From: Gammaproteobacteria bacterium HGW-Gammaproteobacteria-1
Lineage (GTDB): Bacteria > Pseudomonadota > Gammaproteobacteria > Thiohalomonadales > Thiohalomonadaceae
Reading direction: 5' to 3'
DNA length: 64,000 bases
Assembly: GCA_002840095.1 (NCBI GenBank)
Contig: PGZL01000007.1
Coordinates: 314,109-378,108 of the forward strand
Shown here: piece by piece, positions 1-64,000 of the stretch
Layout: every line of letters starts with the position of its first letter
Position numbering within the stretch: the stretch's first letter is position 1
Notes under the pieces: generated by a model
What the model was told of the DNA's origin: nothing
Database searches by the model: none
What the model saw: the letters and a program-made list of their open reading frames with translations, nothing else
Translations under genes and position numbers: made by a program

Positions 1-663
1 GTCATAGGCCGAGGCCACGTCGCTGTTGGCGAAGAACGGCGCCTGCGGCACCGTGGCGGTTTCCGCATGACAGCTCACGCAGTTCGCAGTCAGCAGCGGA
101 TGGACGTAGGTCTGGAACAGGGTCGGATCAACGGGGAAATTCTTGCTCGCACCGGGATCCGTGAGCGGCGGCGGGGTCAGCACCACCTGGGTGCCGCTGG
201 AGGCCAGCGAGGCATTGGCCCAGGCGGTGATCAGGTTGGTGATGATGTCGGCGCACACCGAGTCCTGCGCCACCCAGCAGTGATGGCCGCCGGCCACCTT
301 GGTGACCAGGATCGAGGCGGACGGATTGTGCAGATCGGTGACGGTGACTGCGGCGTTATAAGCCAGGTTGACGTCATCCTGGCGCACGAACTCCGGCGTC
401 TGTACGCCGGCCACATGGCAGGTACCGCAGCGGCTGGTGGATTTGAGATTGTCCCAGACGTTGAGACGGAAGGCCTGCACGTCGGCAGTGGCCGGGGCCG
501 GTCCGGAATAGGAGGACGCCGCCGGCGCGTTGGTAATCGGATTGGCCTCTGTTGCCGGACCGCCTTCGCCGCAGGCCGTGAGCAACAGACTCAACAACAG
601 CACGCCTGCCGCGGCCATGCCGCGCCCCGTATTCCGGCGGTGCTGCGCCTGCCGTGGATTCAT
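1..663 (-). CDS. Di-heme c-type cytochrome lipoprotein (partial, 3' end outside window)
   Basis: This gene runs leftwards off the window, so only its first 221 codons are visible. The ATG at 663 opens a lipoprotein signal peptide with a hydrophobic stretch ending LLLTAC, which makes Cys31 the likely lipidated residue. Two covalent heme-binding motifs are visible: CGTCH at residues 79-83 and CVSCH at 195-199. The protein is therefore an envelope-anchored, probably periplasmic or outer-membrane, c-type cytochrome. It lies 74 bp downstream of another heme-protein gene on the same strand and is probably co-transcribed with it. Divergent from both is the HzsA-related lipoprotein gene. No electron donor or acceptor can be assigned. 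Confidence 0.75.
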   Translation of the reverse strand, partial: MNPRQAQHRRNTGRGMAAAGVLLLSLLLTACGEGGPATEANPITNAPAASSYSGPAPATADVQAFRLNVWDNLKSTSRCGTCHVAGVQTPEFVRQDDVNLAYNAAVTVTDLHNPSASILVTKVAGGHHCWVAQDSVCADIITNLITAWANASLASSGTQVVLTPPPLTDPGASKNFPVDPTLFQTYVHPLLTANCVSCHAETATVPQAPFFANSDVASAYD

Positions 664-737
664 CGCACTATCCATCTGCCCGTGGTCCCTTGCTGAATTT
701 TGTGTCATGCCGTCGATCCGGCGCCGCGGCATCACGC

Positions 738-1943
738 TCAATCGCCCATGCAATACGTGGCCGCATCGGCGAACACGCGCTTGAGCTGATGACCGCTGCT
801 GCGGAACGCGTCCACCATCGTCGCCACCTGGCTACGATCGGCACTGTCGCCCGGCGCGCGCAGGCACACCGCCTTGAACACCTTCTGCACCTGGCACTGG
901 GCGAAGGCGTCGGAGTGCGCCAGTTCCTCACCCATGGACTTGGCGCCGTATCCTCCGCCCGGCAGCGCGCCGTCCCAGCCCAGCACGGCATTGCTGCCCT
1001 GACGCCAGTAGTTGTCCCAGCGATCATCCGGGGTGACATAGCCGTACTTGAAGTTGTCGGCGTTTTGCAGGTACTTGTACTGCACCACGTCCGGCGTATA
1101 CGCCAGCTGCCCGTTGGCACCATCCGGATCCGTGGCGCTGTCATAGGCGTAGCCGTAATAGGCGAAACTCTGGATCAGGGGATCCATGCCGGCATGACAG
1201 CCGGCGCAGTTGTTGAGATAGATGCGGCTGTCGCCGCCGGGGCTGCGTGCCACGTCCTGGCGGATGCGATGCGGCGCGCGGGTGATGTCCATCACCTGCT
1301 CGAGGTCGCGGCAGAGATAATTCAACATGGTGAAACGCAGCATGGCGCGATTGGTCCCGTCCATCAGGAAGGCCTTGGCCGAGGCACGGGTGGTCAGCAC
1401 GCCCGCCGTGGCGGACAACGACAGGCCGGTCTGCGTCGATTGCGCGGTCTGCACCAATACCGTCTTGAGATCGGCCCCCTGGGCCTGCAGCGTCTCGTAG
1501 TGGGCGTTGCTGCTGTTGGAATAGGCCGGCACGCCGGCGCCCGAACCGATGTAGAGGATGTCGCCGGACAGTACCAGGCGGAAATCGATGTCGTCGCGCA
1601 CCATGCCGATGACGGTGGCGCTGTAGTCGTTGAGCGGAGCAAACATCGTCTGCTCCTCGTTGGTCCACGGCGTAACGAAATTTTTCAGCGTTACGTTGTA
1701 GAACGCGCTGTTTTCCATGGCGGTATAGGCCGCGGCCCGGGCATCATTGGCGGCGATATCCGCCTCCATGTCCGCCAGCACCGACTCGGTGGGGGGCACG
1801 CCCGCCAGGCGATCGTGCATGCGCCGGGCCTGCTCGCGCGCCCCGGCCCAGGCCGTACCGCTGCCGGCCAGGAGCAGCAGCCATGCCGCCAGACTGGCCG
1901 TCACCGCCGTGCGCAAGGGCGCAGCATCCAAGCGTCTTTCCAT
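738..1943 (-). CDS. Secreted mono-heme c-type cytochrome-like protein
   Basis: The 401-residue product begins with a signal peptide (hydrophobic core about residues 14-32) and has one clear heme c attachment site, CAGCH, at residues 246-250. The start at 1943 is supported by an AAGGA box just upstream. The C-terminal third has conserved-looking Cys and Trp residues and a pattern (HSDAFAQCQVQKVF) reminiscent of C-terminal segments in large secreted cytochromes, but I cannot name the family. It is followed by the lipoprotein cytochrome at 663 and diverges from the HzsA-related gene at 2167. A role in periplasmic or extracellular electron transfer is inferred from the heme motif and the neighbours only. 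Confidence 0.7.
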   Translation of the reverse strand: MERRLDAAPLRTAVTASLAAWLLLLAGSGTAWAGAREQARRMHDRLAGVPPTESVLADMEADIAANDARAAAYTAMENSAFYNVTLKNFVTPWTNEEQTMFAPLNDYSATVIGMVRDDIDFRLVLSGDILYIGSGAGVPAYSNSSNAHYETLQAQGADLKTVLVQTAQSTQTGLSLSATAGVLTTRASAKAFLMDGTNRAMLRFTMLNYLCRDLEQVMDITRAPHRIRQDVARSPGGDSRIYLNNCAGCHAGMDPLIQSFAYYGYAYDSATDPDGANGQLAYTPDVVQYKYLQNADNFKYGYVTPDDRWDNYWRQGSNAVLGWDGALPGGGYGAKSMGEELAHSDAFAQCQVQKVFKAVCLRAPGDSADRSQVATMVDAFRSSGHQLKRVFADAATYCMGD

Positions 1944-2004
1944 CGTCTGTCCTTATGCTTCCGCGTCTTTGCACATGACCAACAGGCCGCCCCCAAGGGT
2001 TCCG

Positions 2005-2032
2005 ACCCTACCTGGAAGCGTACTTTAGTCAA
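2005..2032 (-). promoter_or_regulatory. Possible sigma-70 promoter for the minus-strand cytochrome pair
   Basis: In the 223-bp divergent gap, the minus strand reads TTGACT (2032-2027) and, 16 bp on, TAGGGT (2010-2005). The -35 box is good and the -10 box poor. It is the only AT-rich segment of the gap. Nothing else was recognised there. Confidence 0.3.
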
Positions 2033-2166
2033 TTTTTTGCAGTGTTCCGTGATGCCATTGGCAGAACTGTCAGTGTCACCACCGCAATAATTCGCCGCGT
2101 GGTTCAGACACGCCGCGGATGTGAGCGGGTTCGCACTTTCGCGGCATACAGGGATGCCCCAAATTG

Positions 2167-4827
2167 ATGCAGACAACTATTGAGCAGGGAACGCCGTCCC
2201 GCCGTCCGCACGCCGCCGTATGCCTGGTGCTGACGCTGTCTGCCGCGCTGCTCACGGCCGGTTGCGGCGACGGCAGCGGCGGCAGCCAGTCTCAGGACCC
2301 CGTCGTCCTCGATCACCCCATCGCCTACGTCAAGCGCCCCCTGCCGACCACCGCACAGGGCGCACTGGCGCAGCCCGACGCACGCGAAATGATCGTGTTC
2401 GAACCCGGCGCCGGCCTGTACCTGCGCGACCGCGCCGCCGCCAGCGCCGCCGAGCGCAACATCACCGATCGCGCATTCCAGCCAGGGGAACTGTATGACG
2501 TGCGCGACCTCGATGTGTCCTACGACGGCGAAAAGCTCATCTTCGCCATGCGCGGCCCCTACATCCCCAATGCCGACGATCGCGACCAGCCCACCTGGAA
2601 CATCTGGGAATACGACATCGCCGCCGACACGCTGCAACGCATCATCAGCTCCGACATCACCGCCGCAAGCGGTCAGGATCTCGCGCCTCACTATCTGCCC
2701 GACAACCGCATCCTGTTTTCCTCGACGCGGCAACGGCAGTCGGCGGCTCTGCTGCTCGATGAGGGCAAGCCGCAATTCTCCGCGCTCAACGAGGACCGCG
2801 ATGAAGAGGCGTTGGTATTGCACGTGATGAACGCCGACGGCAGCGACATCCACCAGATATCCTTCAACCAGAGCCATGATCGCAATACCGCGGTCACCCA
2901 GGACGGCAAAGTGCTGTTCACCCGCTGGGATCACATGGGCGGCAACAGCAGCATGAACCTCTACCGCGCCAACCCCGACGGCACCGCGCTGGAGGTGCTG
3001 TACGGCATCCACAGCCACGACAGCGGCACCGTCGGCAGCACGGTGCAATTCCTGCAGCCGCGCGAGATGCCCGACGGCCGCATCCTGGCCCTGCTCGCCC
3101 CCTATACCGGCACCTACGGCGGCGGCGATCTGGTGCTCATCGACGGCGCCAACTTCAGCGACAACAACCAACCCACCTGGGTCAACCTGGGCCTGCCCGG
3201 CACCGGCCAGGTGCCCGCCACCGTGAACGCCGTGCGCACCGACGCCGAGCCCTCTCCCGGCGGCCGTTTCCGCGCCGCCTTCCCTTTATGGGACGGAACA
3301 CGCCGCATGCTGGTAAGCTGGACGCCCTGCCGCCTGCTGGAAAACGGTTTGGTGGTACCCTGTACGCCGCAGCGGCTCGCCAATCCCGACGCCCAGGAAG
3401 CGCCACCTTTATATGGAATATCGATGTACGACATGGATGCCGCCACCCAGGTACCCCTGGTGCAACCCGCTGAAGGCATTGCCTACACCGACGTGGTCGC
3501 GGCCCAGCCGCGCACGCACCGGCCCGCCATCATTTACGACAAAACCATCGGCGTGGACCTGGATGCCGACCTGGTCACCGAAGGCGTCGGCATCCTCGAC
3601 ATCCGCAGCGTGTACGACATGGACGGCGTCGATGCCGCCAGCCCCGACATCGCCACCCTGCGCGATCCGGCGCAGACCCTTGCCGCGCAGCGCCCGGCCC
3701 GCTTCCTGCGCGTGGTCAAGGCGGTGGGCATACCGGACCGTTACGTGCGCGACTTCGATGCCAGCGCCTACGGCCGCAGCACCCAGCAGCTGATGCGCGA
3801 AATCGTCGCTTACGCCCCTATCGAGCCCGACGGTTCGGTGCGCATCAAGGTGCCCGCCAACGTCCCGCTCGCCCTCAGCGTGGTGGACGTCAACGGCCGC
3901 CGCATCGGCGGCCGCCACCAGAACTGGCTGCAGATACGCCCCGGCGACGTGCTCGCCTGCAACGGCTGCCATGTCCCCACCAGCAGCGCGGCGCACGGCC
4001 GCCCCGATGCCGCACCGCCCTCGGTCAACCCCGGCGCGCCGGTCACCGGCCTGCCCTTCCCCAACACCGAAGCGGCGCTGTGGGCCGACTACGCCGAGTC
4101 CATGGCCCGGACCCGCACCCGCCTCGACAACCTCGCCCTGCGCCCCAGCGTCAATCTCGTCTATGACGACGTGTGGACCGACCCGGCGGTGCGGGCCAAG
4201 GACGCCAGCTTCAGTTACCTGTATGCCGATCTGAACACCGTGCCGCCGGTCAGCGCGGCCTGCCAGACCGCCTGGAGCAGCACCTGCCGCATCGTCATCA
4301 ATTACGAAACCCACATCCATCCGTTGTGGGCCCTGCCGCGCACCGTCGGCGCCGTGAACCGCACCTGCACCGCCTGCCATGCCGCCAGCGACGGCGGCGG
4401 CAACCCGCAGGTGCCGGCGGCGCAGCTCGACCTGGGCGACGGCCTGTCCACCGACGAGCCCGATCACTTCAAGTCCTACCGCGAACTGCTCTACCCCGAC
4501 AACGAGCAGGCCGTCATCGACGGCACCCTGCAGGACCTGCTGGTGCAGGCCACCGACGGCAACGGCAACCCCTTGTACCAGACCGACGCCAACGGCGACC
4601 CGATCCTCGACGGCAACGGCGATCCGATCCCGGTGATGGTGCCGGTGGCGGCGACGCCGGCGATGAACGTCACCGGCGCCGCCGCCAGCAACCGCTTCTT
4701 CAGCCGCTTCGACGGCGGCGGCAGCCATGCCGGCGATCTGACGCCGGCCGAATTGCGCCTGCTGGCGGAATGGCTCGACATCGGCGGTCAGTATTACAAC
4801 AATCCCTTCGATGCGCCGGCGAACTGA
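2167..4827 (+). CDS. HzsA-related di-heme lipoprotein with PD40/TolB-like beta-propeller repeats
   Basis: The 886-residue protein starts with a lipoprotein signal ending LLTAGC (lipidated Cys33). Residues of about 90-560 carry repeated segments such as 'DGEKLIFAMRG' and 'DGKVLFTRWDH', typical of PD40/TolB-like propellers. Two heme c motifs follow, CNGCH at 598-602 and CTACH at 734-738. This combination is that of proteins annotated as HzsA-related, after the alpha subunit of hydrazine synthase, but the other hydrazine synthase subunits are absent, so anammox chemistry should not be inferred. I chose ATG 2167 over the adjacent TTG 2164. Its stop overlaps the next gene by 17 bp, which makes it the first gene of a long plus-strand train. 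Confidence 0.75.
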   Translation: MQTTIEQGTPSRRPHAAVCLVLTLSAALLTAGCGDGSGGSQSQDPVVLDHPIAYVKRPLPTTAQGALAQPDAREMIVFEPGAGLYLRDRAAASAAERNITDRAFQPGELYDVRDLDVSYDGEKLIFAMRGPYIPNADDRDQPTWNIWEYDIAADTLQRIISSDITAASGQDLAPHYLPDNRILFSSTRQRQSAALLLDEGKPQFSALNEDRDEEALVLHVMNADGSDIHQISFNQSHDRNTAVTQDGKVLFTRWDHMGGNSSMNLYRANPDGTALEVLYGIHSHDSGTVGSTVQFLQPREMPDGRILALLAPYTGTYGGGDLVLIDGANFSDNNQPTWVNLGLPGTGQVPATVNAVRTDAEPSPGGRFRAAFPLWDGTRRMLVSWTPCRLLENGLVVPCTPQRLANPDAQEAPPLYGISMYDMDAATQVPLVQPAEGIAYTDVVAAQPRTHRPAIIYDKTIGVDLDADLVTEGVGILDIRSVYDMDGVDAASPDIATLRDPAQTLAAQRPARFLRVVKAVGIPDRYVRDFDASAYGRSTQQLMREIVAYAPIEPDGSVRIKVPANVPLALSVVDVNGRRIGGRHQNWLQIRPGDVLACNGCHVPTSSAAHGRPDAAPPSVNPGAPVTGLPFPNTEAALWADYAESMARTRTRLDNLALRPSVNLVYDDVWTDPAVRAKDASFSYLYADLNTVPPVSAACQTAWSSTCRIVINYETHIHPLWALPRTVGAVNRTCTACHAASDGGGNPQVPAAQLDLGDGLSTDEPDHFKSYRELLYPDNEQAVIDGTLQDLLVQATDGNGNPLYQTDANGDPILDGNGDPIPVMVPVAATPAMNVTGAAASNRFFSRFDGGGSHAGDLTPAELRLLAEWLDIGGQYYNNPFDAPAN

Positions 4828-5617
4828 CGGCCGCGCGCTCGACAGCCACAGCGGAACAGCGTCGAACAGAACGACCGGAACCGCATGGCTGCTGCTGCTC
4901 CTGCTGTGCGCCCTGCTGCCGGCCGCACGGGCATGGGGCGCGGAGGAAACGCCGCAACTGCAGATCGCCGATCCCTATATCGAACTGCACACCGGGCCGG
5001 GGCGCGGTTATCCGGTGTTTTACGTGGTGGAACGCAAGGCCTGGGTGGAACTGTTGCAGCGCCAGACCGACTGGTACAAGGTGCGCGCCGCACGCGGCCG
5101 CATCGGCTGGGTGCACCGCGAGCAGCTGGCGCGCACGCTGCAGCCGGACGGTACGCCGACGGAAGTGCCTGAAGTGACCCGCGAGGATTACGATAAGCGC
5201 CGCTGGGAGCTGACGGCGATGAGCGGCGATTTCGACGGCATCAACGTGATCAACCTCACCGCCGGCTACGCCCTGACCGCCAACCTGTCGGCCGAACTGG
5301 CCTGGTCGAAGACCCTGGGGGCCTACGCCAGCAGCGAACTGATCGGCGCCAGCGTGGTGCACCAGCCGTTCCCGGAATGGCGCTGGTCGCCCTTCTTCAC
5401 CCTGGGCACCGGCAGTGTCCGTCTCGCGCCCGCGGCGACGCTGGTGCAGCCGCACGACCGGCGTGAGAATTACATCGATGCGGGCATCGGCGTGAAATAT
5501 CACCTGACGCGCCGTTTTCTGCTGCGCGCCGAATACAAGAATTACGTATTGCTCACCAACCGCAACAAAAACGAGGAACCAAAAGAATGGAAGCTGGGCT
5601 TCGCGTTCTTCTTCTAG
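4811..5617 (+). CDS. SH3-domain outer-membrane beta-barrel protein
   Basis: The 268-residue product has a signal peptide (Leu-rich core at about 25-40), then a bacterial SH3-type module at about 50-105 (IELHTGPGRGYPVFYVV... WYKVRAARGRIGWVHREQL). The second half is built of alternating short beta strands and ends in a C-terminal Phe (LGFAFFF), the usual signal of an outer-membrane barrel. It overlaps the gene before by 17 bp and the gene after by 31 bp, so translational coupling is likely. Tandem barrels of this size next to TolQR/AgmX genes recall GltA and GltB of the Myxococcus Glt complex. That link is an inference from gene content. The start lacks a clear ribosome binding site. Confidence 0.65.
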   Translation: MRRRTDGRALDSHSGTASNRTTGTAWLLLLLLCALLPAARAWGAEETPQLQIADPYIELHTGPGRGYPVFYVVERKAWVELLQRQTDWYKVRAARGRIGWVHREQLARTLQPDGTPTEVPEVTREDYDKRRWELTAMSGDFDGINVINLTAGYALTANLSAELAWSKTLGAYASSELIGASVVHQPFPEWRWSPFFTLGTGSVRLAPAATLVQPHDRRENYIDAGIGVKYHLTRRFLLRAEYKNYVLLTNRNKNEEPKEWKLGFAFFF

Positions 5618-6252
5618 CGCCGCTGCTGGCCGCGCTCACGGTCGCCGCGCCCGCCGCCGCCGCGACGCCGCCGGCGCCGGAGATCGAGCGGCCGGATCGC
5701 CCCGTGTTCCAGCCGGAGCTGGAACGGCGCACCATCGATCTGGCCGCCATCGACAGCCACGACATCGAGATCGGGCCGTACATCGGCCTGCTCAGCGTGG
5801 AAGATTTCGGCGTCAATCCCGTGCTCGGCGTGCGCGCCGCCTACCATGTCACCGAAGACCTGTTCGTGGAAGCGGCCACCGGCAGCGCCGACACCCAGCG
5901 CACCAGCTACGAACGCCTCAGCGGCTCGGCCCAGCTGCTGACCGACGCCCAGCGCCGCTTCAGCTACTACAACATGTCCGTCGGCTACAACATCCTGCCG
6001 GGCGAATCCTTCATCGGCTCGCGGCATGCCTTCAACTCCGCGCTGTACCTGATCGCCGGCATCGGCGTCACCACCTTCGCCGGCAGTGATCGCCATACCA
6101 TCAACTTCGGTTTCGGCTATCGCCTGGTCGCCACCGACTGGCTGGCTATCCATATGGGTGTGCGCGACTACGTGTTCAGCCATGACCTGTTCGGTGCCGA
6201 CAAGACCACCAACAACCTGGAGCTGCAACTGGCAGCCACCTGGTTTTTCTGA
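5587..6252 (+). CDS. Outer-membrane beta-barrel domain protein
   Basis: The 221-residue protein carries a signal peptide cleaved near residue 26 (APAAAA), a linker rich in Glu, Pro and Arg, and a transmembrane-strand pattern that begins 'DIEIGPYIGLLSVEDFG' and ends in aromatic WFF. This is the outer-membrane barrel type often annotated in myxobacteria and in TolQR/AgmX-linked clusters. It follows the SH3-barrel gene with a 31-bp overlap, and a GAGGA box lies within that gene about 10 bases before the start. The pair probably forms the outer-membrane part of the complex encoded downstream, though this rests on context. Confidence 0.65.
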   Translation: MEAGLRVLLLAPLLAALTVAAPAAAATPPAPEIERPDRPVFQPELERRTIDLAAIDSHDIEIGPYIGLLSVEDFGVNPVLGVRAAYHVTEDLFVEAATGSADTQRTSYERLSGSAQLLTDAQRRFSYYNMSVGYNILPGESFIGSRHAFNSALYLIAGIGVTTFAGSDRHTINFGFGYRLVATDWLAIHMGVRDYVFSHDLFGADKTTNNLELQLAATWFF

Positions 6253-6264
6253 GGAGGAAACGCA

Positions 6265-6759
6265 ATGCGACGCCTGACCCTGCCCGTCCTGGCCCTGTTG
6301 TGCAGCTTTGCCGCGGCTCCGGCCGCCGCCGTCACCAGCGGCAGCGCCGCTCCCGACTTCGTCCTCAAGAGCGCCGCCGGCAGCAACGTCCGCCTCAGCG
6401 AAATGCGCGGCCAGGTGGTGATGATCAACTTCTGGGCCTCCTGGTGCGGCCCCTGCCGCCAGGAAATGCCCCTGCTGGAAAAATTGCAGCAGCGCTACGC
6501 CAGGCTGGGTTTCGTCATGCTCGGCGTCAACGTCGAGGAGCAGTCGCAGGCGGCGCAGAAATTTCTCAAGGATGTCCCGGTCAGCTTCCCCATCCTGTGG
6601 GACACCAGCAACAGCGTGAGCCGCCTGTACGCGGTAAAGGCCATGCCCACCTCGGTGATCGTCGATCGTGACGGCAAGGTGCGCTACATCCATCCCGGCT
6701 ACAAGGCCGGCGATGAAAACACCTACAGCGACACCGTTCGCGCCCTGCTGCGGGAGTAA
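6265..6759 (+). CDS. TlpA/ResA-type periplasmic thioredoxin
   Basis: The 164-residue protein has a signal peptide (hydrophobic to about residue 22) and a thioredoxin fold with the active site WCGPC at Cys61-Cys64. The cis-Pro region (KAMPTSVIVDRDGKV) is also present. Members of this family reduce disulfides in the periplasm, commonly those of apocytochrome c CXXCH motifs or copper-binding sites. That fits its place among heme-lipoprotein and ApbE genes. A strong GAGGAGG box lies before the ATG at 6265. Its substrate here is not shown by the sequence. Confidence 0.9.
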   Translation: MRRLTLPVLALLCSFAAAPAAAVTSGSAAPDFVLKSAAGSNVRLSEMRGQVVMINFWASWCGPCRQEMPLLEKLQQRYARLGFVMLGVNVEEQSQAAQKFLKDVPVSFPILWDTSNSVSRLYAVKAMPTSVIVDRDGKVRYIHPGYKAGDENTYSDTVRALLRE

Positions 6760-6761
6760 CC

Positions 6762-6986
6762 ATGCGCCGTGCTGCAACGCCGTTGCTGATCGTCGCCGCG
6801 CTGGCGCTGGGCGGCTGCGCCATCGAACCCTGGGTCGCACCCTATGAGCGCGCCAACCTGTCCGATCCGATCATGAGCTTCAGCCGCGACCCGGTGTCGG
6901 CCTCCTATATGAACCATGTGCACGAAGTGCGCGAGGGCGCCCGCGGCGCCGGCAGCGCCGGAGGTGGCGGCTGTGGCTGCAACTAG
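6762..6986 (+). CDS. DUF4266 small lipoprotein
   Basis: The 74-residue lipoprotein has a signal ending ALALGGC (lipidated Cys19). The mature part is only about 55 residues, with 'PWVAPYERANLSDPIM' typical of DUF4266 and a Gly-rich C terminus GGGGCGCN carrying Cys71 and Cys73. The family has no established function but occurs beside DUF3570, TlpA-like and ApbE genes, as it does here. The terminal CGC pair could bind a metal or be a disulfide substrate of the adjacent TlpA. That is speculation. It starts 2 bp after tlpA and overlaps the next gene. Confidence 0.8.
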   Translation: MRRAATPLLIVAALALGGCAIEPWVAPYERANLSDPIMSFSRDPVSASYMNHVHEVREGARGAGSAGGGGCGCN

Positions 6987-8112
6987 ATCCGGCCAGCGCT
7001 ACGGCCTGCTCGCCGCCCTGCTGCTCGCCGGCGGCGCCGGCGCGGCGGTATTGCCCGAGGATCGCGCCGATCTGCTCTATCACTCCTACGACGGCGGCGG
7101 CGTCGAGGTGTCCGGCCCGTCGCTGCTGGTGCGCAAGAGCCTGGGCGACAGTGTATCGGTCTACGGCAACCACTACGTCGACACCGTCAGCAGCGCCTCC
7201 ATCGACGTGCTCACCACCGCCAGCCCCTATGCCGACGAGCGCACCGAACAGGGCGCCGGCGTCGACTATCTGCGCGACGGCACCACCCTCAGCCTGGCCT
7301 ACACCAACAGCGACGAAAGCGACTACAAGGCGGACACCGTCAGCTTCGACATCAGCCAGGACATGTTCGGCGACCTCACCACCGTCACCCTGGGCTACTC
7401 CCAGGGCAACGACAAAATCGGCAAGAGCAACGATCCGGCCTTCGCCGCCACCGCCACGCGGCAGCACTACCGCGTCGGCCTGAGCCAGGTAATCAGCAAG
7501 AACATGCTGCTGGCGCTCAACCTGGAAACCATCACCGACCAGGGTTTTCTCAACAACCCCTACCGCTCGGTGCGCTATCTCGATCCGCTCAGCGCGCTGG
7601 GCTACAGCTACGAGCCGGAGATCTATCCCGCCACCCACACCAGCGATGCCGTGGCGCTGCGTGCACGCTATTACCTGCCCTACCGCGCCGCGGTCTACGG
7701 CGAATACCGCCGTTACGGCGACACCTGGGGGATCGATGCGAACACCTGGGAGATCGGCTACCTGCATCCCTGGCGCGAGAACTGGCTGCTGGAATTCCGC
7801 CTGCGCCAGTACAGCCAGGAGGCGGCCGACTTCTACAGCGACCTGTTTCCGCGCCAGCAGGCGCAGAATTTTCTCGCCCGCGACAAGGAGCTGAGCACCT
7901 TCAGCAGCCGCTCGCTGGGCGTGACCGTAAGCTACGATCCGGGCCTGCACTGGAACTTCATCGAACGCACCGCGTTCACGCTGTCGCTCGATCACATCCA
8001 GTTCAACTACGAGGACTTCCGCGATCTCACCAAAGCTGCCGCGCCCGGCAGCGAACCCCTGTATGAGTTCACCGCCAATGTACTGCAACTTTATGTCTCG
8101 CTCTGGTACTAG
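6973..8112 (+). CDS. DUF3570 outer-membrane beta-barrel protein
   Basis: The 379-residue protein has a signal peptide and a long run of amphipathic strands with periodic aromatic residues. It ends 'LQLYVSLWY', as expected of an outer-membrane barrel, and matches what I know of DUF3570. I set the start at GTG 6973 because a GGAGG box lies 8 bases upstream and the resulting N terminus is a clean signal peptide. Extending upstream would add an unrelated Cys-Ala-Pro tail read from the DUF4266 gene in another frame. It overlaps DUF4266 by 14 bp and the ApbE gene by 20 bp. Its cargo is unknown. Confidence 0.8.
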   Translation: MAATRSGQRYGLLAALLLAGGAGAAVLPEDRADLLYHSYDGGGVEVSGPSLLVRKSLGDSVSVYGNHYVDTVSSASIDVLTTASPYADERTEQGAGVDYLRDGTTLSLAYTNSDESDYKADTVSFDISQDMFGDLTTVTLGYSQGNDKIGKSNDPAFAATATRQHYRVGLSQVISKNMLLALNLETITDQGFLNNPYRSVRYLDPLSALGYSYEPEIYPATHTSDAVALRARYYLPYRAAVYGEYRRYGDTWGIDANTWEIGYLHPWRENWLLEFRLRQYSQEAADFYSDLFPRQQAQNFLARDKELSTFSSRSLGVTVSYDPGLHWNFIERTAFTLSLDHIQFNYEDFRDLTKAAAPGSEPLYEFTANVLQLYVSLWY

Positions 8113-9082
8113 CTCCGTGCTGGCAGCCGTGCTGCTGCTGGCCGCCGCGACGGCCGGCGCGGACAGCGGCTGGTACCGGCAGGACGCGGCCATCATGGGC
8201 ACCGCCATCCACGTCGAGGTGTATCACGAGGATGCCGCCCTGGCGCAGCGTGCCATCGCCGTCGTACTGGACGAGATGCATCACATAGACAGGGTGATGA
8301 GCCCGTTCCGTCCCGACAGCGAGCTGTCCCGCGTCAACCGCGAGGCGACGCTCGGCCCGGTGCCGGTGAGCCCGGAACTGGCCCGGCTCATCGAGCGCGC
8401 GTTGCAGGTGTCGGAGCTGACCGCCGGCGCCTTCGACATCACCTTCGCCAGCATCGGCTATCTGTACGACTACCGCGACGGCAAGCGCCCCGATGCGCAA
8501 ACCGTGCAGCAGGCGCTGCCCGCCATCGACTTTCGCCACGTGCACGTGGACCAGGCCGCCGCCACCGTCGCCTTCGCCAGCCGCGGGGTGCGCATCGATC
8601 TCGGCGGCATCGCCAAGGGCTACGCAGTGGAACAGTCGGCGCTGCTGCTGCGCGGCATGGGCATCCGCCACGCCATGATCAGCGCCGGCGGCGACACGCG
8701 GGTGATCGGCGATCGCCATGGCCGGCCCTGGCTGGTGGGCATCCGCCACCCGCGCGACGAACACGGCATCCTCACCCGCCTGCCGGTGCAGGACGAGGCC
8801 GTGTCCACCTCCGGCGACTACGAACGTTTTTTCGACGAGGACGGCGTGCGCTATCACCACATCATCGACCCGGCCACCGGCGATTCGGCACGCAGCGCCC
8901 TCAGCGTCACCATCCTCGGTCCCGACACCACCATGACCGACGCCCTGTCCACCAGCCTGTTCGTACTCGGCCCCGAGCGCGGCATTGCCCTCATCGATCG
9001 CCTGCCCGAATACGAGGCCGTGATGGTGGATGCCCGGGGCGGCCTGCATTACTCCTCCGGCCTGGCGCCGCACCAACCGTGA
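8093..9082 (+). CDS. apbE: FAD:protein FMN transferase (ApbE family)
   Basis: ApbE enzymes use FAD to attach FMN covalently to Thr/Ser of exported redox proteins. The 329-residue product has a signal peptide. It has the typical 'MGTAIHVEVY' start of the domain, the FAD-binding 'RIDLGGIAKGYAVE' segment, and the 'HHIIDPATGDSA' and 'TDALSTSLFVLG' motifs of the active site. The start at ATG 8093, inside the DUF3570 gene, gives a normal signal peptide, whereas the upstream alternative at 8063 does not improve it. No obvious flavin-acceptor (FMN-binding) domain is encoded in this window, so its target is open. Confidence 0.88.
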   Translation: MSRSGTSSVLAAVLLLAAATAGADSGWYRQDAAIMGTAIHVEVYHEDAALAQRAIAVVLDEMHHIDRVMSPFRPDSELSRVNREATLGPVPVSPELARLIERALQVSELTAGAFDITFASIGYLYDYRDGKRPDAQTVQQALPAIDFRHVHVDQAAATVAFASRGVRIDLGGIAKGYAVEQSALLLRGMGIRHAMISAGGDTRVIGDRHGRPWLVGIRHPRDEHGILTRLPVQDEAVSTSGDYERFFDEDGVRYHHIIDPATGDSARSALSVTILGPDTTMTDALSTSLFVLGPERGIALIDRLPEYEAVMVDARGGLHYSSGLAPHQP

Positions 9083-9115
9083 GCCCTTGCAAACTTTGCC
9101 GGCGAATCGCATGTC

Positions 9116-9121
9116 TATAAT
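9116..9121 (+). promoter_or_regulatory. Perfect -10 box TATAAT in the only real gap of the gene train
   Basis: TATAAT occurs 33 bp before the GTG at 9154, in the 71-bp gap after apbE. The best -35 (around 9094-9100, TTTGCC) is weak. It may start a second transcript covering the Tol-like half of the cluster. Confidence 0.4.
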
Positions 9122-9153
9122 CACACCACTCAACCCGAACTTAGGTATTTGCC

Positions 9154-9705
9154 GTGTCGACTAAAGATTTCCCTGATACTGCCCGGTGCCTTCTGCTTAC
9201 GACGCTGCTGTGCTGCGGCATCGGCGCGCCCGCCCTGGCCGCCGACGACGAGGCGGCCGACGCCAGGCTCGACAAGGACATCCAGTCCATCAAGCAGGAG
9301 CTGATGGATCTCAACCGCGAGCTGTTCGTGCTGGAAGAGGAACTGCTCGCCCCCAGCGACACCCAGGTGGCCATCTTCGTATCCCTGGACCTGGGCGAGT
9401 TCTTCGCCCTCGATTCCGTGCAGCTCACCCTGGACGGCAAGGTGGTGGCCAATTACCTGTACACGCCGCGCGAGATCGAGGCCTTGCGCCGCGGCGGCGT
9501 GCAGCGTCTCTATCTGGGCAACCTCAAGGGCGGCGAACACGAACTGGTCGCCTACTTCACCGGCAAGGGCCCGCGCGACCGCGATTACAAGCGCGGCGCC
9601 ACCGTCAAGTTCACCAAGGAACTGGGGCCGAAGTATCTCGAACTGAAAATCGTCGACAGCCAAGGAAAACAGCAGCCCGACTTCTTCGTGCAAGAGTGGG
9701 AGTAA
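9154..9705 (+). CDS. Exported conserved hypothetical protein of the TolQR/AgmX cluster
   Basis: The 183-residue protein begins at GTG 9154, with a signal peptide cleaved near ALAADD. A short predicted coiled coil follows (about 36-70, 'DKDIQSIKQELMDLNRELFVLEEEL'-like heptads). The rest is mixed beta structure ending 'DFFVQEWE', with repeated phrases about strands ('VQLTLDGKVVANYLYT'). I do not recognise a named family. It lies 5 bp before a large TPR gene, so it is very probably a periplasmic part of the same machine. Confidence 0.6.
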   Translation: MSTKDFPDTARCLLLTTLLCCGIGAPALAADDEAADARLDKDIQSIKQELMDLNRELFVLEEELLAPSDTQVAIFVSLDLGEFFALDSVQLTLDGKVVANYLYTPREIEALRRGGVQRLYLGNLKGGEHELVAYFTGKGPRDRDYKRGATVKFTKELGPKYLELKIVDSQGKQQPDFFVQEWE

Positions 9706-9710
9706 GCGGC

Positions 9711-11549
9711 ATGCGGCAACGCCTCGCCACGTTGGTGCTGTTGCTGTTGGCCGGAATGCATCCGGCAGCGGCAGCACAGGACGTGCAGGACCTCGCCTAC
9801 GGCGAGGCGCTGTTCCATTTCTATCAGGACGACTACTTCACCTCCGGCGTGCACCTGCTGGCCGCCATCGATCGTCAGCAACTGCCCCATCACCAGACCG
9901 ACGGCGAGCTGCTGCTGGGCGGCCTGCAACTCTATTTCGGCATGCATGCCCAGGCACGGCGCACGCTGGAAAAACTGCTGCCGGGCAACGTCGCACCGCA
10001 GCAGCGGGACCTGGTGTGGTTCCAGCTGGCCAAGCTGGCCTACCAGCGCGGCGACCTCCCCGAGGCCAACGACGCCCTGGCCCACCTGTCCGGGCACCTG
10101 GCGGAAGAGGTGGCGGCCGAGGCGCGGCAGCTGGCCGGCCTGGTGGCGCTGGCGCAGGGCGATCCGCAGCGGGCACTGACCGCGCTGGCCGATACCAAGG
10201 CGCCGCCGCCGTGGGACATCTATCTCGGTTTCGACCGCGCCATCGCCCTGTTGCGCAGCGGCCAGGCCGATGCCGCCCTGGCGGAATTCGATCGGCTCGG
10301 CACGCGCGACGCGCGCAACGAGGAAGAGGCCACGCTGCGCGATCGCGCCAACCTGGCCGGCGGCTACGCCGCGCTGCGTGTGGCACAGCCCGGCCGCGCC
10401 CGCCCGTTCTTCCAGCGCATCCGCCTGCGCGGCGATTCCGCGCACATGGCGCTGCTCGGCGCCGGCTGGGCCGCCATCGGCGACGACGCCCGCGGTGACG
10501 CGCTGGTGCCGTGGACCGCCCTCGCCGCCGAACCGCCCCATGACGATGCGGTACTGGAGGGCCTGCTCGCCCTGCCTTACGCCTATGCGCAGCTGGGCGA
10601 TCAGGCGCAGGCGGCGCAGCACTACCGCCAGGCCATCGCCAGCTACCGCGAGGAACGCGCGCGCCTGACGGCGGTACGGCGCGAGGTGGAGGCCGGCGCC
10701 CTGCCGGCGACCCTGGAGGCGCAGGATCGTCCCGGACTGGCCAGCCGCCTGCAAGGCGTCGACGTGCCGCTGGAATCGCCGGTCACCAACTACCTGCCGC
10801 AGCTGCTCGCCCGGCACGACTTCCAGGGTGCGCTGAAGGACTATCTCGACTTGCGCCAGTTGCAGGACAACCTCGAACAATGGGCCGGCAGCCTGACCGC
10901 TTTCGACACCATGCTGGATGCGCGGCGCGCCCGCTATGCCCAGGTGCTGCCGCGCATCGATGCGCGCCTCGCCCGCATCGATCTCCAGGCCCTGGAACAA
11001 CGCCGCGCCGCCCTCGAACAGCGGCTGCACACCCTGCGCGCCGAACAGGACGTGTGGGAGGTGGCCGAACCCCACGAACGCGATCTGCATGCCGTGGTGG
11101 AGCGGCTGATCCGGCGCGTCGACAGCTTCCCCGCTTCGCAGCTGCAACTGAATTACCTGGAACGCCTGTACCGCCTGCGCGGGGTGCTGTACTGGCGGGC
11201 GCACGCCGCCTTCCCGCAGCGGCTGTGGGAACGCACCAAGCTGGTCAAGGCCCTGGACGCGCCGCTGGCGGAAACCCGGACGCGCTACCAGACCCTGCAG
11301 GGTGCGCACCGCCACGCCGACAGCCGTATTGCAGGGCTGGGCGAACGCATCGCCGCCCAGCGCACGCGCGTCGGCCAGCTCCGGCCGCGCCTGGAAAGCG
11401 CACTGGCGGCGCAGGCCGCGCGACTGGAACGGCTGGCCCTGCTCGCCCTCGACGAGCGCGACCGGCTGCTCGACAGCTACCTGCTGCAGGCGCAGTTCGC
11501 CCTGGCGCGCGTCTATGACCAGGCGCAGATCGTGGAGGACACGCCATGA
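9711..11549 (+). CDS. Periplasmic TPR-repeat protein of the Tol/Glt-like cluster
   Basis: The 612-residue product has a signal peptide (cleavage near AAAAQD) and helical repeats through most of its length. TPR-like units appear as 'YGEALFHFYQDDYFTSGVHLL', 'LGGLQLYFGMHAQARRTLEKLL' and 'VWFQLAKLAYQRGDLPEANDALAHL'. The C-terminal 250 residues look like long charged coiled-coil helices. ATG 9711 was chosen because it gives the signal peptide and follows the previous stop by 5 bp. The stop overlaps the next ATG by 4 bp. Large periplasmic TPR proteins in the same setting in Myxococcus (GltC/GltD type) bridge inner- and outer-membrane parts. Equivalence here is an inference. Confidence 0.65.
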   Translation: MRQRLATLVLLLLAGMHPAAAAQDVQDLAYGEALFHFYQDDYFTSGVHLLAAIDRQQLPHHQTDGELLLGGLQLYFGMHAQARRTLEKLLPGNVAPQQRDLVWFQLAKLAYQRGDLPEANDALAHLSGHLAEEVAAEARQLAGLVALAQGDPQRALTALADTKAPPPWDIYLGFDRAIALLRSGQADAALAEFDRLGTRDARNEEEATLRDRANLAGGYAALRVAQPGRARPFFQRIRLRGDSAHMALLGAGWAAIGDDARGDALVPWTALAAEPPHDDAVLEGLLALPYAYAQLGDQAQAAQHYRQAIASYREERARLTAVRREVEAGALPATLEAQDRPGLASRLQGVDVPLESPVTNYLPQLLARHDFQGALKDYLDLRQLQDNLEQWAGSLTAFDTMLDARRARYAQVLPRIDARLARIDLQALEQRRAALEQRLHTLRAEQDVWEVAEPHERDLHAVVERLIRRVDSFPASQLQLNYLERLYRLRGVLYWRAHAAFPQRLWERTKLVKALDAPLAETRTRYQTLQGAHRHADSRIAGLGERIAAQRTRVGQLRPRLESALAAQAARLERLALLALDERDRLLDSYLLQAQFALARVYDQAQIVEDTP

Positions 11550-14344
11550 CGCCGCGCCTCCTCCTGCCCCTGACCCTGACCCTGGCCCTGTTCGCCGTCG
11601 GTTGCGCCCTGCGCCCGGCGGAGCCGACGCTGGACGATCTCCAGCCCGCGGCCCGTGCCTCCGACGGCGGCGCACTGCGCATCGAACGCGAACAGGCTAT
11701 CGCCGCCTATCGCGAATTCCTCGCCTCGGCGCCGGCCGATTCGCCGCTGCGCGCCAATGCCACGCGCCGCCTCGCCGATCTGCAGCAGGCCACCATCGAC
11801 GAACGCGAGGCCCTGGCGCCGGAGAACGCGGAACTGGCCGAACCGACCCCGGCCGAGCGCAGCGCGGTAATCAATCTCTATACCGGGCTGCTGCAACGCT
11901 ATCCCGAGCACGAGGCCAATCCGGAAATTCTCTATCAGCTGTCCCACGCCTACGACGCCGACAGCCAGCGTGAACAGGTACTGGCGACGCTGACCGAACT
12001 GGCCACCCGCTATCCCGATTCGCCGCATATCGACGAGGTGCAGTTCCGCCGCGGCGAGATGCACTACATGGATCAGCGCATGGAACAGGCGGAGCAGGCC
12101 TACGCCGCCGTGGTGCGCATCGGCGAATCCTCGGCGTTCTACCCGCAGTCGCTGTACAAGCGCGGCTGGGCGTTGTTCAAGCTGCGCCGGTACGACGCCG
12201 CCCTCGACATGTTCACCGCCGTGCTCGACCGCCGCGTGGTCGGCGACGACATCCCCCTCGACCAGCTGGAACGCGCCGAACGCGAACTGCTGGACGACAC
12301 GGTGCGCGTGGCGGCGCTCAGCTTCAGCTACCAGGACGGCGCCGCCACCGCGGCCGACTATTTCCGCCGCAAGGGCGGCCGTCCCTACGAGTACTACGTC
12401 TACCGCACCCTGGGCGCGCAATACCAGGACAAGGAACGCTACACCGACGCCGCCGCCACCTTCACCGCCTTCGCCGACACCCATCCGTTGCATCGTCACG
12501 CGCCGCGCCTGCAACTGCTGGGTATCGAGGCATTCAAGGCCGGCCGCTTCGCCGATCGCGTGCTGGAGGCCAAGCGCGCCTTCATCGCCCGCTACGGCAT
12601 GGACCAGCCCTATTGGCAGACATTCAGCCGCGAGCAGGCACCGGACCTGGTGGCCGAGGTCAAGACCCAGCTCGACGAACTGTCGCGCCACTACCACGCC
12701 CAGGCGCAGAAATCGAAGAAGCCCGCCGACTACGCCGAGGCGATCCGCTGGTATCGCCTGCGCCTGGCCTATTTCCCCAACGAGGCCGACAGCGCCGAAT
12801 CCAACTTCCTGCTCGCCGAACTGCTGTATGAAAGCGCGCAATACGCCGCGGCCGCCAGCGAATACGAGCACGCCGCCTACAACTATCCCGGCTACGCCAG
12901 GGCCGCCGACGCCGGCTACGCCGCGCTGCTCGCCTACGCCGCGCACGCCAAGACGCTGACCGAGGAACAACGTGCACCGTGGTTGCGCCTCTCGCTGCAA
13001 AGCACCGGTCGCTTCACCGAACAGTTCCCGCAGCACGCCCAGGCACCGGCGGTGCTGGCGCGCTATGCCTCCGACCTGTTCGCCCTGGGGGAAAGCGCCC
13101 GCGCCGATGCCGCGGCGCACACCCTGCTCAGCCGCTATCCGCAGGCACCGGCGCCCCTGCGCCGCAGCGCCTGGCTGGTGGTCGCCCACACCGCCTTCGA
13201 CCGCAAGGACTACCCGGCGGCGGAACAGGGCTACCAGCAGGCCCTGGCGCTGATGGAGCAGAAGGATCCGCAACGCGGCACCGTCATCGAGCGCCTGGCC
13301 GCCGCGGTGTATCAGCAGGGCGAACAGCAGCGCAGCGCGGGCAACCTGGCCGGCGCCGCCGAGCAGTTCCTCCGCGTCGCCCTGGTGGCGCCGCAAAGCG
13401 CGGTGCGCGCCACCGCGGAGTACGACGCCGCCGCGGCCTATCTGCAACTGCGGCAATGGCCCCAGGCCATCAACGTGCTGAAGGGATTCCGCCGCAATCA
13501 CCCCGGCCACGCACTGCAGCCGCAGGTGACGGAGAAACTGGCGGTGGCCTATCTGGAGGCCGGCCAGGGCAGCGCCGCCGCCGGCGAATTCGCCGCCATC
13601 GCCGCCGCCTCCGGCGATCCTCAGGTGCGGCGCGAGGCGGCATGGCGGGCGGCGGAACTGTATGAACAGAACGGTGCCACCGCTAACGCCGCCCAGGCCT
13701 GGGAGCGCTATGTCACCGCCTTTCCGCAGCCGGTGCCCGAGGCCATCGAGGCCCGTCACCACCTGCTGCAGATCCGCAGCAAGGAAGGCAACGCCAAGGC
13801 GGTGCGCCAGCTGCGCGAGGCGATCATCGCCGCCGACGGCGGCGCCGGCGGCGCCCGCACCGATCGCACCCGCTATCTCGCCGCCGGCGCGCGCCTGGCG
13901 CTGGCCACGGAATCCTTCGAGGCCTACCGCCGCATCCGCCTGACCGAACCGCTCAAGCAGACCCTCAAGCGCAAGAAGGCGGCGATGAAGACCGCGCTGG
14001 ACGGCTTCGGCGCGGCGGGCCAGTACGCCGTGGCGGAAGTCACCACCGCTGCCACCTACTACAGCGCGGAGCTCTACCGCGAACTGGGCCGTGCCCTGCT
14101 CGAATCGGAACGGCCGAAAAAGCTGAGCCCGGACGAGCTGGAAGAATACGTGCTGCTGCTGGAAGAACAGGCCTATCCTTTCGAGGAAAAGGCCATCGAG
14201 GTACACACCATCAATGCCCGCCGTACCCAGGACGGGCTGTACGACGAGTGGGTGCGCAAGAGTTTCGAGCGTCTGGCGAAACTGCTGCCGGCCCGCTACG
14301 CCAAGGAGGAACGCGGTGTCGCGACCGTTGAAGCTCTGGATTAG
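11546..14344 (+). CDS. Large TPR-repeat lipoprotein
   Basis: The 932-residue protein has a lipoprotein signal ending FAVGC (lipidated Cys20). Many TPR units run across the chain, for example '[31 protein letters not shown]', '[24 protein letters not shown]' and '[30 protein letters not shown]'. Tandem TPRs of this size serve as scaffolds. Its place between two other TPR genes and TolQRR/AgmX genes suggests an envelope-spanning assembly, comparable to AgmU/GltD of Myxococcus. It overlaps its neighbours by 4 bp and 29 bp. There is no catalytic motif. Confidence 0.7.
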
Positions 14345-14903
14345 CGCCCTGCTGCTGGCCCTGCTGGTCAGCGGCTGCGCCGTGGCGCCGCGCGACGGCG
14401 CCGATGCCGGCGCGGCGGGCCCGTTCGACAGCGCCGACGTCGCCGCCTTCGAGGCGGCGCTCGCGCAGCTGCGCGCCGAACGCTACGAACAGGCCGCCGC
14501 CGCGCTGCGCAAGCTGACCGTGCGACAGCCGCAGTACAGCGGTCCCTGGGCCAATCTCGGCATCGCCCTGGCGCGCCTCGGCCGCGACGACGAGGCGGCG
14601 CAGGCCCTGCAACAGGCCCTGGCCCTCAAGGCGCTGCCGGCGGCCCACAACGAGCTGGGCATGCTGCACCGCCGCGCCGGCCGCTTCGCCGAGGCGCGCA
14701 AGGCCTACGAGGCGGCGCTGGCGACGGACCCGGATTTCGCCCTCGCCCACCGCAATCTCGGCATGTTGTGTGACCTGTATCTCTACGACCTGGATTGCGC
14801 TTTGACACACTATCAGGCCTACGGGCGCCTGGCGCCCGCGGGTGACAAGGAGATCGAACTATGGCTCGCCGATCTGCAACAACGGCTTTCGTCCAGCCGC
14901 TAG
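14316..14903 (+). CDS. Small TPR-repeat lipoprotein
   Basis: The GTG at 14316 follows an AAGGAGGA box and opens a lipoprotein signal ending LLVSGC. Starting upstream would lose the signal. The 195-residue product contains three or four TPR units ('[23 protein letters not shown]', '[22 protein letters not shown]', '[25 protein letters not shown]', '[22 protein letters not shown]'). The last unit is Cys-containing. It resembles AglT/GltE-like lipoproteins in size and setting. It overlaps the genes on both sides (29 and 43 bp). Confidence 0.7.
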
Positions 14904-15157
14904 CGGCGGCACTGGCAGTGCTCTGGCTGGGCAGCGTCCCGGCGGCGGAGCAAACGGAGAGGGAACTCGGGATGAACGTCATCGGCAACAACGAGACGCC
15001 GCGCGCACTGGTCATCGTACCGTGGAAGTCCGCCGATCCCGGCGATCTGACCCTGCACCCGGTGCAAAGCCTGATCGACGTGCCCCTGGTCCCGCTCGAT
15101 CGCGACGTGGTGCTGCGCGAGCTGCACTATCGTCAACGCACGCAAGCCGTGCGCTAG
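14861..15157 (+). CDS. Small exported protein preceding tolQ-like gene
   Basis: The 98-residue protein has a signal peptide (cleavage near VPAAEQ) and a mature domain of about 70 residues with '[18 protein letters not shown]' and '[14 protein letters not shown]'. I do not recognise a Pfam family. The gene begins inside the TPR lipoprotein gene (43-bp overlap), so its translation is probably coupled. Conservation of such a small exported product just before the motor genes would point to a periplasmic accessory of the complex. Confidence 0.6.
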
Positions 15158-15229
15158 TCCGGCCACACTTCGGACACAGCCATGCAGTCACCTACAACCC
15201 TTTCGCAATACGCTCAGTGAGGATGTCCC

Positions 15230-15880
15230 ATGGATCTCTTTAACACCTTCATCACCTTCTTCCAGTCCGGTGGTGCCTTCATGTACCCCATCGCGGCGGT
15301 ACTGATACTGGGCGCCGCCATCGCCGTCGAACGCTACACCTACCTGTCCCTGTCGGCGGCGCGCAACCGCAAGGCATGGAACGCGCTGATGCCGCTGCTC
15401 CGTGCCGGCAAGGTACGCGACGCGATACACGCGGTGGAGCAGTCCAGCGCGGCCATCGCCCACATCCTCGGCTACGGCCTCGGCCGCATCGCCGGCGCGC
15501 GGCGGCGGGAGGATATCCAGATGGCCATGGAGGAAGGCCTGATGGAAATCATTCCCCGCGTCGAGAAGCGCACCCACTACCTGGCGACCCTGGCCAACAT
15601 CGCCACCCTGCTCGGCCTGCTCGGCACCATCGTCGGCCTGATCCAGGCCTTCACCGCAGTGGCGCAGGCCAATCCGGCGGAGAAGGCCGACATGCTGTCG
15701 GCCAGTATTTCGGTGGCGATGAACACCACCGCCTTCGGCCTCATCGTCGGCATCCCGCTGCTGCTGGTGCACGCGGTGCTGCAGACCAAGAGCACCCAGC
15801 TCATCGACAACATGGAAATGGCCACGGTGAAGGTGGTCAACTTGGTCACCAACGAACGGCAGCGTCCGGAGGCCGCCTGA
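15230..15880 (+). CDS. MotA/TolQ/ExbB-family proton channel subunit
   Basis: The 216-residue inner-membrane protein has three transmembrane helices (about 17-34, 118-140 and 160-183). Their sequences include the family signatures 'LLGLLGTIVGLIQAF' in TM2 and 'ISVAMNTTAFGLIVGIP' in TM3, with the Thr pair that lines the proton path. With its TolR/ExbD partners it would turn proton-motive force into conformational work on the TonB-like protein encoded three genes on. A GAGGA box sits 8 bases before the ATG. The stop overlaps the next start as ATGA. The closest functional analogue in this setting is AglR of Myxococcus. Confidence 0.9.
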   Translation: MDLFNTFITFFQSGGAFMYPIAAVLILGAAIAVERYTYLSLSAARNRKAWNALMPLLRAGKVRDAIHAVEQSSAAIAHILGYGLGRIAGARRREDIQMAMEEGLMEIIPRVEKRTHYLATLANIATLLGLLGTIVGLIQAFTAVAQANPAEKADMLSASISVAMNTTAFGLIVGIPLLLVHAVLQTKSTQLIDNMEMATVKVVNLVTNERQRPEAA

Positions 15881-16398
15881 TGAGCACGCGCCGCCGCCGT
15901 GCGGCACGCCTCAAGGAGGCCACCGATCTCAACGTCACCGCCTTCATGAACCTGATGGTGGTGCTGGTGCCGTTCCTGCTGATCATGGCGGTGTTCTCGC
16001 GCATCACCATCCACGAACTGAACATGCCCGCCGCCGGCGGCGAACAGCCGCTGGACAAGCCGCGCCTGCAACTGGAAGTGATCCTGCGTACCGATCGCGT
16101 CGACGTGGGCGATCGTGCCGGCGGCGTGGTGGCCAGCCTGCCCGCCACCGCCGAGGGCTACGACCTGGAGGCGCTGTCCAATGCGCTGCGGCGCATCAAG
16201 CAGCAGTTTCCCGATGAACTGGGCGCCACCATCCTGCTGGAGCCGACGGTGCCCTACGACCGCCTGATCCAGGTGATGGACACGGTGCGGCAATTCGAAA
16301 CCGGCGCCGCCGGTACGGTGCGCAGCAAGTACGAACTGTTCCCGGAAATTTCCCTGGGCGACGCGCCACAACCCGCCACGGAGCGCAAGGGCAGCTGA
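15880..16398 (+). CDS. ExbD/TolR-family protein, first copy, Asp-to-Asn in the TM helix
   Basis: The 172-residue protein has one N-terminal transmembrane helix and a periplasmic ExbD/TolR domain. The segment 'DLNVTAFMNLMVVLVPF' aligns without gaps with the family pattern 'DINVTPFIDVMLVLL', but the essential membrane Asp is Asn24 (AAC at 15949-15951). In ExbD, TolR and AglQ/AglS this Asp carries the proton and its Asn mutants are inactive, so this copy probably does not conduct on its own. It starts in an ATGA overlap with the tolQ-like gene and is followed after 1 bp by a second, intact copy. Confidence 0.88.
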   Translation: MSTRRRRAARLKEATDLNVTAFMNLMVVLVPFLLIMAVFSRITIHELNMPAAGGEQPLDKPRLQLEVILRTDRVDVGDRAGGVVASLPATAEGYDLEALSNALRRIKQQFPDELGATILLEPTVPYDRLIQVMDTVRQFETGAAGTVRSKYELFPEISLGDAPQPATERKGS

Positions 16399-16399
16399 T

Positions 16400-16900
16400 A
16401 TGGAAACCTCGCGACGCGCACGGCGCATGGAGCGGCATCACAGCCGCAACAAACCGGCGGGCCTGAACCTGGTCGCGCTGATGGACATCTTCACCATCCT
16501 GGTGTTCTTCCTGCTGGTGAATTCCTCCGACGTGCAGGAGATGCCCAGCAGCCGGGCGGTGAAGCTGCCTGAATCGAACATCGAATCCAAGGTGCGCCAG
16601 ACGGTCACCGTGCTGGTCACCCGCGACGACATCATCGTCCAGGGCCAGGCGGTGCAGAAGGTCAGCGCCGCCCTGGCCGACAACGACAACATCCTGCAAC
16701 CGCTCAAGGCCGCACTGGAGGAGCAGGCGCGCAACCGCCTGCTGCAGGGCGGCGCGGAACAGGATCGCGGCGAAGTCACCATCCTCGGCGATCGCGCCCT
16801 GCCCTTCCAGCTGCTGAAGAAGGTCATGGCCACCTGCACCGAATCGGGTTACGGCACCGTATCCCTGGCGGTGCAGCAACGGGGCGTGAAGGAGAGCTGA
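16400..16900 (+). CDS. ExbD/TolR-family protein, second copy with intact Asp
   Basis: The 166-residue protein has a basic N terminus, a single transmembrane helix and a periplasmic domain. The helix reads 'LNLVALMDIFTILVFFLLV', with the proton-binding Asp at residue 29. It pairs with the TolQ-like subunit as in ExbBD, TolQR, MotAB and AglRQS systems. Having two different TolR homologues after one TolQ homologue is the arrangement of aglR-aglQ-aglS in Myxococcus. Only 1 bp separates it from the first copy and 2 bp from the AgmX-domain gene. Confidence 0.9.
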   Translation: METSRRARRMERHHSRNKPAGLNLVALMDIFTILVFFLLVNSSDVQEMPSSRAVKLPESNIESKVRQTVTVLVTRDDIIVQGQAVQKVSAALADNDNILQPLKAALEEQARNRLLQGGAEQDRGEVTILGDRALPFQLLKKVMATCTESGYGTVSLAVQQRGVKES

Positions 16901-16902
16901 GT

Positions 16903-17835
16903 GTGAGTGCCTACGCCCTTCCCCTGGACATCTCCTGGGCCGGCGGCAGCGAGGAGGACCGTCGCTACCGCCGCATCCTCGCCATCACGGCGCTGTTCGG
17001 CCTGGTGCTGTCCCTCGTCGTGACCCTGCTGCCGGTACCCAAGGTGGAACGCAGCACGGTGGAGGACGTGCCCAAACGCATTGCCCGGCTGGTACTGGAG
17101 CAGCGCAGGCCCGCCCCGCCGCCGCCACCTCCCCCGGTGATCGAGCAGGCCAAACCGGAAGCCAAGCCCGAACCCAAGCCGGAGGCCAAGGCCGAGGCCA
17201 AGCCGCAGCCCAAGCCGGAAAACCGGACCGCGGCGCGGGAGCGGGCCGCGCGCAGCGGCATCATGGCCTTCAGCAATGACCTGGCCGAGCTGCGCGACGA
17301 CCGCAACGTCGCCCTGCTGGAGTCGCCGCAACGCCTGAGCAAGGCGGGCCAGACGGCCACCGGCGACACCAAGCGTTCCATCCTGACCTCCAAGGCCACC
17401 AGCGGCAGCGGCGGTATCAACACCGCGGGCCTGAGTCGCGACACCGGCACCACCCGCCTCGCCACCCGCTCCACGGAAAAGGTGGACAGCCCGGTGGAGG
17501 CGGTGGCCAGCGCCGCCGACGCGGCACGCGCCAAGGGCAAGGCCGGCGGGCGCAGCGACGAGGAAATCCAGCTGATGTTCGACCGCAACAAGGCGGCCAT
17601 CAACAACATCTACAACCGCGCCCTGCGCGCCAACCCCACCCTGCGCGGCAAGGTGGTATTCCGCCTCACCATCGCCCCCAGCGGCGAGCTCACCCGGGTC
17701 GAGGTGGTGAGCAGCGAACTGCGCGACGCGGCGCTGGAACGCAAGCTGGTGCTGCACATCAAGCGCATCACCTTCGCGGCCAAGGACGTGGCGGCGACCA
17801 CCCTCAACTACACCATGGACTTCTTCCCGTCCTGA
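16903..17835 (+). CDS. TonB-like energy transducer with AgmX/PglI C-terminal domain
   Basis: The 310-residue protein has one transmembrane helix at about 25-46 and a Pro/Lys/Glu-rich stretch from about 70 to 108 (PPPPPPP followed by repeated KPE/AKP units) that can span the periplasm. The C-terminal domain, about 205-310, contains 'IQLMFDRNKAAINNIYNRAL' and 'GKVVFRLTIAPSGELTRVEVVSS'. That domain is the TonB-related AgmX/PglI type found in GltG/GltJ gliding proteins. It would be driven by the adjacent TolQ/TolR-like motor and act on the barrels or lipoproteins. The start is GTG 16903. Confidence 0.85.
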   Translation: MSAYALPLDISWAGGSEEDRRYRRILAITALFGLVLSLVVTLLPVPKVERSTVEDVPKRIARLVLEQRRPAPPPPPPPVIEQAKPEAKPEPKPEAKAEAKPQPKPENRTAARERAARSGIMAFSNDLAELRDDRNVALLESPQRLSKAGQTATGDTKRSILTSKATSGSGGINTAGLSRDTGTTRLATRSTEKVDSPVEAVASAADAARAKGKAGGRSDEEIQLMFDRNKAAINNIYNRALRANPTLRGKVVFRLTIAPSGELTRVEVVSSELRDAALERKLVLHIKRITFAAKDVAATTLNYTMDFFPS

Positions 17836-17841
17836 CCGCCG

Positions 17842-17864
17842 GGCGGCGGGCCGAACCCGCCGCC
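17842..17864 (+). terminator. Strong GC hairpin closing the gene train
   Basis: GGCGGCGGG and CCCGCCGCC form a perfect 9-bp stem around a 5-base loop, 6 bp after the stop of the AgmX-domain gene. The following bases (TTCGCT) give only a poor T-run, so termination may be incomplete. Confidence 0.5.
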
Positions 17865-17933
17865 TTCGCTATCCTGCAACATTTCGCGGCGTATACTGAA
17901 AGGATTGTCAGCGACCACCAGGACGTCACACCC

Positions 17934-20492
17934 ATGCCGGGAACACGCTACTCACTGGAAGTCCAGCCGCGCATACCGCCGCGCCTGGCCCGCCTGCACG
18001 AGCTGGCCAACGACCTCTACTACAGCTGGGATCGCCAGGTGCGCGGCCTGTTCCGCCGCCTGGACGTGGCGCTGTGGGAACAGTGCGGCCACAACCCCAA
18101 GGTGTTCCTGCGCCAGGTGGCCCAGGACAAGCTGGAACAGGCCGCGCAGGACCGCATCTATACCCAGGACTACAATCGCGTCGTCTCGTCCTATGACAGC
18201 TACCTGCAGGAAGAGGCGCGCGACGACATCGTGCTGCACATCGATCCGCAGCGGGACCTGGTGGCCTATTTCTGCGCCGAGTTCGGCCTGCACGAAAGTT
18301 TTCCCATCTACTCCGGCGGCCTCGGCATCCTGGCCGGCGATCACTGCAAGGCGGCCAGCGATCTGGGACTGCCCTTCGTCGCCGTCGGCCTGCTCTACCG
18401 CCAGGGCTATTTCAACCAGACCATCGACGGCAACGGCTACCAGATCGCCCACTATCATCCGGTGGACTTCCGCGACCTGCCGGTGCGCCCGGCGCTGAAT
18501 GCCGCCGGCGAGGAAGTACACGTCTTCATCGAACTGCCGCACCGCCGCGTCGAGCTGAAGGTGTGGGAGGCGCGCGCCGGCCACATCCGCCTCTACCTGC
18601 TGGACTCCGATCTGCCGGGCAACCAGGAGAACGATCGCTCCATCACCTACCAGCTCTACGGCGGCGACATTCACACCCGCATGCAGCAGGAGATAGTCCT
18701 CGGCATCGGCGGCGTGCGCGCCCTGCGCGCCCTGGGCGTGAAGCCGACGGTATGGCATATCAACGAAGACCACACCGCCTTCCAGATCCTGGAGCGCGTC
18801 CGCGAACAGGTGGTGAACGGCCTCGATTTCGACAGCGCGCTGGAACTGGTGGCGGCCGCCACCGTGTTCACCACCCACACCCCGGTGCCCGCCGGCCACG
18901 ACGTCTTTCCCCACCACCTGATGCGCGAGTATTTCGGCAGCTACATGCAGGAGTTCGGCGTCAGCGAGGAACGCATCCTCGCCCTCGGCACCTCGCCCAC
19001 CACGCCCAGCAGTTTCAACCAGACCGCGCTCGGCCTGCGCGGCTCGCGCTTTCACAACGGCGTCAGCCGCATCCACGGCGACGTCGCCTCGCAGATGGAG
19101 GCCTACATCTGGCCGCAGATCCCGGCGGAGGAAAATCCCATCAGCCACGTCACCAACGGCGTGCACGTACCCACCTTCCTGGCGCGCGAATGGGTCAATC
19201 ACCTGGACATGCAGTACGGCGGCGGCTGGCGCAACGAGCTGCTCAGCGCCGAGTACTGGGAACAGCTGGACAGCATTCCCGACCACACCTTCTGGAGCCT
19301 GCGCCAGACCCTGAAATCCCAGCTGCTGGACGAGGCGCGGCGCCGCACCACGCGCATGCACCGCCGCAACGGCGTCAGCGAATCACAGCTGGAACGGCTG
19401 CTGCGCCACCTGGAGCCGACGGAAACCGACATCCTCACCATCGGTTTCGCGCGCCGTTTCGCCACCTACAAACGCGCCACCCTGCTGTTCTCCGATCCGG
19501 AGCGGCTGGCACGCCTGCTCAACAACCCGAAACAGCCGGTGCTGTTCATCTTCGCCGGCAAGGCCCACCCGCACGACCAGCCCGGCCAGCAGCTGATCAA
19601 GATCATTCACGACTATTCCCGCCGCCCGGAATTCGAGGGCCGTATCATCCTGCTGGAAGACTACGACATGGCACTGGGGCGCAAGCTGGTCACCGGCGTC
19701 GACGTGTGGCTCAACAATCCCGAATTCCCCATGGAGGCCAGCGGCACCTCGGGACAGAAGGCCGGCATCAACGGCGTGATCAATCTCTCCGTCACCGACG
19801 GCTGGTGGGGCGAGGGCTACAACGGCGACAACGGCTGGGCCATCACGCCGCACGGCCCGCAATACGACGCCGCCTTCCGCAATCAGGAAGAGTCCAACGA
19901 ACTGCTCGACCTGCTGGAGCACCACGTCATTCCGCTGTACTTCCGCCGCAACGGCCACGGCTACCCTGAAGGGTGGGTGAAGAAATCAAAGATGTCGATG
20001 AAGTCGCTGCTGCCCTGCTACAACGCCCAGCGCATGGTGATGGACTACGTGCGCGACTACTACGGCCCGGCGCAGCGTCAGCAGCACCGGCTGGCGCAGA
20101 GCGACAACACGCCGGCGCGGGAGCTGGCGGCCTGGAAACGGCGCATCCGCGCCGCCTGGGGCAAGGTCACCATCCAGCGCACCGACGACATGCTGAAGCA
20201 GATCATGTCCGGCGACACCCTGCCCCTGGAAGTGACCATGAACGTCAACGGCCTGCAGCCGGACGACCTGCTGGTGGAATGCCTGGTAGGCACCGAAACG
20301 GAAAGCGGCGAGTTCATCACCCAGGGCAGCTACACCCTCGCCTATCACAGCCGCAACGGCAACGGCGAGGCACTGTTCCGCCTCGCCATGAAACCGCGCC
20401 TGGCGGGCATGCAGTACTACAAGCTGCGCGCCTACCCCTACCATGAACTGCTCAGCCACCCGTTCGAGATGGGCTATATGTTGTGGGTTTAA
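17934..20492 (+). CDS. glgP: Alpha-glucan (glycogen/maltodextrin) phosphorylase
   Basis: The enzyme releases glucose 1-phosphate from alpha-1,4-glucans using pyridoxal phosphate, in the cytoplasm. The 852-residue chain has the short-form N-terminal domain (DUF3417-like, 'LYYSWDRQVRGLFRRLD') and the 'SGGLGILAGDHCKAASDLGLP' segment. It also has 'WHINEDHTAF' and a C-terminal pyridoxal region 'EASGTSGQKAGINGVINLS' in which the Lys is the cofactor-binding residue. It is of the length usual for this bacterial and archaeal subfamily. It stands alone between repeat regions. A TATACT box at 17892 may be its -10. Confidence 0.92.
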   Translation: MPGTRYSLEVQPRIPPRLARLHELANDLYYSWDRQVRGLFRRLDVALWEQCGHNPKVFLRQVAQDKLEQAAQDRIYTQDYNRVVSSYDSYLQEEARDDIVLHIDPQRDLVAYFCAEFGLHESFPIYSGGLGILAGDHCKAASDLGLPFVAVGLLYRQGYFNQTIDGNGYQIAHYHPVDFRDLPVRPALNAAGEEVHVFIELPHRRVELKVWEARAGHIRLYLLDSDLPGNQENDRSITYQLYGGDIHTRMQQEIVLGIGGVRALRALGVKPTVWHINEDHTAFQILERVREQVVNGLDFDSALELVAAATVFTTHTPVPAGHDVFPHHLMREYFGSYMQEFGVSEERILALGTSPTTPSSFNQTALGLRGSRFHNGVSRIHGDVASQMEAYIWPQIPAEENPISHVTNGVHVPTFLAREWVNHLDMQYGGGWRNELLSAEYWEQLDSIPDHTFWSLRQTLKSQLLDEARRRTTRMHRRNGVSESQLERLLRHLEPTETDILTIGFARRFATYKRATLLFSDPERLARLLNNPKQPVLFIFAGKAHPHDQPGQQLIKIIHDYSRRPEFEGRIILLEDYDMALGRKLVTGVDVWLNNPEFPMEASGTSGQKAGINGVINLSVTDGWWGEGYNGDNGWAITPHGPQYDAAFRNQEESNELLDLLEHHVIPLYFRRNGHGYPEGWVKKSKMSMKSLLPCYNAQRMVMDYVRDYYGPAQRQQHRLAQSDNTPARELAAWKRRIRAAWGKVTIQRTDDMLKQIMSGDTLPLEVTMNVNGLQPDDLLVECLVGTETESGEFITQGSYTLAYHSRNGNGEALFRLAMKPRLAGMQYYKLRAYPYHELLSHPFEMGYMLWV

Positions 20493-20727
20493 AACCAGTT
20501 ACAAGTTTCAAGTGACAAGTTGCAAGTAAAAGGCAGGCAAAGCCTCTTTCTTGTCACTTGAAACTTGCAACTTCTATGGTGGGTTACGCGGCGCCCAAGG
20601 GTTTCGACATGAATTTCACGCCGTGCCCCTTGCGCCGCTAACCCACCCTACGTCTTGGGGACAGTTACAAGTGGCATGAAAAGGATGCTATTTGTCTTTT
20701 ACTTGTCACTTGCAACTTGTCACTTGG
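20493..20727. repeat. Nested inverted repeats (ACAAGT/TTCAAGT family and GGTGGGTTA family)
   Basis: The gap after glgP consists almost wholly of inverted repeats. TTTCAAGTGACAAG at 20506-20519 is repeated in reverse at 20550-20563. A further inverted copy of the AAGTGACAAGTTGCAAGT core lies at 20708-20726 and covers the stop codon of the next gene. Between them GGTGGGTTACGCGGCGC (20578-20594) faces GCGCCGCTAACCCACC (20632-20647). No gene was found in it. The transcripts converging here would fold strongly. Confidence 0.75.
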
Positions 20728-21304
20728 AACTGTCTTTAAAGATATCCTGCACCGCGCGCGGGATCGCCTCGATGAACTCGTCGCGCAGGTCCATGTCCGT
20801 GCCCAGCTGGGCCAGCATGGGATCACCCGCCGATTCCGGCAGCTGGTAGACGGCGAAGGCGATGATGGGCGCCAGCCACAAATACTTCTCGTCGGATTCG
20901 AAGATGGCGTCCCAGTAGGCGGTGCGCAGCTGGGTGGCGCGCATGAATCCCGCACACCAGCCTTCCGGCTCCACCACCTCGTTGTCGTCGTCGTCCAGGG
21001 CGACGAACCACATCGGCTCGAAGATGTCGCTGTCGCGCAGCTCTTCCTCGATGGACTGCCGCAGCGCCTGAATCAGGGCGACGATCTCCCGCTCCTCGGC
21101 GGCTTCGGCAAAGCCGGGCGCCACGCCGCCCCACACCTCCGCCAGCCATTCCTCTTCCGGCATCGCCTCGGGCGTGCAGATCAGGGCGGTGAGAAAACCG
21201 TCCAGTTCGTCCAGCACCATGCATTCCGGCGGCCGTTGTTCGGCGCGGAGAAAATCTTCCAGCCGCACCAGCCCGGCCTCGTCCAATTGTGCTGTGTTGT
21301 TCAT
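20720..21304 (-). CDS. UPF0149 (YecA-like) family protein
   Basis: The 194-residue acidic protein matches UPF0149: 'LDELDGFLTALICTPEAMPEEEWL' near the N terminus, then 'VALIQALRQSIEEEL' and 'GWCAGFMRATQLR' in the middle. The family has no firm function; YgfB is a member. It lacks the C-terminal SEC-C zinc motif seen in some YecA proteins. ATG 21304 is preceded by GGAG at a good distance. Its last codons (Ser-Ser-Lys-stop) are supplied by a copy of the intergenic ACAAGT repeat, so the C terminus may differ from that of orthologues. Confidence 0.85.
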   Translation of the reverse strand: MNNTAQLDEAGLVRLEDFLRAEQRPPECMVLDELDGFLTALICTPEAMPEEEWLAEVWGGVAPGFAEAAEEREIVALIQALRQSIEEELRDSDIFEPMWFVALDDDDNEVVEPEGWCAGFMRATQLRTAYWDAIFESDEKYLWLAPIIAFAVYQLPESAGDPMLAQLGTDMDLRDEFIEAIPRAVQDIFKDSSK

Positions 21305-21385
21305 GTGACTGCTCCGTTGCATGGCAGCGATGGCAGGGGGATAAGCGGAGCGCATCCACCGATCGCGCTGGGTGCAATTGTATTC

Positions 21386-21480
21386 CCTTGGCGAGCTTGG
21401 CGTCTTGGCGAGATTCAATTGATGTTCAGGTTTATCTCAATTTGCGTCCATTCGCGTGCATTTGCGGACCCAACTATTTT
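21386..21480. repeat. CTTGGCGTCTTGGCG-type and ATTTGCG-type short repeats
   Basis: Between UPF0149 and tex, the plus strand contains CTTGGCGAGCTTGGCGTCTT and then GGCGAGA at about 21387-21413, the same family as at 28110-28240. A run of CAATTTGCG / CATTCGCG / CATTTGCGG units at about 21440-21470 follows. The 190-bp gap has no gene. Confidence 0.55.
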
Positions 21481-21494
21481 TCTGGCATTAACCC

Positions 21495-23798
21495 TTAGCG
21501 TTTCAGCTTGGCGAAGGCCTCGGCCATGGCGCCGCCGGCGGCCGGGGCATCGCGCCGCTCCTGGCGCGACTTGCCGCCCTTGGCGGGGCGATCCTTCGGC
21601 ATCGAACTGGAAGCATGGTCGCGCTGGTCGTCGGTGAGGCGCATGGTGAGCGCGACGCGGCGGCGCTTCACGTCCACCTCCAGCACCTTGACCTTCACCA
21701 CGTCGCCGGCCTTGACCACCTCGCGCGGATCCTTGACGAACTTGTCGGCCAGGGCGGAGATGTGCACCAGGCCGTCCTGGTGCACACCGATGTCGACGAA
21801 GGCGCCGAAGTTGGTGACGTTGGTGACCACGCCCTCCAGGATCATGCCCGGCTCCAGGTCCTTCAAATCCTCCACGCCCTCGCGGAAGCTCGCGGTCTTG
21901 AACTCCGGGCGCGGGTCGCGCCCCGGCTTCTCCAGCTCCTTCAGAATGTCGCGCACCGTCGGCTCGCCGAAACGCTGGTCGACGAAGTCGTTGGCGGCGA
22001 GCCTGCCCAGCAGGCCGGTGTTGCCGATCACCTCGCGGATTTCCTTGCCGGTGGTGGCGAGGATCTTTTCCACCACCGGATAGGCCTCGGGATGCACCGA
22101 GGAGGCATCGAGGGGGTTGGCGCCGTTCATGATGCGCAGGAAGCCGGCGCATTGTTCGAAGGCCTTCTCGCCCAGGCGCGACACTTTGAGCAGTTCCTTG
22201 CGGTTGCCGAAGGCGCCGTGCTCGTCGCGGTAGGCCACCAGGTTGGCGGCCAGGGACGGATTCAGTCCGGCGACGCGGGTGAGCAGCGCGCTGGAGGCGG
22301 TGTTGACGTCGACGCCGACGGCGTTGACGCAGTCCTCCACCACAGCGTCGAGCATGCGCGCCAGGCGCGTCTGCGACACGTCGTGCTGGTACTGGCCGAC
22401 GCCGATGGACTTGGGGTCGATCTTCACCAGCTCCGCCAGCGGGTCCTGCAGACGCCGCGCTATGGACACCGCGCCGCGCAACGACACGTCCACGTCGGGG
22501 AATTCCTTGGCCGCAAGTTCGGAGGCGGAATACACCGAGGCGCCCGCCTCGCTCACCATCACCTTGGTCAGGCGCAGCTCGGGATGACGCGCCATGAGAT
22601 CGGCGGCCAGCTTGTCGGTCTCGCGCGAGGCGGTGCCGTTGCCGATGCTGATCAGTTCCACCTTGTGCTTCTGCGCCAGGGCGGCGAGCACGGCGATGGA
22701 CTGGTCCCACTGGTTCTTGGGCACGTGCGGATAAATCGTCGTCATGTCCACCAGCTTGCCGGTGGCGTCGACCACCACCACCTTGACGCCGGTGCGCAGG
22801 CCGGGGTCGAGGCCGAGGGTGGCGCGCGGTCCCGCCGGAGCCGCCAGCAGCAGGTCGTGCAGGTTCTGGGCGAACACCTTGATCGCCTCCTCCTCCGCCG
22901 CCTCGCGCAGACGCGTCTTCAGGTCGGTGTCGAGGTGGGTGAATATCTTCACCCGCCAGGCCCAGCGCACCGTCTCGCGCAGCCAGGCGTCGGCCGGGCG
23001 GCCCTGCTCGCTGACGCCCACGTGGGCGGCAATCATGCGCTCGGCGCTGCCCAGCTGGCCGGTCGCCAGCGCCTCGTCCTCGGGCAGCACCAGGGACAGA
23101 TTGAGAAAACCTTCCTTGCGACCGCGGAACAGCGCCAGGGCCCGGTGCGAGGGCACGCCCTTGAGGGGCTCGCGATGGTCGAAGTAGTCGGAGAACTTGG
23201 CGCCCTCCTCCTCCTTGCCCTCCACTCCCTTGGAAACCATGTGACCCTGTTCCCACAGGTATTCGCGCAGACGCCCCACCAGCTCGGCGTCCTCGGCGAA
23301 ATCCTCCATCAGGATCTGGCGCGCACCGTCCAGGGCGGCGGCGGCATCGGCCACGCCCTTGTCGGCGTCGATGAACTGGGCGGCTTCCTGTTCGGGAACC
23401 AGCGCGGGATCGGCCAGCAGCGCCTTGGCCAACGGCTCCAGGCCCGCCTCGCGGGCGATCTGCGCCTTGGTGCGGCGCTTCTGCATGTAGGGACGGTAGA
23501 GGTCTTCCAGGCGGGTCTTGGTGTCCGCCGCCAGGATCGCCGCCTTCAGTTCGGGCGTCAGCTTGCCCTGCTCGTCGATGCTCTTCAGTACGGTGACGCG
23601 GCGCTCGTCCAGCTCGCGCAGATAGGTCAGCCGCTCCTCCAGGGTACGCAGCTGGGTGTCATCCAGGCCGCCGGTGGCCTCCTTGCGGTAGCGGGAGATG
23701 AAGGGCACGGTGGAACCTTCGTCCAGCAGGGCGATGGCGGCCTCCACCTGGGAAACCTTGACGGACAGTTCGTTGGCGATGCGTTGGGCTATGGTCAT
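21495..23798 (-). CDS. tex: Tex-family RNA-binding transcription accessory protein
   Basis: Tex is a cytoplasmic nucleic-acid-binding protein associated with RNA polymerase. The 767-residue product shows the family order: N-terminal helical region ('[19 protein letters not shown]'), YqgF-like domain ('[20 protein letters not shown]'), helix-hairpin-helix part ('[17 protein letters not shown]'), and an S1 domain ('[21 protein letters not shown]'). A short basic tail closes it. ATG 23798 (MTIAQRI) is the conserved start. The longer reading to 23846 adds an unlikely leader. It is a single gene with no operon partner. Confidence 0.95.
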
Positions 23799-23902
23799 GG
23801 GCAAAATGATCGGCTGAAAAAAACGGAAGGGGCGGCATTGTAGCAAAGGCCGTCGCCGCAGACGGACAAAACAACAAAATCATTGTGTGACAACAAGTTA
23901 GG

Positions 23903-23936
23903 AAGTTGCAGGGTGCGCGTTGCGCAGCCTGCCAAC
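23903..23936 (-). terminator. Hairpin downstream of the VIT1-like gene
   Basis: Immediately after the stop at 23937, the minus strand forms GTTGGCAGG-CTGCGC / GCGCA-CCCTGCAAC with a short loop, followed by TTCCTAACTTGTTG. This is a plausible but T-poor intrinsic terminator. Confidence 0.45.
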
Positions 23937-24419
23937 TCAGGCGAACGCCGTGGCCACCCAGTCGCCGATGTAGTGGGTGGCGACGACCACCACGCCGGCG
24001 ATGAGCAGGTGCTCGCCGATGACGTGCCAGGCCGGCTCGCCGCGATCCCGCGCCAGCTGCCAGGACAGCAGGGCGATGAGCCCCAGCCCCCAGGCGACGG
24101 CCGCCAGGATGGCCGTGCCCAGCTCCAGCAGCAGCAGGGGCACCAGAAAGGTCAGGGCAATGGCTGCCTTGGAAAACAGGGTGGCGAAGGTCGCCTCCCA
24201 CACCGCCAGGGTGCTGCGCCCGGCGGTGGACTCCTCGGCGACGTGGATGCCGAGGGCGTCGGAAAAGGCGTCGGCCACGGCGATGGTGATCACCCCGCCG
24301 ATGACCGCCAGGGTGGAGTGGGTGCCGGAATGCAGGCCCACCATCAGCCCCAGGGTGGTGATCACCCCGGAGGTGAGGCCGAAACTGAGGCCGGTGCGCC
24401 AGGATTGCTTCATGCTCAT
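23937..24419 (-). CDS. Short VIT1/CCC1-like membrane transporter
   Basis: The 160-residue protein has about five hydrophobic segments and the N-terminal pattern 'GLSFGLTSGVITTLGLMVGL' and 'AVADAFSDALGIHVAEES' of the VIT1/CCC1 iron/manganese transporter family. The Asp and Glu residues in the latter are those that bind metal in the family. It is shorter than typical CCC1 proteins (about 230 residues). The start in an ATGA overlap with the upstream CDF-type gene means the two are translated as a unit. Export of Fe2+ or Mn2+ is the likely role. Confidence 0.75.
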   Translation of the reverse strand: MSMKQSWRTGLSFGLTSGVITTLGLMVGLHSGTHSTLAVIGGVITIAVADAFSDALGIHVAEESTAGRSTLAVWEATFATLFSKAAIALTFLVPLLLLELGTAILAAVAWGLGLIALLSWQLARDRGEPAWHVIGEHLLIAGVVVVATHYIGDWVATAFA

Positions 24420-25039
24420 GAGGCGCCCCCGGCAACGCGCAGTTCGGCACGGGCCGAGCTGATGACCCGCAGCGCCGAGCGCAGCAGCAGCACCACCAGC
24501 CCGGCCGCCACCACCAGATCCGGCCAGCCGGAGCCCGCCAGCCACACCGCGCCGGCGGCGACGAACACCGCGAGATTGGCGGCGATGTCGTTGCGCGAAC
24601 ACTCCCACACCGAACTCATGTTCACGTCCTCGTGGCGGTGACGCCAGAGCAGGAACAGGCACAGCGAGTTGGCGGCCAGGCCCAGCAGGCTGAACGCGCC
24701 CATCACCTCGAACAGCGGCATGCCGGGCACGAACAGGCGATACAGCAGCTGCCCCGCCACCACGCAGGCGGCGAGAAAGATCAACCCACCCTTGAACAGC
24801 GCCACCTGCGCCTTGACGCGCGCGCCGCGCGCCACCGCATACAGGCTGAGGCCATAGGTCAGGGCGTCACCCAGGTTGTCCAGGCTGTCCGCCAGCAGGG
24901 AGGTGGAATCGCCGTACAACGCCGCCGCCGCGATGATGAAGAACATCAGCGCGTTGACGGCGAGCACCGCGCGCAGAGTGCCGCGCTGCCGCTCGCGCAG
25001 CCCGTCCAGGGAACAACCCTGGTCACAACAACCGCTCAT
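24416..25039 (-). CDS. Short cation-diffusion-facilitator-type transporter
   Basis: The 207-residue membrane protein begins with a Cys-rich motif (MSGCCDQGCS) and has CDF-like transmembrane segments, including 'DSTSLLADSLDNLGDALTYG', where the usual HxxxD metal site reads DxxxD. A second site 'CSRNDIAANLAVF' has CxxxD. It lacks the cytoplasmic C-terminal dimerisation domain of full CDF proteins (about 300 residues). Short forms of this kind are known and annotated as Co/Zn/Cd transporters. It forms a two-gene operon with the VIT1-like gene. Confidence 0.8.
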   Translation of the reverse strand: MSGCCDQGCSLDGLRERQRGTLRAVLAVNALMFFIIAAAALYGDSTSLLADSLDNLGDALTYGLSLYAVARGARVKAQVALFKGGLIFLAACVVAGQLLYRLFVPGMPLFEVMGAFSLLGLAANSLCLFLLWRHRHEDVNMSSVWECSRNDIAANLAVFVAAGAVWLAGSGWPDLVVAAGLVVLLLRSALRVISSARAELRVAGGAS

Positions 25040-25135
25040 TCACGCCCCCTATCCGGTCAAGGCGAATCACCGCACGACTGGCAAGGCCCCGCCGCGCCCG
25101 TTACCATCTTAGCGCAAGCTCTCCAGGATAATCCG

Positions 25136-26167
25136 ATGCCCCCTCTCCGCCCGCTGCTGTTCCTACTGCTGCTCGCCGCCTCCGGCGCCGCGGCCGCCGC
25201 CACCCATGCGGTGGTCTTCATGTACCACCGCTTCGGCGAGGATCGCTACCCCTCCACCAGCATCCGGCTGGAACAGTTCGACGCGCAGCTCGACCACCTG
25301 GCACAGAATGGTTTTCAGGTATGGCCGCTGGAGCGCATCGTCGACCACCTCGCGCGCGGTGCGGCACTGCCCGAGCGCACCGTCGCCCTCACCGTCGACG
25401 ACGCCTACCTGTCGGTGCACGACGCGGCCTGGCCGCGGCTGCGCGCGCGCGGCTGGCCCTTCACGGTGTTCGTCAACACCGACCCGGTGGATCAGAAACT
25501 GGGGGGCTATATGAGCTGGGAACAGATGCGCGCCATGCAGGCCGCGGGCGTGCGCTTCGCCAACCACGGCGCCAGTCATGATTCCATGACCGAACGGCGC
25601 GACGACGAGGATGATGCGGCCTGGGAGCGGCGCCTGCGCGCCGACATCGAGCGGGCGCAGCAAAGGCTGGGCGAGGAGTTGGGCGAGGAATACGCGCGGC
25701 AGGCGCACCTGTTCGCCTATCCCTACGGCGAATACGACACCCGCGCCGCCGCGCTGGTGCAGGCCATGGGCTACGTCGGTTTCGGCCAGCAGTCCGGCGC
25801 CGTCGGCCCGCTGTCCGACCGCCGCGCCCTGCCGCGCTATCCCATGGCGGAGAGTTTCGCTGCGCTGGAGCCTTTCGCGCGCAAGGCGGCCAGCCTGCCG
25901 CTGCCGGTGGTGAGCGCCGAACCGTGGGAACCGCGCGTCGGTGCCGACAACCCGCCGCCCCTCGTCCTGACCCTGGAGCGGCGCCTGCATGGCGTCGCCT
26001 GCTATGACGCAGCGGGCAAGCCGCTGCCCATCACCTGGCTCGATGAGACGCGCATGCAGGTGCAGGCCGCCGAGCCGCTGCCCGCCGGACGCAGCCGCTA
26101 CAACTGCACCGCCCCCGCCGACGGCGGCCGCTGGTATTGGTACAGCCATCCCTGGCTGGTCGACTAG
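25136..26167 (+). CDS. Exported polysaccharide deacetylase-family protein
   Basis: The 343-residue protein has a signal peptide and a NodB-type deacetylase fold. The catalytic 'TVDDAYLSV' supplies the Asp pair, and the metal-binding H-x3-H is in 'NHGASHDSM'. 'FAYPYGEYD' is a further family motif. It probably removes N- or O-acetyl groups from cell-wall or surface polysaccharide in the periplasm. ATG 25136 was chosen because it gives the signal peptide. The upstream part of the frame crosses the divergent CDF gene and its promoter region. A repeat element begins directly at the stop codon. Confidence 0.88.
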   Translation: MPPLRPLLFLLLLAASGAAAAATHAVVFMYHRFGEDRYPSTSIRLEQFDAQLDHLAQNGFQVWPLERIVDHLARGAALPERTVALTVDDAYLSVHDAAWPRLRARGWPFTVFVNTDPVDQKLGGYMSWEQMRAMQAAGVRFANHGASHDSMTERRDDEDDAAWERRLRADIERAQQRLGEELGEEYARQAHLFAYPYGEYDTRAAALVQAMGYVGFGQQSGAVGPLSDRRALPRYPMAESFAALEPFARKAASLPLPVVSAEPWEPRVGADNPPPLVLTLERRLHGVACYDAAGKPLPITWLDETRMQVQAAEPLPAGRSRYNCTAPADGGRWYWYSHPWLVD

Positions 26168-26393
26168 GGTGCGCGGTGCGCACCCTACGCTCCGGTACAA
26201 GGGTAGGTCGGGTTAGCGCAGCGTAACCCGACATCGCTCGCCGGGTTACGCCCTTACCGGGCTAACCCGACCTGCGGAACAGGTGTTTGTAGGGTGCGCA
26301 CCGCGCACCATGCGGCGCCGGAGCGACCCGATGGTGCGCGGTGCGCACCCTACGTTCCGCTACAGGCCAGCGTAACCCGACCTATGGAACAGG
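26165..26393. repeat. Mosaic of two palindromic repeat families (GGGTGCGC and GGGTTAGCGC)
   Basis: The gap between the deacetylase and Bax-like genes is a patchwork. GGTGCGCGGTGCGCACCCTACG occurs at about 26168-26189 and 26333-26354, and in reverse at about 26289-26310. GGGTTAGCGCAGCGTAACCC at 26210-26229 faces GGGTTACGCCC and GGGCTAACCCGACC at 26243-26272, and a third GTAACCCGACCTATGGAACA at 26372-26391. No coding potential is seen. Palindromic units of this type are REP-like. Confidence 0.75.
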
Positions 26394-26412
26394 ACTGGCA
26401 GCCCCCCGTGGC

Positions 26413-27330
26413 CTACGGCTCCGGCGGCGCCAGTACCGGCACGCCCAACTGCGCCAGGCCATTGAGGCCGATCATGTTGCGGATTTCGCCCACGTACTCA
26501 GCACCGCGCTCGGAGTAGCGCAGCAGACCGTCGCACAGCTGCGCCGCATCCGGCAATGCACCCGCACCGCGCATGGCGGCGCGCATGTGGCGCAGCTCCA
26601 CATAGGCGTGGCCGACGTTGAGGTTGTGCAGGTAGGCGCGCACCGAACGGCGCAGGGTGGGAAACACGCGCACGTAATGCCTGGCCCCCTCCACGCGCTG
26701 CGCCGGCACCATGCCCAGATCCTCCTTGTAGGTCCACAGGCCGAACAGGTTGTTGGCCTCGCGCGCGAAGCGCGAGGTGCCCCAGGCGCTTTCATTGGCG
26801 GCCTGCGCCAGCACCAGCGCCGCCGGCACCTCGTCCACGCGCCGCAGCAGGATCTCGCGCACCAGGGCATCGTTCAGATCACCCGCCACGCGATAGGTCT
26901 CGGCCAGGCGCTCCACCTGGTTCCAGTTGCGCGTGCCGGGACGCAGGGGGCCGAGGGCGAAACGTTCCTCGATGAAGCGGCGCTGGGCGCGGATGCGCGC
27001 ATTCTCCGCCTCCACCAGGGGCAGCAGGCCACGGAAGAACAACGCCTTCTTGCGCGCCACTTCCAGGGTGCCGATATCCGCCGGAAAGCGATCGATGGCC
27101 AGGCGCGGCAACGGCCCTTGCGGCGGCCAGGCGTAACCGTAGGCGTCGAAGATCACCTCCAGCTGCGCCGACGGTCCGACCTGGATCTCCTGCAAGGGGA
27201 TCTCGGCGGGCACACCGGCCACATAGGGCCGCACCAGAACGAAGGACAGCGTCGCCGCCAGCAGCAGCGGGCCGCCGGCCGCCAGGGTCAGCAGCTTGAA
27301 GCGCAGCAGCCATTGCAGGGGCGAGCGCAT
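26413..27330 (-). CDS. Bax-like membrane-anchored glucosaminidase
   Basis: The 305-residue protein has an N-terminal membrane anchor (about 10-30) and a glucosaminidase domain with 'QAANESAWGTSRFAREANNLFGLW', where the Glu is the likely catalytic acid. This matches Bax, a probable peptidoglycan beta-N-acetylglucosaminidase. The start at 27330 forms an ATGA overlap with the MarC gene stop. The upstream extension of this frame lies wholly inside marC and is a shadow. The pair is co-transcribed, with a role in cell-wall turnover inferred. Confidence 0.85.
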   Translation of the reverse strand: MRSPLQWLLRFKLLTLAAGGPLLLAATLSFVLVRPYVAGVPAEIPLQEIQVGPSAQLEVIFDAYGYAWPPQGPLPRLAIDRFPADIGTLEVARKKALFFRGLLPLVEAENARIRAQRRFIEERFALGPLRPGTRNWNQVERLAETYRVAGDLNDALVREILLRRVDEVPAALVLAQAANESAWGTSRFAREANNLFGLWTYKEDLGMVPAQRVEGARHYVRVFPTLRRSVRAYLHNLNVGHAYVELRHMRAAMRGAGALPDAAQLCDGLLRYSERGAEYVGEIRNMIGLNGLAQLGVPVLAPPEP

Positions 27331-27962
27331 CAGGCCAGCCCCGGCAGCAGTTGGCGCAGGCCGTTGGCCATGAACTCCACGGCGATGGCGGCGAGGATCA
27401 GGCCCATGATGCGGGTCAGCACGTTGATGCCGGTACGCCCCAGCCGCTGCGACAGCAGCGGCGCGGCGCGGAACACCAGCCACACGATGAGTGCCATGAG
27501 CAGGATCTCGAGGCCCAGCAGGGCGTAGTGCATCGGCGCCGACGAACGATGGGTGTAGACGATGATGGTGCTGATCGCACCGGGCCCGGCGAGCAGGGGG
27601 ATGGCCAGCGGCACCACGGCCACGGACTCCTTCTCCGCCGCGTCCTGCGCCTCCTCGTCGGTCTGCTTCGCCGGACTGAGCCTGGCGTGCATCATGGAGA
27701 TGGCGATGAGCAGGATCAGGATGCCGCCGCCGACACGGAACGAAGCGATGGTGATACCGAAGAAACCCAGGATCGCCTCGCCGGTGAACAGCGCCGCCAG
27801 CAGCACCGCCCCCACCGCCGAGGCGGACAGCAGCGCCGTGCGATGGCGCCGGTGCGCCGACAGGCCTTCGGTCAGGCCGATGAAGACCGGGATCGCGCCG
27901 ACGGGATTGACGATGGCCAACAGGCCGGCGAAAAATTTGGCGTATTCAGCCCATTCCTGCAT
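27330..27962 (-). CDS. marC: MarC-family integral membrane protein
   Basis: The 210-residue protein has six hydrophobic segments and the MarC signatures 'IVNPVGAIPVFIGLT' at the N terminus, 'PLAIPLLAGPGAISTIIV' in the middle and 'RIMGLILAAIAVEFMANGL' near the end. The family is widespread in the inner membrane; its transport activity is not established. It is translationally coupled to the Bax-like gene. Upstream lies a repeat region. Confidence 0.9.
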   Translation of the reverse strand: MQEWAEYAKFFAGLLAIVNPVGAIPVFIGLTEGLSAHRRHRTALLSASAVGAVLLAALFTGEAILGFFGITIASFRVGGGILILLIAISMMHARLSPAKQTDEEAQDAAEKESVAVVPLAIPLLAGPGAISTIIVYTHRSSAPMHYALLGLEILLMALIVWLVFRAAPLLSQRLGRTGINVLTRIMGLILAAIAVEFMANGLRQLLPGLA

Positions 27963-28355
27963 GTTGATTTCCTAAGAACAGATACAAGATACAAGTGGCA
28001 AGATACAAGTGAATGAACTCGCTGCGCTCGTACCGATTTGTATTCAAACAACCGTGCGCACAGCGCATCCTGCGACCAGCCCATATATTCAACTCAAAAC
28101 CGGCAGTGACTCTCGCCAAGACGCCAAGCGCGCCAAGAAATACCACGTATTGTGCGCCCGACGATGTATCAAACCGTTGCGCTGACACCGCATTCCTACG
28201 CCTCGTTTTCTTGGCGTCTTGGCGTCTTGGCGAGAGTTCGTCTGCTTTTGTGAGTTCACCCTACGAAATATTTCTTTGTGGGTCGGGCTTCAGCCCGACG
28301 ACCGCACCCAAATCTGCACCAGACGTCGGGCTGAAGCCCGACCCACGGAATCCTG
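27963..28355. repeat. 393-bp gene-free region made of three repeat families
   Basis: Three kinds of repeat are visible. First, GATACAAGATACAAGTGGCA and its neighbour GATACAAGTGAA at 27981-28014. Second, TCTCGCCAAGACGCCAAG at 28110-28127 facing CTTGGCGTCTTGGCGTCTT and GGCGAGA at 28210-28236. Third, GTCGGGCTTCAGCCCGAC, itself a palindrome, at 28282-28299, with an inverted partner GTCGGGCTGAAGCCCGAC at 28325-28342, both flanked by GTGG/CCAC. No gene was found. The last pair could act as a two-way terminator for the converging or neighbouring transcripts. Confidence 0.75.
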
Positions 28356-29144
28356 CTACCCGGCGATCCAGTCGCGCCACGGCCCGAACAGGGCCGGGTC
28401 CAGTGTGGCGACCACCGAACGCGGCTGCAAGCCGACGTGCAGCACCGGCTCGCCCTGCAAAGTCTCGGCCCGGCCGCCCGCCTCGGCCAGGATCAGGCTG
28501 CCGGCGGCATAGTCCCACAGGCTCTGCCGGCCGTGCAGGTAGAGATGGCCGCGGCCGGCGGCGAGGGTGCACCAGTCCAGGGCCGATGCCCCGAAGTTGC
28601 GTTGCGAGGCATAGGGCGTATCGCACACCAGGCGGGCGGACAGGGCCGGCGGCAGGCGCTTGAAATCCACCAGGGCGATGCAGCGCGACAGCGGCAGCCC
28701 GCAGGCGCGGCTGCGCAGGGGTTCGCCGTTGAGCCAGGCGCCGTGGCCGCGCGCGGCGCTGTAGCACTCGTCGCGCACCGGGTCGTAGACCAGGCCGAGC
28801 CGTACCTCGCCCTGCTGCACCAGGGCCAGCGACAGGGCGAAATAGGGAATGCCGGCGGCGAAATTGCTGGTGCCGTCCAGCGGGTCCAGGCACCACAGGC
28901 CGGCCGCGGAATCGTCCAGCAGGCGCTGCTGCGCCGCTGCGTCCATTTCCTCACCCAGCAGGGGGATGTGCGGCCAGCGTGCCGCCAGGGCGTCCGCCAG
29001 CACCCGCTGGCAGGCGACGTCCGCCTCGGTCACCACGCTGCCGTCGGTCTTGAGCGACGCGGCGACGCGGGTGTAGCGCGGCAGCAGTTCCTGCCGCGCG
29101 AGCGGCGGAACCAGCTCGCGCAGCTGTTCCAGCATGGACAGCAT
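28356..29144 (-). CDS. Inositol monophosphatase-family phosphatase
   Basis: The 262-residue enzyme has the Mg2+-dependent phosphatase motifs in order: 'GEEMD', 'WCLDPLDGTSNF' and 'LWDYAAGSLILAEAGG'. In IMPase, FBPase and CysQ enzymes the acidic residues of these motifs bind the metals. Substrate (inositol phosphate, PAP/PAPS or a sugar phosphate) cannot be told from the sequence alone. The ATG overlaps the stop of the secreted-repeat gene as TGATG, so the two are coupled. Confidence 0.88.
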   Translation of the reverse strand: MLSMLEQLRELVPPLARQELLPRYTRVAASLKTDGSVVTEADVACQRVLADALAARWPHIPLLGEEMDAAAQQRLLDDSAAGLWCLDPLDGTSNFAAGIPYFALSLALVQQGEVRLGLVYDPVRDECYSAARGHGAWLNGEPLRSRACGLPLSRCIALVDFKRLPPALSARLVCDTPYASQRNFGASALDWCTLAAGRGHLYLHGRQSLWDYAAGSLILAEAGGRAETLQGEPVLHVGLQPRSVVATLDPALFGPWRDWIAG

Positions 29145-29974
29145 CAGCGGCGCAGGTATTCGAAGGTGGTGTTGGGACGACCGACGTAGCAGGCGTAGGT
29201 GAACTGGTGCTTGCGGATCGCCGCCAGCGCCGCCTTCGCCTCAACCTCGAGGGCGCCGAAGTCGAACAGGGTCAGGTCGTTGTCGACGATGAGCCAGCGT
29301 CCGCCCCGCTGCACCAGACCCGCGGTGGTGGGATGGAAGCGCACGCAGTCCTCTTCGTACCACTGGCCCAGCGGTGCGCGCCCGCCGATGAGCAGGAAGC
29401 GGAAGGCCGGCGGATCGCCGATGAAGCAGGACTGATTCATGCCGTACTGCTGGATGATCTTCATGGCGGCGTAGGCGTCGAGTTCGCGCTGGCCGAAGTC
29501 GAACAGCCACCAGTCGTCCTGCGCGATCTGGAATTTGCCGTCCTGCTGGCGCACAGCGATCTTTTCCGGATCGAAATCGATGCACTTCTCCTCCAGCGGC
29601 GGCGGCGGCGGCACGAAACCGGCACGGGTGATGCGGGTGACGGTGAAGCCGCCGGTGACCCGGGTCACCTCGAGCACGTTGCCGTCCTCGCGGACGGCCA
29701 GGTGCAGCTCGCCGCGCTCGGCGGTGGCACCCTTGGGCACGTCGACCCAGCTGCCCAGGATCATCTGGCCGCGGATGCGGCCGCTGAAGACGGAGGTGCG
29801 GCCCGGCTCCTGCTGCCCGCCCTCGTTGAACCAATAGATTTCGTCGCCGACGTGGCGCACGAAGTAGGTGGCGCCGTCGTCGCCGAACCACTTGCCGTTA
29901 TAGTCCGCCGCCGCCGCTGCCGCCGACAGCCCGCCCAACAACAGCAACAGCCCTGCAAATATCTGCTTCATCAT
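29144..29974 (-). CDS. Secreted protein with two C-terminal tandem repeats
   Basis: The 276-residue protein has a signal peptide (cleavage near AAAAAD). An N-terminal beta-rich domain ('YNGKWFGDDGATYFVRHVGDEIYWF') follows, then a proline linker (PPPPPLEEK) at about 120. After it come two copies of a unit of about 60 residues: C-[IV]-x-F-x-P, a short 'G-[KR]-[FW]-x-[IL]' strand, 'LFDFG', a helix, and C-[FY]-[IV]-G-x-P. Each copy has one Cys at its start and one before the GxP, so each could hold a disulfide. I cannot name the repeat family. It is coupled to the phosphatase gene. Confidence 0.7.
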   Translation of the reverse strand: MMKQIFAGLLLLLGGLSAAAAAADYNGKWFGDDGATYFVRHVGDEIYWFNEGGQQEPGRTSVFSGRIRGQMILGSWVDVPKGATAERGELHLAVREDGNVLEVTRVTGGFTVTRITRAGFVPPPPPLEEKCIDFDPEKIAVRQQDGKFQIAQDDWWLFDFGQRELDAYAAMKIIQQYGMNQSCFIGDPPAFRFLLIGGRAPLGQWYEEDCVRFHPTTAGLVQRGGRWLIVDNDLTLFDFGALEVEAKAALAAIRKHQFTYACYVGRPNTTFEYLRR

Positions 29975-29988
29975 CCCTGTACCAACCT

Positions 29989-30402
29989 CTAGGTTCCTGC
30001 CTTGAGCAGGTTATCGATTATTGCACTGCGCTCGCCGCGCGCCAGCCGTAACAACTCTTCATGGGCTATGTCGCGGCCGATGCCGCGTCGCACCAGCACG
30101 TCCAGCATGCGGCTGAAGGTATCACGCCGCCGCTGCCCGTCCGCCGACTCGTCGCGGCGCGAACGGCAGAAATCCATCAGGGTGGAACCGCACACGCAGT
30201 TGCGAAACAGCTCCACTACCGGTTTATCGTCATCATCCAGCGCCGCCTTGAGCCCGCTGCGGCCCCCGGTGGGCACGGTCAGCTCAAGAAACTGCGCCAG
30301 ATTCTCATAGGTCCGGCCGCAATTGGGACATATTTTGGGAAAGGCGCCCGCGCTCAACTCCTGCAGGCCGGAAAACAGCTCGAAATCCGCGTCATCACCC
30401 AT
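29989..30402 (-). CDS. Zinc-ribbon-like cytoplasmic protein of unknown function
   Basis: The 137-residue protein starts at ATG 30402 behind a GGGGGAG box; longer readings upstream are not supported. It carries 'CPNCGRTYENLAQFLELT' and 'CVCGSTLMDFCRSRRDES', a four-cysteine set that may bind zinc. A helical, basic C-terminal part ('RRDTFSRMLDVLVRRG') follows. I do not recognise the family. The gene ends 14 bp before the secreted-repeat gene on the same strand. Confidence 0.65.
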   Translation of the reverse strand: MGDDADFELFSGLQELSAGAFPKICPNCGRTYENLAQFLELTVPTGGRSGLKAALDDDDKPVVELFRNCVCGSTLMDFCRSRRDESADGQRRRDTFSRMLDVLVRRGIGRDIAHEELLRLARGERSAIIDNLLKAGT

Positions 30403-30512
30403 GATGAGGCTCCCCCGGGACGGCAACATCCCGTTCGACCCTGGCGCAGCGCCAAGGTGCCGCAATGCCGAGGCAATGTTACCTGAAAAGGAAAGTGACG
30501 AGAAACCGGCCG

Positions 30513-30653
30513 TTATGCACGGCGTCCGAGACGGACGAGGCGCGCCAGCAGCAGGATGGCCAGGAAGGCGAGGCCGCCGATGAACAGCTTGAACGGTCCG
30601 GGCTCGCGGCCTTCGCCGTTGAACTCCGGTGGGGTGGGAAAGGAAACACACAT
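30513..30653 (-). CDS. Possible 46-residue single-pass membrane protein
   Basis: A short frame from ATG 30653 to TAA 30513 encodes a Pro/Gly-rich head, a hydrophobic segment 'LFIGGLAFLAILLLARLV' and a basic tail 'RLGRRA'. The layout (anchor followed by Arg cluster) resembles protein-sorting C termini such as those of PEP-CTERM proteins, but no upstream domain is in frame because a TGA precedes it. No good ribosome binding site is seen. It may be a remnant. The surrounding 361-bp gap (30403-30763) holds nothing else I recognise. Confidence 0.35.
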   Translation of the reverse strand: MCVSFPTPPEFNGEGREPGPFKLFIGGLAFLAILLLARLVRLGRRA

Positions 30654-30763
30654 GGGCTCGGCCCGATCCGCGGGAAAGCTGCCTGTATATCACCCGCCGC
30701 CGTCGCGGGTAAATGACAATCCGCATTCGCGTTGCAGACCGCCGGCGGCGGCGGCATAAGGAT

Positions 30764-31714
30764 TCAGCTCACCGGGCGCTCCGCGTCCTCTCCCTCCTGC
30801 TCGCGCAGGACGGTCTCCACCAGGCCAAAATCCAGGCAGAACAGCCGCACCGGCTCCTTTTTGCCGCGCAGCGCAATGGACTGCTCCGCCCCTTCCCAGA
30901 AGCGGCGCGGCAGGTGACGGTAGGAGCTTTCGCTCAGGGCGATGTCCCGCCCCAGTTCCTTGGTGATGCTCTCGAGGCGGAAGGCGGTGTTGACCGCATC
31001 GCCCAGGGCGGTGTTGTCGGCGCCGATGCCGAGGGAGGCCATGCCGGTGTTGATGCCGGCGCCGATGCGCAAGGGCTGCGGCAGGTCGGGAAAGGTGAGC
31101 TTGAGCCGGGCGGTGGTCTCGGCGATCTTCAACGCGGTGGCCAACGCCTTGGCCACGTTGTCCTGGGCCCGATCGTTGTCCCAGCGCACGAACACGCAGT
31201 CGCCGATGAATTTGTCGATGGTGCCGCCGCTCTTCTGGATGATCTCGCTGACGTCCTGGAACCATTTGCTCATCAGCCGCGACAGGGTCTGGATCGAGAC
31301 CTGTTCCGACAGCCCGGTGTAGTTGCGGATGTCGGCCACCAGGACGGTGATCTCCTTGATCACCGGGCTGTGGAAGATGACGGTCTGCTGGAACGAAATG
31401 GAGTCGTTGAAGCGGGCCGGCTGCACGCCCTGCTCGAAGGTGAACTCGGTCAGGCCGATGGCGATGCGATCGCCGTTGCGCAGACGGGTCGGCACGCTCA
31501 CCCGGCCGCCGTTCAGCGAGGTACCGTTGGAACTGCCGCTGTCGATGATGTAGTAATCGCCGCCGCCGAGCCGGCGCACCATGGCATGGTTGCGGGACAC
31601 CAGCAGATCGGTCAGGACGATGTTGTTGGTCTTGTCGCGGCCGATGGTCAGGGTGCTGCTGCACAGCACCCGCTCCGGCTGCTTGTCCCTGGTATAGGTC
31701 AGATAGGCGGACAT
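30764..31714 (-). CDS. FHA-domain adenylate/guanylate cyclase
   Basis: The 316-residue cytoplasmic protein has an N-terminal FHA domain (about 20-90, 'LTIGRDKTNNIVLTDLLVSRNHAMV' with 'GSSNGTSLNGG') and a class III nucleotide cyclase domain from about 120. There, 'TVLVADIRNYTGLSE' and 'IDKFIGDCVFV' carry the metal-binding Asp residues. 'GDAVNTAFRLESI' carries the Asn and Arg of the transition-state site. The FHA part would bind phosphothreonine, coupling cyclic-nucleotide synthesis to a Ser/Thr kinase. It is a stand-alone gene; no ribosome binding site is evident before ATG 31714. Confidence 0.9.
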   Translation of the reverse strand: MSAYLTYTRDKQPERVLCSSTLTIGRDKTNNIVLTDLLVSRNHAMVRRLGGGDYYIIDSGSSNGTSLNGGRVSVPTRLRNGDRIAIGLTEFTFEQGVQPARFNDSISFQQTVIFHSPVIKEITVLVADIRNYTGLSEQVSIQTLSRLMSKWFQDVSEIIQKSGGTIDKFIGDCVFVRWDNDRAQDNVAKALATALKIAETTARLKLTFPDLPQPLRIGAGINTGMASLGIGADNTALGDAVNTAFRLESITKELGRDIALSESSYRHLPRRFWEGAEQSIALRGKKEPVRLFCLDFGLVETVLREQEGEDAERPVS

Positions 31715-32002
31715 CTGTGCGCGCGCATCCCGGATCCCTGAATGTTTACCCTGGCCCCGCCCGGCAAGGGCATGGCGGGGCTCCAGAACCTTACCTCCTT
31801 GCGGCCGGTATTGCCACCGGCAGCGCCGCCTGTCCCGTGCTTACGCCGCCTGGGGTCAAGACCTTAGCTGGTCATCGTTCCCCGTGCAGTGGGGTTATGA
31901 TGGGCGCACAAAACATCCGGCATACCGGGCCGCACGAAAAACATTATATTGGATCAATGGGATAGCCGTCCCGCACCCTGCTTTTGGGGGAATGTTGCGT
32001 CG

Positions 32003-35000
32003 ATGAAGCATTTTCGCCTGTCCACCCGCATCACCATCAGCGCCCTGCTGCTGGTGGCGGCCAGCGCCTCCGGCCTCGCCTGGCTGGAAAACGAGCGCCT
32101 GCTCGAGGTCTATCTGAGCGAGCGGCACGCCGATCTGGCGTCGGCACTGGAGGCCGAAGAGTTGCGCCTGATCCAGGCGGTGCACACCCTGCGCCAGGAC
32201 GCGGTGTTTCTGTCCAACCTCCCGCCCATTTCCGGCATCGCGCGCGCCACCCGCAACGGCGGCCACGACCCCTACGGCGGCAACTCCGCCGCCGTATGGG
32301 AACAACGCCTGCAACAGATATTCACCGCCTTTGCCGATGCGCGCCCGGCCTACCGGAGCATCGGCTACGTCGGCATGACCGGGGAGCCGCACGACATCGT
32401 GCGCGTCGACCAGCGCGGCGACAGGATAGAAGTCGTGCCGCCCTCCCCCCTGGGCGCAGGCGACGGACGCGAACTGATCGACGTCGCTCTCGGCCTGGAC
32501 CCGGGGCAAGTCCATGTAATCGGCCCGGCCCGGAACGAGGATGCAACGCTGCACATCCGGGCCGCGACCCCGGTGTATGCCGCGGGCGAGGTCTTTGGGG
32601 TAATCACCCTCGACCTCGCCCTGGACGAACTGCTGGAGGCGGCCAAGACCGGGTTGCCGCCGGGGGTGGAAACCTACATCACGGACGGCGACGGCCACTA
32701 TCTGCTGCATCCCGGCCTGCCGCCGCCGAGCGCCGCCGACGGCAAGCCCAGCGACAACCTCACCGCCGCCTTCCCCTCCCTCAGGAGCATGTACAGTCCG
32801 CACGCGCCGGTCAGCCGCTCACTGCGGCCCGCACCGGTGGGCGGCGGGTTCCTGGCGGCCGGACGCATCCACTACGACCCGGAAAACCCGGCGCGTTTCC
32901 TGCTGCTGGGCTACCACATCCCCGAAGCGGTGGTGCTGCAGCAGACGCCGACCATCCCGGCCCGGCAGATCGGCTACGGCTTCGCCTCCATGCTGCTGGT
33001 CGGCATGATATTCATGCTGGTCCTGCGCCGCACCTTTGCGCCGCTGGAACAGATCGCCGCCGCCGCCGACCGCATCACCGCCGGCGAGAGCGTCATCCGC
33101 ATGCCGGAGGCTGGCAACGGCGAAATCGGCAGTCTCACCCGCGCCATCAACGCCATGCTCACCAGCCTGGCGCAGCGCGAGGCACAGATACTGCAACTGA
33201 ATGAAACCCTGGAAGCCCAGGTGGCGAAGCGCACCGATGAGTTGCGCAGCGCCTACCTCAGCCTGCAGGACGAGATGGAGCAGCACGAGCGGCTGCAACG
33301 GGAAGCCGTCAAACTGATGCAGCGCAATGCCCTCCTGATGGACACCTCCATGGACGGCATCCACATCATGGACGTGCAGGGCAACATCCTCGATGCCAAC
33401 AATGCCTTTTGCCGCATGCTGGGCTATACGCGGGACGAGGTCCTGCACCTCAACATCGCCGACATCGACGCCCGCAAATCACGCCAGGAACTGCTCGCCG
33501 AGTTCAGCGCCGTCATCGGCGACAGCGCCATGGTCCAGACCGTGCACCGGCGCAAGGACGGCCAGTGCCTCGACGTGGAAATCAGCGCCACCGGCGAGAA
33601 GGTGGACGGTCAGGCGTTCATCTTCGCCATCAGCCGCGACGTCACCGAGAAGGAGCGTGACCGCACGGAGCTGATGCTGCGGGAGGACGATCTGAACCGG
33701 GCTCAGGCCGTGGGCCAGATCGGCAGCTGGCGCCTGGACGTGCGCCGCAACGTGCTCACCTGGTCCGACGAAAACCATCGCATCTTCGGCGTGCCCATCG
33801 GCACGCCGCTGAGTTACGAAACCTTTCTGGCCACCATCCACCCCGACGACCGCGCCTACGTGGATCGCAGCTGGCAGGCCGGCCTGCACGGCGCGCCCTA
33901 CGACATAGAACACCGGGTGCTCGCCAACGGCGAGGTGAAGTGGGTGCGCGAGCGCGCCGAACTGGAGTTCGACAGGGACGGCGCCCTGCTGGGCGGCTTC
34001 GGCACCACCCAGGACATCACCGCGCGCAAGCAGGCGGAACTGGCGCTGGCCGAGGCCAAGGAGGCGGCGGAACAGGCCAGCCGCGCCAAGTCGCTGTTCC
34101 TCGCCAACATGAGCCACGAAATCCGCACCCCGCTCAACGGCATCATCGGCCTGTCCCACCTGCTGGAGGACGCCGCCCTGCCGCAGCGCGAACAGGAATA
34201 CGTGGTGAAGATCCTGTCGTCGGCGCAGCTGCTGCTGCGCATCCTCAACGACATCCTGGATTTTTCCCGCATCGAGGCCGGCGCCGTACACCTGGAGCAG
34301 GTCCCGTTCTCGTTGCACGAAATGCTCAACGACATCGCGGTCATCGTCGCGCCGCCGCGGGACAAGAACATCGAGGTGCTGTTCGAGGTGGGCGCCGACG
34401 TGCCCGTCGCCCTCAGCGGCGACGCCCTGCGCCTGCAACAGGTGCTGCTCAACCTGGTGGGCAATGCCGTCAAGTTCACCGACGCCGGCGAGGTGGTGGT
34501 ATCGGTGCACCCACTGGCGCAGACACCGCAGCGCGCCACCCTGGAGTTCGCGGTGCGCGACACCGGCATCGGCATTCCGCCGGATCAGCAGCAGCACCTG
34601 TTCGAGGCCTTCTCCCAGGCCGAGCACGGTTCCGGCCGCCGCTACGGCGGCGCCGGCCTGGGCCTGGCCATCTGCGCCCGCCTGGTCACCCTGATGGGCG
34701 GGCACATCGTGTTCGGCAGCACACCGGGCCAGGGCAGCGAATTCCATTTCATCGTCGACTTCGAGCTGGCGCCGCCGGGCAGCGTGCCCTCGACCGCCCT
34801 GGGCCGCCTGCCCGGCCTGCGCGTCCTGATCGTGGACGACAACAAGGCGGTGCGCGACGTGCTCACCCGCACCTGCGAGTCCTTCCACTGGCAGGTGACG
34901 GCGCGCGCCTCGGCGCAGGAGGCCCTGGACTACCTGCGCCGCTTCGATGCCGAGGAACAGGATCTCGACGTCATGCTGCTGGACTGGCGCATGCCGGGCG

Positions 35001-36007
35001 GCGACGGCCTGGCGCTGCTGGCCCAGGCCCACGCGGACCCGGATGTCGCACTGCCGCTGGTGGTGCTGATGACGCCGGCCAACGAAGTGGACCGCCTCTC
35101 GGTCAGTCCGAACTGGGACGATCTCGACGGCACGCTGATCAAGCCGTTCACCCCGGGCAGCCTGTTCGCCACCCTCATGCGCATCAACGAGGGCGAGGCG
35201 TCGCACAGCCGCTGTGCCCAGGCCGCCCACCGGCAACTGCCCGGCCTGCACGTACTGATCGTCGAAGACAACGAAATCAACCAGACGGTGCTGGAAAACA
35301 TCCTCACCCGGGCGGGGGCCCGGGTCGAAGTGGCCGGCGACGGCATGGATGCAGTGGAGATCCTGCGCCAGCGCGGCGAGGCGTTTCACGCGGTGTTGAT
35401 GGACATCCGCATGCCGCGCATGGACGGCTACGAGGCGACCCGCGTGATCCGCGAGGAACTGGGCCTCATGGAGCTGCCCATCATTGCGGTCACCGCCTCC
35501 GCGCTGCCCGCCGACCGGGAACACGCGCGCCGCGTCGGCATGGCCGGCCACGTCGCCAAACCCATCGACACCGCCACCCTGCTGGACACCCTGGCGACCC
35601 TCGCCCCCCATGTCGCCGGCCGGCCGGCGCCGGCCGCGCCTCCCCCGGTGGTGGAACAACCCCGCCGGTCCCTGCCCGGCGTCGATCTCGACAAGGCCCT
35701 GGGCAATCTGGGCGGCAATTACGCCAAGCTGGTGGAGTTGCTGGGCCGCTTCGTCGCCGATCATCAGGGCGACTGCGACAGGGCGCACGAATTGCTGTCC
35801 CAGGGCGAGATCGAGGAGGCCGCCACCCTGCTGCATACCATCCGCGGCGTGGCCGGCTACCTCGGCACCGGCGAGATCTGGCGCCTCGCCACCACCGCCG
35901 AAGAGGCGGTAAAACGCGACGACGGCGCCACGGTGGCGGCGGTGTGCGAAGAGTTCGCCGCGGCGATGCAGATCATCGCCGACGCCATCGGGCACAGCGC
36001 CCCCTGA
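32003..36007 (+). CDS. Hybrid sensor histidine kinase: Cache-like, HAMP, PAS-PAS, HK, REC-REC, Hpt
   Basis: The 1334-residue protein carries a complete multistep phosphorelay. A first transmembrane helix (about 8-28), a periplasmic sensor domain of about 280 residues and a second helix near 315-338 are followed by a HAMP domain and a coiled coil. Two PAS domains (about 430-550 and 560-670) precede the kinase core with H705 in 'SHEIRTPLNGIIG'. The ATPase domain ('GGAGLGLAICARLV') is followed by two receivers with D994 (LLDWRMPGG) and D1134 (LMDIRMPRMDG). An Hpt domain with H1278 (HTIRG) ends the protein. ATG 32003 was preferred to 31949, which adds no recognisable sequence. The ligand and the final response regulator are not encoded nearby. 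Confidence 0.9.
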   Translation: MKHFRLSTRITISALLLVAASASGLAWLENERLLEVYLSERHADLASALEAEELRLIQAVHTLRQDAVFLSNLPPISGIARATRNGGHDPYGGNSAAVWEQRLQQIFTAFADARPAYRSIGYVGMTGEPHDIVRVDQRGDRIEVVPPSPLGAGDGRELIDVALGLDPGQVHVIGPARNEDATLHIRAATPVYAAGEVFGVITLDLALDELLEAAKTGLPPGVETYITDGDGHYLLHPGLPPPSAADGKPSDNLTAAFPSLRSMYSPHAPVSRSLRPAPVGGGFLAAGRIHYDPENPARFLLLGYHIPEAVVLQQTPTIPARQIGYGFASMLLVGMIFMLVLRRTFAPLEQIAAAADRITAGESVIRMPEAGNGEIGSLTRAINAMLTSLAQREAQILQLNETLEAQVAKRTDELRSAYLSLQDEMEQHERLQREAVKLMQRNALLMDTSMDGIHIMDVQGNILDANNAFCRMLGYTRDEVLHLNIADIDARKSRQELLAEFSAVIGDSAMVQTVHRRKDGQCLDVEISATGEKVDGQAFIFAISRDVTEKERDRTELMLREDDLNRAQAVGQIGSWRLDVRRNVLTWSDENHRIFGVPIGTPLSYETFLATIHPDDRAYVDRSWQAGLHGAPYDIEHRVLANGEVKWVRERAELEFDRDGALLGGFGTTQDITARKQAELALAEAKEAAEQASRAKSLFLANMSHEIRTPLNGIIGLSHLLEDAALPQREQEYVVKILSSAQLLLRILNDILDFSRIEAGAVHLEQVPFSLHEMLNDIAVIVAPPRDKNIEVLFEVGADVPVALSGDALRLQQVLLNLVGNAVKFTDAGEVVVSVHPLAQTPQRATLEFAVRDTGIGIPPDQQQHLFEAFSQAEHGSGRRYGGAGLGLAICARLVTLMGGHIVFGSTPGQGSEFHFIVDFELAPPGSVPSTALGRLPGLRVLIVDDNKAVRDVLTRTCESFHWQVTARASAQEALDYLRRFDAEEQDLDVMLLDWRMPGGDGLALLAQAHADPDVALPLVVLMTPANEVDRLSVSPNWDDLDGTLIKPFTPGSLFATLMRINEGEASHSRCAQAAHRQLPGLHVLIVEDNEINQTVLENILTRAGARVEVAGDGMDAVEILRQRGEAFHAVLMDIRMPRMDGYEATRVIREELGLMELPIIAVTASALPADREHARRVGMAGHVAKPIDTATLLDTLATLAPHVAGRPAPAAPPPVVEQPRRSLPGVDLDKALGNLGGNYAKLVELLGRFVADHQGDCDRAHELLSQGEIEEAATLLHTIRGVAGYLGTGEIWRLATTAEEAVKRDDGATVAAVCEEFAAAMQIIADAIGHSAP

Positions 36008-36017
36008 CGCCGCCGCC

Positions 36018-37667
36018 TCAGGCGAACACGCGCCGGATCTCCTCCAGCGAAGTGATCCCCTGCAACAGTTTGGCGCCGGCGTCCTCGCGGATGGTGGCGG
36101 CGCCCTGGCGGCGCAGCAGTTCGCCGGTCTCCAGGGCGATGCGTCCCTTGTCGAGCAGCTCGCGGATGTCCTCGCCGATCTCCAGCAGTTCGGCCACCGC
36201 CACCCGGCCGCGGTAGCCGCTCCGGCGGCAGTGCTCGCAGCCGACCGCCTCATACACCGTCACGGTCTCCGCCGCCCCCTCCGCCGCCCCCAGGCCGTAC
36301 TCGCTCAGCTGCGCCCGCGGCAGGCTCACCGGCCGCTTGCAGTTGTCGCACAGCCGCCGCACCAGGCGCTGGTACAGCACAGCCAGCAGGGTGGCCGACA
36401 GCATGTAGGACTTGATGCCGAAGTCCATCAGGCGGGCGACGGCACCCTGTGCGTCGTTGGCGGTCATGGTGGACAGAATCAGGTGGCCCGACAGGGCGCT
36501 GCGCGCCACGGCCAGCGCCGTCTCCTGGTTGCGCACCTCGCCGATGAGGATGATGTCGGCGTCCTGGCGCACCAGGTGCTGCAGGGACTCGGCGAAGGTG
36601 TAGCCGGCGGATTCGTTGACGTTGGTCTGCTGCACCAGCGAAAGCTGGTATTCGATGGGGTCCTCCACCGTGACCACGTTGCGCTGCAGGATGTTGGTGC
36701 GGCGCAGGGTCGAATACAGGGTGGTGGTCTTGCCGCTGCCGCTGGGCCCGACGGTGAGGATGATGCCCGACTGCTTGCGCAGGCAGCGTTCCAGCACCGC
36801 CACCTGCGCCGCCTCGAAGCCGAGCCGCTCCAGCCGGTGCAGGGCCTCGGTCTTGGGCAGGATGCGCAGCACCATGTTCTCGCCGAAGGAGGTCGGCACG
36901 ATGGCCACGCGGATGTCGTAGGCGGTGCGCAGATAGTTGAAGGCGAAGCCGCCGTCCTGCGGTATGCGCTGCCGCGTGATGTCCATTTCGCTCAACACCT
37001 TGACGCGGGAAATCACGTTGCGGTGGATGCGCGAAGGGAAGGAAAAATAGTGATGCAGCACGCCGTCGACGCGGTAGAACACATGGGAGGACAGCGCCTG
37101 GGGCCGAATGTGGATGTCGGTGGCGCGATCCTTGACGGCGTTCTGGATCAGCAGGTCCAGAAAGGCCTCGATGTCGATGTCGCGCTCATTGGCCGCCTCG
37201 TCCACCAGCGTGGCGATGCGGTTCTCGATGGGGTTTTCCAGCTCGAAGTAATACAGCTCGATGGACTGGGCGATGAGCGCCTTGTCGCTGATGGCGAAAC
37301 TGATCTCCAGCCCGCACAGATCGCGCAGCATCGACGCCAGTTCGGCGGCGGCGGGGTCATGGGTCACCACGGTGAGCACGCCGCGCTTGATGCGCAGCGG
37401 CAATACGCCGTTGTCCAGCGCGATATCCTTGGGCAGGGCCTCCAGCGCCTTTTTCTGCGGCACCGCAATGCACAGGTCCACATAGGGCAGCTTGTGCTGG
37501 GTGGCGACGGCATGGGCAATCTCGTCGGCGGTGACGAAATCCAGCCCCACCAGGATCTCGCCCAGATAGCCGGGGCGGGCCTTTTGCGTGTGCAGCGCCA
37601 CTTCCAACTGCTCGGCGGTGACGTGCCCGGTGCTCAGCAGCAACTCGCCCAGTGGACTGTTCTTCAT
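36018..37667 (-). CDS. GspE/PilB-type secretion or pilus ATPase
   Basis: The 549-residue ATPase has an N-terminal MshEN/GspE-N region ('LGELLLSTGHVTAEQLEVALH') and the AAA-type core with Walker A 'GPSGSGKTTTLYSTL'. 'ATDIHIRP' Asp-box residues, 'LRQDADIILIGEVRN' Walker B (RQDAD after VRQDAD) and a tetra-Cys zinc site 'CDNCKRP... CEHCRRSG' complete it. Such ATPases power type IV pili or type II secretion. No pilus genes lie here, so it is an orphan copy. A GAGGTGAG box precedes the start. It converges with the hybrid kinase, 10 bp apart. Confidence 0.88.
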   Translation of the reverse strand: MKNSPLGELLLSTGHVTAEQLEVALHTQKARPGYLGEILVGLDFVTADEIAHAVATQHKLPYVDLCIAVPQKKALEALPKDIALDNGVLPLRIKRGVLTVVTHDPAAAELASMLRDLCGLEISFAISDKALIAQSIELYYFELENPIENRIATLVDEAANERDIDIEAFLDLLIQNAVKDRATDIHIRPQALSSHVFYRVDGVLHHYFSFPSRIHRNVISRVKVLSEMDITRQRIPQDGGFAFNYLRTAYDIRVAIVPTSFGENMVLRILPKTEALHRLERLGFEAAQVAVLERCLRKQSGIILTVGPSGSGKTTTLYSTLRRTNILQRNVVTVEDPIEYQLSLVQQTNVNESAGYTFAESLQHLVRQDADIILIGEVRNQETALAVARSALSGHLILSTMTANDAQGAVARLMDFGIKSYMLSATLLAVLYQRLVRRLCDNCKRPVSLPRAQLSEYGLGAAEGAAETVTVYEAVGCEHCRRSGYRGRVAVAELLEIGEDIRELLDKGRIALETGELLRRQGAATIREDAGAKLLQGITSLEEIRRVFA

Positions 37668-37868
37668 GGCTCACCTCGGTCCGGCTCCTGCCGTCAATGA
37701 TGACCCAGCCGCCGTATCCGCGCCACCCCGCCAGGGGCGCGTCTTGTATTCCGTGCCAGCTTCGCTATCTTGAACCCCGAAGACCGGCGCACCGGAGCCA
37801 TGCTACGCTGTGACGCCGCAGCACGGATACAGGCGACACCCCGCGTCGCCGGCGAAAAGGAGTGACAC

Positions 37869-38369
37869 ATGACCATGCAAGGGTCCGCCCCCGGCGATAC
37901 AGGCACCGATTTCCAGAAACTGATCCGCTGCAAGGTCGCCGGGCCCCAGGGCGAAAACGGCGTGCGCTTCGTGGCGCTGGAATGCTTTTCCCTGTGGGAA
38001 CACATGATGCGCACGCGCCATGGCTTTATGTGCAGCGACTATTCGGTGGGACTGTGGGTGCCGGCGGAAGAATTCGAACGCAGGGCCGCGGTGTTTTCCC
38101 ATGGCGGCACGGTCGAGGCGGTGGGACGGTTCAACTTCTCCATCTTCGACGACACCTACCACTACACCTACACCGCCTCGCGCTACGTGCCCGACGCCGA
38201 TGCGGAGCAGTTCCGCCAGGCGATGCTGGCGCACATCCCCGAGGACATCCGCCGCAGCAACCGCTTCGACCTGGAGGCGGTGCCCGGTTACTGCATCGAA
38301 AAGGAGAACGTCGCCAGCCGCGACAGCCTGGTGCTGGGCCTGTACCACGGCCTGCACGACGTTTACTAG
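37869..38369 (+). CDS. Conserved hypothetical cytoplasmic protein
   Basis: The 166-residue protein has no signal peptide or membrane segment. It is rich in aromatic residues ('FSLWEHMMRTRHGFMCSDY', 'FNFSIFDDTYHYTYTASRY') and has Cys20, Cys39 and others scattered without a CxxC motif. An AAGGAG box lies 6 bases before ATG 37869, which supports a real gene. I do not recognise the family. It stands alone, followed by about 110 bp with nothing obvious before the convergent copper-chaperone gene. Confidence 0.65.
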   Translation: MTMQGSAPGDTGTDFQKLIRCKVAGPQGENGVRFVALECFSLWEHMMRTRHGFMCSDYSVGLWVPAEEFERRAAVFSHGGTVEAVGRFNFSIFDDTYHYTYTASRYVPDADAEQFRQAMLAHIPEDIRRSNRFDLEAVPGYCIEKENVASRDSLVLGLYHGLHDVY

Positions 38370-38479
38370 AACCTGTTTTAAAAGGCTGGCCGCGGGAAAG
38401 GCGGGAAGAGGGATTTTGCAGCGGAGAGGTGCTGTTGTCCCCGTGGTTCCGCTTTTGCGTTTGGAATTCGGGATGGCGT

Positions 38480-38917
38480 CTATTCCAGCGTACGACGATC
38501 CACCACGGCGAAGGCGACGGTCAGCGCCGAGCCGTCCTTGAAGGTGAGGGTGACGGGAACTTTCGCCCCGGCGGTCATGCCGTGGCTTTTGTACAGCATC
38601 AGGTGATAGCCGGTGTCCTGGCTGAACACCAGGCTGCCGCGGGCCGGGATTTCCAGCTCCGGCTGGAACACCATGCGCGCCATGTCGCCGTCCATGACCG
38701 AACGGTGGATTTCGATACTCTCCGCATTGGGACTGAAGGCGCCGATCAGGTACTTCGGTGCATCGCCGTCGTTGTGCAGCTCCAGCCAGCCCGCCGTCAC
38801 CGACAGCATGGGTGGAATTTCCGCAATCCAGCCGTGCTCCACCCGCATCGTGTCCGCCCGCCCGCTACAGCCGAACATCAGCAGGAAAATGACAAACAGC
38901 AGTAATGCGCGCTTCAT
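38480..38917 (-). CDS. PCu(A)C-type periplasmic copper chaperone
   Basis: The 145-residue protein has a lipoprotein-like signal ending FLLMFGC and a cupredoxin-like PCu(A)C domain. The copper motif is present as His in 'SIEIHRSVMDGDM', Met after it, and 'GYHLMLY' about 25 residues on, matching H-x10-M-x21-H-x-M. Proteins of this family deliver Cu(I) to the CuA or CuB sites of cytochrome c oxidase, often with Sco. Neither Sco nor an oxidase gene lies in the window. It follows a TrpD2-like gene at 74 bp. Confidence 0.85.
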   Translation of the reverse strand: MKRALLLFVIFLLMFGCSGRADTMRVEHGWIAEIPPMLSVTAGWLELHNDGDAPKYLIGAFSPNAESIEIHRSVMDGDMARMVFQPELEIPARGSLVFSQDTGYHLMLYKSHGMTAGAKVPVTLTFKDGSALTVAFAVVDRRTLE

Positions 38918-38991
38918 TGACGGACTCCTGCTCTACCGGTACATGGTACGCGGCATTGTGCCGCATACGCCGCCGCCGCGAAAGCCGGCCC

Positions 38992-40038
38992 CTAACTGCC
39001 GCCGCTGCGCAGGCGCAGCAACTGCTGCAATGCCGCGCCGCCTTGCAGCGCCTCCCGGGCGAGAGGCACGGCAGCGGCAATGGATTCGGCCTTGCCGCCG
39101 AGATAAATGCGAACCGCCCCGTTGTAGATCAGCGCATCGTTCAATTCCGCGCTCTCGCCGCGCAAGGCCCGGCAGATCATGCGGGCAGTTTCCACGGGTG
39201 ACCGGCACGGCAGCGGTTCACTTTCAGCCAGGCCGACGGCAGCGGGGCTCAAAGTCAGCTGTACGGTCTCGCCGTCACGATACTCCAGCGCGGCGACGGG
39301 ACGCAGCGGCAGCTCGTCGCTGCCGTCCAGGCCCTGCACGGCCAGCACATGCTCCGCTCCCTGAGCCACCTGCACCGCCAGGAAACGTTCCAGGAACGAT
39401 CCGTGCGCCGCACCGATCAGCGAGCGCCTGGCGCCGCCCGGATTCATCATCACCTCGCAGCTGTGCAACAACGTGCGGTAGAACAGCATCTGACGCACGG
39501 GACGCAGTCGCTCGATACCGTAACAATAGACCCGGGCGTGCAAAAAACCGAAACCCAGCGCCTCCACGTTGTGCTGCACTTGCACCGGTTCCTGGGCGGC
39601 GGGAATACCGAGCGCCTCCAGTACCTGGCCACTGGTCACTCCGTTCTTGGGAGGCAGGCCGTCCGAGGAATGCAGCAACATGGGCACTCCGGCTGCCGAT
39701 GCCACGATGGCGGCGGCGGGACTCAGTTGCAGAAAGTGCTTGCGGCCGTCGTAGGGCCCGTTGGCATTGACCAGATTGGGCACCTTGGGCGTGATGACGT
39801 TCGACGTCGCATAGAGGGTGGCGAAAAAGCCGAGATACTCTTCCAGCGTAACGCCCTTGAAACGCATCGCGGTGAGAAAAGCGCCGATCTGCGCCGGATG
39901 CGCCTCCGCGGACAAGACAAAGGCCAGCGCCTCCTGTGCCTCGTCGCGGGACAGATCACGAGCGCCGCGTTTGCCCTTGGCCACGTCGCGCAGCGTGTGA
40001 CGAAACGTCAGGCCTGCGTCACTGATGAAGTCATTCAT
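38992..40038 (-). CDS. TrpD2/YbiB-like anthranilate phosphoribosyltransferase homologue
   Basis: The 348-residue protein has the fold of anthranilate and nucleoside phosphoribosyltransferases: an N-terminal helical part ('RDLSRDEAQEALAFVL', 'PAQIGAFLTAMRFKG') and an alpha/beta part. The PRPP-binding loop is altered, 'HSSDGLPPKNGVTSGQVLEALG', compared with the HGSxGxSxKxGSxDVLEALG of true TrpD. That change is seen in the TrpD2/YbiB group, which in E. coli binds DNA and does not make tryptophan. No trp genes lie nearby. An enzymatic role should therefore not be assumed. Confidence 0.75.
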   Translation of the reverse strand: MNDFISDAGLTFRHTLRDVAKGKRGARDLSRDEAQEALAFVLSAEAHPAQIGAFLTAMRFKGVTLEEYLGFFATLYATSNVITPKVPNLVNANGPYDGRKHFLQLSPAAAIVASAAGVPMLLHSSDGLPPKNGVTSGQVLEALGIPAAQEPVQVQHNVEALGFGFLHARVYCYGIERLRPVRQMLFYRTLLHSCEVMMNPGGARRSLIGAAHGSFLERFLAVQVAQGAEHVLAVQGLDGSDELPLRPVAALEYRDGETVQLTLSPAAVGLAESEPLPCRSPVETARMICRALRGESAELNDALIYNGAVRIYLGGKAESIAAAVPLAREALQGGAALQQLLRLRSGGS

Positions 40039-40179
40039 GATCGCGCTTTCCCCGATAAATTAAGCGGGAACCCTAAATCATCGCGGGCGGGGAGTAAATG
40101 GGAAGGACGTTAGGGCGAAGGATGGCTTGGATGCGCCGGCCCGCGGAACGTCGTGACCCCATCCTCTTTGCCTCACACT

Positions 40180-40207
40180 AAAAAAAAAGGGGGCTGACGC
40201 CCCCCTT
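40180..40207 (-). terminator. Intrinsic terminator after nifJ
   Basis: Read on the minus strand, GGGGGGCGTCAGCCCCC forms a tight stem-loop followed by nine T residues, starting a few bases after the nifJ stop at 40212. It is a textbook intrinsic terminator. Confidence 0.88.
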
Positions 40208-40211
40208 TCCT

Positions 40212-43200
40212 TTACTGACTCACCGGCTGGAATTCCGACGGGTCCTGCTTGGCCATGTGCTCGTAGGTCTGCCAGCGCAGGTCCAGCGATTCCTGGGCCA
40301 GCTTCATCAAACGCTTGGCGGCCTCCGGATTGCTCTTCTGCAACACCTTGTAGCGCTGTTCGTTGTAGGCGAACTCCTCCAGCTTCAGCGTCGGTCGCGT
40401 CGAGTCGAGGATGAACGGCTTGCGGCCCGCGGCGCGCAGCTGCGGGTTGTAGCGCAGCAGCGGCCAGTAGCCGGAATCCACCGCCTTCACCTGCTGCGAC
40501 AGGCCGTTGCGCAGGTCGATGCCGTGGGCGATGCAGGGGCTGTAGGCGAGGATCAGCGACGGACCGGGATAGGCCTCCGCCTCGCGCATGGCCTGCAGGG
40601 TCTGCTGCGGGTTGGCGCCCATGGCGACGCGGGCGACGTAGACGTTGCCGTAGGAGATGGCCTGCAAGGCCAGATCCTTCTTGGTCACTGCCTTGCCGGC
40701 GGCGGCGAACTTGGCGGTCGCCGCGATGGGCGTGGACTTGGACGCCTGGCCGCCGGTGTTGGAGTACACCTCGGTATCGAGCACCAGCACGTTGATGTTG
40801 CGGCCGGAGGCCAGGGCATGGTCGAGACCGGAGGAACCGATGTCGTAGGCCCAGCCGTCGCCGCCCACCAGCCATACCGAACGACGCACCAGGTGATCGG
40901 CCACGGTGAGCAGCGACTTGGCGCGCGGATCGTCGAGGTCCTTGAGGCGGCGTTTCAGCTCCTGCACCCGATCGCGCTGCCGGCTCATCTGCGTGCCGAT
41001 CTCCTGGCTGGTATCCAGCAGCGAGTCGATGAAATCCTGCTCGAGCAGATCCGGCATGCGCGCCAGCAGGTCCTTGGCCAGGGCGGTATGCTGGTCGGCG
41101 GCGACGCGCATGCCGAGGCCGAATTCGGCATTGTCCTCGAACAGCGAGTTGGACCAGGCCGGGCCGCGGCCGTCCTTGTTCACCGACCAGGGCGTGGCCG
41201 GCAGGTTGCCGCCGTAGATGGACGAGCAGCCGGTGGCATTGGCCACCAGCAGGCGCGGGCCGAACAGCTGGGTGAGCAGACGCACGTAGGGCGTCTCGCC
41301 GCAGCCGGCGCAGGCGCCGGAGAACTCGAACAGCGGCTCCAAGAACTGGGCGCCGCGCACCGAGGCGAAGTTGACCGTGGAACGGCGGTTGACCGGGATG
41401 GTGTCGAAGAATTCGACGTTGCGGCGGCCGTCTTCCAGCAGCGGCGCCTTGTCGGTCATGTTGATGGCCTTGCGCGACTGATCGTTCTGATCGTAGGCCG
41501 GGCAGGCTTCGACGCAGAGGCCGCAGCCGGTGCAGTCTTCCAGGTAGATCTGCAGCGTGTAGCGCGCCTCGGGGAAGCCGCGCGCGGTCACCGGGGCCGA
41601 CTCGAAGCCGGCGGGTGCATTCTGCAGCGTATCTTCATGATAGAAGCGGGCGCGGATGACGCTGTGCGGGCAGACGAAGGAGCAGTTGCCGCACTGGATG
41701 CACACGCCCGGCTCCCACTTGGGAATGAAGTCGGCGATGTTGCGCTTCTCCCAGCGGGCGGAACCGCTGGGGTAGGTGCCGTCCACCGGGATCATGGACA
41801 CCGGCAGGCTGTCGCCGTGACCGGCCAGCATCGGCGCGGTCACCTCCTGCACGAACTTCGGGGCATTGAGCGACACCACCGGCTTCATCGCGCTCTTCGA
41901 ACTGACCTTGCCCGGCACCTTGACCTCATGCAGGTGATCGAGCGAAGCGTCCACGGCCTTGAAGTTGAGCTGCACCACTTCGGCACCCTTGCGGGCGTAG
42001 GTCTTCTCGATGGCCTGCTTGATCTTGCTGATGGCCTCGTCGCGCGGCAGCACGCCGGACAGGGCGAAAAAGCAGGTCTGCATGATGGTGTTGATGCGCC
42101 GGCCCATGCCTGCATCGCGCGCCACGGTGGTGGCGTCGATGACGTAGAACTTGAGCTGCTTGTCGATGATGGTCTGCTGCACCGGCGCCGGCAGGGTGTC
42201 CCACACCGCCTCCGGTCCCACCGGGCTGTTGAGCAGGAACACCGCACCCCGCGCCGCGTTGTTGAGCATCTCCACCTGGTTGATGAAGTTGGTCTTGTGG
42301 CAGGCGATGAAGTTGGCGGAAGTGATCAGGTAGGGCGCGCGGATCGGATCGGGACCGAAGCGCAGGTGCGAAGTGGTCTGCGAACCGGCCTTCTTGGAGT
42401 CGTAGACGAAATAGCCCTGACAGTAGAGGTCGGTGCTTTCGCCGATGATCTTGATGGAATTCTTGTTGGCGGAGACGGTGCCGTCGGAGCCGAGACCGAA
42501 GAACATGGCGCGGGTGACATTGGCCGGTTCGATGTCGAAGCTCTCGTCATAACCGATGGAGGTGTGGCTCACGTCGTCATTGATGCCGACGGTGAAGTGG
42601 TTCTTCGGCTTGTCGCCGGCCAGGTGATCGAACACGCCCTGGACCATGGCCGGGGTGAATTCCTTGGACGACAGGCCGTAGCGGCCGCCGATCACCCGCG
42701 GCATGGCCGCCAGCTGATCGTTGCCGTAGGCCTCGGCCAGGCCGGTGACCACGTCCTGGTACAGCGGCTCGCCGGCGCTGCCCGGCTCCTTGGTGCGATC
42801 CAGCACGGCGATGCGCTTGCAGGTCTCGGGCAGCGCGGCGATAAGATGCGCGGCGCTGAACGGACGGAACAGGCGCACGGTGATCACGCCCAGCTTGCGT
42901 CCTTCGGCGTTCAGCCGGTCGATGGTCTCCTCCACCGTCTGCGCGCCGGACCCCATCATCACCACCACGTCGGTGGCATCGGCGGCACCGTGGTAATCGA
43001 ACAGGTGATAGTGGCGGCCGGTGAGTGCAGCCAGCTGATCCATGGTTTCCTGCACGATGACGGGCACCTGGGCGTAGAAGGGGTTGGAGCTTTCGCGGCC
43101 CTGGAAATACACGTCCGGGTTCTGCGCGGTGCCGCGGATGAACGGGTTGTCCGGGTTGAGGGCGCGGCGGCGGTGCTCGAACACCAGTTCGTCGTTGATC

Positions 43201-43793
43201 ATCGCCCTGATCTGCTCGTCGGGGATCAGGCTGATCTTGTTGATTTCGTGCGAGGTGCGGAAACCGTCGAAGAAGTTGATGAAAGGTACGCGCGCCTTGA
43301 GAGTAGCGGCATGGGTGATCAGGGCGGCGTCGTGCGCCTCCTGCACCGAGCACGAGGCCAGCATGGCGAAGCCGGTCATGCGCGCGGCCATCACGTCCTG
43401 GTGATCGCCGAAAATGGACAGCGCCTGGGCGGCGATGGAACGGGCCGCCACGTGGAATACCGTCGAGGTCAGCTCGCCGGCGATCTTGTACATATTGGGC
43501 AGCATCAGCAGCAGGCCCTGCGAGGCGGTGAAAGTGGTGGTCAGCGCACCGGTCTGCAAGGCGCCGTGGGCGGTACCGGCGGCGCCGCCCTCGCTCTGCA
43601 TCTCGATGACCTGCGGCACCTGGCCCCAGATGTTCTTCACCCCCTGGGTCGCCCACAGGTCGGACAGCTCCGACATATCCGACGACGGCGTGATCGGATA
43701 GATGGAGCAGATTTCGCTTACGCGGTAGGCAATATGGGCAACGGCGTGGCCGCCGTCGACGGTGACCTGCTTGCTCTGGTTCTGTTCACTCAT
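40212..43793 (-). CDS. nifJ: Pyruvate:ferredoxin (flavodoxin) oxidoreductase
   Basis: This 1193-residue single-chain enzyme interconverts pyruvate and CoA with acetyl-CoA and CO2 using reduced ferredoxin or flavodoxin. The pyruvate-binding N-terminal domain ('YRVSEICSIYPITPSSDMSEL') is followed by the transketolase-like parts. Two [4Fe-4S] motif sets are present (CIQCGNCSFVCP and CTGCGLCVEACP), with a further Cys near 'SGACAGCGETPYV'. The thiamine diphosphate site is 'GGDGWAYDIGSSGLDH' with 'SNTGGQASK'. Length is usual for the family. It is the second gene of an operon with a GltD-like flavoprotein; the pair may run pyruvate synthesis or oxidation in a low-oxygen sulfur oxidiser. Confidence 0.95.
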   Translation of the reverse strand: MSEQNQSKQVTVDGGHAVAHIAYRVSEICSIYPITPSSDMSELSDLWATQGVKNIWGQVPQVIEMQSEGGAAGTAHGALQTGALTTTFTASQGLLLMLPNMYKIAGELTSTVFHVAARSIAAQALSIFGDHQDVMAARMTGFAMLASCSVQEAHDAALITHAATLKARVPFINFFDGFRTSHEINKISLIPDEQIRAMINDELVFEHRRRALNPDNPFIRGTAQNPDVYFQGRESSNPFYAQVPVIVQETMDQLAALTGRHYHLFDYHGAADATDVVVMMGSGAQTVEETIDRLNAEGRKLGVITVRLFRPFSAAHLIAALPETCKRIAVLDRTKEPGSAGEPLYQDVVTGLAEAYGNDQLAAMPRVIGGRYGLSSKEFTPAMVQGVFDHLAGDKPKNHFTVGINDDVSHTSIGYDESFDIEPANVTRAMFFGLGSDGTVSANKNSIKIIGESTDLYCQGYFVYDSKKAGSQTTSHLRFGPDPIRAPYLITSANFIACHKTNFINQVEMLNNAARGAVFLLNSPVGPEAVWDTLPAPVQQTIIDKQLKFYVIDATTVARDAGMGRRINTIMQTCFFALSGVLPRDEAISKIKQAIEKTYARKGAEVVQLNFKAVDASLDHLHEVKVPGKVSSKSAMKPVVSLNAPKFVQEVTAPMLAGHGDSLPVSMIPVDGTYPSGSARWEKRNIADFIPKWEPGVCIQCGNCSFVCPHSVIRARFYHEDTLQNAPAGFESAPVTARGFPEARYTLQIYLEDCTGCGLCVEACPAYDQNDQSRKAINMTDKAPLLEDGRRNVEFFDTIPVNRRSTVNFASVRGAQFLEPLFEFSGACAGCGETPYVRLLTQLFGPRLLVANATGCSSIYGGNLPATPWSVNKDGRGPAWSNSLFEDNAEFGLGMRVAADQHTALAKDLLARMPDLLEQDFIDSLLDTSQEIGTQMSRQRDRVQELKRRLKDLDDPRAKSLLTVADHLVRRSVWLVGGDGWAYDIGSSGLDHALASGRNINVLVLDTEVYSNTGGQASKSTPIAATAKFAAAGKAVTKKDLALQAISYGNVYVARVAMGANPQQTLQAMREAEAYPGPSLILAYSPCIAHGIDLRNGLSQQVKAVDSGYWPLLRYNPQLRAAGRKPFILDSTRPTLKLEEFAYNEQRYKVLQKSNPEAAKRLMKLAQESLDLRWQTYEHMAKQDPSEFQPVSQ

Positions 43794-43835
43794 ACGATTC
43801 TCAAATTCCTAAAAGGACTTGTTAGCCACAGGGCA

Positions 43836-43910
43836 CACGTAGGCCGGACATAGCGCAGCGGTGTCCGGCACCGGCCGCCCGATACCGCTACGCTTTATCG
43901 GGCCTACGTG
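43836..43910. repeat. BIME/REP-like palindrome between the two PFOR operon genes
   Basis: CACGTAGGCC at 43836-43845 has a perfect inverted partner GGCCTACGTG at 43901-43910. Inside are GGACATAGCGCAGCGGTGTC and GATACCGCTACGCTTTATCG arms. A REP-type element in an operon gap can stabilise the upstream mRNA part or reduce read-through. Confidence 0.65.
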
Positions 43911-43930
43911 AGCCAAGAATTTTTCAACGC

Positions 43931-45565
43931 TCAACGTGCAGCGGTCTCGGCGACCATCTCGATGGCGTGGCAAGGGCACTGTTCGGCACAGGTGCCGCAG
44001 CCGGTGCACAGGCTGTAGTCGTAGCGGTATTTCTTGCCGGGACCGAGCTTGATGATGGCGTCTTCCGGGCAGGAGCCGTAGCAGCCGTCGCATTCGAAAC
44101 AGTTGCCGCAGGAGAGGCAGCGCTTGGCTTCGTACACCGCGTCGTGCTCGCTGATGCCCTTGAGGATCTCCTCGAAGCCGCCCAGGCGCTGGGCCAGCGG
44201 CAGGTGCGGCTGCGCCACCTGCGGTGCGCTGGTGCGGTACCACAGCTGCAATTGGTCGTGATGGACGATGGGGTGCTTGGGGCGGGGCTGGTAGGTCTCG
44301 CCGCGCAGCCAGGCGTCGATATGGCGCGCCGCCTTCTTGCCGTGGCCGGTGGCGATGGTCACCGAGCGCTCCGACGGCACCATGTCGCCGCCGGCGAAGA
44401 TGCCGCTGGCGCCGGTCATCATCTGTTCGTTGACGATGACGGTGCCGTCGGCACGGAACTCGATGCCGGAGACGCGGCCGAGGAAGCCGGTGTCGGTCTC
44501 CTGGCCCACGGCCAGGATCAGCGAATCGGCCTCCAGCTTCTCGAAGCGGCCGGTGGGACGCGGGCGGCCCTTGTCGTCCAGCTCCATGATTTCCACCTCG
44601 ATGGTGGAGCCGTCGATCTCCTTGATGGAGCGCATCCAGTTGAACTTGACGCCCTCTTCCAGCGCCTCGTCGGCCTCGAAGTCGTGGGCAGCCATGTTGG
44701 CGCGGTCGCGGCGGTAGATGATCATCGCCTCGTCCACGCCCATGCGCTTGGCCACGCGGGCGGCGTCCATGGCGGTGTTGCCGCCGCCGTAGATGGCGAC
44801 GCGGCGCCCGAGGGTAACCTTCTCGCCGTTCTCCACGCTCTTGAGGAAGCTCACCGCGTCCATCATGCCGCGCGCGTCGCGCGCCGGGATGTCGATCTTC
44901 TTGGACAGGTGGGCGCCCACCGCCACGAACACCGCATCGAAATTGCCCGCGCTCTTCTCGCCCAGCACGTCGTCGACGCGGTAGTTGAGGCGGATCTTCA
45001 CGCCCATGTCCTCGACGCGTTTGATCTCGGCTTCCAGCTCGGCACGCGGCATGCGGTAGGCCGGGATGCCGAAGTGAATCATGCCGCCGGCCACCGGACC
45101 GGCCTCGTAGATCTCGACCGTATGGCCCAGGCGGGTCAGGTGGTAGGCCGCGGACAGGCCGCTGGGGCCGCCGCCGATGACCAGCACCCGCTTGCCGCCC
45201 GGACGGGGCGTGTACTGCGGCTTCCAGCCCTTTTCCATGGCCAGGTCGCCGAGGAAGCGCTCCACGGCGTGAATGCTCACTTCCTGGTCGGTATAGGTGC
45301 GGTTGCAGGCGGTTTCGCAGGGGTGGTAGCAGACGCGGCCATGAATGGCCGGGAACGGGTTGTTCTCGATCAGGGTCTGCCAGGCCTCTTCATAGCGCCC
45401 GGCCTGGGCCAGGGCCAGCCAGGCCTGGATGTCCTCGCCGGCGGGGCAGGCGTTGTTGCAGGGGGGCAGGAAATCCATGTAAACGGGGCGGCGCGAACGG
45501 GCGGCGCCGGTGCCCTTGCCGAACCGGTCCGGGTCCAGGCGCGCGGTCATATCCTTGGAATTCAT
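43931..45565 (-). CDS. GltD-like NAD(P)H:ferredoxin-type flavoprotein partner of PFOR
   Basis: The 544-residue protein belongs to the family of glutamate synthase small subunit-like oxidoreductases. It has an N-terminal Cys cluster 'CNNACPAGEDIQAWL' with 'CYHPCETACNR', then an FAD-binding GxGxxG ('VLVIGGGPSGLSAAYHL'). An NAD(P)-binding fold ('VAIYGGGNTAMDAARVA') and a second FAD motif 'GIFAGGD' follow. The C terminus has two [4Fe-4S] ferredoxin motifs (CGNCFECDGCYGSCP, CTGCGTCAEQCP). It would pass electrons between NAD(P)H and the ferredoxin used by the PFOR encoded 137 bp downstream. No glutamate synthase large subunit is present. Confidence 0.85.
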   Translation of the reverse strand: MNSKDMTARLDPDRFGKGTGAARSRRPVYMDFLPPCNNACPAGEDIQAWLALAQAGRYEEAWQTLIENNPFPAIHGRVCYHPCETACNRTYTDQEVSIHAVERFLGDLAMEKGWKPQYTPRPGGKRVLVIGGGPSGLSAAYHLTRLGHTVEIYEAGPVAGGMIHFGIPAYRMPRAELEAEIKRVEDMGVKIRLNYRVDDVLGEKSAGNFDAVFVAVGAHLSKKIDIPARDARGMMDAVSFLKSVENGEKVTLGRRVAIYGGGNTAMDAARVAKRMGVDEAMIIYRRDRANMAAHDFEADEALEEGVKFNWMRSIKEIDGSTIEVEIMELDDKGRPRPTGRFEKLEADSLILAVGQETDTGFLGRVSGIEFRADGTVIVNEQMMTGASGIFAGGDMVPSERSVTIATGHGKKAARHIDAWLRGETYQPRPKHPIVHHDQLQLWYRTSAPQVAQPHLPLAQRLGGFEEILKGISEHDAVYEAKRCLSCGNCFECDGCYGSCPEDAIIKLGPGKKYRYDYSLCTGCGTCAEQCPCHAIEMVAETAAR

Positions 45566-45630
45566 ATAAATTTCTATATCTCTCAGTCAGTTAGCTGAAA
45601 CAAAGACGGGAATCCGCAAAAATGGGGGGC

Positions 45631-45657
45631 ATTGTACCTGACTCACCAAAAATCCAA
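45631..45657 (-). promoter_or_regulatory. Possible promoter in AT-rich leader of the PFOR operon
   Basis: The gap 45566-45756 includes a strikingly AT-rich stretch (about 45640-45725). On the minus strand TTGGAT (45657-45652) and TACAAT (45636-45631) are separated by 15 bp, which is short. The -10 is good. This would give a leader of about 60 bases. Confidence 0.35.
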
Positions 45658-45756
45658 TACTCATTATTAAAAAATACAATACTTGGTTCTCATAAATCGG
45701 TTTTAGTGCAAAAAACCTAATTCTCGGCTGCCCGTATCGAGGCCCGCCGGGGCGGT

Positions 45757-46509
45757 TCAGCGGGGTGAGAGACGGCGGATGCGGTAGTTGAGGCGGCAGC
45801 TGCGACGGGCCGGGTCGAGGGCGGGAAAGGCGGCCAGTTCCCGGCGCAGGCCGGCGGAGGTGGCCGGCAGGCGCAGAAAGGCACCGACGGCGTTTTCGTA
45901 CTGGGACGCGCTCAGGCTGAAGGCCGCCGGGTAGCGGTGTTGCAGGCGCGGGTCTTGAAACCAGCCGCTGGCCCGCAGCTCGGCGGGGGAGCCGAAGTTG
46001 AATACCAGCAGGCCCTCGGGGCTGAGCAGCCGGTCCAGGCGGCGGAACCAGCGCCCGTCCGCCGCCACCGCCCTTTCCGGCTCGCCGTCGCGGTGGCCGA
46101 ACAGGTCGTCGACGATCAGGTCGAAGGGCTCGCCCCGGTACGATTCCACCCATTGCAGGGCATCGGCCTGGTGCAGCGTCACATTGGGTGCAGCCACGCC
46201 GAACCAGCGCCGGGCCACGCGCAGGTGGACGGGGTTCAGCTCCACGCCGACGATGGCCTGGGGTGCAAGAAAATGGTTCAGCTGCCGGATCACCGCCCCG
46301 CCGCCCACGCCCAGCAGCAGGACCCGCCGCACCGCCTGCGGCCGGAAGAAGGCCGGCAGCATCAGCAGGTCCCAGATGCTGCCGGTCACCGGCTGTCGCG
46401 GGTTGTACTGGCTATGGAATACGCCGTTGGTATACAGGCGGCGGGAATTGCCGGCGCTGCGCACCTCGTAGCGGGTCGCGCCTTCCTGTTTGTGCCAGAG
46501 CAGGGCCAA
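45757..46509 (-). CDS. Spermidine synthase-like protein
   Basis: The 250-residue protein has the Rossmann-type methyltransferase fold of polyamine synthases: 'VRRVLLLGVGGGAVIRQLNHFL' for cofactor binding, 'AIVGVELNPVHLRVARRWFG' with an acidic ligand residue, and 'DLIVDDLFGHRDGEP'. Spermidine synthases have DD or DxE at this catalytic position. It lacks a domain for tetramerisation, and the polyamine substrate is not certain. The frame upstream is closed by TAG, so the start must be TTG 46509 or nearby. No Shine-Dalgarno box is visible. Confidence 0.7.
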   Translation of the reverse strand: MALLWHKQEGATRYEVRSAGNSRRLYTNGVFHSQYNPRQPVTGSIWDLLMLPAFFRPQAVRRVLLLGVGGGAVIRQLNHFLAPQAIVGVELNPVHLRVARRWFGVAAPNVTLHQADALQWVESYRGEPFDLIVDDLFGHRDGEPERAVAADGRWFRRLDRLLSPEGLLVFNFGSPAELRASGWFQDPRLQHRYPAAFSLSASQYENAVGAFLRLPATSAGLRRELAAFPALDPARRSCRLNYRIRRLSPR

Positions 46510-46530
46510 GGGAATGGGATGCGGACGAGC

Positions 46531-46674
46531 CTAAGCCGACTTCGTCACAATGACGAGCGGCGGCCCCTCGACGTTGGAGCAGGGCGACGCCGCATATGCA
46601 GTGAAGTATTCGCCGGCGACACAGGGCAGGCAGCAGAAGCCGCTGCGCGCATGCAAAACCTCTTCGATGGTCAT
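46531..46674 (-). CDS. Possible 47-residue Cys-rich peptide
   Basis: The reading frame starts MTIEEVLHARSG and contains 'FCCLPCVAGEY' and 'SPCSN', giving four cysteines in about 20 residues. It ends 21 bp before the spermidine-synthase-like gene, so it might be an upstream operon member. An alternative start lies at 46701. Shadow coding is possible, but no other gene covers this segment. Function unknown. Confidence 0.4.
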   Translation of the reverse strand: MTIEEVLHARSGFCCLPCVAGEYFTAYAASPCSNVEGPPLVIVTKSA

Positions 46675-46747
46675 TCGAATCTCCGGACGATGGGCGCACA
46701 TTGTGCCGCATTTGCCGCGGACGATGCGTGCAGCCAGTGCACGGCGG

Positions 46748-48631
46748 TCAGCCGGAAACGAAGTGGTGCCGATTGATCCCCAGCTTCTTGAGGCGTGAGG
46801 CCAGGGTGGTCGGCTTGATGGCCAGCAGGTGCGCGGCACCGTCGGCACCGAAGATCTTGCCGTTGCAGTGTTCCAGCGCGGCAGTGAGGTTGGCGACCTC
46901 CTGCCGCCGGAGTTCGGCCGCGGTGTGTATGCCCTGCCCCAGGCGGTCGGGCCGCGCCCGCGCCCCGGCAGCCGGCCGCTCGCCGCTGCTGAAATCGAGA
47001 TGCAGGCGCCCTTCCTGGGAGAGAATCACCGCGCGCTCGATGACATTGATCAGTTCGCGGATGTTGCCGGGCCAGTGATAGGCCGCCATGCGCTCGATAT
47101 CGCCGCGCGTGAGCTGCATCCCGGGCTTACCGAATTTGTGGCAGGCAAGTTTGAGGAAATGGGCCGCCAGGATGGGAATGTCTTCCAGCCGCTCGCGCAG
47201 GGGAATGGAGACGATGGGAAACACGTTGAGGCGGAAGTACAGATCCTCACGGAAGCACCGTGCTTCCACCTCCTGTTTCAGATCGCGATTGGTGGCGGCG
47301 ATGATGCGCACATCTACCCGGCGCGTCACCGATTCGCCCACCCGCTCGAACTGCTGCTCCTGCAGCACCCGCAGCAACTTACCCTGAAGCTCCAGCGGAA
47401 TCTCACCGATCTCATCCAGAAACAAAGTGCCGCCATCGGCCAGCTCGAAGCGACCGGCACGGTCGCCCACCGCGCCGGTGAATGCGCCCTTGATGTGGCC
47501 GAAAAACTCGCTCTCGAACAGCTCGTGCGGGATCGAGGCGCAGTTGACGCGAATCATCGGCCGATCGTGACGATCGCTGCTCTCGTGGATGGCACGGGCA
47601 ATCAGCTCCTTGCCGGTGCCGGATTCCCCGGTAATGAGCACCGCGGCACCGGTGGGCGCCACCAGCGCAATCTGCTGCACCACCTGATTGATTGCCGCGC
47701 TGCGGCCGACGATCTCCTTGTAGTTGTGCTGGCTCAGGTACTCCTCCTGCAGGTAGGCGTTCTCCAGTTCCAGCTTCTGCTTCAGCGTCCGCACCTCCTC
47801 CAACGCCTCGCGCAGCTTCTCCTCTGCCTGCTTGCGCTCGCTGATGTCGCGAAACAGCACCACCGCACCAACCAGACGCCTGCCCTCCAGGATGGGAGTA
47901 CTGGTGTATTCCACCGGGATCGCCCGGCGGTCCTTGCGCCAGAACACCTCGTTGTCCACATGGCGCACCTCGCCGTCGCGAAAGGCGGCGAAGATGTGAC
48001 ACTCATGCGCCGGATACTGGCAACCGTCGGCATGACTGTGGTGGATCATCTTGTGTATGTTCCTGCCGATAAGGTCGTCGGCACGCCAGCCCAGCATGCG
48101 CTCGGCGGCGGGGTTGACGAAGGTGGTGTTGCCCTCGGTATCGACGCCATAGATACCCTCGCCTGCGGCATTGAGGATCAGCTGGTTCTGCCGCTCGAAT
48201 TCGCTGAACACCGATTCGATGCTCTTCCAGCGCTCCAGCCCGGCGCGATGCAGCGAGTTCGCCTCGGTGATACGGCGCAACTCCTCCAGCCGATCATAGT
48301 TGCGCAGGGTACAGATCAGCAGATTCTGTTCCTGCGCATCCATCACGCTGGCGGATATCTCCACCCGCACCCGTTCCCCCTGAGCGGTCTGCACATGCAG
48401 TTCGTTGTTCCAGCACCGCCCCTTGTGCAGCACGGCCTGGGTGAAGGCAATCATCCCGGCAATATCCGGCAGGAACACCTGACTGGCGCGCAGCCCGTGC
48501 AACTCCAGCGCGGTATAGCCCAGCAGATTCTGCGCCTCGGGATTGGCCTCGACGATGCGGTCCCCAAACGGATCGATGAGCAGGATCGCCTCACTGAGCT
48601 GATTGAACATGGCGTCGAGTTGTGCTGACAC
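46748..48631 (-). CDS. Sigma-54-dependent activator with two PAS domains
   Basis: The 627-residue protein is a bacterial enhancer-binding protein. Two PAS domains (about 7-115 and 147-268) are followed by a coiled coil and an AAA+ domain with Walker A GESGTGKE (335-342) and the sigma-54 contact loop GAFTGA (382-387). A Fis-type helix-turn-helix ('[25 protein letters not shown]') ends it. PAS2 has an extra '[16 protein letters not shown]' insert with Cys and His residues of the kind seen in related sensors. The start is GTG 48631. It is divergent from a cyanate transporter operon that has a sigma-54 promoter, and it is the probable activator of that operon. Confidence 0.9.
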
Positions 48632-48684
48632 GGCAGGGACTCCGGTGATGGCCTGTACCGGGTATTACAAGTTCGATGCCAATA

Positions 48685-48740
48685 CTACGAAGTCTCGTAA
48701 TCACCGCTACGAATTTCCGCAGGACTACGAATCCCCGTAG
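48685..48740. promoter_or_regulatory. Three tandem palindromic sites, likely enhancers for the adjacent activator
   Basis: Three 16-bp sites share TACGA-N4-YCGTA: CTACGAAGTCTCGTAA (48685-48700), CTACGAATTTCCGCAG (48707-48722, weaker) and CTACGAATCCCCGTAG (48725-48740). Centres are 22 and 18 bp apart, about two helical turns. They lie about 70-120 bp before the -24 box, the usual place for enhancer sites, and also just upstream of the activator gene. Confidence 0.65.
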
Positions 48741-48807
48741 CCCGGATGTCGCGTCCCTGCCCGTGCCTTTGCCGCAATTTCAACGACTTACCGTTCTCCA
48801 TTCCGGA

Positions 48808-48823
48808 TGGCACAGCTCGTGCT
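48808..48823 (+). promoter_or_regulatory. Sigma-54 -24/-12 promoter of the cyanate operon
   Basis: TGGCACAGCTCGTGCT matches the sigma-54 consensus TGGCACG-N4-TTGCW. GG at 48809-48810 and GC at 48821-48822 are separated by exactly 10 bp. Transcription would start near 48835, giving a leader of about 120 bases. Confidence 0.75.
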
Positions 48824-48884
48824 CTATGTACTGCGGGTGCCCGGCACCGCTGCAGTCGCAAGCTCAGGCTACGTCGTCATCACG

Positions 48885-48917
48885 GCCGGCCATGCACTGC
48901 AGCAGTGCACGACCGGC
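48885..48917 (+). promoter_or_regulatory. Leader hairpin before the substrate-binding protein gene
   Basis: TGCACTG-CAG-CAGTGCA (48893-48909) is a perfect 7-bp stem. It is extended by GCCGG (48885-48889) pairing with CCGGC (48913-48917) across a 3-by-3 internal loop. It ends 37 bases before the start codon. Confidence 0.5.
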
Positions 48918-48954
48918 TGCGATGCGCTGTTTTGACACAATGGAGACACAAGCA

Positions 48955-50433
48955 ATGACCTACAAAAGTCTGAACGATCCCTTCAATCCCGCGATCAGCC
49001 TGCGGCACGAGGCCAGCTGCGACTGTCCGTTGTGCAAGACCGCCCGGCACAATCCCGCGGACGACGGCCTGAGCGCCGGCCAGCGCCAGGCAACGCTGGA
49101 GCGGGCAGTGTTCGATTCCGCCGCACCGCAGGCATCCTCGCCGCTCCATGGCGGCGAGAACGAATCCTTCGCTTCCGCCGACGAGATGATGGACCGCGCC
49201 ATCGAAAGCGCCGTGGTGCGCTCGGTGTTCGGCCACAACGAGATGAGTCGCCGCTCCTTCCTCGGCCTGCTCGGTTCCGGCACCGCCGCCGCACTGCTCG
49301 GTTCCATCTTCCCGATGGATGCGGCCAAGGCCGCGCTGAAGGACAGCATGGGCAAGCTGGAGAAGAGCAAGCTCGATGTGGGCTTTGTCCCAATCACCTG
49401 CGCCACGCCGATCATCATGGCGCACCCGATGGGCTTCTATGCCAAGTACGGCCTGGACGTGAATGTGATCAAGACCGCCGGCTGGGCGGTGGCGCGCGAC
49501 AAGTCGCTGTCCAACGAATACGACGCCGCACACATGCTGACCCCGATGCCGCTGGCGATGAGCATGGGCGCCGGCTCCACCGCCAAGCCGTTCATCATGC
49601 CGGCGGTGGAAAACATCAACGGCCAGGCCATCGTGCTGCACGTGGATCACAAGGACAAGCGTGATCCGAAGCAGTGGAAGGGCTTCAAGTTCGGCGTGCC
49701 GTTCGAATATTCCATGCACAACTTCCTGCTGCGCTATTACGTGGCGGAACACGGCCTCGATCCGGACAAGGACATCCAGATCCGCGTGGTGCCGCCGCCG
49801 GAGATGGTGGCCAATCTGCGCGCCGGCAACCTCGATGGCTACCTCTCGCCCGATCCGTTCAACCAGCGCGCGGTATGGGAGAAGGTGGGCTTCATCCACA
49901 CCCTGACCAAGGACATCTGGGAAGGCCATCCCTGCTGCGCCTTTGCCTGCTCCAAGGAGTTTGCGGTGCAGAACCCCAACACCTACGGCGCCCTGCTGCG
50001 CGCCATCATCGACGCGACGCACTACTCGGCCAAGCCGGAAAATCGCATGGAGATCGCCGAAGCCATCGCTCCGAAGAACTACCTCAACCAGCCGGTGCCG
50101 GTGATCCAGCAGGTACTCACCGGGCGCTATGCCGACGGCCTGGGCGGCGTGCAGAACGTGCCCAACCGCATCGACTTCGATCCGTTCCCGTGGCACTCGA
50201 TGGGCGTGTGGATCCTCACCCAGATGAAGCGTTGGGGCTACATCAAGGGTGATGTGAACTACAGGCAGATCGCCGAGGAGGTCTATCTGGCCGCCGACAC
50301 CGCCAAGATCATGAAGGAGCTGGGTTACGAGCCGCCGGCCAAGACCTACCGCAACTACACCATCATGGGCAAGGAGTTCGACTACACCAAGCCTGAAGAA
50401 TACGTCCAGAGCTTTGCCATCCGGAGGACATGA
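48955..50433 (+). CDS. cynA: CynA/NrtA-family ABC substrate-binding protein with long Cys-bearing N-terminal extension
   Basis: The 492-residue protein belongs to the CmpA/NrtA/CynA group that binds bicarbonate, nitrate or cyanate in the periplasm. Here cyanate is inferred from the downstream cyanase. A twin-arginine-like signal lies unusually deep: 'SRRSFLGLLG' at about 98-107, with cleavage near AKA (about 127). The 97 residues before it are acidic and contain CDCPLC (Cys22, 24, 27). The mature part has 'VGFVPITCATPIIMAHPMGFYAKYGLDV' typical of the family. ATG 48955 follows TGGAG. The stop overlaps the permease start. Confidence 0.8.
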   Translation: MTYKSLNDPFNPAISLRHEASCDCPLCKTARHNPADDGLSAGQRQATLERAVFDSAAPQASSPLHGGENESFASADEMMDRAIESAVVRSVFGHNEMSRRSFLGLLGSGTAAALLGSIFPMDAAKAALKDSMGKLEKSKLDVGFVPITCATPIIMAHPMGFYAKYGLDVNVIKTAGWAVARDKSLSNEYDAAHMLTPMPLAMSMGAGSTAKPFIMPAVENINGQAIVLHVDHKDKRDPKQWKGFKFGVPFEYSMHNFLLRYYVAEHGLDPDKDIQIRVVPPPEMVANLRAGNLDGYLSPDPFNQRAVWEKVGFIHTLTKDIWEGHPCCAFACSKEFAVQNPNTYGALLRAIIDATHYSAKPENRMEIAEAIAPKNYLNQPVPVIQQVLTGRYADGLGGVQNVPNRIDFDPFPWHSMGVWILTQMKRWGYIKGDVNYRQIAEEVYLAADTAKIMKELGYEPPAKTYRNYTIMGKEFDYTKPEEYVQSFAIRRT

Positions 50434-51263
50434 TGCACAAGTCCCTGTCATTCAGGGCAGCGGTGGTATCCCTGGTGCTGTTGACGCTCTTCCTCGGAAT
50501 CTGGGAAGGGCTCAACAGCGCCGTCAAGGACAAAGCCCCCCTGTCCGAATACGAGCTGTTGATGGGCGGCGCCTCGCAGGAGGCGCGCGTCCCCCCGCCA
50601 TCCGACGTGTTCCGGCTCGCCATGGAAGAGCTGGGCAATCCCTTCTACGACGCCGGCCCCAACGATAAGGGCATCGGCATCCAGCTGGGTTATTCGCTCT
50701 ACCGTGTGCTGACCGGCTTCTTCCTCGCTGCACTGATCGCCCTGCCCATCGGTTTTCTGGTCGGCATGTCGCCGTTGATGCACAAGGCGCTGAATCCGTT
50801 CATCCAGGTATTGCGGCCAATCTCGCCGCTGGCCTGGATGCCGCTCGCCCTGTTCATCATCAAGGACTCGGAGACCTCGGCGATCTTCGTCATCTTCATC
50901 TGTTCCATCTGGCCGATGCTGATCAATACCGCCTTCGGTGTGGCCAACGTGCGCCAGGACTGGGTGAACGTGGCGCGGACCCATGAACTGGGCCCGTTGC
51001 AGACCGCCTTCCAGGTGATCCTGCCCGCCGCCGCGCCCACCATTCTCACCGGCATGCGCATTTCCATCGGCATCGCCTGGCTGGTGATCGTCGCCGCCGA
51101 GATGCTCGTCGGCGGCACCGGCATCGGTTATTACGTGTGGAACGAATGGAACAACCTCGATCTGGCCAGCGTCATTTTCTCCATCGTGATGATCGGCATG
51201 GTCGGCATGTTGCTCGACATCGCACTGGGCAGCATCAGCCGCCTGGTCGAGTACGAAGAATAG
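50430..51263 (+). CDS. cynB: ABC transporter permease, NrtB/CynB type
   Basis: The 277-residue inner-membrane protein has an N-terminal anchor and about five further helices. The cytoplasmic EAA loop reads 'VARTHELGPLQTAFQVILPAAAPTILTGMRI' and binds the ATPase. It belongs with the nitrate/cyanate/taurine permeases. It starts in an ATGA overlap with cynA (a second ATG follows at once) and lies 10 bp before the ATPase gene. Substrate assignment depends on context. Confidence 0.85.
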   Translation: MMHKSLSFRAAVVSLVLLTLFLGIWEGLNSAVKDKAPLSEYELLMGGASQEARVPPPSDVFRLAMEELGNPFYDAGPNDKGIGIQLGYSLYRVLTGFFLAALIALPIGFLVGMSPLMHKALNPFIQVLRPISPLAWMPLALFIIKDSETSAIFVIFICSIWPMLINTAFGVANVRQDWVNVARTHELGPLQTAFQVILPAAAPTILTGMRISIGIAWLVIVAAEMLVGGTGIGYYVWNEWNNLDLASVIFSIVMIGMVGMLLDIALGSISRLVEYEE

Positions 51264-51273
51264 GAGCCCCGCC

Positions 51274-52182
51274 ATGAGCAGTCATTTCGTCGAAGTCCAG
51301 GGCCTCGCCAAACGTTACCCGTCGCCAGGCGGCGCGCAGGCACTGACCGTGTTCGAAAACGCCAACTTCGGCATCAACAAGGGCGAGTTCGTCTGCATCA
51401 TCGGCCATTCCGGCTGCGGCAAGTCCACCATCCTCAACATCCTCGCCGGCCTCGACGAGGCCAGCGACGGCGTGGTGATCATGAACGGCAAGGAGGTGTC
51501 TGGACCCAGCCTGGAACGCGGCGTGGTGTTCCAGAACTACAGCCTGCTGCCCTGGCGCAGCACGCTGAAGAACATCACCTTCGCCGTGCAGGCGCGCTGG
51601 CCCGGCTGGAGCAGGGACCAGGTGGTGGAGCACAGCATGAAGTTTCTTGAACTGGTCGGCCTCAAGGGCGTCGAGCAGCGCAAACCGTCGCAGCTCTCCG
51701 GCGGCATGCGCCAGCGCGTCAGCATTGCTCGCGCCTTTGCCACCCAGCCGCAACTGCTGCTGATGGACGAGCCGTTCGGCGCGCTGGATGCCCTGACCCG
51801 CGGCATGATTCAGGAGGAGCTGATCAAGATATGGGAAGAGACCCACCAGACCGTATTCATGATCACCCACGACGTGGACGAGGCAATCCTGCTCTCCGAT
51901 CGCATCCTGCTGATGACCAACGGCCCGCAGGCGCGGGTGGCCGAATCGGTGCAGGTATCCATTCCGCGCCCGCGCAGCCGCACCGACATCATCCACCATC
52001 CGGCCTACTACAAAATCCGCAACCATCTGGTGGACTTCCTGGTGAACCGCTCGAAGGAGCTGTCCGGTTCGGCACAGCGCCAGGACTTCTCCGCCGTGGA
52101 CAGTACCCATCCCGCGGTGGTCGATCCGGGCACCGCTGCGGAGACTGCGCCCACGATCACTTACAGGCAGGCTGCCGGGTAA
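51274..52182 (+). CDS. cynD: ABC transporter ATPase, NrtD/CynD type
   Basis: The 302-residue ATPase has Walker A 'GHSGCGKST', the signature 'LSGGMRQRVSIARA', Walker B 'LLMDEPFG' and the switch His in 'MITHDVDEAI'. It couples ATP hydrolysis to anion uptake through the adjacent permease. It is of the NrtD/SsuB/TauB type without a fused substrate domain. The C-terminal 50 residues are an extension that I do not recognise. The gene precedes cynS by 46 bp. Confidence 0.88.
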   Translation: MSSHFVEVQGLAKRYPSPGGAQALTVFENANFGINKGEFVCIIGHSGCGKSTILNILAGLDEASDGVVIMNGKEVSGPSLERGVVFQNYSLLPWRSTLKNITFAVQARWPGWSRDQVVEHSMKFLELVGLKGVEQRKPSQLSGGMRQRVSIARAFATQPQLLLMDEPFGALDALTRGMIQEELIKIWEETHQTVFMITHDVDEAILLSDRILLMTNGPQARVAESVQVSIPRPRSRTDIIHHPAYYKIRNHLVDFLVNRSKELSGSAQRQDFSAVDSTHPAVVDPGTAAETAPTITYRQAAG

Positions 52183-52228
52183 CGGCAAACTGACGGCTAT
52201 TCCCCCACATGCACTCAGGAGACAAACG

Positions 52229-52669
52229 ATGAACAAGATTGCAATGACCGAAGCCATCATCATGGCCAAGACCCAATCCGGCCTCGGCTGGGAAGATATC
52301 GCCGCCAGGGTGGGCCTGGCGCCGGTATTCCTTACCTCCGCCTGCCTCGGCATGAACAGCCTCAAGCCGGAGATTGCCGACAAGGTGTGCGCGGTACTGG
52401 GCCTCCCGGGCGAGGTTTCTGTCGCGCTGCAGCAGTTTCCGCACAAGAGCTGGGACAAGGCCGTCCCCACTGACCCGGTGATCTACCGCTGGTATGAAAT
52501 CGTCGGGGTCTACGGCGACACCATCAAGGAACTGATCCACGAGAAATTCGGCGACGGCATCATGAGCGCCATCGACTTTTCCATGCACATCGACAAGGAG
52601 AAAAATCCCGCCGGCGATCGCGTAGTGGTAACCATGAACGGCAAGTTCCTGCCCTACAAGAGCTGGTAA
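52229..52669 (+). CDS. cynS: Cyanate hydratase (cyanase)
   Basis: Cyanase converts cyanate and bicarbonate to ammonia and CO2 through carbamate. The 146-residue protein has the N-terminal POU-like helical domain ('GLGWEDIAARVGLAPVFLTSACLG') and the catalytic C-terminal part 'YRWYEIVGVYGDTIKELIHEKFGDGIMSAIDFS'. That part supplies the Arg, Glu and Ser of the active site known from E. coli CynS. An AGGAGA box precedes ATG 52229. It ends the cynABDS operon, which lets the cell use cyanate as nitrogen source, as expected under sigma-54 control. Confidence 0.95.
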   Translation: MNKIAMTEAIIMAKTQSGLGWEDIAARVGLAPVFLTSACLGMNSLKPEIADKVCAVLGLPGEVSVALQQFPHKSWDKAVPTDPVIYRWYEIVGVYGDTIKELIHEKFGDGIMSAIDFSMHIDKEKNPAGDRVVVTMNGKFLPYKSW

Positions 52670-52767
52670 CAGACATCCCCGCTACGTCCTGCCCGCATGT
52701 TGCGGCATCCTCATGCCCGGCATGCCGGCGGGGACGGAACCGCGCAACATGCGCCTGTAGTGGCCGC

Positions 52768-53310
52768 TCATGCGAATTGTGAGGCGTGATTGCCATCATC
52801 CCTGGCCCTGCGCGTAGGCATTCCACCGGCCGCGTGAGCGGAAATTTCAGGGCGGGTCAAAAACAGAAACAGCCCCAGGGCTATCAACAGCATGCTGGCG
52901 GCGCCGATGATCGCCACCGGATAGCCGAGATTGCCGGCCAGTTCCAGCTGGCTGTATTTGATCACCATGATCAGCCCCTCCAGCACCAGGGCTATGCACA
53001 CCACACCGACGAAGCGAGCCACCGAGCGGCGCACGGCGGCGAAAATGTCCTCGTCATTCTCCTGTACGTATTCCTTGCCGACGTTGAGGCCAAGCTCGAA
53101 GGCCGCCAGCGATATCACCGCCGCGTTGATGGAAGCTATCAGGCCGCTGGTCATGCCACCGACGTGGCTGATGGCTCCGGCGAACTCCCGCACGGAAAGC
53201 ACGGCGAAGGCGATGGACAGCGCCATAAACAGCAGCGAGAAGAAGATCGCCAGTAGCGCACGCAGGCGTGCGGTGGGTGCGGTGTCATTGGCAGTTTCAG
53301 CTATGGACAT
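52768..53310 (-). CDS. Four-helix inner-membrane protein of unknown function
   Basis: The 180-residue protein has four predicted transmembrane segments (about 18-48, 58-82, 108-128, 138-160). Between them are polar loops with 'KEYVQENDEDIF' and a conserved-looking 'FVGVVCIALVLEGLIMVIKYSQLELAGNLGYPVA'-type stretch. The layout is similar to the PsiE-like protein at 54568, although the two are not obviously alike in sequence. ATG 53310 follows AAAGGA at good distance; ATG 53337 is an alternative. It converges with cynS. Function unknown. Confidence 0.65.
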   Translation of the reverse strand: MSIAETANDTAPTARLRALLAIFFSLLFMALSIAFAVLSVREFAGAISHVGGMTSGLIASINAAVISLAAFELGLNVGKEYVQENDEDIFAAVRRSVARFVGVVCIALVLEGLIMVIKYSQLELAGNLGYPVAIIGAASMLLIALGLFLFLTRPEISAHAAGGMPTRRARDDGNHASQFA

Positions 53311-53628
53311 ACGGCTTTCCTTTATGTCTATCGTCATGATGGTCGGTCCTTGGTGAATACCTGGCGTTCGACACAATGGGCCGTGACCGGTTCCATGGGG
53401 GCGCCACCCGGATCACAGAGCTGTGACGCAGCACTAACTTTTCATTACGAGGTGTCCCTGTCAGCCGGTAATTGCACATTTCATCGTAGTAATACCATCG
53501 GCGCAGAGTTTGCGCATGATGGACACAAATTCCGGTCTACGCTTATTGGGGGCTCGTCGTAACCGGCAGTACCCCGCACGTGCACGAGCACAATCCCGAT
53601 CCCCACTTTCAGATCGATGGAGGCGGCC
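53311..53628. other. Divergent gap without a gene
   Basis: The 318-bp space separates two divergent genes. It holds GCGCA-GAGTT-TGCGC (53501-53515), a small dyad, and otherwise no clear promoter, repeat or coding frame that I can support. Confidence 0.4.
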
Positions 53629-54102
53629 ATGAACAGACACAGCGCCGACCACGCCACGTTCACCGTCGAACGCACCTTGCCGGTGGCCCCGGCCGAGGCA
53701 TTCAGGGCCTGGGCCGATCCGGCCGTCAAGGAACTCTGGTTCCGCGGCCCGGACGAATGGAGCCGGTCCGACTACGAGCTCGACTTTCGCATCGGCGGCC
53801 ATGAGCACGTCGCCGGCGGTCCACCCGAGGGACCGTTGCACGTCTACGATGCACGCATCGAGGACATCGTGCCCAATGAACGCATCGTGTACACCTACGA
53901 CATGTATCTGGACGAACAGCGGATATCGGTATCGGTGTCCACTGTTGAATTCCGGCCGGAAGGCCGCGGCACGCGCCTGATCTTCACCGAACAGGACGTC
54001 TTTCTCGACGGCGCCGATTCCCGCGGTTCACGCGAGAGCGGTACGCGCGATTTGCTCGATCAGCTGGAGGCCGCACTGATCCACAGCGATATGGGCATGT
54101 GA
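53629..54102 (+). CDS. SRPBCC/AHSA1-type ligand-binding protein
   Basis: The 157-residue cytoplasmic protein has the START-like fold used by Aha1-related and polyketide-cyclase-like proteins: 'TVERTLPVAPAEAFRAWADPAVKELWF' at the N terminus, then 'GRGTRLIFTEQDVFLDG'. A GGAGG box lies before ATG 53629. Proteins of this type often occur with YciI/DUF1330-like proteins, as here 29 bp downstream. Ligand unknown. Confidence 0.85.
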   Translation: MNRHSADHATFTVERTLPVAPAEAFRAWADPAVKELWFRGPDEWSRSDYELDFRIGGHEHVAGGPPEGPLHVYDARIEDIVPNERIVYTYDMYLDEQRISVSVSTVEFRPEGRGTRLIFTEQDVFLDGADSRGSRESGTRDLLDQLEAALIHSDMGM

Positions 54103-54130
54103 CGCCCGACAGAATGGAGGAGATGCCATC

Positions 54131-54574
54131 ATGCGATTCATGATTCTGCTCAAGGCCGACAAAAGCACGGAAGCCGGCAAACTGCCCAGCACCGAAATGC
54201 TGGCAGCCATGGGAAAGTACAACGAGGAGCTGGTGAATGCCGGCGTCATGCTCGCCGGGGAGGGCCTACAGCCCACCGCCAGGGGGGTGCGGGTACGCTT
54301 CTCCGGCGACAGGCGTACCGTAACCGAAGGTCCGTTTGACGATACCGGCCTGATCGCCGGCTTCTGGATATTCAACGTCAAATCCATGGACGAGGCCATC
54401 GCATGGGTCAAACGCTGCCCCAACCCACTGGAGGGGGACGCTGAAATAGAGATCCGCCGGATTTACGAGGCGGACGATTTCGGCGCCGAATTCACCCCCG
54501 AGCTGCGCGAGGCGGAGGAACGGGTCCGTGAACACATCGCCCGGCACGACAAGCCGGCGGATACGCGTCACTGA
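54131..54574 (+). CDS. YciI-family protein
   Basis: The 147-residue protein has the ferredoxin-like dimeric fold of YciI: 'RFMILLKADKSTEAG' start, 'MGKYNEELVNAGVMLAGEGL' and 'GPFDDTGLIAGFWIFNVKSMDEAI'. The catalytic role of the family is not settled; some members act on small electrophiles. A GGAGGAG box lies a few bases before ATG 54131. It forms a pair with the SRPBCC gene and converges with the PsiE-like gene (7-bp overlap). Confidence 0.85.
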   Translation: MRFMILLKADKSTEAGKLPSTEMLAAMGKYNEELVNAGVMLAGEGLQPTARGVRVRFSGDRRTVTEGPFDDTGLIAGFWIFNVKSMDEAIAWVKRCPNPLEGDAEIEIRRIYEADDFGAEFTPELREAEERVREHIARHDKPADTRH

Positions 54575-55041
54575 ACTCCGTCTGCTGCGGCGGTGCCCGC
54601 TGCAACGGGCTCCGTCGCGGCAAGCATCTGCTTTTCGCGCTGGAACACCAGTATCGAGCCGATACGCAGGCAACCCAGCACGAACAGCAGCGCGCTGAAG
54701 GCGTACATGTCACCGTCGCCCAATTGATGCTCGAACAGCTTGATCATGATCTCACGCAGTACGAACACGATACCGGCATCGACGATGAACGTCATGCGCA
54801 GCCGGTGTTCGCTGAAATAGTCGACCAACGAGCGTGACAGCTCGATCAGTATGAACAGCGTGAGCACCTCGGAGATGATGCGCACGTAGTGACGGGCAAT
54901 GTCCGCGTTCTGCAGCAACTCGCCCAGGTTGAGAAACAAACGTGCCACGCCAATCACGATACCCAGCGCGAGAAACAGCAGCATCACGCTGAACGCGGCA
55001 CAGATTACTTTGTTGTAGAGTTGCATCAGGCGGGCATTCAT
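54568..55041 (-). CDS. PsiE-like small membrane protein
   Basis: The 157-residue protein has four transmembrane segments ('VICAAFSVMLLFLALGIVIGV', 'VLTLFILIELSRSLVDYF', 'VDAGIVFVLREIMIKLF', 'YAFSALLFVLGCLRIGSIL') in the pattern of phosphate-starvation-inducible PsiE proteins. Function is not established. ATG 55041 follows GGGAGG at good distance; readings further upstream are not supported. The last codons overlap the YciI gene on the other strand. Confidence 0.75.
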   Translation of the reverse strand: MNARLMQLYNKVICAAFSVMLLFLALGIVIGVARLFLNLGELLQNADIARHYVRIISEVLTLFILIELSRSLVDYFSEHRLRMTFIVDAGIVFVLREIMIKLFEHQLGDGDMYAFSALLFVLGCLRIGSILVFQREKQMLAATEPVAAGTAAADGVQ

Positions 55042-55110
55042 GTCGAACCTCCCTGGCGGCATGACAGTTCCAGGGTAGCGCGGCAAGATTGCAGGATTGG
55101 GTCAGCGCGA

Positions 55111-55134
55111 TGCGGCGGCCGGCAGGCCGCCGCA
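55111..55134. terminator. Perfect 10-bp stem hairpin between sulP and psiE-like genes
   Basis: TGCGGCGGCC (55111-55120) and GGCCGCCGCA (55125-55134) pair around a four-base loop. It lies 18 bases after the sulP stop; no T-run follows, so it may stabilise rather than terminate. Confidence 0.45.
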
Positions 55135-55152
55135 GGCATGCGCGCCCCGGCG

Positions 55153-56967
55153 TCAACGGACGATGGCGGCGTCGACCAGCCGGGGGAACGGCAGTTCCTG
55201 GGGACGGTCCGTATGGGGCGTACGGGAGCACTCCATGAACGAGCGCACCGTGCAATGGGCGCAGCGCTCCTGGTTGAGCGTGGCGACGATGGAGGCGATG
55301 GCCTGCTTCTTGGTGGCGTAAACGTGATCCTCGCCCAGATAGGCCAGCATGCCGGTGCGGCGCAGCGACTCCTCCACCCGGGGCTTCACATTGCACAGGT
55401 AGAGATCGCCTCCGGCTGCGCGCAGGCTCTTGGCCTCCCGTTCCAGCATTTCGGCGCCGGCCAGATCCACGAAGTTGATACCCGCCGCCACCAGCAGCAC
55501 GTGACGCTGCTCCGGACTGCGCTCGGCCTGCTTGCGCAGGGATTCCTGTACATGGGACACGGCGCCGAAGAACAGGGAGCCGTCGACGCGCACGATGCCG
55601 AGCTGAGGACAGGGTTGTGCCTGCGCATCCATATGACTGAGTCGGCGCTCGTCGCCGGACGGCGTGAGCGACACCACCGTGGGACGCGAGGTGCGGTTCA
55701 GGTACAGCATCAGCGACAGCATCACGCCGAGGAAGATGGAGAACTCCAGCTCCAGGAACAGCGCCGCCAGCAGGGTGGTGGCGAGAATGGAGGTCTCGGC
55801 GCGGGAGCTGTGAATGATGTGGGCGATGTTCTTGAAGTCGATGAGTCCCCATGCCACCAGGAACAGCACGCCGGCCATGGCCGCGTTGGGCAGGTAGGCG
55901 GCGAGCGGCGCCACCAGCAGCACGATGCCCATCAGCAGGCCGCCGGCGAAGACCGCGGCCAGCGGCGTCACCGCACCGGCCTGGAAGTTGAGACCGCTGC
56001 GGTTGAACGAGCCGGTGGCCACATAGCCGGAAAAGAAGCTGCCGGCGATGTTGGACAGGCCCTGGCCGATGAACTCCTGGTTGCCGTCGATATGCTGTCC
56101 GGAGCGCGTCGCCAGGGCGCGGCCGATGGACACCGCCTCGGTGAGGGCGAACAGCGTCACCGCCAGGGCGGTGGGCGCAAGGCGTTGCAGGTTCTCCAGC
56201 GTCAGCCCCGGCCCCGACAGCGGCGGCAGGGAGGCCGGCAGGGCGCCGATGGTCACGATGCCGGTAATTTCGCTGCCCACGCCGGCGTTGAGCGCCAGCG
56301 CGGCGACACTGCCGACCAGCATGGCGACGATCATATAGGGCAGGCGCGGCCACCAACGTTTCACTGCAACGCCGCTCAGCAGGGTGAGCAGGGCGACGCC
56401 GGTGACGTAGGGGTTGATGTTTGGAATCTGCTGGAAGAAGTGGTGCAGGATTTCCGGCAGGTTGCCGCCGCGCGGGATTTCCACGCCGAAGAAGTTCTTC
56501 AGTTGCTTGGCGATGATCAGAACCGCCGCGCCGGCGGTGAAGCCGACCACCACCGAGTGGGAAATGAAGTTGACCAGGGTGCCGAGACGGACGGCACCGA
56601 GGACGATTTCGATCACGCCCACCATGAAGGTAAGCGTCAGCGCCAGGGCGACGTAATCGGCGGAACCGGGTTCGGCGTATACCGACAGGGAGGAGAACAG
56701 CACCACCGAGGCGGCCGTGGTCGGCCCGGATACCAGGTGCCACGACGAGCCGTACAGGGCGGCAATGATGGCCGGGATCATGCCTGCATACAGGCCGTAT
56801 TCCGGCGGCATGCCCGCAATGGTGGCGAAGGCTACGCCCTGCGGCAGCACCACGACGGCGCCGGTGAGTCCCGCCAGGAAATCAATGCGCAAGGTGCGGT
56901 TGGTGACCCGCGGCCACCAGCGCAGGAACGGGAAGAGCTGGATGACCCAGAGTGGACACCTATCCAC
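55153..56967 (-). CDS. SulP-family inorganic anion transporter with STAS domain
   Basis: The 604-residue protein has 10-14 membrane segments with the SulP motifs 'PQGVAFATIAGMPPEYGLYAGM' near the N terminus, 'TRSGQHIDGNQEFIGQGLSN' in the middle and 'GSFNRSGLNFQAGA'. A STAS domain follows at about 440-560 ('INFVDLAGAEMLEREAKSL'), and then a Cys-rich tail ('RCAHCTVRSFMEC'). Substrate could be sulfate, bicarbonate or another anion. GTG 56967 is preferred because AAGGA lies 6 bases before it and the gene then overlaps its upstream neighbour by only 8 bp. Confidence 0.88.
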   Translation of the reverse strand: MDRCPLWVIQLFPFLRWWPRVTNRTLRIDFLAGLTGAVVVLPQGVAFATIAGMPPEYGLYAGMIPAIIAALYGSSWHLVSGPTTAASVVLFSSLSVYAEPGSADYVALALTLTFMVGVIEIVLGAVRLGTLVNFISHSVVVGFTAGAAVLIIAKQLKNFFGVEIPRGGNLPEILHHFFQQIPNINPYVTGVALLTLLSGVAVKRWWPRLPYMIVAMLVGSVAALALNAGVGSEITGIVTIGALPASLPPLSGPGLTLENLQRLAPTALAVTLFALTEAVSIGRALATRSGQHIDGNQEFIGQGLSNIAGSFFSGYVATGSFNRSGLNFQAGAVTPLAAVFAGGLLMGIVLLVAPLAAYLPNAAMAGVLFLVAWGLIDFKNIAHIIHSSRAETSILATTLLAALFLELEFSIFLGVMLSLMLYLNRTSRPTVVSLTPSGDERRLSHMDAQAQPCPQLGIVRVDGSLFFGAVSHVQESLRKQAERSPEQRHVLLVAAGINFVDLAGAEMLEREAKSLRAAGGDLYLCNVKPRVEESLRRTGMLAYLGEDHVYATKKQAIASIVATLNQERCAHCTVRSFMECSRTPHTDRPQELPFPRLVDAAIVR

Positions 56968-57157
56968 GCTGCATCCTTGCACCGCGCTCCATGCGGGCGG
57001 CAATCAGCGCCAGCGGCAGGGCGATCAGCGCCAGTCCGTCAAGATGGTGCGAAAGCAGAGCGGTGAACGGGATCAGAATCGCGACGGCGGCCAGGGCCAG
57101 GCCGGGCATGGAATTGATGCGGCGAAACATCGGGGAATAAGGGCGCAGAGCGGACAT
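56960..57157 (-). CDS. Small two-helix membrane protein upstream of sulP
   Basis: The 65-residue protein has two hydrophobic segments ('GLALAAVAILIPFTALLSHHL' and 'LALIALPLALIAARM') and basic ends. GGAG lies 7 bases before ATG 57157. It overlaps the SulP start, so the two are translationally coupled. It may be a small accessory of the transporter; this is inferred from coupling alone. Confidence 0.65.
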   Translation of the reverse strand: MSALRPYSPMFRRINSMPGLALAAVAILIPFTALLSHHLDGLALIALPLALIAARMERGARMQRG

Positions 57158-57223
57158 GACGGGGCTCCATGGGTTGCACTCGGAACTGTGCCGCAGCGTA
57201 CCCGCAGCGCCGTGAAGCGGCCG

Positions 57224-58510
57224 TCAAGAAGATGTGAAGGATTGGTGAAGAACGGGGCTGGCGGCGAAGCGCAGCCGGATGAGGGTGCCGCTGCCGCCGG
57301 TGCTCTCCACCGCCAGCTGCCAGCGATAGCGCAGACAGATGCGCTTCACCAGCGACAGCCCGATGCCGCTGCCGCTGGCACCGGGCATGTGCGGCTCGAA
57401 CAGGTTGCGGAACAGCTCCTGATCGATGCCGCGCCCGGTATCGCTGATGATGAAATCCGCGCCCTCCAGGCTGATCCCGATATGGCCCTCGTCGGTATAG
57501 CTGTAGGCATTGCGGATTAGGTTGCCCAGCACCACGCGCACCAGCGCCGTGTCGGCGTCGACCATGAACCGCTCCGGCAGCTGCACGCTGAGGTCCACCG
57601 GCTTGCCGTTGAGCAGGTAGGCGTGGCTTTCCAGCAGGCGACGCACTTCAGGCACAGCGTCGGTGGCGCCCCCGGTGCCGGGCGTCTCGCGGGCCAGGGC
57701 CAGCAGGGCCGGCGTGACCTCGCTCATTTCCTCGGCGGCGCGGCGAATGCGCTCGACGCGGCTATGCATGGGCTCGCTGAGCTGCTTGTCGGACAGCAGC
57801 AGGTCGGTGGCGCCGCGGATCACCGTCAGCGGCGTACGCAGTTCGTGGCTGAGGTCGGCGGTAAAGGCGCGCTCCCGTTCCACGAAGCCGAGGATGCGGG
57901 CGCGATAGTGATCGAGCGCCTGGGCCAGCTGTCCCACCTCGTCCGGCGGAAACTGGCTGGCCAAATCCGTTGCCGGCGAATCGGCACCGGCGCCGGACAC
58001 GCGGCCCGCCAACAGGCTGACCGGGCGGATGACCTGCCGTGCCAAAAGGTAACCCGCGCCCACCGACGCCAGCGTGGCGAACAACACGCCGCTGATGATG
58101 AGCGCGAGTACCGCGCGGTCGCGCTCCACCGTCTGGCTGATGTCGTACAGCAGGTAGAAACGGCGCCCGCCCTGCTCCGCCACCGCCGCCCGGTAGGGAC
58201 GCTCTTCCAGCTCCAGGGCGTACTGGCCGGGCGGCCGCGTGCGCAAGTCCGGCGGCACGTCCGTGGCGAAGCGCTCGCTGGGTTCCACGTAACCGCGCAC
58301 CAAGGCAGTCGCGGGCGGCGGCGAATGGGGATTGCGCTCACGCCGGCTGATGTAGTCTTCCATCTCCGCCGCCAGCGCCTGATCGATGAGCCGCTGTTCC
58401 AGGTCCTTCATCGCCAGATAGAGCGTGCCGCCCAGCAGTGTACTGACCGTCACGCCCAGCAGCGCGAAGGCCAGCGTCACGCGAAAATGCAGGCTAGCCC
58501 TGATCTTCAT
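57224..58510 (-). CDS. Sensor histidine kinase of an OmpR-type two-component system
   Basis: The 428-residue kinase has two transmembrane helices (about 9-32 and 140-165) bracketing a periplasmic domain rich in Pro and Arg. The HAMP linker is 'RPVSLLAGRV'. H in 'DLSHELRTPLTVIRG' is the phosphorylation site, and the ATPase domain has 'GNLIRNAYSYTDEG' and 'DTGRGI'. ATG 58510 overlaps the response regulator stop by 17 bp. The upstream extension of the frame is not supported. The stimulus is unknown. Confidence 0.88.
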   Translation of the reverse strand: MKIRASLHFRVTLAFALLGVTVSTLLGGTLYLAMKDLEQRLIDQALAAEMEDYISRRERNPHSPPPATALVRGYVEPSERFATDVPPDLRTRPPGQYALELEERPYRAAVAEQGGRRFYLLYDISQTVERDRAVLALIISGVLFATLASVGAGYLLARQVIRPVSLLAGRVSGAGADSPATDLASQFPPDEVGQLAQALDHYRARILGFVERERAFTADLSHELRTPLTVIRGATDLLLSDKQLSEPMHSRVERIRRAAEEMSEVTPALLALARETPGTGGATDAVPEVRRLLESHAYLLNGKPVDLSVQLPERFMVDADTALVRVVLGNLIRNAYSYTDEGHIGISLEGADFIISDTGRGIDQELFRNLFEPHMPGASGSGIGLSLVKRICLRYRWQLAVESTGGSGTLIRLRFAASPVLHQSFTSS

Positions 58511-59174
58511 CGGGCTCGCCGATGCGATAGCCGCGGCCATGCACCGTTTGCAGCAGCGGAACGGCAAAGGGACGATCGATGGCCATGCGCAATTGATACA
58601 TATGTGCACGCAGTGCGTCGCTGTCCGGCGGCGTGTCGCCCCACACCGCGCGCACCAGCTCCGCCCGCGGCACCACCCGGCGCGGGTTGCGCATCAGCAC
58701 TTCCAGTATGCGCAACGGAATGGGCGCCAGGCCGATGGACTGGCCGTCGCGCTGTACGCTGAGGGCGTCCAGATCGAACACCAGGTCCGCCACCTGCAAA
58801 CGCCGCGGCATGCCCTGCCCGCGCCGCACCAGCGCCTGCAGACGCGCCTCCAGCTCAGGCAGATCAAAGGGTTTGACCAGATAGTCGTCGGCGCCGACGT
58901 GAAAGCCCAGCAGCTTGTCGTCCAGCGTATCGCGCGCGGTCAGCATCAGGATCGGCACCGCGCTGCCCAGTTCACGCAGACGCCGGCAAACCTCGGTGCC
59001 GTCGAGGCGCGGCAGCATCAGATCCAGCACGACGGCGTCGTAGGGATCGCGCGTCGCGAATTCGAGGCCGACACGGCCGTCGTAGGCCAGATCCACGGTG
59101 TGGCCGTGCGCCGTCAGGTAGTCGTACAGGTTGGCGGCGAGATCGCGGTTGTCTTCAACGACGAGCAGATACAT
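58494..59174 (-). CDS. OmpR/PhoB-family response regulator
   Basis: The 226-residue protein has a receiver domain with the phosphoacceptor Asp in 'AVVLDLMLPRLDG', an acidic pair 'VVEDN' at the start and Lys in 'YLVKPFD'. A winged-helix domain ('LQTVHGRGYRIGEP') follows. It is the first gene of an operon with the histidine kinase. Its target genes cannot be read from the sequence. Upstream, 59175-59305, nothing further is seen. Confidence 0.92.
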   Translation of the reverse strand: MYLLVVEDNRDLAANLYDYLTAHGHTVDLAYDGRVGLEFATRDPYDAVVLDLMLPRLDGTEVCRRLRELGSAVPILMLTARDTLDDKLLGFHVGADDYLVKPFDLPELEARLQALVRRGQGMPRRLQVADLVFDLDALSVQRDGQSIGLAPIPLRILEVLMRNPRRVVPRAELVRAVWGDTPPDSDALRAHMYQLRMAIDRPFAVPLLQTVHGRGYRIGEPDEDQG

Positions 59175-59305
59175 GGTCGGTCATGGCGCGTGGCGGTGCG
59201 TTGCTGCCGTCGTCGCAGGTTCCTGCATGGCGGAAAGGAACAGGCACCCTACTCACCCCACCGCCTCCCTGTCAATCGGCGGCGGCGGCGCCCCGCACGC
59301 CATAT

Positions 59306-59671
59306 CTACACCGGCTTGTGACACACCGCTTCGATGTTATGCCCGTCCGGATCGAGCACGAATGCTGCGTAGTAGGTGGGGGAATAGTCCTCACGTATAC
59401 CCGGCGCACCGTTGTCCTTGCCCCCGGCCTTGAGCGCCGCAGCGTGAAACCCGTCGACCTGCTCGCGCCGTTCGCATTGAAAAGCAATGTGTATGGCAGG
59501 GCTGGTGGCCCGGTTCTGGCTGATCCAGAAATCCGCCTTGCCGTCGGCGCCAAAGCCGGCCGTTTCGCCGTATTCCACCAGCAGCGTATAGCCCAGCGGG
59601 GCCAGTGCCGAGGTATAGAACGTTTTCACACAGGAGTAATCACTTACATCAATACCGACGTGGTCTATCAT
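59306..59671 (-). CDS. VOC (glyoxalase/bleomycin-resistance) family protein
   Basis: The 121-residue protein is a single VOC domain: 'MIDHVGIDVSDYSCVKTFYTSALAPLGY' with a metal-site His, 'HIAFQCERREQVDGFHAAAL' in the middle, and 'LDPDGHNIEAVCHKP' with a metal-site Glu at the end. GGAGG precedes ATG 59671. Substrate is not predictable. It is a stand-alone gene. Confidence 0.88.
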   Translation of the reverse strand: MIDHVGIDVSDYSCVKTFYTSALAPLGYTLLVEYGETAGFGADGKADFWISQNRATSPAIHIAFQCERREQVDGFHAAALKAGGKDNGAPGIREDYSPTYYAAFVLDPDGHNIEAVCHKPV

Positions 59672-59752
59672 GATGGCGTCCCTCCATGTCGAGGCCTTAA
59701 GTTTAGGACACGGAGAAACGCGCGTGGACCCGCGGCCAAACGGCCGTCGCAC

Positions 59753-60241
59753 TCAGTCTTCAGCAACCACCCACACCCCGCAGGCGAAGTTCTCCAGGGT
59801 GTGGCGCATGCGGCGGACATGGCTGCCCTCCCAGTAGAGTTTGTCGCAATGGGGGCAGTACCAGGCCTGTTCGGACAGGCGCAGGGCGCCTTCGGGCAGC
59901 AGGCTGCGTTGCGCCTCGGTGGCGGGAATGACGGGGGTATTGCATTCCAGGCAGCGGGAGAACGGCTTGACCGACCAGTCGATGGCGAAGCGCTCCGACA
60001 CCTCGGCCACCACGCCGGGCAGGGTGTTCTGCGCCAGCAGCACGACGCAGCCGCCGCCGTTGCGGAACTCAGCCATGTGGCGATCGCGGGTCAACAGCCA
60101 GCGGCTCTCGGCGCAGGCCTGCGCCACCAGTTCGCGATCGTCGGCGCCGGCACTGGCGATAAGGGTGTCGTAACCGGCGGCCCGCAGCCAGCGGCCCAGT
60201 CGCTGCAGCATTTCATCGCAAAAGAAGCGCTGATCCTTCAT
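59753..60241 (-). CDS. Mut7-C RNase domain protein with zinc ribbon
   Basis: The 162-residue protein begins with the PIN-like Mut7-C pattern 'FFCDEMLQRLGRWLRAAGYDT' with conserved acidic residues and 'WLLTRDRHMAEF'. It ends with a zinc ribbon 'CLECN... YCPHCDKLYWEGSHV'. The family (formerly DUF82) is found in many bacteria and archaea and is named after the C-terminal domain of the animal nuclease Mut-7. Ribonuclease activity is likely but not shown. It diverges from the RIO kinase gene. Confidence 0.85.
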   Translation of the reverse strand: MKDQRFFCDEMLQRLGRWLRAAGYDTLIASAGADDRELVAQACAESRWLLTRDRHMAEFRNGGGCVVLLAQNTLPGVVAEVSERFAIDWSVKPFSRCLECNTPVIPATEAQRSLLPEGALRLSEQAWYCPHCDKLYWEGSHVRRMRHTLENFACGVWVVAED

Positions 60242-60382
60242 GATCCACCCGGCCGGAACAAAACCCCTGGTCTGCCGGTCATTGTATACACCCCCCGCCA
60301 GCCTGGGACACGCCGGCGGAGGATCGTCACCCGGCCCCCCCTATTCCACCACCTCAAGCGAGCCCCCTCCCCGGCCACAGTC

Positions 60383-61234
60383 ATGAAAATTCCGAAACGT
60401 ATACAACCACTGGTCGACGACGGCCTGGTGGACGAAGTGCTGCGCCCGCTGATGAGCGGCAAGGAGGCCGCGGTCTATGTGGTGCGCTGCGGGTCCGAAA
60501 TCCGCTGCGCCAAGGTCTACAAGGAAGCAGGCAAGCGCAGCTTCAAGCAGGCGGTGCAATACCAGGAAGGCCGTACGGTGCGCAACAGCCGCCGCGCCCG
60601 CGCCATGGAGAGAGGTTCGCGCTTCGGCCGCAGCGAGCAGGAGGAAGCCTGGCAGAACGCCGAGGTGGACGCGCTGTTCCGCCTGGCCGACGCCGGCGTG
60701 CGTGTCCCCCGCCCCTATGGCTGCTTCGAGGGTGTGCTGCTGATGGAACTGATCACCGACGAACTGGGCGAGGTGGCACCGCGCCTGAACGACGTATCCA
60801 TGTCGGCCGAACAGGCGCGGGAGGATCACGCCCTGATGATGCACTACGTGATGCGCATGCTCTGCGTCGGACTGGTGCACGGTGACCTGTCGGAATTCAA
60901 CGTACTGGTGGACGACTACGGCCCGGTGATTATCGATCTGCCCCAGGCGGTGGACGCCGCCGCCAACAATCACGCCGAATGGATGCTGGCCCGCGACGTC
61001 CACAGCATAACGGCCTATTACGCCCAGTATGCCCCCGAGCTGCAGCACACCAAATACGCCCAGGAAATCTGGGCGCTGTACAAAAATGGTGCATTGCATC
61101 CTGAGATCGCCCTGACCGGGCTTTTCGAGGAGAGCCTGCAGGACGCCGATGTGGAACTGGTGCTGAAGGTCATCGAGGCCGCTGCGGCCGAAGAGCAGGA
61201 GCGGCAGCGGCGCCTCCTTGATACGGCGGACTGA
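60383..61234 (+). CDS. RIO-type serine protein kinase
   Basis: The 283-residue protein has the atypical kinase core: 'MSGKEAAVYVVRCGSEIRCAKVYK' carries the ATP-binding Lys, 'LVHGDLSEFNVLVDDYGPVIIDLPQAVD' is the catalytic and metal-binding loop (canonical IDxxQ), and an RIO1-like C-terminal helical tail follows. Archaeal and eukaryotic RIO kinases act in ribosome maturation; bacterial members are less common and not well understood. ATG 60383 is the conserved start. It is divergent from the Mut7-C gene. Confidence 0.9.
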   Translation: MKIPKRIQPLVDDGLVDEVLRPLMSGKEAAVYVVRCGSEIRCAKVYKEAGKRSFKQAVQYQEGRTVRNSRRARAMERGSRFGRSEQEEAWQNAEVDALFRLADAGVRVPRPYGCFEGVLLMELITDELGEVAPRLNDVSMSAEQAREDHALMMHYVMRMLCVGLVHGDLSEFNVLVDDYGPVIIDLPQAVDAAANNHAEWMLARDVHSITAYYAQYAPELQHTKYAQEIWALYKNGALHPEIALTGLFEESLQDADVELVLKVIEAAAAEEQERQRRLLDTAD

Positions 61235-61481
61235 TATCCACTGCCGGTACGTACCGCGCGTACCGGGCGGGCCTGGGCGGAAACATAGCCGTCACATCAT
61301 CATGCGATAGTGCGGCTGAGCCGTGCCATTCCACAGCCCGGTGCTCCGGAATCCCCCGCTGGCGCTCCATTTTTCATATTGTGGATAGGCGCACAGCGGA
61401 TACTTCTCGTATTATGCGACAGTGGCGGCCGGCTAATCGGGCCGCCCGGTTCACATCAAACAAATTTCAGGGAGAATCACA

Positions 61482-62063
61482 ATGAAGAAGGTTTTGCTTG
61501 CGCTTTTTGTAATGTTTTTTGCCGCCCAGACTTGGGCCGCAGTGGATGCCGCCGCCGTACCGGAGAAGAAGCAGACCCCGCAGGGCCTGTATCTGAGCGC
61601 CAAGGATGCGCACGACATGGTGCAGAAGGATGCCGCCAAGGTTCTTTTCATCGACGTACGCACCCAGGCCGAGGTTGAGTTCGTCGGCATGTCGACCATG
61701 GTCGACGCCAACATCCCCTACATGATCAGCAACGTCGCGGAATGGGATGCCAAGAAGAACGTCTTCGCCAAGACCCCCAACAGCGGCTTCCAGGCCGCCG
61801 TCGAGGCCCAGCTGAAGAAGAAGGGCCTGTCCAAGTCCGATTCCATCATCGTGATGTGCCGCTCCGGCGACCGCAGCGCCAAGGCTGCCGCCCTGCTGGC
61901 CAAGCTCGGCTACAGCAACGTCTACTCCGTCGTCGACGGGTTTGAAGGCGACACCGCGAAAGACGGCGCCCACAAGGGCGAGCGCGTGGTGAACGGCTGG
62001 AAGAACGCCGGCCTGCCCTGGAGCTACAAGCTGGACAAGGCGAAGATGTATCTCGAATTCTAA
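61482..62063 (+). CDS. Periplasmic rhodanese-domain protein
   Basis: The 193-residue protein has a signal peptide (cleavage near TWAAVD) and one rhodanese domain with the active-site loop 'CRSGDRS', whose Cys carries the persulfide in active sulfurtransferases. 'LFIDVRTQAEVEFVG' is the other conserved motif. An export signal and the neighbouring sulfur genes suggest a role in periplasmic sulfur handling, possibly thiosulfate or thiocyanate. GGGAG lies before ATG 61482, and an intrinsic terminator follows. The 247-bp gap upstream shows no gene. Confidence 0.88.
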   Translation: MKKVLLALFVMFFAAQTWAAVDAAAVPEKKQTPQGLYLSAKDAHDMVQKDAAKVLFIDVRTQAEVEFVGMSTMVDANIPYMISNVAEWDAKKNVFAKTPNSGFQAAVEAQLKKKGLSKSDSIIVMCRSGDRSAKAAALLAKLGYSNVYSVVDGFEGDTAKDGAHKGERVVNGWKNAGLPWSYKLDKAKMYLEF

Positions 62064-62084
62064 GCCTCGTCCGTACCGGCAAGC

Positions 62085-62117
62085 GAAAGGCACCCCTCGG
62101 GGTGCCTTTCTGCTTTT
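62085..62117 (+). terminator. Intrinsic terminator after the rhodanese gene
   Basis: GAAAGGCACCCC and GGGGTGCCTTTC form a perfect 12-bp stem with a two-base TC tip, followed by TGCTTTT. It starts 21 bp after the stop codon. Confidence 0.88.
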
Positions 62118-62231
62118 GGGCGCGGCATACCCCGTGCACTCCCTCCCTATTCGAATCCATCCCTGTCAACCAAAGTCTGGGGAATGCGTTACTCACGGTG
62201 TAGATGTTTCATTTCACAACCTGGAGTAACC

Positions 62232-62546
62232 ATGATGAACAAGCAGCTTTTGGTCGCAACAATCCTCGCCGGGGGCATCGCCGCCGCCACTCCCGCCCTC
62301 GCTGACCACAACAGCATTTGGGGTCCCGGCACGGCAAACATGCCCAATGACATTCACAACACCCGCATTGAGGACGACAACGAGACCTTTCTCGAACTGG
62401 TGCAGCAGGGGGGCGGCGCTGATTCGGTAAACCGCTATGACGACGGCACCGACACGATGACGCGCGCCGCTCCCAACCGCATGGTGGATCGCAGCACAAT
62501 GGGGGGCGGCGCTTACTCGGCGACGGGGCGCGGCGGCCGTCCCTGA
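62232..62546 (+). CDS. Small exported protein of unknown function
   Basis: The 104-residue protein has a signal peptide ending 'ATPALA' and a mature part of about 80 residues without cysteines. It is acidic and polar ('NTRIEDDNETFLELVQQGGG', 'NRYDDGTDT') and ends Gly-rich. CTGGAG lies 5 bases before ATG 62232. I do not recognise a family. Its place between the rhodanese and DsrC-like genes suggests sulfur metabolism, but it is separated from the rhodanese by a terminator. Confidence 0.65.
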   Translation: MMNKQLLVATILAGGIAAATPALADHNSIWGPGTANMPNDIHNTRIEDDNETFLELVQQGGGADSVNRYDDGTDTMTRAAPNRMVDRSTMGGGAYSATGRGGRP

Positions 62547-62620
62547 GGTGCAAAACTGATCGGCGACAAGGGGCACAGGCTACGGTTGCAGGAACACGTG
62601 GCCTGCCCCCTTTCGCCGCA

Positions 62621-62992
62621 TCACTCGACGCTGCCGAACGACCGATCGGAATGATAGGCCGGTGGCGGCAGGCCCGCGATGCGGCTGCCCTGGGTCACCG
62701 GACCGCCGGGGAACAGTTCGTACAGGCGCCGCGTCGAGGTCCGGTCGCACAACACGTCCGCCAGTTCACGCACCAGGACTCGTCCCGAACTGGCCTGCCC
62801 GCGGGTCACCAGGCGGCGCCGCAAATAGTGCAGCACGTCCCAATGGGAGGGCGTCAGGGCAATGCCCTCCTCTTCCGCCAGCCGCAAGGCGATCAGGCGG
62901 TTCCACACCGGCAACTCCTGAAGAAATTCGTCCGGGCGCCGTTCCTTGATCCGTTCATTGAGAATTCGTCCGTCGTAAGGTATCTGCAACAT
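62621..62992 (-). CDS. DsrC/TusE-family paralogue lacking the two functional cysteines (RspA-like)
   Basis: The 123-residue protein shows the DsrC/TusE fold: 'LAEEEGIALTPSHWDVLHYLR' and 'LYELFPGGPVTQGSRIAGLPPP'. In DsrC the corresponding end reads QxCKIAG and the chain closes with a penultimate Cys. Here the first is Ser (GSRIAG) and the C terminus is replaced by 'AYHSDRSFGSVE'. The single Cys ('VLCDRT') is elsewhere. It therefore cannot carry trisulfide-type sulfur and belongs with the cysteine-free, presumably regulatory, RspA group. ATG 62992 lies 8 bases after AAGGAGG. Confidence 0.82.
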   Translation of the reverse strand: MLQIPYDGRILNERIKERRPDEFLQELPVWNRLIALRLAEEEGIALTPSHWDVLHYLRRRLVTRGQASSGRVLVRELADVLCDRTSTRRLYELFPGGPVTQGSRIAGLPPPAYHSDRSFGSVE

Positions 62993-63436
62993 TGCCCTCA
63001 CCTCCTTGCCGATACAGACCTGCCGCAGCAGGTGTCATCGGAAAATGGCCTGACAGTGGCAACTGCAATCCATGCATTAAGGATAGACCAAGGGCGTCAC
63101 CGGGTTATGGGCTGGCCGGTTTACGATCGCGCTTGCAGCGGTGAGATAAAATGATTTACTGAGGTTGGCAAGGCCATAAGTTGCGATTAATGGCGCAGGG
63201 ATTGTTTCACTGCACCGATGGACAACCGACGCTCTGCCAAGGAACAGCGACGCTGACCTTATTGCTGTCGCAGATGGCTGCGGCGGCATGATGCGTTCGC
63301 TCAAGCCGACACACGGCGTAAGGATAAAGCGCATGCTCTCGCGCCAACGGCAGTCCCGGGCTCATCGATGAACGCCGCGCAAGCAACCGGCGTCACGGCA
63401 GCACCCGGGCACACTGCCCGGGCCCTGCGCGGCGCC
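62993..63436. other. Gene-free region between DsrC-like and fccB genes
   Basis: About 440 bp without a supportable gene. It holds a hairpin CCCGGGCA-CAC-TGCCCGGG at about 63402-63420, just after the fccB stop on the minus strand. No tRNA-like cloverleaf was recognised. Confidence 0.5.
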
Positions 63437-64000
63437 TTATTCCATCATGTCGTTGATCACGTTCTTGAACCAGCTGTGGGCATAGCTCACTTCGCGCTTG
63501 CGGATTTCCGGACTGGCATTGGCCGGTGACACACCGCCGGATTTCGGCATTTCCTCGATGGTGTTGGTGGCGGCATTGAGGGTGTAGACGGCGGCCACGG
63601 AAATGCCGAAGTCCTCGCCCACCACGCTGTAGCAGGTGTTGACGAAAGTCGGATCACCCGGTTCCCGGCCGTTGAAGCGGTTGATGATGGCGGCCGCGGC
63701 CACCTTGGCCTGGGAATTGGCGGCATAGGCCGATTTGGGCATTTTCGCCGCACTGGAGGCGTCTCCCAGCACATAGATGTCCTTGTGCCGCTTGGACTCG
63801 AAGGTGCGTTTGTCCACCGGACACCAGTCGCCGTCGACCAGGTCGGCGGCGAAGGCGATGGGGCCGGCCTTTTGCGGCGGGATGATGTTCACCACGTCGC
63901 CCTGGAACTCCTCGATCTCGGCCTGCAGGGTGCGGGTCGTCGGGTCCAGCGATTCAACCTTGCCGCCTGCCGCTGCGCTCACCCACTCAATCATGCTGTT
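63437..64000 (-). CDS. fccB: Sulfide dehydrogenase (flavocytochrome c) flavoprotein subunit, partial
   Basis: Only the C-terminal 187 residues are inside the window; the gene continues to the right. They include 'IEWVSAAAGGKVESLDP', 'PQKAGPIAFAADLVDGDWCPVD', 'KDIYVLGDASSAAKMPKSAYAANSQAKVAAAAI' and a C-terminal FCSD-type domain ending 'WFKNVINDMME'. This is the FccB/SoxF flavoprotein, which oxidises sulfide and passes electrons to its di-heme FccA partner. The Cys in 'GDWCPVD' is the likely redox-active one. The DsrC-like gene nearby supports sulfur metabolism. Confidence 0.88.
   Translation of the reverse strand, partial: NSMIEWVSAAAGGKVESLDPTTRTLQAEIEEFQGDVVNIIPPQKAGPIAFAADLVDGDWCPVDKRTFESKRHKDIYVLGDASSAAKMPKSAYAANSQAKVAAAAIINRFNGREPGDPTFVNTCYSVVGEDFGISVAAVYTLNAATNTIEEMPKSGGVSPANASPEIRKREVSYAHSWFKNVINDMME

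Follow-up and report, generated by a model that had tools for sequence, protein, structure and literature searches.

Introduction

DsrC is the sulfur carrier of the reverse Dsr (rDsr) system (PDB 1yx3, 1sau). DsrC proper is recognized by the signature LFPxGP...Q...AGxPxP and by two cysteines of its arm: CysA, the penultimate residue, and CysB, which lies in the motif QxCKIAG. Homologues without one or both of these cysteines, RspA and RspB, were reportedly treated by Venceslau et al. in 2014, who are said to have suggested a regulatory role for them. TusE, of the tRNA 2-thiouridine relay, belongs to the same family. It keeps CysA but is without CysB; according to PMC3397948, organisms lacking DsrAB almost invariably have Ala, Ser or Thr at the CysB position. 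Phages, too, have DsrC/TusE-like proteins from which arm cysteines are missing (PMC8190135, PMC4164917), and PMC8190135 gives five phage sequences with neither cysteine motif. The DsrC family itself is thus known, and missing cysteines have already been noted in its phage members.

Several genes labelled DsrC or TusE, with an annotation as sulfur relay proteins, can occur together in the genome of a sulfur oxidizer. In A. vinosum there are four of them in addition to dsrC, and their role, PMC3368242 states, had yet to be established. Here we consider one gene of this family in a 64,000-nucleotide stretch (the window) of the genome of Gammaproteobacteria bacterium HGW-Gammaproteobacteria-1 (contig PGZL01000007.1 of assembly GCA_002840095.1). 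The original prediction, made from the letters of the window, was of a DsrC paralogue that has lost both sulfur-carrying cysteines, keeps the core fold, and probably binds partners or DNA instead of carrying sulfur.

The DsrC-family gene of the window

The gene occupies positions 62621–62992 of the minus strand. Its frame is intact, extending from an ATG at 62992 to a stop codon at 62621–62623, and specifies 123 amino acids. A good ribosome-binding site, the Shine–Dalgarno-like AAGGAGGTGA (62998–63007, minus strand), lies 5' of the ATG, and the GC contents at the three codon positions are 0.69, 0.47 and 0.79. Does the gene encode a member of the DsrC family? The protein exceeds the cut-offs of both the Pfam profile PF04358, DsrC (E 2.3e-22; 79.9 bits against 24.9), and the NCBIfam profile TIGR03342 (E 1.3e-19; 70.6 bits against 53.5). 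Its membership of the family, as first proposed, is near certain. On the other hand, at 60.1 bits it remains below the cut-off of 191 set for the TusE equivalog, NF008562.

With DsrC the protein shares the predicted core fold and the signature, and DsrC supplies its top matches both in fold and in sequence. The differences reside in the arm, the relevant codons all lying on the minus strand. The motif QxCKIAG has become QGSRIAG, with Ser103 (codon 62684–62686) in the alignment column of CysB, while His114 (62651–62653) stands in the CysA column of a 159-row alignment, where TusE, like DsrC, keeps its cysteine. About eight more residues follow, D116-R-S-F-G-S-V-E123 (62624–62647). The matches to eight distinct DsrC and TusE sequences of the PDB end at profile position 112/121, short of this extension. 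The sole cysteine of the protein, Cys82 (62747–62749), is N-terminal to the arm. Judged by its sequence, then, the protein has no thiol at either arm position, and a lengthened arm bearing the tip of the group described below. Both arm cysteines are indeed gone, as predicted; what had been overlooked is that the arm is longer than that of DsrC and ends in a D-x-S-F-G-S tail.

How does the protein compare with the other described members of the family? The want of CysB is shared with TusE, and the want of arm cysteines with the phage proteins, but a single scan of viral contigs with one peptide pattern found no relative of the window protein, a weak result in that no phage DsrC was recovered either. 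A plasmid collection gave 15 records, all under 60% identical and named tusE where a feature was listed. The likeness to RspA and RspB, as these are described, lies in the loss of cysteines; the extended-arm group may coincide with that type. In the literature searched we found no published account of a D-x-[S/G]-F-G tail, a claim of limited reach.

In a predicted model of the protein (mean pLDDT 78) the helical core is confident, while the N-terminus and the C-terminal arm are poor. The last block of the arm, at a pLDDT of 43, is predicted to be disordered. The closest solved structure is that of A. vinosum DsrC (1yx3; E 4.7e-4, TM 0.62/0.68), so that the model, at least, agrees with the claim that the core fold is kept.

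A tail shared by a group of DsrC-family proteins

Is the lengthened arm peculiar to this one protein? A search of relatives and of a species-level genome collection gave 50 non-redundant proteins in which the arm continues beyond the CysA column and ends in [D/N]-x-[S/G]-F-G, these being picked by the pattern [DN].[SG]FG within the last 25 residues. In an alignment of 47 of them (L085, L086 and the short L175 were omitted) the residue corresponding to D116 is present at 90% or more. Among the 95 tail-bearing rows of the larger tree considered next, the figures are 98% for the Phe, 100% for the Gly and 87% for the Asp of the tail, the invariance of Phe119 and Gly120 being partly circular because the rows were chosen by the tail pattern.

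For the larger tree the arm columns were excluded. It contains 159 of 208 sequences, after removal of rows that shared 78% identity or more with one already kept. The tips AGGT and GQGT were accepted as tails, and three rows that the first label had missed (L171, L240 and L257) were added to the group by a hand-written rule. A single branch (SH-aLRT 100) sets off all 95 tail-bearing rows, with none of the 64 tail-less rows among them; when the tail labels were shuffled on the same tree, 50 changes were needed on average. A more careful tree of 56 rows places 25 of 25 tail-bearing rows together (support 92/88), and of its 200 bootstrap trees 95% show the tail arising once. The inner forks are poorly resolved because the trees use 105–108 columns. 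The arm-free tree is independent of the tail and not circular, and the tail D-x-[S/G]-F-G-[S/T] past the CysA position marks a group within the DsrC family that, by its tail, includes the window protein.

What has become of the two cysteines in this group? At the CysA column Cys occurs in four of the 95 rows and is absent from 91, whereas at the CysB column there are 55 rows with Cys and 29 with Ser. The loss of CysA is thus nearly universal and that of CysB partial, the window gene having lost both; the predicted double loss holds for the window copy but, as far as CysB is concerned, is not general in the group. The core residues around the base of the DsrC arm (LFPxGP, Q, AG and P) are kept. 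In the four exceptional rows a thiol at the CysA column coexists with the arm extension. L114 (9956–10318) and L176 (7987–8340), which have Cys at CysA followed by the extension, in the form P-A-D-C-x-D-x-S-F-G, may stand midway from DsrC to the form seen in the window. Three further proteins (L054, L264 and L265), which retain the two cysteines and have an arm with a short overhang (NDCIDLS, for instance), are possible intermediates.

The family also includes open frames of about 250–280 amino acids that hold two DsrC domains each (L055, of 279 amino acids, L094, L095, G083:C104 and G074:C58). In L055, L094 and L095 the CysA place of the last domain is occupied by Cys and the CysB place by Ser.

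Distribution and an apparent link to reverse Dsr

Does the tail-bearing protein accompany the reverse Dsr pathway, or merely sulfur oxidation? To answer this we turned to a sample of 369 genomes drawn from the class. The protein is encoded in at least 61 of them, which were checked tail by tail and include two (G103 and G226) with the deviating tip AGGT. Genomes were taken as positive for dsrA where the best E fell below 1e-30; there are 119 of these, 112 over the cut-off and seven with fragments. For soxB the positives number 150 by a compiled list and 148 by the profile cut-off. With the tail-bearing genomes at this lower bound of 61, dsrA is found in 55 of them, compared with 64 of the 308 remaining genomes (p 3e-25 by Fisher's test, kinship ignored), and soxB in 58 of the 61. 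The excess of dsrA persists within the soxB-positive genomes (52 of 58 tail-bearing against 53 of 92 others; p 2e-5, kinship again ignored), and hence the tail protein appears to be linked with reverse Dsr, beyond sulfur oxidation as such. The p values overstate the link, because the genomes are not phylogenetically independent.

A strict dependence of the tail protein on dsr is not borne out, there being six exceptions among the 61 genomes (G086, G112, G204, G287, G302 and G316). Five of the six are drafts in about 200–580 contigs. Two of them, G086 and G287, have strong DsrC matches (1.2e-47 and 1.3e-49) and look as if gaps in their assemblies had cost them dsrAB. G302, a single contig and 72% complete, has three tail-bearing copies, with neither dsrA nor a strong DsrC match; it may be a true exception.

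Other DsrC-family genes of the source genome

The assembly contains eight DsrC-family genes in all. Is a true DsrC among them? One of the eight, which has both cysteines (QACKIGGLPKPTGCI), sits in a dsr cluster, and so both the true DsrC and the dsr genes for which the original prediction advised a search are present. The cluster consists of dsrA; a further sulfite-reductase domain that separates dsrA from dsrC, in the place expected of dsrB; DsrF and DsrO, both of which exceed their cut-offs; and DsrM and DsrJ, which are best matches, albeit under their curated cut-offs. These genes lie on contig C67 and the window gene on C3; the window gene is therefore outside the dsr operon. A second gene of the source genome, on C67 at 12393 (P0002), ends in a tail like that of the window gene (QASRIAGLPLPPYTTDASFGSAE vs QGSRIAGLPPPAYHSDRSFGSVE).

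Contig C67, like related genomes, also carries a second type of DsrC-family protein lacking cysteines (L003, 265531–265836, minus strand), which ends in LPESRRKGGY or near it; its gene and dsrC are on opposite strands, some 6 kb apart. Of 51 genomes in which DsrC was matched, at least 26 have, by eye, another family match that shares the contig of dsrC but lies on the other strand, about 5.5–9 kb away. A tail of the LPESRRKGGY type was read in seven tree rows, four of which (L003, L059, L063 and L070) show that arrangement opposite dsrC. Such a protein, encoded near dsrC, may be a better candidate for a dsr-linked regulator. Finally, C1 encodes a very divergent family protein (L008, 96302–96535, minus strand) that ends in AEAKTYMD, lacks the arm cysteines and has no clear kin in the tree.

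A possible role

What might a DsrC paralogue without arm thiols do? We favour, tentatively and with somewhat less than even confidence, the view that the window gene encodes a non-carrier that docks, by means of its core and its new arm tip, on what we infer to be a partner of the sulfur-relay or Dsr kind, whose activity it modulates. The mechanism we offer in an equally provisional spirit. The core (LFPxGP, Q, AG and P) would dock on the usual receiver of DsrC, or of a DsrC-like carrier, the candidates being DsrAB, DsrEFH/TusBCD, DsrMK or another relay enzyme. The Phe-Gly tip would then enter the site meant for the CysA of a carrier. Being without a thiol, the tip would gate the partner, compete with the carrier there, or tune the partner allosterically, and no sulfur would be moved. 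Docking without sulfur transfer would be the simplest reading of a core that is kept, a thiol that is lost and an aromatic-glycine tip that is added and then retained.

Alternative explanations

Do the genes nearby suggest a different kind of partner? Upstream of the window gene, on the same strand and 444 nt away, is the gene for the flavoprotein of flavocytochrome c sulfide dehydrogenase (FCSD). On the other side, encoded on the opposite strand, come a 120-residue open frame (62184–62546, plus strand) and then a rhodanese. As regards a possible operon with FCSD, the 444 nt gap contains a minus-strand terminator-like site, but at a frequency that shuffled sequence gives as well, the region having two such sites where 1.3 are expected. 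The product of the 120-residue frame has, by eye, a likely signal peptide and matches nothing in Pfam or NCBIfam. Past the end of the window, upstream of FCSD, L014:5476–7461 (minus strand) encodes a multihaem cytochrome c7/MtrC-like protein with a cytochrome b561-like match. The notion of a gene set between sulfide-oxidation genes is sound on the side of FCSD; on the other side the 120-residue frame parts it from the rhodanese. Nor does the arrangement recur in the group. The orthologue in UBA3588, a genome of the same genus (contig DFMR01000035.1; 85% identical), lies elsewhere, adjoining BacA and a glycosyltransferase.

At 50 loci of the group the neighbours form lineage-specific sets. The copies of the same genus adjoin a Gate membrane protein, an acyl-CoA-ligase/GNAT protein, CZB, RsmB and MnmA; others adjoin a cation ATPase together with FtsH, or TatC. 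In a scan of 94 of the 95 immediate neighbours (L157:14–376 was omitted) the commonest families were TatC, HAD hydrolase, Gate, CZB and AAA domain. No sulfur-oxidation family occurs among the 25 commonest of the 146 Pfam families matched, and a fixed sulfur neighbourhood was looked for without success. On the other side of the account stand FCSD, the neighbour in the window, and a further DsrC-family gene near by in two loci (L092 and L164). The neighbourhood thus gives no consistent partner for the group. Such surroundings, including those of the UBA3588 orthologue, could indicate a function unrelated to sulfur metabolism, such as that of a small protein partnering the membrane or RNA-modification proteins encoded beside the relatives. 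We think this unlikely, although it deserves to be kept in mind: the tail protein co-occurs with dsrA, and because the neighbours vary between lineages none of them is a convincing fixed partner. Moreover MnmA could also suit a sulfur role, since it is a client of TusE (PMC3397948).

The original prediction also allowed for the binding of DNA, which would make the window protein a regulator of sulfur genes. DsrC of A. vinosum is reported to bind upstream of dsr. The window protein itself is rich in Arg, with a net charge of +3 and a pI of 9.5, and Foldseek matched its predicted model to Fur/PerR/LexA proteins, at non-significant E values above 1. The group, however, is acidic, its mean net charge being -5.8 compared with -1.9 for the CysA-bearing rows, and what sets it apart is its tail at the C-terminus rather than any basic helix. 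The suggestion therefore finds no support in the group and, basic though the window copy is, we regard it as improbable.

Could sulfur still be carried on some other thiol, CysB in the relatives and Cys82 in the window copy? The 55 group rows with Cys at the CysB column and the conservation of Cys82 in the UBA3588 orthologue might be cited in favour, but the window copy has Ser at CysB, merely four rows keep Cys at the CysA column, and Cys82 sits ahead of the arm. A carrier of this kind seems most unlikely.

There remains the placement of the window copy itself. It falls inside the tail group in both the 159-row and the 56-row tree, the arm being excluded from each, its nearest kin being copies of its own genus in the quick tree and Gallionella in the careful one. 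The core columns alone do not reject a topology that puts the window copy immediately beyond the base of the group (p 0.34). Joining it to the true DsrC of its own genome is rejected narrowly (p 0.048). Joining it to the true-DsrC rows is rejected at p 0.024 in a test that is impure because those rows are not themselves one clade. The shared tail, which stands outside these tests, is the stronger evidence of membership. Among the four other genomes of the genus an orthologue is present in UBA3588 only, the best match in the other three being 48–54% identical. Measured against that orthologue (NG86) dN is 0.098 and dS 1.00, a dN/dS of about 0.1, with 18, 10 and 51 substitutions at the first, second and third codon positions; we conclude that the gene is under purifying selection. 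A true DsrC that has recently lost its cysteines and is now decaying, as the long terminal branch of the window copy might indicate (1.82 in the 159-row tree, 1.69 in the 56-row tree), was looked for and can in practice be dismissed, given the open frame, the dN/dS, the orthologue retained in a second species, the tail, the trees and the topology tests, with their narrow or impure rejections.

Implications for the DsrC family

The reading that we prefer, docking on a relay or Dsr partner by a protein that carries no sulfur, has a more specific and more doubtful form. The group may be an old DsrC lineage of sulfur oxidizers, of single origin, in which the Phe-Gly tip has taken the place of the thiol, creating a mimic of the carrier that reaches into the active site or channel of a relay enzyme of the DsrAB, DsrK or DsrE type and switches its throughput. 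This we consider possible rather than probable. Phe119 and Gly120 offer a concrete pair of residues for mutation. The tail motif, visible at one look, sorts out a large group, 91 of whose 95 rows lack Cys in the CysA column, and would correct their annotation. If the mimic reading were true, it would represent a new way to regulate the flux of sulfur.
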